Shown piece after piece: positions 1 through 38,236 of a stretch of DNA of 38,236 nucleotides (position 1 is the first letter of the stretch; each line of letters begins with the position of its first letter). Both the position numbers and the translations under genes were made by a program. Location of the stretch: contig NZ_BCWP01000033.1 of the NCBI RefSeq assembly GCF_001592265.1, forward strand, positions 1 through 38,236. Reading direction: 5' to 3'. This DNA is from Curvibacter delicatus NBRC 14919. GTDB lineage: Bacteria > Pseudomonadota > Gammaproteobacteria > Burkholderiales > Burkholderiaceae_C. The notes under the pieces were generated by a model. The model was not told where the DNA came from. It did no database searches and saw only the letters and a program-made list of their open reading frames with translations.

Positions 1-11
1 TCAGCAAATCC

Positions 12-461
12 TTAGCTCTTTCCTGTCGAGCCGTAGCCGCCTGCACCACGCTCGGTGGCAGCAGCGAATTCGTTCACCACGTTGAACTGCGCCTGCACCA
101 CCGGCACGATGACCAGTTGCGCGATGCGCTCCATCGGCTCGATGGTGAAGGCAACGTCGCTGCGGTTCCAGGCGCTCACCATCAGCTGGCCCTGGTAGTC
201 ACTGTCGATCAGGCCGACCAGATTACCCAACACGATGCCATGCTTGTGGCCCAAGCCCGAGCGCGGCAGGATCAGCGCCGCGTAGCCGGGATCATTCAAG
301 TGAATCGCCATGCCGGTGGGCACGAGTTGCCAGGCATTGGGCTGCAGCGTGAGCGACTCGCTCAGGCAGGCGCGCAGGTCAAGGCCGGCGCTGCCGGGCG
401 TGGCGTAGGCGGGAAGTTGATCCGCCAGGCGTGGATCGAGGATCTTGACGTCGAGTTTCAT
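12..461 (-). CDS. dut: dUTP diphosphatase
   Basis: Hydrolyses dUTP to dUMP and pyrophosphate, keeping uracil out of DNA and feeding dTMP synthesis. The 149-residue length is normal for the homotrimeric family. Conserved family motifs are visible in order: [10 protein letters not shown] (22-31), PRSGLG (66-71), [13 protein letters not shown] (79-91), the ERIAQLV segment (111-117) and the glycine-rich C-terminal arm [10 protein letters not shown] (138-147) that closes over the nucleotide. It begins 27 nt after the stop of coaBC on the same strand, so the two are probably cotranscribed, a pairing common in proteobacteria. No oddities seen. Confidence 0.97.
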
Positions 462-488
462 GAAGTCTTTGAGAAGGAAAATTTTGTC

Positions 489-1709
489 TCAGGCTGCGTG
501 GCCCAGCCGACGGGCAATCTCGGCCACCAGCTGGCGCGCCAGCGTCAGCTTGTCGGCACGCGGCAGCTCCACCGCCCGGTGTTCGTCCACCAGCAGCAGC
601 GCGTTGTCGTCCTGGCCAAACGTAGCCGGACCGATGTTGCCCACCAGCAGCGGCACGCCCTTGCGCGCACGCTTGACCTGTGCGTTGGCCAGCAAGTCGT
701 GGCTCTCGGCGGCAAAACCGACGCAGTAAAGCGCCCCGCCGCGGGCGCGCTCGCTCTGCGCCACGCCGGCCAGGATGTCGGGGTTCTCGACGAAAGCCAG
801 GGCGGGCGCCTGGCCGGTGCCATCCTTCTTGATCTTCTGCTCGGCCGCACTGGCCGGGCGCCAGTCTGCCACCGCCGCAGTCGCTATAAAAATAGTAGCA
901 TCTGGCGCTTGCTCCATGACGGCTTGATGCATATTTTGTGCAGATTTCACATCGATGCGGCGCACGCCACGCGGCGTGGCCAGATGCACCGGCCCGGCCA
1001 CCAGCGTGACCTCAGCACCAGCCTCGTGCGCCGCACGCGCAATGGCAAAACCCATCTTGCCGCTGGACAGGTTGGTGATGCCGCGCACCGGGTCGATCGC
1101 CTCGTAAGTCGGGCCGGCTGTCACCAGCACGCGCTGGCCGAGCAAGGACTTGGGCTGAAAGAAGGCCACCACCTCTGCCAGCAACTCGTCCGGCTCCAGC
1201 ATGCGGCCGTCGCCCACCTCGCCACAGGCCTGCTCGCCGCTGCCGACGTCGAAGACATGGGCGCCGTCGGCCTTGAGCTGCGCCACATTGCGCTGGGTGG
1301 CCGGATGGGCCCACATCTCGCGGTTCATGGCTGGCGCGATCAGCAGCGGCACTTCGGCGATGGGCCGCGCCAGGCACATCAGGCTCAGCAGCTCGTCAGC
1401 CCGGCCATGCAGCAGCTTGGCCATGAAGTCGGCACTGCAGGGCGCGATCAGGATGGCATCGGCCTCGCGGCTGAGGTTGATGTGCGCCATGTTGTTGGCT
1501 TCGCGCGCATCCCACTGTGAGCCATAGACCGACCGGTTCGAGAGCGCCTGCATCGTCACCGGCGTGATGAACTGGCCGGCGGCCTCGGTCATCACCACCT
1601 GCACCGTAGCGCCTTCCTTGACCAGGGCGCGGCACAGCTCGGCCGCCTTGTAGCAGGCAATGCCGCCCGTGAGCCCCAGGACGATGTGTTTTCCAGCAAG
1701 GTCGTTCAT
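489..1709 (-). CDS. coaBC: Bifunctional phosphopantothenoylcysteine decarboxylase / phosphopantothenate-cysteine ligase
   Basis: Two consecutive steps of coenzyme A synthesis in one 406-residue protein. The N-terminal FMN-dependent CoaC half shows GGIACYKAAEL (15-25), the catalytic-type histidine in AHINLS (H76), PAMNREMW (126-133) and ACGEVGDGRM (161-170). The C-terminal CoaB half shows TAGPTYEAIDPVRGITNLSSGKMG split over 197-220 and AAVADWRP (278-285). The start is set at the ATG at 1709, because the reading frame upstream has no family similarity and a -10-like box lies just before this codon. A low-GC 57-bp repeat (883-939) lies in frame within the CoaB domain, around residues 258-276. 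Confidence 0.96.
   Translation of the reverse strand: MNDLAGKHIVLGLTGGIACYKAAELCRALVKEGATVQVVMTEAAGQFITPVTMQALSNRSVYGSQWDAREANNMAHINLSREADAILIAPCSADFMAKLLHGRADELLSLMCLARPIAEVPLLIAPAMNREMWAHPATQRNVAQLKADGAHVFDVGSGEQACGEVGDGRMLEPDELLAEVVAFFQPKSLLGQRVLVTAGPTYEAIDPVRGITNLSSGKMGFAIARAAHEAGAEVTLVAGPVHLATPRGVRRIDVKSAQNMHQAVMEQAPDATIFIATAAVADWRPASAAEQKIKKDGTGQAPALAFVENPDILAGVAQSERARGGALYCVGFAAESHDLLANAQVKRARKGVPLLVGNIGPATFGQDDNALLLVDEHRAVELPRADKLTLARQLVAEIARRLGHAA
883..939 (+). repeat. 57-bp hairpin-headed intragenic repeat, copy 1 (in coaBC)
   Basis: Aligns without gaps to the copies at 15734-15790 (29/57 identical) and 38008-38064 (27/57). It starts with a 17-nt imperfect inverted repeat, GCTAT...GTAGC. 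The segment AGCATCxGGCGC is shared with the amiC copy. It is clearly AT-richer than the surrounding coaBC sequence but keeps the reading frame; the gene is read from the opposite strand. Confidence 0.6.
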
Positions 1710-1716
1710 GGTCGGC

Positions 1717-1722
1717 AATGTA
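1717..1722 (-). promoter_or_regulatory. -10-like box directly before coaBC (possible leaderless start)
   Basis: Read on the minus strand the hexamer is TACATT, preceded by TG one base upstream (extended -10 form). Seven bases separate it from the coaBC ATG, so transcription would begin at or next to the start codon. No convincing -35 hexamer is visible and no Shine-Dalgarno fits in the gap. Confidence 0.35.
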
Positions 1723-1767
1723 TCAGACGTGGCAAAAGGTGCAGGGCTGGCGAGAGAGACCGGATGA

Positions 1768-3582
<1,815 letters not shown>

Positions 3583-3592
3583 GAAAGCAAGC

Positions 3593-4447
3593 ATGAAACT
3601 CTGCGGTTTCGATGTCGGTCTCGACAAGCGTTTTTTCCTGATCGCCGGCCCCTGCGTGATCGAGTCCGAACAGCTGCAGATGGACGTGGCCGGCCAGTTG
3701 AAGGAGATCACAGCCTCGCTGGGCATCCCCTTCATCTTCAAGAGCAGCTACGACAAGGCCAACCGGTCATCGGGCACCAGCTTCCGTGGCCCTGGCATGG
3801 AAAAGGGCCTGGAGATCCTGGCCAAGGTCAAGCGTGAACTCGGCGTGCCGGTGCTGACCGATGTGCACACCGAAGCCGACATCCCGGCCGTGGCCGCCGT
3901 GGTGGACGTACTGCAGACGCCGGCCTTTCTGTGCCGCCAGACCGACTTCATCCACGCCGTGGCGCAAAGCGGCAAGCCGGTCAACATCAAGAAGGGCCAG
4001 TTCCTCGCCCCCGGCGACATGAAAAACGTCATCGACAAGGCCCGTGCCGCCGCGCGCGAAAAAGGTCTGGTGGAAGACAACTTCATGGCCTGCGAACGCG
4101 GCGTGAGCTTTGGCTACAACAACCTGGTGAGCGACATGCGCTCGCTGGCCATCATGCGTGAGACCGCAGCCCCGGTGGTGTTCGATGCCACCCACTCGGT
4201 GCAGTTGCCCGGCGGCCAGGGCACCAGCAGTGGCGGCCAGCGTGAGTTCGTGCCGGTGCTGGCACGTGCCGCCGTGGCCGTGGGGGTGTCAGGCCTGTTC
4301 ATGGAAACCCACCCGGACCCGGCCTGCGCCCTCTCCGACGGCCCCAACGCCGTGCCGCTCAAGCACATGAAGACGCTGCTGGAAACGCTGGTGGCACTGG
4401 ACCAGGTCACCAAGAAAAACGGTTTCCTCGAAAACAGCTTCAACTGA
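3593..4447 (+). CDS. kdsA: 3-deoxy-8-phosphooctulonate synthase (KDO-8-P synthase)
   Basis: Condenses phosphoenolpyruvate with arabinose 5-phosphate to KDO-8-phosphate, the precursor of the inner-core sugar of lipopolysaccharide, so the organism is Gram-negative. The 284-residue TIM barrel shows the family signatures [11 protein letters not shown] (15-25), [12 protein letters not shown] (49-60), [15 protein letters not shown] (94-100), [10 protein letters not shown] (114-123) and FDATHSVQ (197-204). The cysteine in AGPC (C21) is a position that is a metal-ligand Cys in metal-dependent members and Asn in metal-independent ones; Cys is present here, which suggests a metal-dependent enzyme. Cotranscribed with pyrG (10-nt gap). 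Confidence 0.97.
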
Positions 4448-4474
4448 AACACACACGAAGAACAAGAACCCAAC

Positions 4475-6095
<1,621 letters not shown>

Positions 6096-6103
6096 CCCAC
6101 CCC

Positions 6104-6379
6104 ATGGGTTCACGCCTCGTCCCGGCCATTCTGATCACCCTGCTCGTGGTTCTGCACGCGCAGTTGTGGTTTGGCCGGGGCAGCGTGCCCAACGTGGCGC
6201 GCATGGCCGGCGAACTTGAAGCGCAAAAGCAGAAGAACGCGCAGGCCCAACTGGCCAACGACCGCTTGGCCGCCGAAGTGCGTGACCTCAAGGAAGGCCT
6301 GGAGATGGTGGAAGAAAAAGCCAGGCTGGAGCTGGGCATGGTCAAGCCCAACGAAATCTACGTGCACATCGGCAAGTAA
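6104..6379 (+). CDS. ftsB: Cell division protein FtsB
   Basis: Small bitopic divisome protein that forms a coiled-coil complex with FtsL and FtsQ. 91 residues: a short cytoplasmic start, one membrane segment at about residues 5-22 (VPAILITLLVVLHAQLWF), then a charged, heptad-like helix from about 32 to 74, ending with the conserved RLELGMVKPNEIYVHI segment typical of FtsB. Position immediately after eno is the usual one in beta- and gammaproteobacteria. The start overlaps nothing and follows eno by 8 nt, suggesting translational coupling. Confidence 0.93.
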   Translation: MGSRLVPAILITLLVVLHAQLWFGRGSVPNVARMAGELEAQKQKNAQAQLANDRLAAEVRDLKEGLEMVEEKARLELGMVKPNEIYVHIGK

Positions 6380-6398
6380 GCCTGGTCCTGTTGTGGGC

Positions 6399-6815
6399 AT
6401 GCGCATCGCCATTCTCGGCGTCCCCGGCAGCGGCAAGACCTGCCTGGTGCAGGAACTCCGCCTTCACCTGCCTCACCTCCAAGTCAGCGACAACCCGTTG
6501 CCCGCCGAGCTGGCCACTGGGCATTTCGACCTGATCCTGCTCACCGGACTCGACTTGCCTGGTTGCAACTCGGACATGCAGCGACATGCTGACACCGAAC
6601 TGCGCGCCAGCCTGCAACAGGCCGGGCTGACCTATGGTGTCGTCTACGGACAGGGGGCACAACGCCTGCACCAGGCACAACGTCTGATTGCCCCCGAGGA
6701 CGGTCCACCGCCCCGCTGGACCGGCGTCTGCGAGAAATGCGCCGACCCGGACTGCGAATACCGGCTGTTTACTGCACTGAAGCGCTTGAGGGCGGCTGAG
6801 CACCCGTTGTCGTGA
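6399..6815 (+). CDS. Small P-loop NTPase-like protein with a C-terminal cysteine cluster, function unknown
   Basis: 138 residues starting at the ATG at 6399, 19 nt after ftsB. An ideal Walker A, GVPGSGKT (7-14), follows the first beta strand MRIAIL; a later hydrophobic strand ending in DLILLTGLDLP (44-54) could supply the Walker B aspartate. The C-terminus carries C-x2-C-x4-C (CEKCADPDC, about residues 113-121), which looks like a metal-binding or redox knuckle. No kinase lid or GTPase specificity motif (NKxD) is visible. I do not recognise a named family. The last 47 nt overlap the 3' end of the convergent hslO gene. Likely the last gene of the pyrG-ftsB run. Confidence 0.8.
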   Translation: MRIAILGVPGSGKTCLVQELRLHLPHLQVSDNPLPAELATGHFDLILLTGLDLPGCNSDMQRHADTELRASLQQAGLTYGVVYGQGAQRLHQAQRLIAPEDGPPPRWTGVCEKCADPDCEYRLFTALKRLRAAEHPLS

Positions 6816-7755
6816 ACAACTGCGCCGTATCAATGGCGTCGAAGCGGTAATGCGCACCGCAGAACTCGCAGTCGACCATGATCGCGCCGCGTTCGGCCAC
6901 GATCTCCTTGGCTTCCACCTCGCCCAGTCCCTGAATCATGCGTGCCACGCGGTCGCGATTGCAGGTGCAGGCAAAACGCGGCGCGGTTTCACCCACAAAC
7001 GGTTCGAAGCGTTGCAGCTTTTCTTCCCAGAACAGGCGGCGCAGAATGGTTTCGACATCCAGCGTCAGCAGTTCCTCGCGCTTGAGGCTGGCGGCCAGCG
7101 TCGCGATGCGGTTGTAATGCTCATACATTTCCGCCTCGTACAATTCAGCCTCGCCCGGCTGCTGGCCAGCGAGGTTGGCCATGCCCTTCACCGGCAGACG
7201 CTGGATCAGGAGGCCCGCCGCCACCTTGTCGTCAGCCGCCAGCACCAGCGTGGTCTCCAACTGCTCACTCTGGCGCATGTAGTGCTGCAGCGCATCGCTG
7301 AGCTTGTTCATTTTCTGGTCACGCTCGTCCGTCAAGGGCACCACACCCTGGTAGGGCTGCTGCCCCGGCAGACGGTCCTTCGGATCCAGCGTGATGGCAC
7401 AGCGGCCCTGTCCGTGCACATTGAGCATCGCACTCAGCCCCGCATCGGCCGGCACCTCGCCCTTGAGGGTGGCGGTGGCACGCAGGCTCAGGTCTGACTG
7501 GATTTCCGCCACCGCCAGCTTGACCGGCCCGTCGCCAAAGACCTGCAGGATCAGCGAGCCGTGGAACTTGATGTTGGACTGCATCAGCGCGCCGGCCGCA
7601 ACCATCTCACCCAGCAGGTTCTGCACGGGCTGCGGATAGGCCCCGGTACTGCTGCCCGCGCGCCGGCGCAGGATTTCGGTCCAGGCATCGGTCAGGCGCA
7701 CGATCATGCCGCGCACCGGCAGACCTTCGAAAAGAAATTTGTGAAGTTCAGACAC
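6769..7755 (-). CDS. hslO: Redox-regulated holdase chaperone Hsp33
   Basis: Cytosolic chaperone activated when zinc-bound cysteines become disulfides under oxidative stress. 328 residues from a GTG start (MSELHKFLFEGLPVRG...). The N-terminal domain carries the family-like VRGMIVRL. The C-terminal redox switch is present: C-x-C in ACTCNRDRV and C-x2-C in DCEFCGAHY. Just upstream on the same strand is the gamma-carbonic-anhydrase-like gene (33-nt gap), so the two may share a transcript. The 3' end overlaps the small P-loop gene on the opposite strand by 47 bp. Confidence 0.95.
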   Translation of the reverse strand: MSELHKFLFEGLPVRGMIVRLTDAWTEILRRRAGSSTGAYPQPVQNLLGEMVAAGALMQSNIKFHGSLILQVFGDGPVKLAVAEIQSDLSLRATATLKGEVPADAGLSAMLNVHGQGRCAITLDPKDRLPGQQPYQGVVPLTDERDQKMNKLSDALQHYMRQSEQLETTLVLAADDKVAAGLLIQRLPVKGMANLAGQQPGEAELYEAEMYEHYNRIATLAASLKREELLTLDVETILRRLFWEEKLQRFEPFVGETAPRFACTCNRDRVARMIQGLGEVEAKEIVAERGAIMVDCEFCGAHYRFDAIDTAQLFTTTGAQPPSSASVQ

Positions 7756-7788
7756 GTTGTAGGTTTCTTTATGGGCGGTTGACCCGCT

Positions 7789-8313
7789 TCAGCCGATTTT
7801 CTTCAGTCCCTTGCGGTATTGCCGGGCGTTCTCGACATAGTGCGCGGCAATGTGCTGCAGACCGGCAATCTGCTCCGGTGAGAGCTGCTTGACGGCCTTG
7901 GCCGGGCTGCCCAGGATCATCGATCCATCGGGGAACTCCTTGCCCTCGGTCACCAGCGCACCGGCACCCACCAGGCAGTTCTTGCCGATCTTGGCGTGGT
8001 TCAGCACCACGGCACCAATGCCGATCAGCGAGCCATCGCCCACCGTGCAGCCGTGCAGCATGACCTGATGGCCGACCGACACGTTCTCACCCAGCGTCAG
8101 CGGCACACCGGCATCGGCATGCAGCACGCTGGCATCCTGGATATTGGAGCCACGGCCGATATGGATCTTCTCGGAGTCGCCGCGGATCACGGTGCCGAAC
8201 CAGACGCTGACGTTTTCTTCCAGCGTGACCTTGCCGATCACCTGCGCACTGTCGGCGACCCAAGTGCCTTCGGCCAGCTTGGGCGCCTGGCCATCCAGTT
8301 CATAAATTGCCAT
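7789..8313 (-). CDS. Gamma-carbonic-anhydrase-like (YrdA/CaiE family) left-handed beta-helix protein
   Basis: 174 residues of hexapeptide repeats (for example VIGKVT, VSVWFG, IHIGRG, VSVGHQ) that fold as a trimeric left-handed beta helix. The three zinc-ligand histidines of the gamma-class are in place: H65 (VLHAD), H82 and H87 (GHQVMLHGC). The catalytic acidic loop of the archaeal enzyme Cam is not evident, as in most bacterial YrdA-type proteins, so carbonic anhydrase activity is uncertain. It precedes hslO on the same strand and follows the DUF455 gene after 46 nt. Confidence 0.9.
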
Positions 8314-8359
8314 TTGAGATTCCGTTTGTCAGTTTGAGGGGAATTGTAAGGACGAGGGC

Positions 8360-9148
8360 TTAACCCTGTGCCAGGGCGGCCAGTTCGGCATCGTTAAAAC
8401 CGGCGGCACGGCGGGCCGCCAGATTGAAGGGCCCTTTGAGCTTCGGCGCTTCATATTTCAGCGTCAATTCGGCATAGGTCCTGACCGGATCGATTCCACG
8501 CTGCGCGCACAACCAGCCGTACCAGCAGTTGCCGATGGCCACATGCCCGATTTCGTCGCGCAGGATGATGTCCAGAATCTCCCCGGCCCGATGGTCGCCG
8601 ATCGACACCAGCTTGGTCTTCACGGCCGGCGAGGCGTCCAGCCCGCGCGCTTCCAGCGTGCGCGGCACCAGCGCCACCCGCGCCACCCGCGCCAGGATGT
8701 CGCCCTTCGTGCGTTCGGCCATGGACCACAGACCATCGTGCGCCGGGAAATCGCCGTAATCGAAACCCAGCGTCAGCAGATGGTCGTGCAAGAGCGTGAA
8801 GTGATACGCCTCCTCGAATGCCACCTGCAGCCAGTCGCGGTAGAAGGCCTCCGGCATGCCGGCAAAGCGCCAGCAGATGTCGAGCGCCAAGTCGATCGCA
8901 TTCTTCTCGATGTGCACGATGGAATGCACCAGCGCCGCATGGCCACGCGGTGTGGCAAGTGACCCCGTCTTGATGCTGGTGTGCGGCACCAGCGGCGGCC
9001 GCTCGCCACGGCCTGGGATGCCATCGATTGGCGCGATCTGTTCTTCGGTATCGATCGGGGCGTTGCGGTCCAGCGCCGTGACTGCGCGCGCCTTTTCCAC
9101 CGGGCCAGGGATGGCGAGCAGTTGTTGGCATTGGCGGCGGAGATTCAT
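8360..9148 (-). CDS. DUF455 ferritin-like protein
   Basis: 262 residues. The helical core carries repeated Glu/His pairs of a carboxylate-bridged di-iron site: HIEKNAIDLALD in the first helix, FEEAYHFTLLHDHL in the second and DEIGHVAIG in a later one. This pattern defines the DUF455 / ferritin-like superfamily, related to the tRNA hydroxylase MiaE fold; the substrate of this subgroup is not known to me. The protein is soluble, with no signal peptide. The start at ATG 9148 lies 8 nt after a GATAAT box, with no Shine-Dalgarno between, suggesting leaderless translation. Confidence 0.88.
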   Translation of the reverse strand: MNLRRQCQQLLAIPGPVEKARAVTALDRNAPIDTEEQIAPIDGIPGRGERPPLVPHTSIKTGSLATPRGHAALVHSIVHIEKNAIDLALDICWRFAGMPEAFYRDWLQVAFEEAYHFTLLHDHLLTLGFDYGDFPAHDGLWSMAERTKGDILARVARVALVPRTLEARGLDASPAVKTKLVSIGDHRAGEILDIILRDEIGHVAIGNCWYGWLCAQRGIDPVRTYAELTLKYEAPKLKGPFNLAARRAAGFNDAELAALAQG

Positions 9149-9156
9149 GGGGGTGA

Positions 9157-9162
9157 ATTATC
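9157..9162 (-). promoter_or_regulatory. -10-like box directly before the DUF455 gene (possible leaderless start)
   Basis: Minus-strand hexamer GATAAT, separated by 8 nt (a run of C with no purine-rich ribosome site) from the ATG at 9148. Geometry equals that of dedA at 24606-24611. A -35 box is not evident. Confidence 0.4.
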
Positions 9163-9274
9163 CCGGATGCTTATCTGCCAGGGTATGACTTCGCAAGGAC
9201 GCGCCACGGCACGTCCTTGTGGTTTTCGGTCTCCGGTATCCCCCGCCGTCATGAGGAGGCGAGTAGCGCAGGGG

Positions 9275-9332
9275 CAAGCGGAAATAGAGGCGCAGATGTT
9301 TGAGCGCAGCGAGTTTCTGCGCCTCCCGCTTG
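9275..9332. repeat. Large interrupted inverted repeat
   Basis: Outer arms CAAGCGG (9275-9281) and CCGCTTG (9326-9332) and inner arms GAGGCGCAGA (9287-9296) and TCTGCGCCTC (9316-9325) pair perfectly, with a 5-nt bulge (9282-9286) on one side and a 19-nt loop. The total of 17 base pairs makes this the strongest structure in the gene-free stretch. No T-run follows on either side, so it is not a classical terminator. Confidence 0.7.
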
Positions 9333-9477
9333 ACCCGAGCAACGCAGCGTGCCCGTAGCGCTAGCGAAGGGTCGACGAATCCGGCTCGCCTTTCTTTGGC
9401 GAAGCAAAAAAGGTGACTCGCCCGCCGGGGCGAGACCCGGCACGCTTGCCCAGCAAGGGCATCACGCAAAAAGCAAA

Positions 9478-10374
9478 CTATCCCCGCGGATGGTGCTGAG
9501 CGTGAAGCGCCTTCAACCTCTCCCGCGCCACATGCGTATAGATGGTGGTCGTCGAAATATCCGCATGTCCCAGCAGCATCTGCACCGCCCTTAAATCTGC
9601 CCCATGATTCAGCAGATGGGTGGCAAAGGCATGGCGCAAGGTATGCGGTGACAGCGGCGCCGTGATGCCGGCTGCCACAGCGTACTTCCTGACGATCATC
9701 CAGAACATCACCCGCGACATGGCCTCACCGGCGCGCGTGCCGCGGAAGGTGACGAACAGGTCATCGGTCTGCTTCTCCCCCAGCAGCGCCGGTCGCGCCT
9801 CCTGCAGGTAGCGCTGCAGCCACTGCCCGGCCACCTCGCCGAAGGGCACCAGTCGCTCCTTGTTGCCCTTGCCGAACACGCGCAGAACGTGTTCGCTCAG
9901 GCTGACATTGAAGGTCTTGAGGGTCACCAGTTCGCTCACGCGCAGGCCACTGGCGTACATCAACTCGAGCATGGTGCGGTCGCGCACCGCCAGCGGCGTG
10001 TCCTCACCCGGCGCGGCCAGCAGGGCTTCCACTTGCGCTTCGCTCAGGGTCTTGGGGACGCGCAGCGGCTGCTTGGCGGCCTGCAAACGCAGGGTCGGAT
10101 CGGCCTGGATCAGGCGTTCGCGCAAGGCCCAGCGGAAGTAGCGCTTGAAGACGGTGAGGCGGCGGTTGGCCGTGGTGGCCCTGCTGCTGGCGTGCTTGGC
10201 CGCAAAGTAGGTATTAAGGTCGGTCTCTTCGGTCGCCAAAAGAGAACGCCCGCGGCCTTCCAGCCAGCGGGCGTAGAGTTCGAGGTCGCGCCGGTAGGCT
10301 GCCAGCGTGTTGCGTGACAGGCCTTCTTCCAGCCACAGGGCATCGATGAAGGCATCAATGCCCTGCATGGGCAC
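9478..10374 (-). CDS. xerD: Site-specific tyrosine recombinase XerD
   Basis: With XerC resolves chromosome dimers at dif under FtsK control. About 298 residues with a SAM-like N-terminal DNA-binding domain (to about residue 90) and a C-terminal catalytic domain that has the complete set of active-site residues: R145 (SGLRVSEL), K172 (GKGNKER), H244 and R247 (HTLRHAF), H270 (LGHADIS) and the nucleophile Y279 (IYTHV). The first possible codon is a GTG at 10374; an ATG two codons later (10368) is an equally good start. The stop of the upstream Bug-family gene abuts this GTG, implying coupling. No attachment site or cassette array lies next to it, so it is the housekeeping enzyme rather than a mobile integrase. 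Confidence 0.93.
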   Translation of the reverse strand: MPMQGIDAFIDALWLEEGLSRNTLAAYRRDLELYARWLEGRGRSLLATEETDLNTYFAAKHASSRATTANRRLTVFKRYFRWALRERLIQADPTLRLQAAKQPLRVPKTLSEAQVEALLAAPGEDTPLAVRDRTMLELMYASGLRVSELVTLKTFNVSLSEHVLRVFGKGNKERLVPFGEVAGQWLQRYLQEARPALLGEKQTDDLFVTFRGTRAGEAMSRVMFWMIVRKYAVAAGITAPLSPHTLRHAFATHLLNHGADLRAVQMLLGHADISTTTIYTHVARERLKALHAQHHPRG

Positions 10375-11337
10375 TCAGTCGAGCTTGAGCTTGGCAGTCT
10401 CGACCACCTTCTTGTACACCGTGTATTCGGCCTTGATCTGGTCGGCGAACTGCTGCGGCGTGTTGGCCACGATGATGGAGCCGGTGTCTTCGATGCGCTT
10501 GCGCACGGCCGGGTCTTCAAGCGCCTTGCGGGTGGCGGCATTGATCTTGTCCACGATGTCCTTGGGCATGCCTTTGGGACCGTAGATGCCGTAATAGGCC
10601 ATGCGGTTCACCGGCTCCAAGCCGACTTCCTTGAAGGTCGGGACATTCGGCAACTGCGACAGACGCTGCGGCGCGGCAATCACGATCGGCACCAGACGGC
10701 CACTCTGGATGAACGGCAGGGTCGAAGGCAGGTTGTCGAAGATGATCGGCACTTGGCCTGCCACCGTGTCATTGATGGCAGGGCCGGCACCACGGTAGGG
10801 GATGTGCGTGATGAAAGTGCCGGTCTGGCTCTTGTACAGCTCGGTCTGCAAGTGGCCGATGCCTCCGGTGCCGGAAGTGGCATACGAGTACTTGCCCGGC
10901 GACTTCTTCAGTTCGGCGATGAAGCCTTTGTAGTCCTTGGCCGGGAAACTCGGGTGCACGGCGATCACGTTCGGCGTGGCTGCCACGTTGATGATGGGCG
11001 TGAAGTCGGTCAGCGGGTTGTACTGGATCTTCGGGTTGATGGCCGGGTTGGCTGCCGTGGTCGAGACCGTGGCCATGCCCAGCGAATAGCCGTCCGGTAC
11101 GGCCTTGGACGTTTCAGTGGCACCGATCACGCCGCCGCCACCGGCCTTGTTTTCCACCACCACGGGCTGGCCCAGGGCCTTGCCCAGCGGGTCAGCAATG
11201 GTGCGCGCAATGATGTCGGTCGTGCCGCCCGGTGCGAATGGAACTTGCAGCTTGATCACCTTGTTGGGATAACCCTGGGCCAGGGCAGAGCCGGCTGCGG
11301 CCAGCAGGCCGAGAGCAAATATCACGCGACGTTGCAT
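10375..11337 (-). CDS. Bug/TctC-family periplasmic substrate-binding protein
   Basis: 320 residues with a Sec signal peptide ([20 protein letters not shown], cleavage after about residue 20) and the hallmarks of the Bordetella-uptake-gene family: [37 protein letters not shown] and a C-terminal domain ending [10 protein letters not shown]. Such proteins bind carboxylated or amide ligands in the periplasm and are greatly expanded in Burkholderiales; most are orphans. Here no TctA/TctB membrane partners are adjacent, so it is an orphan and its ligand is unknown. A strong Shine-Dalgarno (AGGAG) precedes the ATG. It abuts xerD downstream. Confidence 0.94.
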
Positions 11338-11373
11338 AGTGGATTTCTCCTAGAGTGACGGAACAGGGCTATT

Positions 11374-11949
11374 CTATTGCCCCAGCATGCCCTTCTTGAG
11401 CCGGGTGTCCACCGGGTTGTCACCCACGAAGATCTCCAGCAAGGCCTTGTAGAAATCGGCACCGCCGATGGCGCTGCCCTTGGCCACATCATTGACAGCC
11501 AGCGTCAGTCCCTGCTCAGGCACATAGTCCAGGTTGATGGTGTCGCCCGGCTTGGCCACGCCGATCGATTCGATGGTACGTGTGAACTGCGCCACGCGGT
11601 CCTGCATGGCCGTCCATTGGGCCTCGCTCACATTCTTCTGCATGCCATCCACCAGCGCCTTCTTGATGTCCGGTGCACCAATCTCCATCAGCATGCGCAT
11701 CTGGATGCGCTTCGGACCGGATTGGCTCAATACGTCCTGCGCCGTGCTGGTGCGGTTGCTCAGGTAGAGCCCGGCAACATAGGCCTTGAAGATGAAAATG
11801 GCGCGCACGCCCAGGCCGTTGAGCTTGAGCTCCCGGTTGGCCACCCGTACGGCATCATCGAAACGCAAGCCTTCCAGCGAGGCGGCATGAGCGTGCGGCA
11901 CAACGGCAGCAGCCCACAGGGCGAGGGTAATCAGCAGTTTTCTTTTCAT
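11374..11949 (-). CDS. Chalcone-isomerase-like (CHI-fold) periplasmic protein
   Basis: 191 residues with an N-terminal Sec signal peptide (MKRKLLITLALWAAAVVPHAHA, about 1-22). The mature part begins ASLEGLRFDDAVRVANRELKLNGLGVR and contains FKAYVAGLYL, the conserved strand of the bacterial chalcone-isomerase-like domain. These proteins share the fold of plant chalcone isomerase but probably bind hydrophobic ligands rather than catalyse that reaction; true function is unknown to me. A -10-like TAGAAT for the downstream Bug gene overlaps its stop codon. It lies divergent from the AEC permease. Confidence 0.88.
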   Translation of the reverse strand: MKRKLLITLALWAAAVVPHAHAASLEGLRFDDAVRVANRELKLNGLGVRAIFIFKAYVAGLYLSNRTSTAQDVLSQSGPKRIQMRMLMEIGAPDIKKALVDGMQKNVSEAQWTAMQDRVAQFTRTIESIGVAKPGDTINLDYVPEQGLTLAVNDVAKGSAIGGADFYKALLEIFVGDNPVDTRLKKGMLGQ

Positions 11950-12039
11950 GGCATTTCCATGGGGAGGACACCGTTAGGAGCCAAGCTCCTTCGTCCGAAA
12001 TTTACATCGTTTTGCCGGCGGCAGCGCGTTCCAGGCTGT

Positions 12040-12045
12040 TATTCT
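12040..12045 (+). promoter_or_regulatory. -10-like box directly before the AEC permease gene
   Basis: TATTCT ends 6 nt before the GTG at 12052, so a transcript would start at the codon itself. No Shine-Dalgarno and no clear -35 hexamer. Confidence 0.35.
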
Positions 12046-12051
12046 CGCCAC

Positions 12052-12957
12052 GTGAACTACGCTCAGCTCCTCTTCCCCGATTTCTCCCTCATCCTGTGCG
12101 GCTATCTGGTGTGCCGTCACACGGCGCTCAACCGCACTGTGTGGGAGCAGGTCGAAGCCCTGGTCTATTACTTCCTGTTTCCGGTGTTGCTGTTCCACAG
12201 CATTGTGCGCAGTCCGCTCGACCTGTCGGCCGCCTCCAGCCTGATCGGGGCCGCGCTCGTCATGGGCGTGATCGCCATTGCCCTGTCCTATGCCCTGCCC
12301 TGGCTGCCGTTCATCGGGCGCCACATCGACTCGCGCCAACACGCCGGCAGCGCACAGGTGGCCTTTCGCTTCAACTCCTTCATCGGCCTGGCGCTGGCCG
12401 ACCGCCTGGCCGGACCGGAAGGCCTGTTGCAGATTGCGGTGCTGATCGGCTTTTGTGTGCCGCTCTTCAATGTCGGCGCCGTCTGGCCGATGGCGCGCCA
12501 CTCGCAGCGCAGCTTCGGACGCGAGTTGCTGCGCAACCCGCTCATCATCGGCACCGTCTCGGGCCTGCTGGCCAATCTGCTGGGCTTCAAGATCCCGAGC
12601 TGGATCGACCCCACCGTCTCGCGCATCGGCGCAGCCTCGCTGGCGCTGGGCCTGATGGCGGCTGGCGCCGGCCTGCATTTTTCCAGTCTGGCAAAGGCCA
12701 AGATACTGGCCGTGGGCACACTGGCCATCAAGCATTTCTTCCTGCCGCTGATCGCGTTCGGGCTGTCGCAGGCCTTCGGCCTGACACCTGCGCAGACCAC
12801 GGTCCTGCTGGCTTTCTCGGCGCTGCCGACCGCCTCGAGCTGCTATGTGCTGGCCGCACGCATGGGCTATGACGGTGCTTACGTTGCCGGACTGGTGACG
12901 CTGTCCACCATGCTGGGCATGGCCAGCCTGCCCTTTGCGCTGGGGGTGCTCAGGTAG
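12052..12957 (+). CDS. AEC (auxin efflux carrier) family permease
   Basis: 301-residue integral membrane protein with about ten hydrophobic segments, in the family that includes bacterial malonate/malate permeases (MdcF) and plant PIN carriers. The N-terminus reads MNYAQLLFPDFSLILCGYLV with GTG as the start. The internal RFNSFIGLAL and the C-terminal ALPTASSCYVLAARMGYD with VTLSTMLGMASLPF are family signatures, the latter matching the second-half crossover helix. The substrate cannot be inferred; such carriers are secondary transporters, usually for small organic acids. It is convergent with the P-loop gene at 12978 (20-nt gap) and divergent from the CHI-like gene. Confidence 0.88.
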   Translation: MNYAQLLFPDFSLILCGYLVCRHTALNRTVWEQVEALVYYFLFPVLLFHSIVRSPLDLSAASSLIGAALVMGVIAIALSYALPWLPFIGRHIDSRQHAGSAQVAFRFNSFIGLALADRLAGPEGLLQIAVLIGFCVPLFNVGAVWPMARHSQRSFGRELLRNPLIIGTVSGLLANLLGFKIPSWIDPTVSRIGAASLALGLMAAGAGLHFSSLAKAKILAVGTLAIKHFFLPLIAFGLSQAFGLTPAQTTVLLAFSALPTASSCYVLAARMGYDGAYVAGLVTLSTMLGMASLPFALGVLR

Positions 12958-12977
12958 CAGATCCGCCCCGCCGCCGC

Positions 12978-13574
12978 TCAGTCCTTGAGCAGCGTGGCGG
13001 CGAACTCGTGGATGGCCGGGATATCGGGCTTGAGTGGCGTGAAGGCCATGCCCTCGTGGCGCAGCGTGGCGCGTAGGCCGAAGTCCACCGCCCGCGCCTG
13101 CTCCTCGTCCTGAAAGCGGCCAGTGTGCACGTAGGGCTTGTCGGGATCGCGTTCGACCACCACATTGACGTTGTTGAACTGCCGGTACCACTCGACGATC
13201 TGCTTGCGCGTTTTTTCCACATCGCAGATGTTGTCGGCATAGTGCTCGTTGTAGTACAGGATCTGCGGCAGCGAGCATTCGGTGATCAGGTACTGCACCT
13301 GGCCATCGAGCAGCTCCAGCATGCGGAACTGCTGCTGGGCGATGTGGTACTGGTTCTTCAGCGCCTCGTAGTCCTTCTGCCAGACCAGTGATTTGGCGTA
13401 GTCGGGAATCAGCTCGACCGTCTTGTGGTGCAGGTTGAGGTACAGGATGATGGCCGCCGTGAACAGCGACTTGTCGCAACCGGGACCGCCGACGATGTTG
13501 ATCACCTTGGTCGGGTACAGCCGCATCTTGTTTTCCGGCAGCTGATTCGGCACATAGCTGTAGCGCATCGTCAT
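12978..13574 (-). CDS. P-loop protein related to phage-type AAA ATPases, with a substituted Walker A
   Basis: 198 residues. After beta-1 (KVINIV, 23-28) comes GGPGCDKSLF (29-38), where the glycine before the invariant lysine is Asp34 (codon GAC in the sequence). Next comes VELIPDYAKSLVW (53-65), followed by a helix with QQQFRMLELL and the strand YLITECSLP. This arrangement resembles, from memory, AAA/NadR-like nucleotide-binding proteins of large phages, with a VELxxEYAKxLVW signature. No integrase or other phage gene is nearby. It follows queG after 18 nt on the same strand. Function unknown; nucleotide binding is doubtful because of D34. Confidence 0.82.
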   Translation of the reverse strand: MTMRYSYVPNQLPENKMRLYPTKVINIVGGPGCDKSLFTAAIILYLNLHHKTVELIPDYAKSLVWQKDYEALKNQYHIAQQQFRMLELLDGQVQYLITECSLPQILYYNEHYADNICDVEKTRKQIVEWYRQFNNVNVVVERDPDKPYVHTGRFQDEEQARAVDFGLRATLRHEGMAFTPLKPDIPAIHEFAATLLKD

Positions 13575-13592
13575 GATTGGCCCTTGGGTTTG

Positions 13593-14681
13593 TTATGCCT
13601 GTCCTGTTTCCGTCTGCTGCGCCAGCGCCCAGGCCACGTGCTCGCGCACCAGCTCACTGGGATCCGACGCCCGTTGCCGCAGTGCCTCCACTATCGCAGG
13701 GTCCCCCGTGACGCGCAAGGCATTGCCCAAGGCAAGCGCGATATTGCGCAGCCAACGTGTGTGGCCGATGCGACGGATCGGGCTGCCTTCCGTGCGCTGC
13801 AGGAACTCCGCCTCGCTCCAGGCGAACAGCGCCACCAGGCCGTTGCCGCTCAGGCCTTCGCGCACATCGAAGTCCGGCAAGGGGCTGCGCTGTGCAAACT
13901 TGTTCCAGGGGCAGATCAGCTGGCAGTCGTCGCAGCCGTAGATGCGGTTGCCCAGCAGCGGGCGCAATTCCAGCGGGATCGGCCCGGCGTGCTCGATGGT
14001 GAGGTAGGAAATGCAGCGCCGCGCATCGAGCCGGTACGGCGCCACGATCGCCTGCGTCGGACAGACATCGACACAGGCTGAACAACTGCCACAGTGGCCG
14101 CTGACCGGCTGACTCGCCGGCAGCGCAACATCGACATAGATCTCGCCGAGGAAGAACATCGACCCGGCCTCGCGGCTGAGCACCAGCGTGTGCTTGCCGC
14201 GCCAGCCCTGGCCGCTGCGCGCCGCCAGCTCGGCCTCCAGCACCGGCGCCGAATCGGTGAAGACGCGGTGGCCAAACGGACCGATGTGCTCGGCCATGCG
14301 GTCCGACAGCTTCTGCAGCCGCGCGCGCAGGACCTTGTGGTAGTCGCGGCCCCGCGCGTAGAGCGAGACCACGCCCTCCTGCGGCCGTTGCAGCCGTTCG
14401 AATTCGACCGCCTGCCAGTCCTCGGCCGTGCCGGACGGCAGATAATCCATGCGTGCGGTGATGACACTGACCGTGCCGGGCACCAGCTCGGCCGGACGGG
14501 CGCGCCGCAGGCCGTGGGCGGCCATGTAGTCCATCTCGCCATGAAAGCCGCGCGCCAGCCAGGCCTGCAATCCTGCTTCGGCAGCGGACAGGTCGACACC
14601 GCTGACGCCGATTTGGGAGAATCCGAGTTCACGGGCCCAGTCCCGGATCAGGGAAACGAATTGAGTGCTGTTGAACGTCAC
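13593..14681 (-). CDS. queG: Epoxyqueuosine reductase
   Basis: Last step of queuosine synthesis in tRNA: cobalamin-dependent reduction of epoxyqueuosine. 362 residues from GTG 14681. The catalytic-type Asp is in RVFTDSAPVLE (D143). Two ferredoxin-like [4Fe-4S] clusters are formed by C197-x2-C200-x2-C203-x3-C207 and C223...C250-x2-C253-x3-C257, followed by the PWNKFA segment. The C-terminal region resembles HEAT-like repeats (about 290-360). The longer frame upstream of GTG 14681 lacks family similarity and lies antisense to tsaE. A TACAAT box 6 nt before the GTG suggests a leaderless mRNA. The gene is divergent from tsaE with overlapping 5' ends. Confidence 0.93.
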   Translation of the reverse strand: MTFNSTQFVSLIRDWARELGFSQIGVSGVDLSAAEAGLQAWLARGFHGEMDYMAAHGLRRARPAELVPGTVSVITARMDYLPSGTAEDWQAVEFERLQRPQEGVVSLYARGRDYHKVLRARLQKLSDRMAEHIGPFGHRVFTDSAPVLEAELAARSGQGWRGKHTLVLSREAGSMFFLGEIYVDVALPASQPVSGHCGSCSACVDVCPTQAIVAPYRLDARRCISYLTIEHAGPIPLELRPLLGNRIYGCDDCQLICPWNKFAQRSPLPDFDVREGLSGNGLVALFAWSEAEFLQRTEGSPIRRIGHTRWLRNIALALGNALRVTGDPAIVEALRQRASDPSELVREHVAWALAQQTETGQA

Positions 14682-15164
14682 GCGTTGATTGTAGAAAGTC
14701 TGGTCTGGCACAGCGAGGCCGACACGGCGCAGTTTGCCACCGCGCTGGCCACCCAGCCGGCGCTGCGCCACGCCTTCATCGAACTGCAGGGCGACCTCGG
14801 TGCCGGCAAGACCACGTTCGTGCGCCACCTGTTGCGCGCGCTGGGCGTGCAAGGCCGCATCAAGAGCCCCACCTATGCCGTGGTCGAACCGCACGAGGCA
14901 CCGGGCCTGGCCATCTGGCATTTCGACTTCTACCGCTTCAGCGACCCGCGCGAATGGGAAGACGCCGGTTTCCGCGACCTCTTCGCCAGCCCCGGCCTCA
15001 AGCTCGCCGAGTGGCCGGAGAAGGCCGCCGCCCTGCTGCCACCGGCGGACCTGGTGATCCAGCTCCAGGTGCAGCCCGATGAATCGCGCCGCGCCACCCT
15101 CACGGCCCAGACGACCACCGGCGCGGCGCTGCTGCAGGGACTGAAGATGGAGATGAAGACTTGA
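14661..15164 (+). CDS. tsaE: tRNA threonylcarbamoyladenosine biosynthesis ATPase TsaE
   Basis: P-loop ATPase that powers the TsaBDE complex in making the t6A modification at position 37 of ANN-decoding tRNAs. The Walker A GDLGAGKTTF, the conserved IKSPTYAVVE and WHFDFYRF segments and the final LAEWPEKA region define the family. There is no ATG before the conserved domain. A TTG at 14661 has AGGGA six bases upstream (14650-14654) and is used here (167 residues); TTG 14685 (159 residues) is the alternative. With the first choice the gene overlaps the queG start by 21 bp on the opposite strand. Its TGA overlaps the TTG of amiC. Confidence 0.92.
   Translation: MSAVERHALIVESLVWHSEADTAQFATALATQPALRHAFIELQGDLGAGKTTFVRHLLRALGVQGRIKSPTYAVVEPHEAPGLAIWHFDFYRFSDPREWEDAGFRDLFASPGLKLAEWPEKAAALLPPADLVIQLQVQPDESRRATLTAQTTTGAALLQGLKMEMKT
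14688..14693 (-). promoter_or_regulatory. -10-like box directly before queG (possible leaderless start)
   Basis: Minus-strand TACAAT, then 6 nt, then the GTG of queG. The box lies inside the first codons of tsaE on the opposite strand. No clear -35. Confidence 0.45.
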
Positions 15165-16540
15165 ATCGGCGCGAGCTGCTGCAATCAGGTACGCTGGTGC
15201 TGCTGCTGGGCACGGCACAGATCGCGCGCGGCGCCACCATTTTGGCGGTGCGCGTCTGGCCGGCGCCCGACTATTCGCGCGTCACCATCGAATCCGACGG
15301 CCACCTCGCCACCAAGCAACTGTTTGTGCCCAGCCCGCCGCGGCTGGCGGTGGACATCGAAGGCATCGAGCTCAACCCGGCGCTGCGCGAGCTGGTGGCC
15401 AAGGTCAAGCCCGACGACCCCAACATCGCGGGCATCCGCGTCGGCCAGTTCGCGCCCAATGTGGTGCGTCTGGTGATCGACCTCAAGCTGCCGATCACGC
15501 CGCAGGTCTTCGCGCTCGACCCGGTGGCCGCCTACCAGCACCGCCTGGTGCTCGATCTCTACCCCACCCAGGCTGCCGACCCGTTGGCGGCGCTGATTGC
15601 CGAACGGCTCAAGGACAAGGAAGCCGCCGCAGCCCCGGCAGCGCCGGCCTCCGCCGCCCGCCCCCACGACCCGCTGGGCGACCTGATCGCACAGCAGACG
15701 CGCAAATCCACCGCACCGGCCAGCCCTGCATCCGCTCCTGTTTCAGGAGCATCGGGCGCAGCAACCACGAGGCCTGAAGGCCAAAATCAGCCCCAAACTT
15801 CCGGCAATGGCAAGACCGAACGCCTGATCATCGTGGCGCTCGATCCCGGCCACGGCGGCGAGGACCCGGGCGCCATCGGCCCCGGCGGCACGCGCGAGAA
15901 GGACGTGGTGCTGCGCCTGGCGCACCGGCTGCGCGAGCGCATCAACGCCACCACCATCAACGGCAACCCGATGCGCGCCTACCTCACGCGCGACGCCGAC
16001 TTCTTCGTGCCGCTGCACGTGCGCGTCAACAAGGCACGCCAGGTGAAGGCCGACCTTTTCATCAGCCTGCATGCCGACGCCTTCTACACGCCACGGCCGC
16101 AGGGCGCCAGTGTCTTTGCGCTGAGCCAGAGCGGCGCCTCCAGCAGTGCGGCGCGCTGGATGGCGGCCAAGGAGAACAAGGCCGATCTGATCGGCGGCCT
16201 CAACGTCAAGGCCAAGGACGCGCATGTGCAGCGCATGCTGTTCGACATGAGCACCACGGCGCAGATCAACGACAGCCTCAAGCTCGGCAACACCATGCTC
16301 AAGGAGATCGGCCGCGTCGGCAAGCTGCACAAGGCGCAGGTGGAGCAGGCCGGCTTTGCCGTGCTCAAGGCGCCCGACATTCCCAGCGTGCTGGTGGAAG
16401 CTGCCTTCATCAGCAACCCGGAAGAAGAGACCAAGCTCAACAGCGACGCCTACCAGGAACAGCTGGCCGATGCGCTGATGCGCAGCATCGAGGGCTACTT
16501 CGCCCGCAACCCGCCGCTGGCACGCAGCCGCAGCGTCTAG
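15161..16540 (+). CDS. amiC: N-acetylmuramoyl-L-alanine amidase, AmiC type
   Basis: Periplasmic zinc amidase that splits septal peptidoglycan during daughter cell separation. 459 residues from a TTG whose first bases overlap the tsaE stop. The N-terminus has a twin-arginine-like export signal (NRRELLQ then a hydrophobic stretch, cleavage near residue 24). An AMIN domain (about 28-130) is followed by a Pro/Ala-rich linker (about 145-220) and an Amidase_3 domain. Zinc-ligand motifs: DPGHGG (H231), TREKD (E246), SLHADA (H304) and the catalytic VEAAFISNPEEE near residue 415. A copy of the 57-bp repeat makes up part of the linker. The tsaE-amiC pair usually continues into mutL; here mutL is 21 kb away. 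Confidence 0.95.
   Translation: MNRRELLQSGTLVLLLGTAQIARGATILAVRVWPAPDYSRVTIESDGHLATKQLFVPSPPRLAVDIEGIELNPALRELVAKVKPDDPNIAGIRVGQFAPNVVRLVIDLKLPITPQVFALDPVAAYQHRLVLDLYPTQAADPLAALIAERLKDKEAAAAPAAPASAARPHDPLGDLIAQQTRKSTAPASPASAPVSGASGAATTRPEGQNQPQTSGNGKTERLIIVALDPGHGGEDPGAIGPGGTREKDVVLRLAHRLRERINATTINGNPMRAYLTRDADFFVPLHVRVNKARQVKADLFISLHADAFYTPRPQGASVFALSQSGASSSAARWMAAKENKADLIGGLNVKAKDAHVQRMLFDMSTTAQINDSLKLGNTMLKEIGRVGKLHKAQVEQAGFAVLKAPDIPSVLVEAAFISNPEEETKLNSDAYQEQLADALMRSIEGYFARNPPLARSRSV
15734..15790 (+). repeat. 57-bp hairpin-headed intragenic repeat, copy 2 (in amiC linker)
   Basis: Begins with a perfect 17-nt hairpin GCTCCTG-TTT-CAGGAGC and ends with CGAGGCCTGAAGGCCAAAAT, almost the same as the end of the mutL copy. 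Ungapped identity is 33/57 to the mutL copy. Both are read in the same frame and encode EGQN near the end. It falls in the poorly constrained linker between the AMIN and amidase domains. Confidence 0.65.
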
Positions 16541-16571
16541 GCACCGCCCTGCGCCCCTCCCAACACAGATG

Positions 16572-16589
16572 CCCAACGGTCGCGTTGGG
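16572..16589. terminator. Hairpin between convergent amiC and the YdhR-like gene
   Basis: Perfect 7-bp stem CCCAACG-GTCG-CGTTGGG in the 93-bp gap. There is no T-run on either side, so intrinsic termination is possible but weak. Confidence 0.35.
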
Positions 16590-16633
16590 TGCCTGCGTTG
16601 ACACTGCGAGCCGCATGTGCACCCAAAGTCGAA

Positions 16634-16948
16634 CTACGCATCCGAAAGAATTTCGTGTGTGAGGTTGTCCACCACGACAGGGCTGTCGAAGTAGGTGACC
16701 GAAGGTTCTGTAGCGTATTTCTCGCGTACGAATGCTTTCCAGCCCTCGGTGTACATGGCGTCAGCTTCGGCGCGGGAGTTCCAGAGATAGAGCCCGCCGA
16801 CTGTGCCCCCGTCTTGCGAGAGGACATAAACCTTGCGGACCAGCCCCGGTACGCCCTGATAGGTCGGGGCGGTGCTCAGGAAGATCTTGCGTGCCTCGTC
16901 CCGCGTGATGGGCTTGGGCAAACGGAAGTTGGTGATGACGGTGATCAT
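16634..16948 (-). CDS. YdhR-like / antibiotic-biosynthesis-monooxygenase-fold protein
   Basis: 104 residues of the small dimeric alpha/beta-barrel superfamily that includes YdhR and ABM-type monooxygenases. Visible features: MITVITNFRLPKPITRDEA, then GVPGLVRKVYVLSQDGGTVGGLYLWNSRAEADA with the GLxxKxY...GGxYLW pattern typical of YdhR. Some relatives oxidise quinols without cofactors; the activity here is not determined. The ATG at 16948 has an ideal Shine-Dalgarno (AGGAGCG). It follows the DUF2798 gene by 38 nt and is probably the last gene of the MerR-controlled operon beginning at 18350. Confidence 0.85.
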   Translation of the reverse strand: MITVITNFRLPKPITRDEARKIFLSTAPTYQGVPGLVRKVYVLSQDGGTVGGLYLWNSRAEADAMYTEGWKAFVREKYATEPSVTYFDSPVVVDNLTHEILSDA

Positions 16949-16986
16949 TTGAACGCTCCTTGGGGTGATGGTGGCGGCAGGAAACT

Positions 16987-17229
16987 TTAGCGCCCCGGCC
17001 CCGCCGGCGCGCCCGCCAGGCGCTGCACGATGCGGCGCGTGACCGGGGCGACCAGCAGCACCAGCGGAAACGCAATCAGCCAGGCCGAGAGCCAGGCGCC
17101 AAGCCACAGAGGCAGGAAATCAGCCCTTGGACCAGCCGCTCGGAAGGTGGCGATGGCAGACACCACCAATGACATCAGGCCCGACAAGATGAAGCCGAAC
17201 AAGACGGGGGCATAGCGCTCGGGCAGCAT
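16987..17229 (-). CDS. DUF2798 small membrane protein
   Basis: 80 residues with two predicted membrane helices: about 9-28 (VLFGFILSGLMSLVVSAIAT) and 43-62 (LGAWLSAWLIAFPLVLLVAP), then a basic C-terminus with VTRRIVQRL. This matches the DUF2798 family (LPxxxxxxxFxxxLSxxMSxxVS pattern). Its ATG overlaps the stop of the flavodoxin gene upstream (TGATG), so translation is coupled. The biochemical role is unknown; its placement suggests a membrane component of a redox-stress operon. Confidence 0.85.
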   Translation of the reverse strand: MLPERYAPVLFGFILSGLMSLVVSAIATFRAAGPRADFLPLWLGAWLSAWLIAFPLVLLVAPVTRRIVQRLAGAPAGPGR

Positions 17230-17810
17230 CACACCATCTCCTCGGCCGGTACCGCCACGCGCGCGAGCACGCTGGCGAAGTTGCGGCCAAAGGCTTCGGC
17301 GGTGCGCAGGTCGCCGGGCGCGTAGGACTGGCCCGGGGCCGAGTGGCCGGCCTGGGCCATCATGCCGGTCCACGAGCCCAGGCGGTTGATCGCCTGCTCG
17401 TAAGGTACGCCGCTGCTCTGTTCCGGCAGGAAGGGGTTGCCCACCCAGACCAAACCGTGCTGCATGGCAAAGGTGAACATGGACAGCAGCGTGCTCTGCT
17501 TGTCGCCCGAGGGCAGGGCCGAGACGGTGAAGCCCGCGGCGAGTTTGCCCTTGAGCTGCTGCTTGCGCCAGAGCCCGCCCGTGGCGTCCATGAAGGACTT
17601 GAACGGGCCGCTCACGCCGCCCAGGTAGGTGGGCGAACCGAAAACGTAGCCGTCGAACTCGATCAGACGGTCGGGCTGGCCGGTGAGGGGTTCGGCCTTG
17701 AGCAGGCTGACGTTGGTGTCGTCCACGCTTTGCGCGCCAGTGACGACGAGGCGAGCGAAGTGCTCGGTATTGCCGTGGCCGCTGTGGTAGATGACGGCGA
17801 TGTTTTTCAT
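17229..17810 (-). CDS. Flavodoxin-fold NAD(P)H:quinone oxidoreductase (WrbA-like)
   Basis: 193 residues. The N-terminal IAVIYHSGHGNTEHFA holds the phosphate-binding loop for FMN (SGHGNT, 10-15). GYVFGSPTYLGGVSGPFKSFMD (about 54-75) is the second FMN loop, and AAGFTVSALPSGDKQSTL and a C-terminal GRNFASVL helix complete the WrbA-like fold. WrbA proteins reduce quinones by two electrons to avoid semiquinone radicals. The gene follows the DUF2938 gene by 39 nt, its stop overlaps the start of the DUF2798 gene, and a MerR-type promoter precedes the group. The exact substrate is an inference from the family. Confidence 0.9.
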   Translation of the reverse strand: MKNIAVIYHSGHGNTEHFARLVVTGAQSVDDTNVSLLKAEPLTGQPDRLIEFDGYVFGSPTYLGGVSGPFKSFMDATGGLWRKQQLKGKLAAGFTVSALPSGDKQSTLLSMFTFAMQHGLVWVGNPFLPEQSSGVPYEQAINRLGSWTGMMAQAGHSAPGQSYAPGDLRTAEAFGRNFASVLARVAVPAEEMV

Positions 17811-17849
17811 GATGGTGTTTCCTTATCAAGTAGGGTGGAGAGTGGGGCT

Positions 17850-18350
17850 TCAGGCCCCGGTGAGTGAAACGATGGCCAGGGCTGCGGCATACAGGCCCAG
17901 CCCGAAGACCGTATGGTTGGCCAGGCTCTTGAGCACGTTCAAGACCGGCGTCGGGGTGCGCGACGAAGCGAAACCCGCGCCCATGGCGGGCTGCATCACG
18001 AACAGCGGCAGGACCACGGTGCCGATGCCAAAACATAGCGCCGGCGCCAGGCTGGGGGTGCGCAGCCAGGGCGGGCCGGCCAGGGCGGTTAGTAGCAAGG
18101 CAAAAGTGATGCCGGTAACGTAGTGCGCGGCCCAGCCCAGCGCCAGCTCGCCGGGCACGGGTGCCGCTTTGGCGATGCCCTGGTGCGCCCAGCGGCCGCG
18201 CGGCATGTGGCCGACCCAACGGCCAAGGAGCGCGAAGTTGAGCGTGGGCAGGCCGAGGGTCTTGAGCAGCGTGAGCCACAGGTCCATCACGGCGGTGGCG
18301 CCGATGCCGATAACCACAGTACGCAGGAGGAGGGAATCGAAAGGTGTCAT
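17850..18350 (-). CDS. DUF2938 membrane protein
   Basis: 166 residues with about four membrane helices: near 9-27 (RTVVIGIGATAVMDLWLTL), 70-90, 103-120 and 140-163. The opening GATAVMDLW and the GRWVGHMPRGRW and GWAAHYVTGITFA segments mark the DUF2938 family, whose function is unknown. It is the first gene after the MerR-type promoter at 18390-18420; an AGGACA Shine-Dalgarno precedes the ATG. The order DUF2938, WrbA-like reductase, DUF2798, YdhR-like monooxygenase suggests a membrane-linked response to quinones or other electrophiles. Confidence 0.86.
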   Translation of the reverse strand: MTPFDSLLLRTVVIGIGATAVMDLWLTLLKTLGLPTLNFALLGRWVGHMPRGRWAHQGIAKAAPVPGELALGWAAHYVTGITFALLLTALAGPPWLRTPSLAPALCFGIGTVVLPLFVMQPAMGAGFASSRTPTPVLNVLKSLANHTVFGLGLYAAALAIVSLTGA

Positions 18351-18389
18351 GGGGTGTCCTTCAGGTTGACGGGGTGAGTCGGTGCAGCT

Positions 18390-18420
18390 ACTCTACGAAT
18401 TCAAGTCAACTTGAAGTCAA
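18390..18420 (-). promoter_or_regulatory. MerR-type promoter with a 19-bp spacer and central palindrome
   Basis: On the minus strand: -35 TTGACT (18420-18415), a 19-bp spacer, -10 TAGAGT (18395-18390). Within the spacer and touching the -35 lies the dyad TTCAAGT-CA-ACTTGAA (18400-18415). The overlong spacer with an internal dyad is the hallmark of promoters that MerR-family activators untwist. It faces the DUF2938 operon, and the divergent MerR gene starts 20 bp to the right. Confidence 0.85.
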
Positions 18421-18434
18421 GACATTTTTTCAAC

Positions 18435-18860
18435 ATGGACATTGCAGAAGTCGCCAAACGATCCGGCCTGCCGGCCTCGACGCTGCGCTATTACGAAGAG
18501 AAGGGCCTGATCGCCTCGGTCGGCCGTCAGGGTCTGCGCCGCACCTTCGACCCGGGGGTGGTGGAGCAGCTCGCGCTGATCTCACTGGGCCAGGCGGCCG
18601 GCTTTTCGCTGGACGAGATTGCGCAGATGTTCACGCCCGACCGACGACCCAACATCAAGCGCAAGATGCTGGAAGACAAGGCTGATCAGGTCGACAGCAT
18701 GATCAAGCGTCTGCGCGCCATGAGCCGGGGCCTGCGGCATGCCGCCGTCTGCCCTGCCCCCAGCCACATGGAATGCCCGTCGTTCCGGCGTCTGCTGAAG
18801 GCGGCATCCACGGGCACCTTGGATAGCTTGACGGAGAAAGAAGCCCGCAGGACACGCTGA
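18435..18860 (+). CDS. MerR-family transcriptional regulator
   Basis: 141 residues. The N-terminal winged helix has MDIAEVAKRSGLPASTLRYYEEKGLI (1-26 in two parts), the classic MerR recognition region. A dimerisation helix follows (about 75-105). The C-terminus has two cysteines, in CPAPSHMEC (about 109-117), a feature seen in a broad MerR subgroup; whether it binds metal or senses thiol-reactive compounds is open. The start is placed at ATG 18435, which aligns with other MerR proteins; the upstream in-frame ATG would lie within the operator. Divergent from and probably controlling the DUF2938 operon and itself. Confidence 0.9.
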   Translation: MDIAEVAKRSGLPASTLRYYEEKGLIASVGRQGLRRTFDPGVVEQLALISLGQAAGFSLDEIAQMFTPDRRPNIKRKMLEDKADQVDSMIKRLRAMSRGLRHAAVCPAPSHMECPSFRRLLKAASTGTLDSLTEKEARRTR

Positions 18861-18947
18861 GTCCGCTTTCCATTGTGCGGCACCCTTTGCGGGACATCAC
18901 ACCGTTTGTACTGTCGCCATGGACGGCCCGGCGAGCCGTTCTTTCCA

Positions 18948-18997
18948 CCGTACGCAGTACGGCACTGTCTGGCCCTTGAGCGGAAGACCGCTCAAGG
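18948..18997. terminator. Two tandem hairpins between convergent merR-like and nitroreductase genes
   Basis: First hairpin CCGTAC-GCA-GTACGG (18948-18962), second CCTTGAGCGG-AAGA-CCGCTCAAGG (18974-18997, perfect 10-bp stem). The 168-bp gap otherwise holds nothing recognised. No T-run follows, so termination would be of a non-canonical kind. Confidence 0.45.
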
Positions 18998-19028
18998 ACG
19001 TCACCAGCGCCGTCATCAATGCATCAAA

Positions 19029-19676
19029 TCAAGCCTTCGGCCAGCCCACGGTCTGTGTCAGCAGCAATTGCTGGTCCGGCGTGAGGCCCATGGCCTGGGT
19101 CAGGGCCTGGCGGTCGAACCAGGCGCGCACCACAGTGGACAGGCCAACCGAGGCACAGTAAAGGTAAATGTTCTGCGCCATCGCACCGGCCGCCACCGAA
19201 GCGTAAGAGGTGCGCATGGCGGCCGGCACGATCTTCATGCGGCTGTGGTCGGCCACGAAGATCAGATCCAGTGGCGCCGTGTCGACAAAGTCCTGGTAAC
19301 CGGTGACGCGCCGCACATCCTCGGCCAGCACCAGCCGCAGCGCCTGCGCTTTCGGCTCGTACAGGTACAACCCCTGCGGCAGTGCCACGTACAGATCGAC
19401 CTCCTGCGCATTCATGGCCGAAGGCGCGGTGCGCCCGCCCAAGTCGTCGCGGTTCAGGCCGCAAGCCGCCCACAGCAGGTCCGACAGCTGTTGCGGGGTC
19501 AGCGCATCAGGGCGGAACTCGCGCGCAGAGTGACGCTGGCGCAAGGCCTCCATCAGGGGCAGGCCGCCCGTGGTCTGTGCCGGCGGCAACGCCACCACGG
19601 TCAGCGACTCGCCGCTGGCGGGTTGGGCGTGAAGCTGCCCCATCAAACCCAAAGCCATTTTGGTCAAGGTGTTCAT
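19029..19676 (-). CDS. SagB/ThcOx-family nitroreductase-fold oxidoreductase
   Basis: 215 residues. The nitroreductase fold is marked by LMEALRQRHSAREF (about 41-54, the FMN-contacting RxSxRxF segment), LSDLLWAACGLNR (64-76), the APSAMNAQEVDLYV loop (84-97) and near the C-terminus NIYLYCASVGLSTVVRAWFD. Members of this subfamily dehydrogenate azolines in peptide antibiotics or act as stand-alone FMN enzymes. No precursor peptide or cyclodehydratase is visible nearby, so a stand-alone role is more likely. The N-terminal 20 residues are weakly hydrophobic and could be a signal, but a clear cleavage site is lacking. Confidence 0.87.
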   Translation of the reverse strand: MNTLTKMALGLMGQLHAQPASGESLTVVALPPAQTTGGLPLMEALRQRHSAREFRPDALTPQQLSDLLWAACGLNRDDLGGRTAPSAMNAQEVDLYVALPQGLYLYEPKAQALRLVLAEDVRRVTGYQDFVDTAPLDLIFVADHSRMKIVPAAMRTSYASVAAGAMAQNIYLYCASVGLSTVVRAWFDRQALTQAMGLTPDQQLLLTQTVGWPKA

Positions 19677-19698
19677 GTACTCCCTCCTCTCCTGCCTG

Positions 19699-21549
19699 TC
19701 AGGCGTCCACCCCTGCGGCCCCGGCCGCAGGCTGCAACAGCGCCACGATCTCGTCTTCCGTCAGCGTCTCGCGCGCCAGCAGCAGGCGGCTGCCCTCTTC
19801 CAGCGTGCTGCGGCGCTGCGTCAGCAGGTCGGTGGCGCGATGGAAGGCGGCTTCGGTCAGGGCACGCACCGCGCAGTCGATCTCGCGCGCCGTTTCCGGG
19901 GCGTACTGTGCACGGCCCAGGTCCATGCCGTCCGGCATGGGGCCGAGAAAGGGCGACGGCGGGTTTTCGTAAGCCACCTGCCCCAGCGTGGCGTCCATGC
20001 CGAAACGCATCACCATGCTGCGCGCAATGTCGGTGGCCTTGGCCAGGTCATCCGAGGCGCCGGTGGAGGCGTGGCCGATGAGCAGCATCTCGGCCGCGCG
20101 GCCGGCCAGCAGCATGGCCATCTTGTTCTCCAGCTCCTGCCGCGTCATCAGGTAGCGGTCTTCGGTCGGGCGCTGGATGGTGTAACCCAGCGCGCCAATG
20201 CCGCGCGGGATGATGGACACCTTGTGCACCGTGTCCAGCCCCGGCAGCGCCATGGCCACCAGTGCGTGGCCCATCTCGTGCACGGCAATGATGCGGCGCT
20301 CCTCCGGGTTGAGGATGCGGTTGCGCTTCTCCAGCCCGGCCACGATGCGCTCGATGGCGGTGGTGAAGTCGGCCAGCGACACCTCGTCGGCGTTGCGCCG
20401 CGTGGCCACCAGCGCGGCCTCGTTGACGAGGTTGGCCAGGTCGGCGCCGGTGAAACCGGGGGTGAGCGCGGCAATCTGCGCCAGGTCCAGCCCGGCCGCC
20501 AGTTTGATGCGCTTGATGTGCACCTGCAGGATTTGCACCCGGCCATGTTTGTCGGGCCGGTCCACCAGCACCTGACGGTCGAAGCGGCCGGCGCGCAGCA
20601 GCGCCGGGTCCAGGATCTCGGGCCGGTTGGTGGCGGCCAGCAGCACCAGGCCGGCGCGCGGGTCGAAGCCGTCGAGTTCGGCCAGCAGCTGGTTGAGCGT
20701 CTGTTCCTTCTCGTCGTGGCCGCCCAGGCCATAGGCGCCGCGGGCACGGCCCAGGGCATCGATCTCGTCGATGAAGATGATGGCCGGCGCCCGCTGCCGT
20801 GCCTGTTCGAACAGGTCGCGCACGCGTGCCGCACCGACGCCGACAAACATCTCGACGAACTCCGAGCCGTTGATGGAAAAGAACGGCACGCCGGCCTGCC
20901 CCGCCACCGCGCGTGCCAGCAGCGTCTTGCCGGTGCCCGGCGGCCCCACCAGCAGAATGCCCTTCGGGATGCGCGCGCCCAGCCGGCTGTGTGCCGTCGG
21001 GTCCTTGAGGAAATCGACGATCTCCTCCAGCTCGACCTTGGCCTCGTCAACGCCGGCCACGTCCTCAAACGTCACCCGGGTATCACTCTCCACATAGACC
21101 TTGGCCTTGCTCTTGCCGATGGACAACAAGCCGTCGCCCAGACCGCCCCCCAGACCACCGCGCTGGGCGATCTTGCGGATGGCGAACATCCAGATGGCGA
21201 AAAAGACCAGGGTCGGCGCCACCCAGGAAAAGATGTCGCGCAAAAAGGTGCTCTGCACCACCCCGGTGAAGCGCACACCGTACTGTGCCAGGTCACGCGC
21301 CAGATCGAGCTCCACCCGCGTGGTGGCAAAACGCGTGCGGCCGTCAGGCAAGGGCTGGTTCAGCGTGCCTTCCAGGTGGTCGGCGTAGACCGCGATCTCC
21401 TTGATGTTTTTCTTTTCCAGCTCCTGCAGGAATTCGCTGTAGGGCAGCGGCTGCACCTGCTGCCACTGCTGCACGAAACTCTGCAGCACCAGCACCCCCA
21501 CGATCGCCAGCGCGATGTACCAAAGATTCCACTGCGTGCGTTTCTCCAC
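19699..21549 (-). CDS. FtsH-type membrane AAA+ zinc metalloprotease (accessory paralogue)
   Basis: 616 residues from GTG 21549 with a good AGGAG site. Two membrane helices (about 9-28 and 108-127) flank a periplasmic domain. AAA module: Walker A GPPGTGKT (202-209), pore loop FVGVGA (235-240), Walker B IIFIDEID (257-264), second region of homology [20 protein letters not shown] (306-325). The zinc motif is HEMGH (424-428), with Met in place of the Ala usual in FtsH. It lies far from the usual rlmE-ftsH-folP context, so it is likely a second FtsH; that the housekeeping copy exists elsewhere is an inference. The start is 4 nt after the stop of the 107-residue gene upstream. Confidence 0.93.
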
Positions 21550-21553
21550 CCGC

Positions 21554-21877
21554 TCACTCCTCGTCGATGTGCGGTGGCGACAGACCTTCGGCCAGCCCGC
21601 CGGTGTCAGGGTCGATCCAGTCGGAAATTCCGAGTTCGCTCTCGGCCTCCTGCAGGGTTTCCCCCGGCGTGGGCGACTCCTCATCTGACGACTGCATGTC
21701 GGCCATGGCTTCTTCCAGACTGGCGAAGGGGCCGAACTCCTGCTTGCCGCCTGGCGCACGCCAGTAGTAGCCGTCGGGCCGCGCCATGATCTGCTCCACA
21801 TCGCCGGCGCTGGTCTCCGGCACGGCTTTCATGCTGGCGGTCTTCTTGCTCGCCGCTGCGGGCTTCTTGCTTGTCAT
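21554..21877 (-). CDS. Small acidic protein coupled to the FtsH-type protease, function unknown
   Basis: 107 residues starting at the ATG at 21877, preceded by AAAGGTG. The Lys/Ala/Ser-rich first 20 residues resemble a flexible tail. The middle DGYYWRAPGGKQEFGPFASL (about 35-54) looks like a small folded module. The second half is strongly acidic (SSDEESPTPGE...) and ends PPHIDEE. No membrane segment or signal peptide. It is translated just before the FtsH paralogue (4-nt gap), so it may be a substrate, adaptor or regulator of that protease. I do not recognise a family. Confidence 0.82.
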   Translation of the reverse strand: MTSKKPAAASKKTASMKAVPETSAGDVEQIMARPDGYYWRAPGGKQEFGPFASLEEAMADMQSSDEESPTPGETLQEAESELGISDWIDPDTGGLAEGLSPPHIDEE

Positions 21878-22033
21878 GTCGTTCACCTTTTGCTTGCTGT
21901 CGCTACAGTGGCAAGGATCAATCCAGCCGGCCCGGCGTTTCTTGAGCCATGTCAAACTTCGTCCAGCTTACGCTTCTTAGCATCGACCAGCCACCTGTTT
22001 GTTCATCCACCCCGACAAGAAACACCGTTCCCG

Positions 22034-22996
22034 ATGCCCCACACAAGCCCTGACCATCGCCCGTTCCAACGGCTGGCGCTGCTCCTGCTGACCGCAGCCT
22101 TGCTGTGCTGGCCAGCGGCGCGGGCCGCGGGTGAGTCGCCGACGGCCATGGCCGACCGCTTCGCCCGCGCGGTGGACAAACGCCTGCAGCTGCCAGACGC
22201 TGAAGCCCGACGTTATGGCGAGTTGGCGCTGCAGATGCTGCACAGCGCCGGCGTCACGCTGGAACGCCCGCAGTACCTGGTGTTGGTGGACCGCAGTCCG
22301 CAGGTGCAGGCGCTGCTGCTGCTCTGGGTGGCGCCACCTGCCCGCGTGGTGCTGATCGGCGCCTCGCCTGTCTCCACCGGACGCGGCGGCGAGTACGACT
22401 ACTTCGAGACGCCCACCGGCGTGTTCGACCACAACACCCTCAACCCCGACTTCCGTGCCGAAGGCACCTTCAACGAGCACGGCATCCGCGGCTTCGGGGT
22501 CCAGGGCATGCGCGTGTTCGATTTCGGCTGGCAACAGGGCCGGCGCGGCTGGGGCAATGGTGGCACCAGCACCATGCGCCTGATGCTGCACGCCACCGAC
22601 CCCGAATTCCTGGAACCCAAACTCGGCAGCGTGCAGTCCAAGGGCTGCATCCGCATTCCGGCCTCGCTCAACCGCCTGCTCGACCAGCACGGCCTGCTCG
22701 ATGCCGACTACGAGGACGCCTTGGCCGAAGGGCGGCACCTCTGGGTGCTGTCGCCGCAACGCACACCGGCGGCAGACGCCGGCCGTTATCTGATCGTGGT
22801 GGATACCCAGCGGGCCAAGCGCCCGGCCTGGTCGCCCAACCCTTTCAAGCCCCGCCCGAAACGAAAACCAGCGACAGCGCCCGCAAGCTCATCTCTCGCT
22901 CCCAGCGGCGCTCCTCAGGGCACCAGCACCGCGGCACCGTCGATGGTGCCGGCGCGCAGTGCGGCCACCGCCTCGTTGGCCTGCGCCAACGGGTAG
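22034..22996 (+). CDS. L,D-transpeptidase-like (YkuD-fold) periplasmic protein
   Basis: 320 residues from ATG 22034 with a Sec signal peptide (hydrophobic LALLLLTAALLCWPAARA, about 14-31). The catalytic signature is present: H186 in MLHATDPE and C205 in SKGCIRIP, matching the His...S-(H/K)-G-C-x-R pattern of YkuD transpeptidases, which cross-link peptidoglycan or attach proteins to it. Around 105-150 it has GASPVSTGRGGEYDYFETPTGVF, where related enzymes have SxGxxxxxTPxG. The C-terminal 60 residues are Pro/Ala/Ser-rich and low in complexity; the last 27 are antisense to the end of the alcohol dehydrogenase gene (82-bp overlap). Confidence 0.85.
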   Translation: MPHTSPDHRPFQRLALLLLTAALLCWPAARAAGESPTAMADRFARAVDKRLQLPDAEARRYGELALQMLHSAGVTLERPQYLVLVDRSPQVQALLLLWVAPPARVVLIGASPVSTGRGGEYDYFETPTGVFDHNTLNPDFRAEGTFNEHGIRGFGVQGMRVFDFGWQQGRRGWGNGGTSTMRLMLHATDPEFLEPKLGSVQSKGCIRIPASLNRLLDQHGLLDADYEDALAEGRHLWVLSPQRTPAADAGRYLIVVDTQRAKRPAWSPNPFKPRPKRKPATAPASSSLAPSGAPQGTSTAAPSMVPARSAATASLACANG

Positions 22997-23904
22997 GCCT
23001 GCACATGGGTGGTGACGGGGTGGCGCGCGATGCAGTCGAAGAAGGCCTCGCCGTCTTCACGCGTCAGGTTGGCCACCGAACGCACGCTGCGCTCGCCCCA
23101 CAGCAGTGAGTAGGGAAAAGCCGGGATGTCGCTCATGTGGATGCCGGCACACACCACCACCCCGCCCTTGCGTGTGGCGCGCAAAGCTGCCGGCACCAAT
23201 GAACCCACGGGGGCAAAGATCAGCGCGGCATCGAGTTGCTGCGGCGGCAGCGCATCGGACGGGCCGGCCCAGGTCGCACCCAGCTGGCGGGCAAAACGTG
23301 CGCTTTGTTCGTCCCCTGCGCGCACGAAGGCATACACCTCATGCCCCTGCGCCACGGCAATCTGCGCCATGATGTGCGCCGCCGCGCCAAAGCCGTACAG
23401 ACCGATCCGGGCACGCGCGCCCAGCCCCGCCAGCCGGTAGGCGCGAAAGCCGATCAGCCCGGCACACAGCAGCGGTGCGGCGTGCACATCGTCGTAGTGG
23501 TCTGGAAGCGCAAAACAATAACGCTCATCCGCCACGGTGTATTCAGCGAAGCCGCCGGGCCGGTCGTAGCCGGTGAAGACCGGTGTGTCGCACAGGTTCT
23601 CATGCTGGCTCGCACAGTAAGGGCAATGGCCGCAGGTGCCGCCCAGCCAGGGAATGCCGATGCGGGTGCCGATAGCGAAGCGTGTCGCCCCCGGCCCGGT
23701 GGCCACCACGCGGCCCACCACCTCGTGCCCCGGCACCATGCCGGGGTGGCGTGGCGGCAGATCGGCGTCGATGATGTGCAGGTCGGTGCGGCAGACGCCG
23801 CAGGCCAGCACCTGCACCAGCAGCTCATGTGGACCCGGCTGCGGCACGGGCAGTTCGGCCGCCTGCAGCGGCTGGCCGGGCTGTGTCACGCGCATTGCCA
23901 GCAT
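22915..23904 (-). CDS. Zinc-dependent alcohol dehydrogenase family protein
   Basis: 329 residues of the medium-chain dehydrogenase/reductase superfamily. Catalytic zinc ligands: C38 (CGVCRTD), H60-E61 (GHEVVGRV); structural zinc cysteines C91, C94, C97, C105. The nucleotide-binding turn reads GLYGFGAAAH (about 167-176), GxGxxA rather than GxGxxG, and CAGIHMSDIPAF follows as in AdhP-like enzymes. It oxidises an alcohol or reduces an aldehyde with NAD(P); the substrate is not fixed by the sequence. AGGAGCC precedes the ATG at 23904. Its 3' end overlaps the L,D-transpeptidase-like gene. Confidence 0.92.
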   Translation of the reverse strand: MLAMRVTQPGQPLQAAELPVPQPGPHELLVQVLACGVCRTDLHIIDADLPPRHPGMVPGHEVVGRVVATGPGATRFAIGTRIGIPWLGGTCGHCPYCASQHENLCDTPVFTGYDRPGGFAEYTVADERYCFALPDHYDDVHAAPLLCAGLIGFRAYRLAGLGARARIGLYGFGAAAHIMAQIAVAQGHEVYAFVRAGDEQSARFARQLGATWAGPSDALPPQQLDAALIFAPVGSLVPAALRATRKGGVVVCAGIHMSDIPAFPYSLLWGERSVRSVANLTREDGEAFFDCIARHPVTTHVQAYPLAQANEAVAALRAGTIDGAAVLVP

Positions 23905-23931
23905 GCTTGGCTCCTGTGAACCGGCGGGCCC

Positions 23932-24597
23932 TTATTTGGCGCCGGAGATGAATTCCACCTTCTGCCGGCGCTGCGCTTTCCAGGTACCGTAGATCACGAG
24001 CAAGCCGGGAATCAGGATCATGCCCCAGATGATCTTCTCCAGGTTGGCCTTGACCCACGGCAGGCTGCCGAGGAAATAACCCGCGGTGCAGATGCCCAGC
24101 ACCCAGATCAGCGCGCCCACCACGTTGTAGAGCGTGAACTTGAGGCGGCTCATCTCAGCCACGCCACCCACAAAAGGCGCGAAGGTGCGGATGAAGGGCA
24201 TGAAACGCGCCAGGATGATGGTGATGCCGCCGTAGGTTTCGTAGAAGGCATGGGCCTGGTCGAAGGCGCGCTTGTTGAACAGGCGCGAGTTCTCCCACTT
24301 GAACACCTTCGGCCCGAAGTAGCGCCCGATCGAGTAATTGCACTGGTCACCCAGGACGGCGGCCACCAGCAGCACGGCCACCGCGACGGGATAACTCAGC
24401 AACCCGGCCCCGGCCAGCGTACCGACCACGAACAAGAGCGAGTCCCCCGGCAGGAAGGGCATGACCACCAGCCCGGTCTCGACGAAGACGATGAGAAACA
24501 GCAGCGCGTAGACCCACACGCCATAGTTCTGCACGAACACCTCCAGGTGTTTGTCGACGTGCAGGATGAAATCAATGAGAAAGGTGATCAGTTCCAT
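23932..24597 (-). CDS. DedA-family membrane protein
   Basis: 221 residues with the VTT/SNARE-associated DedA domain: an N-terminal amphipathic region (FILHVDKHLEVFV), the FVETGLVVMPFLPGDSLLFVVGTLAG motif (about 39-64), GDQCNYSIGRYFG (103-115), and ILARFMPFIRTFAPFVGGVAEM (about 150-171) with the conserved arginines. DedA proteins flip or redistribute membrane lipids such as undecaprenyl phosphate or phosphatidylethanolamine and affect envelope homeostasis. ATG 24597 lies 8 nt from a GATAAT box within a palindrome, so the mRNA may be leaderless. Confidence 0.92.
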   Translation of the reverse strand: MELITFLIDFILHVDKHLEVFVQNYGVWVYALLFLIVFVETGLVVMPFLPGDSLLFVVGTLAGAGLLSYPVAVAVLLVAAVLGDQCNYSIGRYFGPKVFKWENSRLFNKRAFDQAHAFYETYGGITIILARFMPFIRTFAPFVGGVAEMSRLKFTLYNVVGALIWVLGICTAGYFLGSLPWVKANLEKIIWGMILIPGLLVIYGTWKAQRRQKVEFISGAK

Positions 24598-24600
24598 GGA

Positions 24601-24615
24601 CGGGGATTATCCCCG
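24601..24615 (-). promoter_or_regulatory. 15-bp perfect palindrome overlapping the dedA -10 box
   Basis: CGGGGAT-T-ATCCCCG with perfect 7-bp arms. The minus-strand -10-like GATAAT (24611-24606) lies inside it, 8 nt from the dedA ATG. A repressor bound here would block the promoter, and a hairpin could form at the DNA level; the transcript would start after it. No -35 hexamer is clear. Confidence 0.45.
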
Positions 24616-24669
24616 CCCTGGGCCCACCTCACCCCGACGCGGAGACTTCAGACCACGCTCGAACCCCGT

Positions 24670-25374
24670 CTATACCGCGCAGTAGCGCTCCTGGATCTCG
24701 GCATTGCGCAGCAGCTCGTCGGCGGCCCCCTGATGCACGATCTGGCCTTGGTCCAGGATATATGCGCGGTCAGAGATGGACAGCGCCCGCTCCACATTCT
24801 GCTCCACCAGCAAAATGGTGGTGCCAGCCTGCTTCATGCGCACGAAGAGTTGGAACATCTCATGAACCAGCAGCGGCATGATGCCCTCGGATGGTTCGTC
24901 CAGCAGGATCATGCGCGGCCGGGCCATCATGGCACGGGCAATGGCCAGCATCTGCTGCTCGCCGCCCGAAAGCGAAGTACCCTCCTGGTGCAGGCGCTCC
25001 TTCAGGCGCGGGAAGGTCTCGGCGATCTCGTCGATCATGGCATCCATCTCGCCACGGCGCGAACTGGCCAGCAAGCCCAGCTGCAGGTTCTCCAGCACGG
25101 TCAGGCCGGGCACGATGCGCCGCTCCTCGGGCACATAAGCCAGGCCGTGGTGGAAACGCACGTGAGGCGGTTGTCCCAGCAGGTCCTGGCCGTCGAAGAT
25201 GACTTGGCCACGGCACTTGCTCACCAGGCCCATGATGGTGCGCAGCGTGCTGGTCTTGCCAGCGCCATTGCGCCCCATGAGCGTGACGATCTCGCCCTGG
25301 CGTACCTCGAAATCCAGGCCCTGGATCACGTGGCTGTGGTCGTACCAGGCGTTGAGTTGTTGAACTTTCAGCAT
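24670..25374 (-). CDS. livF: Branched-chain amino acid-type ABC transporter ATPase, LivF
   Basis: 234 residues from the ATG at 25374. Walker A GRNGAGKT (about 34-41), the LivF-type YVPEERRIVPGLTVLENLQLG (about 90-110), signature LSGGEQQ and Walker B MILLDEPSEG, plus the switch histidine region replaced by LLVEQNV as usual for LivF. One of two ATPases energising a HAAT-family importer. Last gene of the minus-strand run; livG ends 14 nt upstream. Because this transporter follows a TetR-VOC-FAD hydroxylase set, its ligand is more likely an aromatic or heteroaromatic acid than a branched-chain amino acid. Confidence 0.93.
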   Translation of the reverse strand: MLKVQQLNAWYDHSHVIQGLDFEVRQGEIVTLMGRNGAGKTSTLRTIMGLVSKCRGQVIFDGQDLLGQPPHVRFHHGLAYVPEERRIVPGLTVLENLQLGLLASSRRGEMDAMIDEIAETFPRLKERLHQEGTSLSGGEQQMLAIARAMMARPRMILLDEPSEGIMPLLVHEMFQLFVRMKQAGTTILLVEQNVERALSISDRAYILDQGQIVHQGAADELLRNAEIQERYCAV

Positions 25375-25388
25375 GTCGGATTCTTTCT

Positions 25389-26135
25389 TCAGCCCTGGCC
25401 CAGGTAGACGCGCTTGACCTCGGCGTTGTTGCGGATCTCCTCGGGCGTGCCGTCCACCAGCAGTTCGCCGTGGTGCAGCACGATGAGCCGGCTGCACAGG
25501 CCCATCACCATCTTCATCTTGTGCTCCACCAGAATGACGGTACGCTCCTGCGCCAACCGGCGGATCAGCTCCATCATCACCAGCGTTTCCTCGGGCGACA
25601 TGCCGGCGGTGGGTTCGTCCATCAGCAACAGCTTGGGCTCGCAGGCCAGAGCCATAGCCACTTCCAGCGAGCGCTGCTGGCCATGGGCCAGGTCACCGGC
25701 GAGCTTGTCGCGGCAGGCCTGCAGGCCCACGCGCGCCAGCAGGGCGTCTGCCCGTTCGATCAGTTCGCGGTAATGGCTGCGCGGGCGCAGCAGTTGGAAG
25801 CGTGTGGTCTGCATCTGCAGCGCCACCCGCACGTTCTCGTGCGCGCTCAGGTGCTTGAAGACGTTGGTGATCTGGAAGCTCTTGGCAATGCCACGGCGGG
25901 CAAACTCGTGCGGGGCGATGCCCGTGATGTCCTGCCCTTGGAACAACACCTGCCCTGCGCTGGGCGGCACGCCGCCGCTGATCACATTGAAGAAGGTGCT
26001 CTTGCCCGCACCGTTGGGACCAATGATGGCCGTGAGTTCACCGGCGCGGAAAGACACGCTGACATCGCTGAGTGCCTTGAACTTGCCATAAAAACGCGAA
26101 GCGTGACGCACTTCCAGGATAGGTGTGCTGCTCAT
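25389..26135 (-). CDS. livG: Branched-chain amino acid-type ABC transporter ATPase, LivG
   Basis: 248 residues from ATG 26135, which overlaps the livM stop by 4 nt (ATGA). Walker A GPNGAGKS (about 36-43), the LivG-type QITNVFKHLSAHENV, a signature reading LAHGQQRSLEVAMAL instead of the canonical LSGGQ (normal for LivG, where it is LxYGxQR), Walker B LLLMDEPTAGMSPEET and the switch VEHKM. Pairs with LivF on the cytoplasmic face of LivH/LivM. Confidence 0.94.
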   Translation of the reverse strand: MSSTPILEVRHASRFYGKFKALSDVSVSFRAGELTAIIGPNGAGKSTFFNVISGGVPPSAGQVLFQGQDITGIAPHEFARRGIAKSFQITNVFKHLSAHENVRVALQMQTTRFQLLRPRSHYRELIERADALLARVGLQACRDKLAGDLAHGQQRSLEVAMALACEPKLLLMDEPTAGMSPEETLVMMELIRRLAQERTVILVEHKMKMVMGLCSRLIVLHHGELLVDGTPEEIRNNAEVKRVYLGQG

Positions 26136-27115
26136 GCGGCACCTCCCTGGCGGCCCTGCCAGCGCTCTAGCTGGTGCAGCAGCGTGCCCCACAGTCCCTT
26201 GGGAAAGAACAGCACGAAGACCATGAAGACGATGCCCACCACACCCATCCAGTAGCGGGTGAGGTTGGTGACCACATCTTCCAGGTAGAGAAAGACCGCC
26301 GCACCGACGAACGGGCCGAAGAAGGTGCCCATACCGCCCAGCAGACACATCATCACGGCCTGACCGGACTGCAGATAATGCAGCGAATCGATCGGCACGA
26401 CGGACAGGTGCAGCGCGCGCAGCGTGCCGGCCAGCCCGCAGATGCCCGCCGAGAGCACGAAGACCAGCAGCTTGGCGCGTGCCACGTCATAACCGCAAGC
26501 AGCGGCACGCTTCTCGTTTTCGCGGATGGCCTCGATCACGGCACCGAAGGGCGAACTCAGCACGCGCGAGAGGAACCACAGCGCCAGCGCCACAAAGACA
26601 TAGATCACGTAGTACTTGTTGAGTGGGTCGAGAAAGTTGATCGAGATGCCCGGCAGGTCGATGAACTCCACCTTCACGCCGCGCAGGCCGTTCTCACCGC
26701 CGGTCCAGTGATCCGCCTTGTAGAAGACGTAATAGACGATCTGGCCCAGCGCCAGTGTCACCATGGAAAAGTAGATGCCGCGGGTGCGGATGGCCAGGAA
26801 GCCGATGACCAGCCCCACCAGGCTGGACGAGGCTATGCCCGCCAGGATGGCCGCCCACCAGGGCCAGCCGGCGTGAACCACCGCGATGCCGGCAAGGTAG
26901 GAGCCTACCCCCAGGAAAGCGGCATGACCAAAAGACAGCATGCCGGTGTAGCCGAACAGCAGGTTGAAGCCCACCGCGTAGAGGCCGAAGATCAGGATGT
27001 TGACCGACAGCGCGTCGTAGGGCATCAGAAAAGGAAACACCAGCAGGAACAACAGGGCGGCGGCCACACGGTGCTGTCGTGCCAGTGCGATGAATTGAAA
27101 GAGGTACTTGTTCAT
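26132..27115 (-). CDS. livM: Branched-chain amino acid-type ABC transporter permease, LivM
   Basis: 327-residue membrane protein with 8-9 hydrophobic segments. The conserved GYTGMLSFGHAAFLGVGSYLAG (about 54-75) and the cytoplasmic-loop EAIRENEKRAAACGYD (about 196-211), which docks onto the ATPase, are both present. Forms a heterodimeric channel with LivH. It starts 9 nt after the livH stop and overlaps livG by 4 nt. Confidence 0.94.
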   Translation of the reverse strand: MNKYLFQFIALARQHRVAAALLFLLVFPFLMPYDALSVNILIFGLYAVGFNLLFGYTGMLSFGHAAFLGVGSYLAGIAVVHAGWPWWAAILAGIASSSLVGLVIGFLAIRTRGIYFSMVTLALGQIVYYVFYKADHWTGGENGLRGVKVEFIDLPGISINFLDPLNKYYVIYVFVALALWFLSRVLSSPFGAVIEAIRENEKRAAACGYDVARAKLLVFVLSAGICGLAGTLRALHLSVVPIDSLHYLQSGQAVMMCLLGGMGTFFGPFVGAAVFLYLEDVVTNLTRYWMGVVGIVFMVFVLFFPKGLWGTLLHQLERWQGRQGGAA

Positions 27116-27124
27116 GGGGATCGC

Positions 27125-28009
27125 TCAGCTCATCAGTCCGGCCTTGCCGAAGAAGCCCTGCGGACGGATCAGCAGGACCACGGCCATCAGGACAAAGATC
27201 GAAAGTTCGGCGTATTCGGGCGCCACCAGCGAGGTCATCGCGAAGACGATGCCCACCAGCAGGCCCGCCACCACCGCGCCGGGCAGCGAGCCCATGCCGC
27301 CCACCACGGTGACGACAAAGGACTCGGCCAGGATGGGAATGCCCATCTCGGGGTTGACGGCGCGCGTGGGCGCCGCCAGCAGGCCAGACAGGCCGGCAAT
27401 CGCCGTGCCGATGCCGAACACCAGCAACCAGACGCGCGAGATATCAATGCCCAGCACCCGGACGATCTCCGGGTCGCGCGAGCCGGCGCGGATGATCAGT
27501 CCGTAGCGCGTTTTCTCGATGAACAGCCACAGGGCCAGCACGATGGCCGCGGTTGCGCCAATCAGGAACAGTCGGTACAGAGGGAAATGACCAAAACCCA
27601 GCGAGACCGAGCCGCGCAACGCTGCCGGGGTGGAACTGGGCAAGCCCTCAATGCCGAAAGCAAAACGCATCACGTCGATCAGCACATAGGACAGACCGAA
27701 GGTCAACAACAGCGGGTAGTCGATACCCCGGCCATACAACGGCCGCACCAGGAAGCGTTCGCACACCAGACCGATGGCGCCTGTGGCCAGCGGCACCAGC
27801 AGCAGGCTGAACCAGAAGTTGCCGGTGATGCCGAGGAAGTACACCCCAAGGAAGGCGCCCACCATGAAAAAAGCACCGTGAGCAAAGTTCACCACGGTCA
27901 GCATGCCAAAGATCAGCGACAGGCCGATCGCCAGCAGGGCGTAGATGGCGCCCAGCGCAATACCGGTCATCAACTGCAGGGCAAACAGTTGCGGCGAGAT
28001 GTCAAGCAT
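27125..28009 (-). CDS. livH: Branched-chain amino acid-type ABC transporter permease, LivH
   Basis: 294 residues from ATG 28009. Eight or so membrane helices; motifs GIALGAIYALLAIGLSLIFG (15-34) and VVNFAHGAFFMVGAF (about 39-53) are hallmarks of LivH, and the coupling loop EKTRYGLIIRAGSRDPEIV (about 180-198) follows. The upstream extension of the reading frame has no similarity to permeases. A hairpin lies in the 77-bp gap after the binding-protein gene. Confidence 0.94.
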   Translation of the reverse strand: MLDISPQLFALQLMTGIALGAIYALLAIGLSLIFGMLTVVNFAHGAFFMVGAFLGVYFLGITGNFWFSLLLVPLATGAIGLVCERFLVRPLYGRGIDYPLLLTFGLSYVLIDVMRFAFGIEGLPSSTPAALRGSVSLGFGHFPLYRLFLIGATAAIVLALWLFIEKTRYGLIIRAGSRDPEIVRVLGIDISRVWLLVFGIGTAIAGLSGLLAAPTRAVNPEMGIPILAESFVVTVVGGMGSLPGAVVAGLLVGIVFAMTSLVAPEYAELSIFVLMAVVLLIRPQGFFGKAGLMS

Positions 28010-28039
28010 TCGGATTTTCCGTTGGATCAGGAAGGAATT

Positions 28040-28063
28040 CCCCCGGCGCTCACGCGCCGAGGG
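28040..28063 (-). promoter_or_regulatory. Intercistronic hairpin between livK-type and livH genes
   Basis: Arms CCCCCGGCGC (28040-28049) and GCGCCGAGGG (28054-28063), 10 bp with one G-T pair, loop TCAC. No T-run follows in the direction of transcription. Such hairpins after binding-protein genes commonly protect the upstream mRNA and lower expression of the permease genes. Confidence 0.55.
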
Positions 28064-28086
28064 AGTGGCGAACGAAACGACGTGGA

Positions 28087-29340
28087 TCAGGTGGAGACCT
28101 TGTGGCCCATTTCCTCGCAGGTGCGCAGGTTCTTCTCGTCCGCGTTCTCGATCGAGAGCACATTGAAGACGTCGTACTTGTCTTTCATGTTCTTCGACTT
28201 CGACTCGACGATGACGACCGACTGCACCGACTGATGGTCGCATTTGCGGTAGAACTGCTCGCCCTTGTACCAGTTGTAGCGCAGCTGGCGCAATGCGATG
28301 CTGACCTTCATGGAATCGGTGGACTTGGCGTTGAGAACGGCCTGCAGCACGCTTCGCACGCCGGCGTAGCCGAGCGCACCGTAGTCCGAGGGCACCGCAC
28401 CACCGTGGGCCTTGCGGAACTTGTCATTGAAGGCCTTCGCCGCGGGAATCTTGTCTTCCATGCCCCAGTAGTAGGAGGTACCACCCAGAATGCCGTCGAA
28501 GGCGTCGGCACCGCCGGCCTGGCGCGCCGTGTACAGCAGCACCGGGGTAATGATCTTGGTGTTGGCCTTGATGCCGAAGTCGGTGGCCTGCTTGGCCGAA
28601 TTCACCAGATCGCGACCGAAGTTGCACAGCACCAGGATGTCGGGCTTCAGGGACTGGATGCGCGGCAGGAAGGCCGAGTAGTCGGCCGCCCCGATGGGGT
28701 GGCGAATGTCGGCCAGCGTCTGCACGCCCATGGCCTGGCCGGCGCGCTGGAAACCGCGCACCATCTCGTGGCCGTAGGCGTAGTCGGCCGTCAGGTAGAC
28801 CACCTTCTTGCCGAACCTCGGGAAGGCGTAGCGCGCCACGGCGCCTGCCGTCAGGTGCGGGTTGAGCGCCTCGTGGAAGGTGTACAAGCTCCAGTCCTTC
28901 GCTTCGTTGATGGCATCGGACTGGCTGATCGAATTGAAGATGATCTTGCGGTCGCGGCAGACAGCGTTGATGGAAAGCTGGGTCGCAGCCGACAGTGAGC
29001 CGACGACAAAGTCCACCTTGTCCTTCTCGATCAGCTCCAGCGTGCGGGTGGCTGCCTCACCCGGATTGAGCTTGTCGTCACGCACCAGCAACTCGGCTTT
29101 GCGGCCATTGAAACCACCCGCGTCGTTGAAATCCTTGATGGCGATTTCGGCGGCACGCACCTGATCCTGCGCCTCGGCGGAAAAAGCCCCCGTCAACGGC
29201 ACCGGAAAACCGATCTTGATCGGCGCGTTGCCCTGGGCCTGCGCCAGCTTGAGCACAAAAGGTGCGCCAGCCACGGCCGCACTGGCGGCTCCGAGTTGCA
29301 GCACATGGCGGCGATTGAATTGCGTATTGCGTTCTGTCAT
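28087..29340 (-). CDS. ABC transporter periplasmic binding protein (LivK/aromatic-acid type)
   Basis: 417 residues from ATG 29340 (GAGGAG site). It has a twin-arginine-like signal (FNRRHVLQLGAASAAVAGAPF; cleavage about residue 35), as is common for Burkholderiales members of this group. The mature part begins IKIGFPVPLTGAFS and contains RDDKLNPGEAATRTLELI and VGSLSAATQLSINAV in the first lobe, typical of type I periplasmic binding proteins. The C-terminal section (YKGEQFYRKCDHQSVQSVV) resembles proteins that bind aromatic or amide compounds rather than Leu/Ile/Val, from memory. It is 38 nt downstream of the FAD hydroxylase gene. Confidence 0.92.
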   Translation of the reverse strand: MTERNTQFNRRHVLQLGAASAAVAGAPFVLKLAQAQGNAPIKIGFPVPLTGAFSAEAQDQVRAAEIAIKDFNDAGGFNGRKAELLVRDDKLNPGEAATRTLELIEKDKVDFVVGSLSAATQLSINAVCRDRKIIFNSISQSDAINEAKDWSLYTFHEALNPHLTAGAVARYAFPRFGKKVVYLTADYAYGHEMVRGFQRAGQAMGVQTLADIRHPIGAADYSAFLPRIQSLKPDILVLCNFGRDLVNSAKQATDFGIKANTKIITPVLLYTARQAGGADAFDGILGGTSYYWGMEDKIPAAKAFNDKFRKAHGGAVPSDYGALGYAGVRSVLQAVLNAKSTDSMKVSIALRQLRYNWYKGEQFYRKCDHQSVQSVVIVESKSKNMKDKYDVFNVLSIENADEKNLRTCEEMGHKVST

Positions 29341-29378
29341 GCTCGTCTCCTCAGCTTTGGTTGGAATAATCAGTGCCT

Positions 29379-30614
29379 TCAGTCTTGCTGGGCACCACGT
29401 ACGGAAAGCAGGTCTTCGACGGTGAAACCGTCCAGTTCGATGGCGGTGTCGTGCGCCACATCGATGTCTTCGCTGGCGCTGCGCGCTCGCCGCGCGCCAC
29501 CGCTGTAGGCCTGGAGATAACCTCCCAGGCGACGGCCGCGTTCCACGATGGCCTGGCCCACCTTGAGGCGCTCGGTTTCGTAGGCCGCCAGCGCGGCGGG
29601 GGTCGCGCCATGGGCACGGATGGCGTCGGACAGCGCCATGGCATCCTCGGCCGCCTTGGTCACGCCGGCCCCCACATGCGGCCGCGCCACGAAGGAGGCA
29701 TCGCCCATCAGGGCCACGCGACCGAAGGCGATGCGCTCGGAACTCACGTCGTAGATGGCCTGCAGGAACGGCTGTGCCGTCTTCTCCATGATCTCGGCGA
29801 ACTGGGGCGCCAGCAGCTCGCGCGCAGCCGTGCGCATGGCCGCCACGGCGCGCCACGACACCTTGTTCGGGGGAATGCCGGCGGCGTGGTAGTCGCCATC
29901 GGCGTCGGTGAGCAAGGCGCGCAACTCGCTCGCGTTGGCGGGCCGGTACCAGACAACGTTGTAGCTGCGCTGCCCCACCGCCAGCGCGTGGCCGGGGCCG
30001 GCGACCGGATAGGCAATCAGCTGTTCGCCAGCCGGCAAGCCGAAAGCAAAGCGCTCGAACACCATTTCGCGCGTGCGGCGCGACAGCACGGCTTCATCGC
30101 ACACGCCACGCCAGGCCACGTAGCCCGCGTACTGCGGCTGGATGTGCGGCGCCAGTTGCTGGCGTACGGCCGAGCGGATGCCGTCCGACGCAATCAGCAG
30201 ATCGGCGCGCAGCGCCTGGCTGCCGTAGCGCACGGTCACGCTGTCCGGGTCGGCGTGCACTTCATTCACCGTCGCCGGTTGCACATAACGCTCGCGCGGG
30301 AAGATGTCGAACAGCAACGAATACAGGCGGCTCCAGGACGTCAGCACCTGCGGTAGATCGAACGCGGTCTGCACCTCACCCCGGGCATCCAGCAGCACAC
30401 GCCCGGGGACGGCCACCCCCAGCGAGGCGTCGGCATCCAGTCCGGCGCGCAGCAGGCCCTCAACCAGTCGCTTGTGCGTCACGATGCCGGCGCCGCGGCC
30501 GTCGAGCGAACCCGGTACCTTCTCCAGCACGCGCACATCATGCCCGCCGCGCAACAACATGTTGGCGACCATCAGGCCACCCAATGATCCGCCCGCAACC
30601 AGGATGCTGGCCAT
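29379..30614 (-). CDS. FAD-dependent ring hydroxylase, 2,6-dihydroxypyridine 3-monooxygenase-like
   Basis: 411 residues, group A flavoprotein monooxygenase. FAD motifs: the dinucleotide turn VAGGSLGGLMVANM (about 6-19), the DG motif LIASDGIRSAVR (near 140-151) and the GD motif ALMGDASFVARPHVGAG (about 300-316), followed by AAEDAMALSD. The sequences GRGAGIV, YAGYVAWRGV and LIAYPVAG resemble, from memory, the Arthrobacter 2,6-dihydroxypyridine hydroxylase more than salicylate hydroxylases. Uses NAD(P)H and O2 to hydroxylate an electron-rich ring. Its start overlaps the VOC gene stop (TGATG), so the two are coupled. Actual substrate unknown. Confidence 0.88.
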   Translation of the reverse strand: MASILVAGGSLGGLMVANMLLRGGHDVRVLEKVPGSLDGRGAGIVTHKRLVEGLLRAGLDADASLGVAVPGRVLLDARGEVQTAFDLPQVLTSWSRLYSLLFDIFPRERYVQPATVNEVHADPDSVTVRYGSQALRADLLIASDGIRSAVRQQLAPHIQPQYAGYVAWRGVCDEAVLSRRTREMVFERFAFGLPAGEQLIAYPVAGPGHALAVGQRSYNVVWYRPANASELRALLTDADGDYHAAGIPPNKVSWRAVAAMRTAARELLAPQFAEIMEKTAQPFLQAIYDVSSERIAFGRVALMGDASFVARPHVGAGVTKAAEDAMALSDAIRAHGATPAALAAYETERLKVGQAIVERGRRLGGYLQAYSGGARRARSASEDIDVAHDTAIELDGFTVEDLLSVRGAQQD

Positions 30615-31081
30615 CAGGCGGCTGCCTTGGCGCGCTTGGCGTCCAGTTCCGTCTTCTCCTGCGCCGGGTAGTTGAGCTCGATCACCACGCCGCTCGGATC
30701 ATCCAGGAACAGCTGGTGCAGACCGATCTGTGGCACGGTGCGCTCGCGGCACACAACCCCCAGCTTCTGCAGATGCGTGAGCATGGTCTCCAGTCCATTG
30801 GCAAACAGCGCGATGTGGTCCACTGCGCCGCTGCCGTGCAAGGAGGAAACATCGCGGTCGCCCAGATAGCGCTTGAGCCCTTCGGGGTCATTCTTGTCGA
30901 TGCCGATCACGTGCACCATGGCATTCGCCCAGCTGTCGGTGTCGCCGCTGTAGAGCCACAAACCCGGGAAGGGAAAGGGCGGGCGCGGCCCCACCGTCAT
31001 GCCGAGTACCTGTTCGTAGAACACCCGCGTGGCGTCCATGTCGGTGGTGCGGATCGAGAAATGATTCAGAGTCAGCGCCAT
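30614..31081 (-). CDS. VOC (glyoxalase/extradiol dioxygenase) superfamily protein
   Basis: 155 residues with paired beta-alpha-beta-beta-beta modules. Candidate metal ligands in the standard places: H7 (LNHFSIRT), H94 (VDHIALFA) and the C-terminal Glu in GVVIELNYP. This set supports a metal-dependent enzyme such as a lyase, isomerase or dioxygenase. The overlap with the FAD hydroxylase start and the neighbouring TetR gene point to a step in the same catabolic route, perhaps ring cleavage or handling of a cleavage product; this is inference. A strong AGGAG precedes the ATG at 31081. Confidence 0.87.
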   Translation of the reverse strand: MALTLNHFSIRTTDMDATRVFYEQVLGMTVGPRPPFPFPGLWLYSGDTDSWANAMVHVIGIDKNDPEGLKRYLGDRDVSSLHGSGAVDHIALFANGLETMLTHLQKLGVVCRERTVPQIGLHQLFLDDPSGVVIELNYPAQEKTELDAKRAKAAA

Positions 31082-31105
31082 GTCGGTTTCTCCTTCGTCG
31101 TTTGT

Positions 31106-31831
31106 CTAGGCAAGTGCTCGCCGGGGCGTCCGGCCTGCGGCACGCGGCTTGGCGCCGTGGCCAAAAACTTCGGGCAAGGTCTGCAGGTAGCCGCGCACAC
31201 GGTCGTGCACGAACACCTCGTCGAACGGATCGGTCTTGCTGCCCGGCTGCTCCAGCCCGTAGACCCAGCGGCGCAGCCCCATGTAGAAGATGCTGCCGTG
31301 CAGGCCCATGAGCAATTCCATCTCGCGCGGCGTGGGTTTGCTGCGGTTGGGCACGCCCAGGTAGCGCCGGCTCTCGCGCACCAGGCGCGGGAACAGTTTT
31401 TCGCCCAGCAGGGCGAAATAGCGGTCTGTGATGTAGCGGTCGCTCAGGCCGGAAAACACGAACACGCGCACCCAGTCGCGCTCCAGGATGCGCTTGGCGT
31501 ACTTGGTATAGAAGCGTGTGAGCTTGACCTCCACCTCAAGCGTCTTGTCGTCCAGCAGGCGTTCCCACTCCTCGTCCCAGCGTGCAGCGAACAGATCGGC
31601 ATAAACGCGCTCGATCAGCGCCTGCTTGGTCGGGAAGTAGTGGTACAGCAGCGTATGGGTAATGCCCAGCTCACGCGCGAGGTCACGCAACTGGCCATCC
31701 AATCCATGCTCGGAGAAGAAGCGCACTGAGCCCTCCACGATCTGGCGCTCGCGCTCTGCCGGCGACAGGCGCCGCCTCGGCGCGGGGGGCGCCGGCACCT
31801 TGACAGGGTTTTTACGGATGGATGTGGCCAC
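31106..31831 (-). CDS. TetR-family transcriptional regulator
   Basis: 241 residues from a GTG. A basic Pro/Ala-rich N-terminal tail (about 1-25) precedes the HTH: RQIVEGSVRFFSEHGLDG (29-46) and LARELGITHTLLYHYFPTKQALIE (51-74), a canonical TetR DNA-binding domain. The C-terminal ligand domain is helical, without recognised motifs. First gene of the minus-strand run TetR-VOC-FAD hydroxylase-Liv transporter and divergent from the CoxG and molybdenum hydroxylase genes, so it probably regulates both arms through the 93-bp intergenic region. Confidence 0.92.
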   Translation of the reverse strand: MATSIRKNPVKVPAPPAPRRRLSPAERERQIVEGSVRFFSEHGLDGQLRDLARELGITHTLLYHYFPTKQALIERVYADLFAARWDEEWERLLDDKTLEVEVKLTRFYTKYAKRILERDWVRVFVFSGLSDRYITDRYFALLGEKLFPRLVRESRRYLGVPNRSKPTPREMELLMGLHGSIFYMGLRRWVYGLEQPGSKTDPFDEVFVHDRVRGYLQTLPEVFGHGAKPRAAGRTPRRALA

Positions 31832-31851
31832 GGGCTTGTTTGATAGTTCGG

Positions 31852-31887
31852 GTTAATTTAACGCTTGGTCAATAAGCCTGAATCAGG
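31852..31887. promoter_or_regulatory. Two short palindromes in the TetR/CoxG divergent region (candidate operators)
   Basis: GTTAA-T-TTAAC (31852-31862) and CCTGA-A-TCAGG (31877-31887), both perfect 5-bp arms around one base, with centres 25 bp apart. They lie in the AT-rich 93-bp gap between divergent starts. On the minus strand TTGACC, between the two dyads, could serve as a -35. TetR operators are typically 14-20 bp dyads, so these may be half of larger, imperfect sites. Confidence 0.35.
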
Positions 31888-31924
31888 ACAAACCCCAAGC
31901 CTTTCCGAACCCACAGGACAGCCC

Positions 31925-32557
31925 ATGGAACTACAAGGCAGCGTCACCATTCCCTCCACGCCGGACAAGGTCTGGCATGCGTTGAACGACCCCGAGGTAC
32001 TGCGCCAGTGCATCCCCGGCTGCGAGGAAGTACGCCAGATTTCGCCGCAGGAGATGCACGCCCGCGTGCTGCTCAAACTCGGCCCCGTGCGCGCCAATTT
32101 CGTCGGCAAGGTGCTCCTAACCGACGTGCACCCGCTGCGGGGTTGCACGCTTCACTTCGAAGGCTCGGGCGGCAGTGCCGGCTTCGCCAAGGGCAGCTCG
32201 GTCATTGCGCTCGCGGCGGTGCCCGAAGGCACACGCCTGGACTACACGACCCAGGCCTCGGTGGCGGGCAAGCTGGGGCAGATCGGCGGCCGGCTGATCG
32301 ACGCCTCGGCGCGCCAGATGGCCGACCGTTTCTTCGATGCCTTCAAGTCCCAGTTCAGCGCCGCATCGCCCCTGCCATTGGCCCTGCCCGTGCCGGCCGC
32401 CGGTCTGCCTGCGGTTGCGGCGGCTGTTGCGGCGGCGACCCTGCCTGCGACACCTGCAGGCTGGTTCGAGAAGGAAAAGCCCCGCCTGCTCTGGTTCGCG
32501 GCCGGCGTGGTGTCCACTGCGCTCGGTGTCTGGATGGGCGCGCACTGGCTACGCTGA
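31925..32557 (+). CDS. CoxG-family membrane anchor (SRPBCC domain plus C-terminal membrane helix)
   Basis: 210 residues from ATG 31925. An SRPBCC/CoxG domain (1-145; MELQGSVTIPSTPDKVWHALND, IPGCEEVR, the GxVxLxDV...GF.KGS pattern) is joined by an Ala/Pro-rich linker (about 155-185) to one C-terminal membrane segment (LLWFAAGVVSTALGVWMGAHW, about 189-209). CoxG proteins recruit molybdenum hydroxylases such as CO dehydrogenase to the membrane. Directly upstream of the three hydroxylase subunit genes (39-nt gap), so it likely anchors that enzyme to the respiratory chain. Confidence 0.9.
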   Translation: MELQGSVTIPSTPDKVWHALNDPEVLRQCIPGCEEVRQISPQEMHARVLLKLGPVRANFVGKVLLTDVHPLRGCTLHFEGSGGSAGFAKGSSVIALAAVPEGTRLDYTTQASVAGKLGQIGGRLIDASARQMADRFFDAFKSQFSAASPLPLALPVPAAGLPAVAAAVAAATLPATPAGWFEKEKPRLLWFAAGVVSTALGVWMGAHWLR

Positions 32558-32596
32558 TCCTCACGACTCCCCTCACCCGTTGCGAGGAACACGCCC

Positions 32597-33469
32597 ATGA
32601 AAGCCCCCGCCTTTTCTTACGCCCGCCCCCGGCAACTCGCCGAGGTGCTGGCTCTGCTCGACCGCCATCGCGATGAGGCCCGCCTGCTGGCCGGCGGCCA
32701 GACACTGCTGGCCACACTCAACATGCGTCTGTCTGAACCCGCGTTGCTGATCGACCTGCAAGGCGTGACCGAACTGCGCGGCCTGCAGCTCAGCAGCACC
32801 GTCCTGCGCATTGGCGCCATGGTCACGCACAGCGAGATCGAAGCCTCGGCCGAGGTGGCGCGCCACACGCCGCTGCTGGCGATGGCGGCGCCGCACATCG
32901 CGCACCGCGCCATCCGCAACCTGGGCACCTTCTGCGGCTCCATTGCCTATGGCGATCCGGCGGCCGAATGGCCTGCCTGCCTGCTGGCGCTCGACGGTGT
33001 GGTGGTGGCGCGCAGCGTGGCGGGCGAACGCCGCATCGCGGCGAAGGATTTCTACACCGGTCTCTACACCACGACGCTGCAGCCCAACGAGATGATCGTG
33101 GCCTGCGAGATCCCGCTGGCCAACGCCGGCCAACGCGTTGCCTTCGACGAGCTCTCGCGCCGCCACGGCGACTACGCGGTGGTCGGCCTGGCGGCCAGCG
33201 CCCGCGTGCAGGACGGGCTGCTGAGCCAGGTGCGCCTGGCCTGGTTAGGCACCGGCAGCATGCCGCAGCGCGCCCAGGCGGCCGAACAGGCACTCGAAGG
33301 CCAATTCTTCAGCGAAGCCGTCACCGCCCTGGCCTTGCAGGCCCTGCGCAGGGAACTGCAGATCGAAGGCGACCTCACGCACAGCCCCGCCGCCAAGCAG
33401 CACCTGGCTGGCGTGATGCTCAAGCGCGCCCTGCACGCCCTGACCCAGCAGTCCACGCTGCAGGCCTGA
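32597..33469 (+). CDS. Molybdenum hydroxylase FAD-binding (medium) subunit
   Basis: 290 residues of the xanthine dehydrogenase/CoxM type. FAD site signatures LLAGGQTLLATLNMR (about 31-45) and TFCGSIAYGDPAAEWP (about 112-127) match AGGQSL and TxGGNxxxxxPxxD. A C-terminal CO_deh_flav_C domain begins near residue 175. It passes electrons from the Fe-S subunit to the acceptor. AGGAA lies upstream of the ATG. Order FAD - Fe-S - Mo is that of the cox-type operons. Confidence 0.93.
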   Translation: MKAPAFSYARPRQLAEVLALLDRHRDEARLLAGGQTLLATLNMRLSEPALLIDLQGVTELRGLQLSSTVLRIGAMVTHSEIEASAEVARHTPLLAMAAPHIAHRAIRNLGTFCGSIAYGDPAAEWPACLLALDGVVVARSVAGERRIAAKDFYTGLYTTTLQPNEMIVACEIPLANAGQRVAFDELSRRHGDYAVVGLAASARVQDGLLSQVRLAWLGTGSMPQRAQAAEQALEGQFFSEAVTALALQALRRELQIEGDLTHSPAAKQHLAGVMLKRALHALTQQSTLQA

Positions 33470-33487
33470 AACCGACAAGGACATGCC

Positions 33488-34009
33488 ATGAGCCCCCTGA
33501 ACGAAACATCCGATGAACTCGACACCGGCGCGCGCCCGGTCACCATCACCGTCAACGGCCACTGTGGCCAGCATGCGGTGCAGCCCCGCGCTCACCTGAT
33601 CGACTTCCTGCGCGAGGGCCTGGGCCTCAAGGGCTCGCACCTGGGCTGCGAACACGGCGTGTGCGGCGCCTGCACCGTGCGGCTGGACGACACGGTGGTG
33701 CGCGGCTGCCTGGTGCTGGCCGTGCAGGCCGATGGCCGGCGCGTGGAGACCATCGAAGGCCTCACCGAACGCGGCAGCATCCGCGACCTGCAACAGGCCT
33801 TCATTCGCCACAACGCCCTGCAGTGCGGCTTTTGCACCTCGGGCATGCTGATGGCCGCCAGCGAACTGCTGGAACACAAGCCCGGCGCCAGCCGCGAGGA
33901 AGTGCGCGAATGGATGAGCGGCAACTACTGCCGCTGCACCGGCTACCAGGCCATCGTCGATGCCGTCTGTGACGTGCTGGCCACCCGCCGCCAAGGAGCC
34001 TCCGCATGA
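33488..34009 (+). CDS. Molybdenum hydroxylase [2Fe-2S] (small) subunit
   Basis: 173 residues. An N-terminal plant-ferredoxin-type cluster has GCEHGVCGACTVRLDDTVVRGC (C-x4-C-x2-C-x11-C, about 56-77) and a helical C-terminal cluster has QCGFC (115-119) and YCRCTGYQ (near 149-156). Two [2Fe-2S] clusters relay electrons from the molybdenum centre to FAD. The N-terminus is about 20 residues longer than typical CoxS proteins. AAGGACA precedes the ATG; the final ATGA overlaps the start of the large subunit. Confidence 0.94.
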   Translation: MSPLNETSDELDTGARPVTITVNGHCGQHAVQPRAHLIDFLREGLGLKGSHLGCEHGVCGACTVRLDDTVVRGCLVLAVQADGRRVETIEGLTERGSIRDLQQAFIRHNALQCGFCTSGMLMAASELLEHKPGASREEVREWMSGNYCRCTGYQAIVDAVCDVLATRRQGASA

Positions 34010-36462
34010 ACGCCCCCGAATCACGCGCACTGAAGAAATCCCTCGAAGACGCGCTGACCGCGCGCGCCGAAGCACCGCACACCCCGGTGGCCGAACCACT
34101 GGACGGTGCGCTCAAGGATGCGCGCCACATCGGCCAGGCCATCCCGCGCCCCAACATCGAACGCCTGACCGAAGGCCGTGGCCAGTACGTGGACGACCTG
34201 GAACTGCCGCGCATGGGCCATGTGGTGTTCTGGCGCTCGCCGGTGGCACACATGAAGATCCTGCGCATCGAGCGCGACTACGCTCGCATGATGCCCGGCG
34301 TGCTGGCCGTCTACGACGGCGCGGACCTGGCCGCCATCTGCAAGCCCTGGGTGGCCACGCTCACCCACCTAGCCGGCATCAAGTCGGCCCCGCAGTACCC
34401 GATGGCGATCGAGCGCGCCTGCTGGCAAGGCGAGCCGGTGGTGGCCGTGGTGGCCAAGACCCGCGCCGAGGCCGAAGACGCGTTGCAGTACGTGCAGGTG
34501 GAGTGGGAAACCCTGCCCGCCGCGCTGGACATGAACACCGCGCTGGCGCCTGAAACGCCCGTCATCCATCCTGAGCTCGGCGACAACCTGTGCTTCGCGC
34601 GCAGCCTGGACACCGGTGGCGTGGACGAGGCCTTTGCGAAAGCCGACGTGGTGGCCGAGGCCACCTTCGACTTCGGCCGCCACACCGGCGTCACGCTGGA
34701 GCCGCGCTGCCAGATCGCCGACTACAACCCGGCCTCGGGCCAGCTCACCGTCTACCACTCGCAGCAGGCGCCGCACATGATGCAGGACCTGTATTCGCGC
34801 CAGTTCGGCCTGCCCGAATCGGCGGTGCGTGTGATCTGCAAGGACGTGGGCGGGTCCTTCGGCATCAAGGTGCACGCCTACCCGGACGACTTCGCCACCG
34901 TGGCCATCTCCATCCTGCTCAAGCGGCCGGTGAAGTTCGTGGCCGACCGGCTGGAGTCGTTCACCAGCGATATCCATGCGCGCGAGCACCGCATTCAGGG
35001 CCGCATTGCCGCCACGAAAGAAGGCGACATCCTGGCCTTCGAGATCGACGACGTGACTGGCATTGGTCCGTTCTCCATGTTCCCGCGCACCAGCGGCATT
35101 GAGGGCAACCAGGTCGTCAACCTCACCGGCGGGCCCTACAAGCACAAGGAATACCGCGCCAAGCTCAGCGTGGTGTTCCTCAACAAGACGCCCACCTGCC
35201 AGTACCGCGGCGTGGGCCACCCCATCGCCTGCGCGGTCACCGAGGGCCTGGTGGACCTAGCCGCTGCCAAGCTGGGCATGGATCCGCTGGCGTTTCGCCG
35301 TCGCAACGTCATCCCGGACAACGCCTACCCTGCCACCGGCGCCTCGGGCATCAAGCTGGAAGTGCTGTCGCACGAGGCCTGCCTGCGCAAGATCGAAGCA
35401 CTGATGGACTACCCCGCGCTGCGCGCCGAGCAGGCCGCGCTGCGCGCCAAGGGCATCTACCGCGGCATCGGCTTTGCCACCCTGATCGAACTCACCAACC
35501 CGAGTGCGGCCTTCTACGGCGTGGGCGGCGCGCGCATCTCCTCGCAGGACGGTGCCACCATCCGGCTGGAGCCCAGCGGCGGCGTGGCCGTGATGGTGAG
35601 CGTGGGCGAACAAGGTCAGGGTACCGAGGCCATCTACGCGCAGATCGCCGCCGACGCCGTGGGGGTGCCCATGAGCGCGGTGCGCCTGGTCACCGGCGAC
35701 ACCGAGACCGTACCTTATGGCGGCGGCACCTGGGCTTCGCGCGGCGCGGGCATCGGCGGTGAAGCCGTGCTGCAGGCCGGCCTGGCGCTGCGCAGCAACA
35801 TCCTCCAGGTGGCCGAGGCCATCCTCCAGCGCGACGCCGACGGCATGGTGGTGAGCGACGGCGCCGTGAAGGATGCCGCCACCGGCGAAACCCTGCTGCC
35901 GCTGATGGAGCTGGGCCGCGTGGCCTACTACCGCCCGGACACGCTGCCGGCCGGCTTCACCTCGGAACTGATGGTCACGCGCCACTACGCGCAACGCGAC
36001 TACCCTTTCATCTTCACCAACGGCGTGCAGGCCTCCTATGTGGAGGTGGACACTGAGACCGGGTTTGTGAAGCTGCTCAAGCACTGGGCGGTGGAGGACT
36101 GCGGCCGCGTCATCAACCCCAAGCTGGTGGACGAGCAGATCCGTGGTGCCATCGTGCAGGGCATCGGCGGTGCGCTGTTCGAGGAGTGCTTGTATGACGA
36201 CCAGGGGCTGATGAAAAACGGCAGCATGGCCGACTACCTGGTGCCCATGGCCGGCGAGATGCCCGACATCGAGGTGGCCCACGTCGAGACGCCCACGCGC
36301 AGCTCGGTACTGGGTGCCAAGGGTGCGGGCGAGGCCGGCACCGCCGGTGCGCCGGGCGCGGTGGTGAATGCCATCAACGACGCCCTGCGGCCATTGAAAG
36401 CGGCGTGCTGGTCGCAGCCGGTCACACCGGAAAAAATCCTGCGCACCCTCGGCCACATCTGA
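34006..36462 (+). CDS. Molybdenum hydroxylase molybdopterin-binding (large) subunit
   Basis: 818 residues of the CoxL/xanthine dehydrogenase family, binding the molybdenum-cytosine-dinucleotide-type cofactor. The conserved SQQAPHMMQDL and DVGGSFGIKVHAYPDD segments, GQGTEAIYAQIAADA, and the catalytic glutamate in GAKGAGEAGTAG (near 772-783) are visible. The active-site loop reads QYRGVGHP, not AYxCSFR, so it is not a form I CO dehydrogenase; it also differs from the common AYRGAGRPE. Probably hydroxylates a carbon next to nitrogen in an N-heterocycle, using water as the oxygen source. It ends the operon, 17 nt before a strong terminator stem. Confidence 0.93.
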   Translation: MNAPESRALKKSLEDALTARAEAPHTPVAEPLDGALKDARHIGQAIPRPNIERLTEGRGQYVDDLELPRMGHVVFWRSPVAHMKILRIERDYARMMPGVLAVYDGADLAAICKPWVATLTHLAGIKSAPQYPMAIERACWQGEPVVAVVAKTRAEAEDALQYVQVEWETLPAALDMNTALAPETPVIHPELGDNLCFARSLDTGGVDEAFAKADVVAEATFDFGRHTGVTLEPRCQIADYNPASGQLTVYHSQQAPHMMQDLYSRQFGLPESAVRVICKDVGGSFGIKVHAYPDDFATVAISILLKRPVKFVADRLESFTSDIHAREHRIQGRIAATKEGDILAFEIDDVTGIGPFSMFPRTSGIEGNQVVNLTGGPYKHKEYRAKLSVVFLNKTPTCQYRGVGHPIACAVTEGLVDLAAAKLGMDPLAFRRRNVIPDNAYPATGASGIKLEVLSHEACLRKIEALMDYPALRAEQAALRAKGIYRGIGFATLIELTNPSAAFYGVGGARISSQDGATIRLEPSGGVAVMVSVGEQGQGTEAIYAQIAADAVGVPMSAVRLVTGDTETVPYGGGTWASRGAGIGGEAVLQAGLALRSNILQVAEAILQRDADGMVVSDGAVKDAATGETLLPLMELGRVAYYRPDTLPAGFTSELMVTRHYAQRDYPFIFTNGVQASYVEVDTETGFVKLLKHWAVEDCGRVINPKLVDEQIRGAIVQGIGGALFEECLYDDQGLMKNGSMADYLVPMAGEMPDIEVAHVETPTRSSVLGAKGAGEAGTAGAPGAVVNAINDALRPLKAACWSQPVTPEKILRTLGHI

Positions 36463-36479
36463 GTCCGCCTATGTCGGGG

Positions 36480-36511
36480 AAAAATTGCCACCACCTTTGG
36501 TGGCAATTTTT
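36480..36511. terminator. Strong bidirectional rho-independent terminator
   Basis: 14-bp stem, AAAAATTGCCACCA (36480-36493) and TGGTGGCAATTTTT (36498-36511), loop CCTT, with a T-run on each strand. Ends the molybdenum hydroxylase operon and the convergent LLM oxidoreductase gene. The best canonical terminator in the window. Confidence 0.93.
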
Positions 36512-36562
36512 TAAGACAAAGGCTTGTTCGACTTGATCAAGCAACCCATCCGGGCGCGGCGT

Positions 36563-37564
36563 TCAGGCCGCGCGCGCTGCGGCCGCAATGTCCAGCGAAC
36601 GCAAGCGCAGTTCCGGGTCGAACACATCCGACACCAGGATGAACTCATCGGCCTGCGTGGTTTGCGCCAGCTCCTCGAAGCCGGCGCGGACCGTCTGCGG
36701 CCCGCCGATGACGGCCGCCGCCAGGAAGTCGGCAATGGCTGCGCGTTCCTGTGGCTGCAGTTGCGTCATAAAACCCTCCACTGGCGGCGGCAGACGGCCG
36801 CGCTTGCCGGTCAAGATGCCCAATACGCGCTGGTAGGTGCTGCTGGCCAGGTACTCGGCTTCCGCGTCGGTAGGGGCCGCGATCACCGGCACACCAATCG
36901 CCACATAGGGCTGCGCCAGCGTGGCCGAGGGCCGGAACAGGCTGCGGTACAACTCGATGGCCTGCAGCAGCAGGCGCGGTGCAAAGTGCGAGGCAAAGGC
37001 GTAGGGCAGGCCCATCTCGGCCGCCAGCCGCGCCGAAAACAGGCTGGAACCCAGCAGCCAGATCGGCACGTTGGTGCCCGCCCCCGGCATGGCCATCAGG
37101 CGCTGCCCCGGCTGGGCCGGCGCCAGCAGACGCTGCAGCTCGGCGACGTCGCGCGGGAAATCCTCCTCGGTCTCCACCCGGTCGCGGCGCAGCGCGCGCA
37201 TGGTCATCGGGTCGGTGCCGGGCGCGCGGCCCAGGCCCAGGTCGATGCGCCCCGGGTAGAGCTCGGCCAGCGTGCCGAAGGCCTCGGCCACCACCAGCGG
37301 GGCATGGTTGGGCAGCATGATGCCGCCGGAGCCGACGCGAATGCTGCGCGTGCCAGCGGCGATGTGGCCGACCAGCACCGCCGTGGCGGAACTCGCAATG
37401 CCGGGCATGTTGTGGTGCTCCGCCAGCCAGTAACGGGTGAAGCCGAGCGACTCGGCATGCTGGGCGGTACGCAGGGCGATGGCCAGCGCATCGGCCACCG
37501 TGCCGCCTTCGCGCACAGCCACCAGGTCGAGCATGGACAGGGCAATTTGATTCAGTGCTTTCAT
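36563..37564 (-). CDS. LLM class flavin-dependent oxidoreductase (luciferase-like, MsnO8 type)
   Basis: 333 residues with a bacterial-luciferase TIM-barrel. Motifs: [32 protein letters not shown] (the RYWLAEHHN signature near 40-48), [24 protein letters not shown] (76-99) and [14 protein letters not shown] (about 106-119). These define the MsnO8/YhbW-like subgroup, which use FMN or F420 in family members (FMN here, given the organism). Function is unknown for most members. It converges on the molybdenum hydroxylase operon and is divergent from mutL, with 113 bp between. Confidence 0.92.
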
Positions 37565-37665
37565 GCCCTTATTTTCAGGCGCGCCGCAAACCCCTGCTTG
37601 GAAGGGCTATTGCCATCGCCGGCGTGCAAGCCACCCGGGCAGGCGCAGGGCATGCCGGTGCCGCC

Positions 37666-37671
37666 TAAAAT
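37666..37671 (+). promoter_or_regulatory. -10-like box directly before mutL (possible leaderless start)
   Basis: TAAAAT, then 6 nt, then GTG of mutL. No Shine-Dalgarno and no evident -35. It gives mutL a promoter of its own, consistent with its separation from amiC. Confidence 0.45.
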
Positions 37672-37677
37672 GCCCGT

Positions 37678-38236
37678 GTGAATGCCGTCCCCTCCCCTGC
37701 CCCCCGCCGCCCCATCCGTGAACTGCCCGACGAGCTGATCAGCCAGATCGCCGCCGGCGAAGTGGTGGAGCGGCCGGCCTCGGTGGTGCGCGAACTGGTG
37801 GACAACGCGCTCGATGCCGGTGCCACCCAGATCACGGTACGCCTGCTGGCCGGCGGTGTGCGCCTGATTGCGGTGGAAGACAACGGCTTCGGCATCCTGC
37901 CGGGCGAGTTGCCGATCGCCTTCAAGCGCCACGCCACCAGCAAGATCAGCAACCTGCACGACCTCGAATCGGTCGGCACCATGGGTTTTCGCGGCGAGGC
38001 GCTCGCCGCTATCAATTCGATAGCTGATTGCGCAATATTGTCGAGGGCGGAAGGCCAAAACAATGCTTATCTGCTGGACGGCCGCACCGGCGAGCTGAAA
38101 CCGGTGGCGCGCAGCACCGGCACCACGGTGGAGGTGAAGGAACTGTTCTTCAGCACCCCGGCGCGGCGCAAGTTCCTCAAGACCGACGCCACCGAGCTGG
38201 CGCACTGCATCGAGTCGGTGCGCCGCCACGCACTGG
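37678..38236 (+). CDS. mutL: DNA mismatch repair protein MutL (5' part, runs off the window)
   Basis: First 186 codons from GTG 37678; the rest lies beyond the right edge. GHKL ATPase motifs are in order: [26 protein letters not shown] (motif I, E and N for ATP/Mg, near 24-50), EDNGFGI (motif II, about 67-73), RHATSKI (about 85-91), [10 protein letters not shown] (motif III, about 103-112) and [23 protein letters not shown] (motif IV region, near 148-170). MutL links MutS mismatch recognition to strand removal. A copy of the 57-bp repeat (38008-38064) covers about residues 111-129, just after motif III. Next gene, often miaA, cannot be seen. Confidence 0.96.
38008..38064 (+). repeat. 57-bp hairpin-headed intragenic repeat, copy 3 (in mutL)
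   Basis: Starts with the perfect 17-nt hairpin GCTATC-AATTC-GATAGC, contains TTGCGCA and ends CGAGGGCGGAAGGCCAAAAC. 33/57 identical without gaps to the amiC copy and 27/57 to the coaBC copy. Same reading frame as in amiC. AT content is above the flanking mutL sequence. Confidence 0.65.

Follow-up and report, generated by a model that had tools for sequence, protein, structure and literature searches.

A 57-bp DNA element recurs in three unrelated genes of the window, by which we mean the whole analyzed stretch of 38,236 nucleotides of Curvibacter delicatus NBRC 14919. The segments in amiC, mutL, and coaBC belong to one dispersed family, which is probably a maintained DNA site read by a putative protein. 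As the best reading of the data, at close to an even call, we propose a maintained double-stranded site with a putative trans-acting reader and perhaps an uptake-signal-like drive.

The strongest copy lies on the plus strand of mutL (37678–38235, plus strand, cut by the window end; NCBIfam TIGR00585 above cut-off in the same frame, L023). It spans 38007–38063 by R1 (60.9 bits, E 1e-14 for the window), a structure model built from 18 seeds that were all selected by one exact 3′ arm. As seeds fixed by one arm leave the R1 head unable to show covariation, the sequence-only model R2 was built from 103 genome copies; it places the mutL copy at 38007–38060 (45.5 bits, E 1.2e-13 for the window). The head of this copy is an inverted repeat of the form GCTAY-N7-RTAGC (38008–38024, plus strand). 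mutL is apparently split over the window end and contig C74, and its second part has a copy of its own (L045).

A decayed copy is located in the amiC linker (gene at 15161–16540, plus strand; NCBIfam NF038267, under its curated cut-off). R1 places it at 15733–15789 on the plus strand, R2 detects it at 15755–15787 (E 3.4e-4), and its divergent head inverted repeat occupies 15734–15750 of the same strand. The third and weak copy runs antisense to coaBC (489–1850, minus strand; NCBIfam TIGR00521, above cut-off) and lies at 882–936 on the plus strand by R2 (18.2 bits, E 4e-5); R1 yields a weak match round the same palindromic head at 845–900 on the minus strand. R2 finds all three copies in the window. 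Rfam covariance models at gathering thresholds give 0 matches over its whole length.

The sequence-only reading of this DNA had aligned the amiC and mutL segments over 57 bp without gaps at 33/57 identity and had noted a perfect inverted repeat in each, a common reading frame, and RxEGQN endings. Re-reading of the sequence confirms the coordinates, the identity, and all of these features. When the window is scanned for at least 33 matches to the mutL segment, the forward strand yields 15734 only and the reverse strand nothing; none of 30 simulated windows reaches 33 matches (mean maximum 28.1). By R1 alone, the amiC copy is not significant (7.5 bits, E 1.4). We accept it as real because of the R2 match and because amiC orthologues carry copies in the same register (L076:4545, 33.5 bits; L059:7637, 28.8; L051:5900, 19.0).

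In the 3.76-Mb genome that holds the window (G000), the core GATAGCTGNNTGCGC has 18 exact occurrences and its reversed control 0. R1 detects at least 136 copies at E<1e-3, and all of the 150 scored among 2335 first-look candidates reach E<=1. Chance similarity of two coding segments, toward which the weak R1 score of amiC taken alone would point, is refuted for the family by these counts and retains practically no probability. The earlier claim of a recurrent element common to unrelated genes is borne out by more than 100 further genomic copies. The finding that was to overturn that claim, segments alignable to ordinary codons in orthologues and no further copies, is split: the mutL segment is indeed alignable to ordinary codons, yet the further copies exist. 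For the comparisons among copies below, set A3 comprises 101 distinct G000 copies from 90 of 110 own-genome loci (L189–L208 left out).

Presence of the element is a property of lineages, in which it comes and goes lineage-wide. At E<=1e-5, 83 copies are found in G000, 81 in G003, and 74 in G024, and 22 other congeners searched have 0–3; the complete or few-contig congeners G002, G007, G015, and G018 give no match at this threshold, nor do 16 genomes from other families of the order. Head palindromes number 171–184 in four rich genomes versus 40–56 for the reversed controls, 19–42 versus 28–58 in seven congeners, which thus lie below their own controls, and 2–7 versus 25–49 in four other genomes. 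Across the family, with 18 candidates scored per genome, a copy at E<=1e-6 is present in at least 79 of 299 genomes and at least 42 of 126 genera. The sequence-only reading, which mentioned similar sequences in Comamonadaceae genomes, is right on this point, and the element is widespread in the family. Of the 21 loci with a mutL copy, 16 have further copies in the neighborhood, versus 11 of the 59 loci without one (p 4e-6; locus lengths differ). Matches occur in 3 of 72,556 plasmid records, and one doubtful match occurs in a phage collection of 50,697 records. The Diaphorobacter plasmid NZ_CP049911.1 carries a copy inside cobN (107821–107875) that is 87% identical to the consensus.

Two further observations concern the congeners. 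The four contigs of G015 contain 33 GCTAYN7RTAGC palindromes that look solitary and in many cases have an A-tract as loop (L383–L402); we rejected them as a dialect of the element, as the 20 of 33 heads inspected by eye display no common tail. Moreover, G000 harbors a different repeat of ~100 bp (L213:9887–9996 on contig C24 and L217:11951–12060 on C1), which has many matches in 7 of 8 congeners searched, the best listed being 90–99% identical, including congeners with almost no 57-bp element.

In its best reading, the element has a head in which inverted GCTAY half-sites flank an A-tract, then a further inverted repeat that contains GCGC, and then another A-tract. Heads of the form GCTAY-N7-RTAGC occur 176 times in the genome versus 56 times for the reversed pattern. 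From the differing but perfect stems of amiC and mutL, the sequence-only reading had concluded that pairing is kept while sequence changes, as expected if selection acts on a folded structure, a hairpin of RNA or of a single strand. The innermost head pair of the 101 copies is T/A in 55, a C/A mismatch in 32, T/G in 7, C/G in 6, and a gap in 1. With 32 mismatched heads and 6 compensated ones, preserved pairing is not general and selection on the hairpin head is not supported; the half-sites vary largely independently, and hence the hairpin is not what is kept. Over the whole structure, two-sided changes show a slight excess in favor of a hairpin (37 cells versus 26.2 in shuffles, 4 of 500 as high).

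The A-tracts display a different regularity. At columns 53–54, 34 of the 101 copies read AA and 61 read TT, whereas TA and AT occur twice each (22.8 and 23.1 expected). TA is also absent from loop columns 9–10 (0 versus 12.1 expected), and TpA is scarce in both tracts. On the duplex, AA and TT represent one and the same step, and the pattern is thus compatible with a protein that reads double-stranded DNA. The strongest column dependencies connect neighbors, accompanied by a few weak distant ones. Similarity to the nearest copy is 41.95, compared to 40.4 in column shuffles and 41.53 ± 0.16 in shuffles that keep local blocks and decay (1 of 300 as high), while the ten closest copy pairs are ordinary (118 of 300 shuffles as high), the closest being 47/57 identical. 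Thus, pairwise memory among copies is little, but not none.

Constraint is apparent at orthologous sites. Of 13 loci tested, 9 gave a total of 23 pairs, one of them with an indel; the G000 copies were selected with R1, and the partners in G024, G003, and G041 (mostly 89–93% identical) were located via flanking similarity alone. The mismatch fraction is 0.066 in the 19 high-information columns, 0.163 in the 23 middle ones, and 0.252 in the 15 low ones, with 0.099 in the flanks (high versus low p 3e-13, high versus flanks p 0.02, for pairs that are not independent). High-information positions change about four times slower than low-information ones. The same trend is visible by eye in a more extensive set (38 pairs, 26 loci), in which many partners were also R1-selected. 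The information per copy amounts to ~53 bits, a figure inflated by the selection of copies with R1.

The earlier proposal of insertion into mutL fails: among 80 Comamonadaceae mutL loci, of which all but L066 were measured, 75 of 79 orthologues share 38 residues between two conserved motifs, with the element or without it. The exceptions are L108, L113, and L128 with one residue fewer and L115 with three more. R1 matches this first site in 26 of the 80 loci, in 21 of them with at least 22 bits, and the 17-residue peptide or a near form of it is encoded by one of two codon sets, element-like or GC-rich synonymous. The segment also aligns without a gap to a solved MutL structure. A second mutL site carries the element on the opposite strand within a linker; proteins that lack the element have an alignable motif there, with neighbors of variable length. 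Several genera hold copies at identical mutL locations. A 75-row mutL tree has 11 changes for the strong class, of which starred branches force at least 4; it does not separate gain from loss. The RarA-like gene aligns without gaps to 11 of its 16 element-less relatives, and with gaps to the other 5, which are more distant. For the Nif3-like gene, the alignment to G018 is ungapped, while those to three others have small gaps. Overlay occurs without length change in mutL and the RarA-like gene, and nearly so in the Nif3-like gene.

Other sites behave differently. The LolA-like signal peptide is less clear-cut, as the three relatives that lack the element or resemble it in part differ in the segment: one is ungapped, one lacks a codon, and one is gapped. 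Eight of 12 copies near mutL in relatives lie in loops of AmiC or MiaA-like proteins, with gaps in 26 to 35 of 34–39 alignments; in these variable-length loops, an origin by substitution cannot be claimed. The other four are gap-free, but versus only 1, 2, 2, and 9 relatives, some of them element-bearing. Alignment to solved structures, tried for 8 proteins, places gaps in or beside the segment of GcvP (1 residue), EarP (4), and PurL, Lpd, DapF, and YihE (more); Cca has no match to solved structures at 1e-20. Finally, the intergenic copy L217:4092 has exactly 54 nt extra versus five of five element-less congeners, and its region is of equal length in three element-bearing congeners. Overlay and added length both occur.

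A home-made codon-usage gene finder places 60 of the A3 copies between genes, 35 in predicted coding sequence, and 6 at edges. Coding copies favor a single frame, on the same strand in 11 of 12 cases and on the opposite strand in 17 of 23. The earlier view that the element is tolerated in frame within genes is right. Among the 57 intergenic copies with genes on both sides, 44 are flanked by co-oriented, 10 by convergent, and 3 by divergent genes. NCBIfam identifies as hosts mutL (two copies), comEC, purL, gcvP, cca, dapF, lpxK, earP, folC, and gluQRS, as well as lpxB with a match just under cut-off; further hosts, which we take to be rarA, lolA, lolB, miaA, and nif3, were recognized from sequence. 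G000 encodes ComEC, and the N-terminal part of comEC holds a copy (L179:3001–3057). In a LolB-like lipoprotein (L003:1486–1560), the lipobox codons seem to be supplied by the element. We claim no bias toward genome-maintenance hosts, as in DUS: mutL and the RarA-like gene are hosts, yet other genes harbor the majority of the 35 coding copies. The spacing of copies is more regular than random placement gives (coefficient of variation 0.76 versus 0.95 ± 0.09, p 0.007), with 6 gaps below 3 kb versus 13.3 expected (p 0.011). This test covers 111 of 144 positions, namely those on 24 long contigs, with a random model that ignores avoidance of genes; the smallest distance among the 144 positions is ~390 bp.

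Fragments of the element have been printed before. In its motif section, a 2017 paper (PMC5217627) gives ATAGCT(N)22CAAAAG with 125 copies in Polaromonas naphthalenivorans CJ2 and GCTTAT(N)5AAGCG with 114 copies in Acidovorax ebreus TPSY, listed there separately as ‘potential novel motifs’ with no function given, mostly intergenic and in some cases within genes. The spacings of the two pairs equal element columns 14–19/42–47 and 26–31/37–41; that section leaves the pairs unjoined and treats neither coding overlay nor evolution (PMC5217627). As the single copy L408 contains both printed pairs together with the GGCCAATTTG end, the two motifs fit as parts of one element. In the 299 family genomes, ATAGCT(N)22CAAAAG occurs at most 12 times per genome and at least four times in nine genomes, the reversed control also giving single matches (maximum 2); the printed 125 copies are not reproduced. 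A literature search for the literal core GATAGCTGCTTGCGC found no paper. Searches on uptake sequences in Comamonadaceae, Burkholderiales (judged by the titles listed), and Polaromonas, where the 2017 paper was the one match, yielded no uptake experiment, receptor, or competence data.

The body arms differ between genera, with GCGCTT..AAGCGC in most, GCCC..AAGGGC in G220, and GCCCAGG..CCTGGGC in G313. Pairing of the body inverted repeat is 0.659 versus 0.616 ± 0.015 in shuffles (6 of 1000 as high) in 75 of 130 listed matches, which were picked by eye with unrelated-looking ones and some similar ones omitted and therefore lean to recognizable copies. These data weakly suggest that the body changes on both sides between genera, in the manner of genus ‘dialects’.

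How far do other explanations account for these observations? The body pairing and the slight excess of two-sided changes would suit a selected hairpin, but the mismatched heads, the interchange of AA and TT, which suits double-stranded DNA, and the presence of copies in both orientations relative to genes make this very unlikely. An old non-autonomous mobile element, MITE-like or similar to Rickettsia palindromic elements, which inserted both between genes and in frame and is now immobile and partly decayed, would explain the clean step at L217:4092, the gapped loops and linkers of AmiC and MiaA-like proteins, the gaps versus solved DapF, YihE, PurL, EarP, and Lpd, the intergenic enrichment, and the small residual similarity among copies. 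We nevertheless regard it as unlikely in view of the length-neutral overlays in mutL and the RarA-like gene, the constraint at sites, the AA/TT rule, the even spacing, and closest copy pairs that are no closer than in block shuffles. The mobility proposed by the sequence-only reading is not supported, given the little pairwise copy memory and the near absence from plasmid and phage records, but the 54-nt intergenic step speaks for it.

Constraint, A-tracts, even spacing, the shared mutL locations in several genera, and the scarcity of copies between divergent genes would equally be expected of a functional chromosomal site, for example for a nucleoid protein or a chromosome-organizing protein, that is selected at each location. 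Such separate selection on 57 bp at more than 100 places would be costly, it has no known reader, and the four complete or few-contig congeners have no match at E<=1e-5; we likewise see little likelihood in this explanation.

The maintained duplex site accommodates the overlay without length change, the constraint at the compared sites, the even spacing, and the lineage-wide presence and absence. In its favor we also count the 136 copies at E<1e-3, the AA/TT rule, the genus dialects of the body, and a ComEC whose own gene hosts a copy. According to this proposal, copies in conserved coding regions would arise by substitution over roughly suitable existing sequence rather than by insertion, and would then be maintained at their sites, where a putative trans-acting protein would read the duplex. 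As a driver, we would guess at an uptake that prefers DNA with the element and feeds homologous recombination, in the manner of Haemophilus USS and Neisseria DUS; the uptake step is possible but doubtful. Against the maintained site stand the step at L217:4092, which point substitution does not give, the gapped alignments in variable-length loops, the small residual similarity of copies, the weak dependence of some non-adjacent columns, and the seven congeners with heads under their own reversed controls. The uptake step is further opposed by an information content far above that of known uptake sequences, even if inflated, and by a copy number of ~150, far below the ~1300 printed for H. influenzae USS (PMC5217627). 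On the origin of such sequences, USS are described as evolving by point mutation, not being inserted, and spreading relatively evenly under molecular drive (PMC7811141), while new DUS are argued to come from recombination, not point mutation (PMC2397512).

The element shares with USS and DUS its dispersal in both orientations and its relatively even spacing, but it is far longer and far rarer and has one clean intergenic length step. AT tracts and genus dialects are known from USS and DUS as well. As it lacks the short core and high copy number, we say that the element may work like these sequences, not that it is one of them. Rickettsia palindromic elements, which are insertions of 100–150 bp read in frame within unrelated proteins, resemble it as palindromic repeats in such proteins; unlike them, it leaves the length of mutL unchanged, although other loops show gaps. 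REP/RAYT systems comprise a GTAG tag and a palindrome along with a RAYT gene. The Beta-proteobacterial repeat element BRE is likewise dispersed in Comamonadaceae with some copies within genes, but its size, GC content, and array form (~90 bp, 69% GC in Bordetella, often tandem; PMC3110155) differ from those of the present element, which has 57 bp, a mean of 48% GC, and a smallest distance of ~390 bp among the 144 positions.

It is a speculation, and on balance a doubtful one, that Comamonadaceae might run an unrecognized uptake-signal-like system, in which a 57-bp two-palindrome motif with genus dialects would spread by molecular drive and change codons, and some residues, in core genes such as mutL and comEC. 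If the element were an uptake signal, none would to our knowledge have been known before it except in Neisseriaceae and Pasteurellaceae, and it would greatly exceed the signals of both families in length. For comparative genomics, the family carries a warning that peptides common to unrelated proteins, here RxEGQN, can reflect constraint at the DNA level. A long DNA signature written over conserved coding sequence, including that of the mismatch-repair gene mutL, and present also in the competence gene comEC, represents an unusual force on protein evolution.
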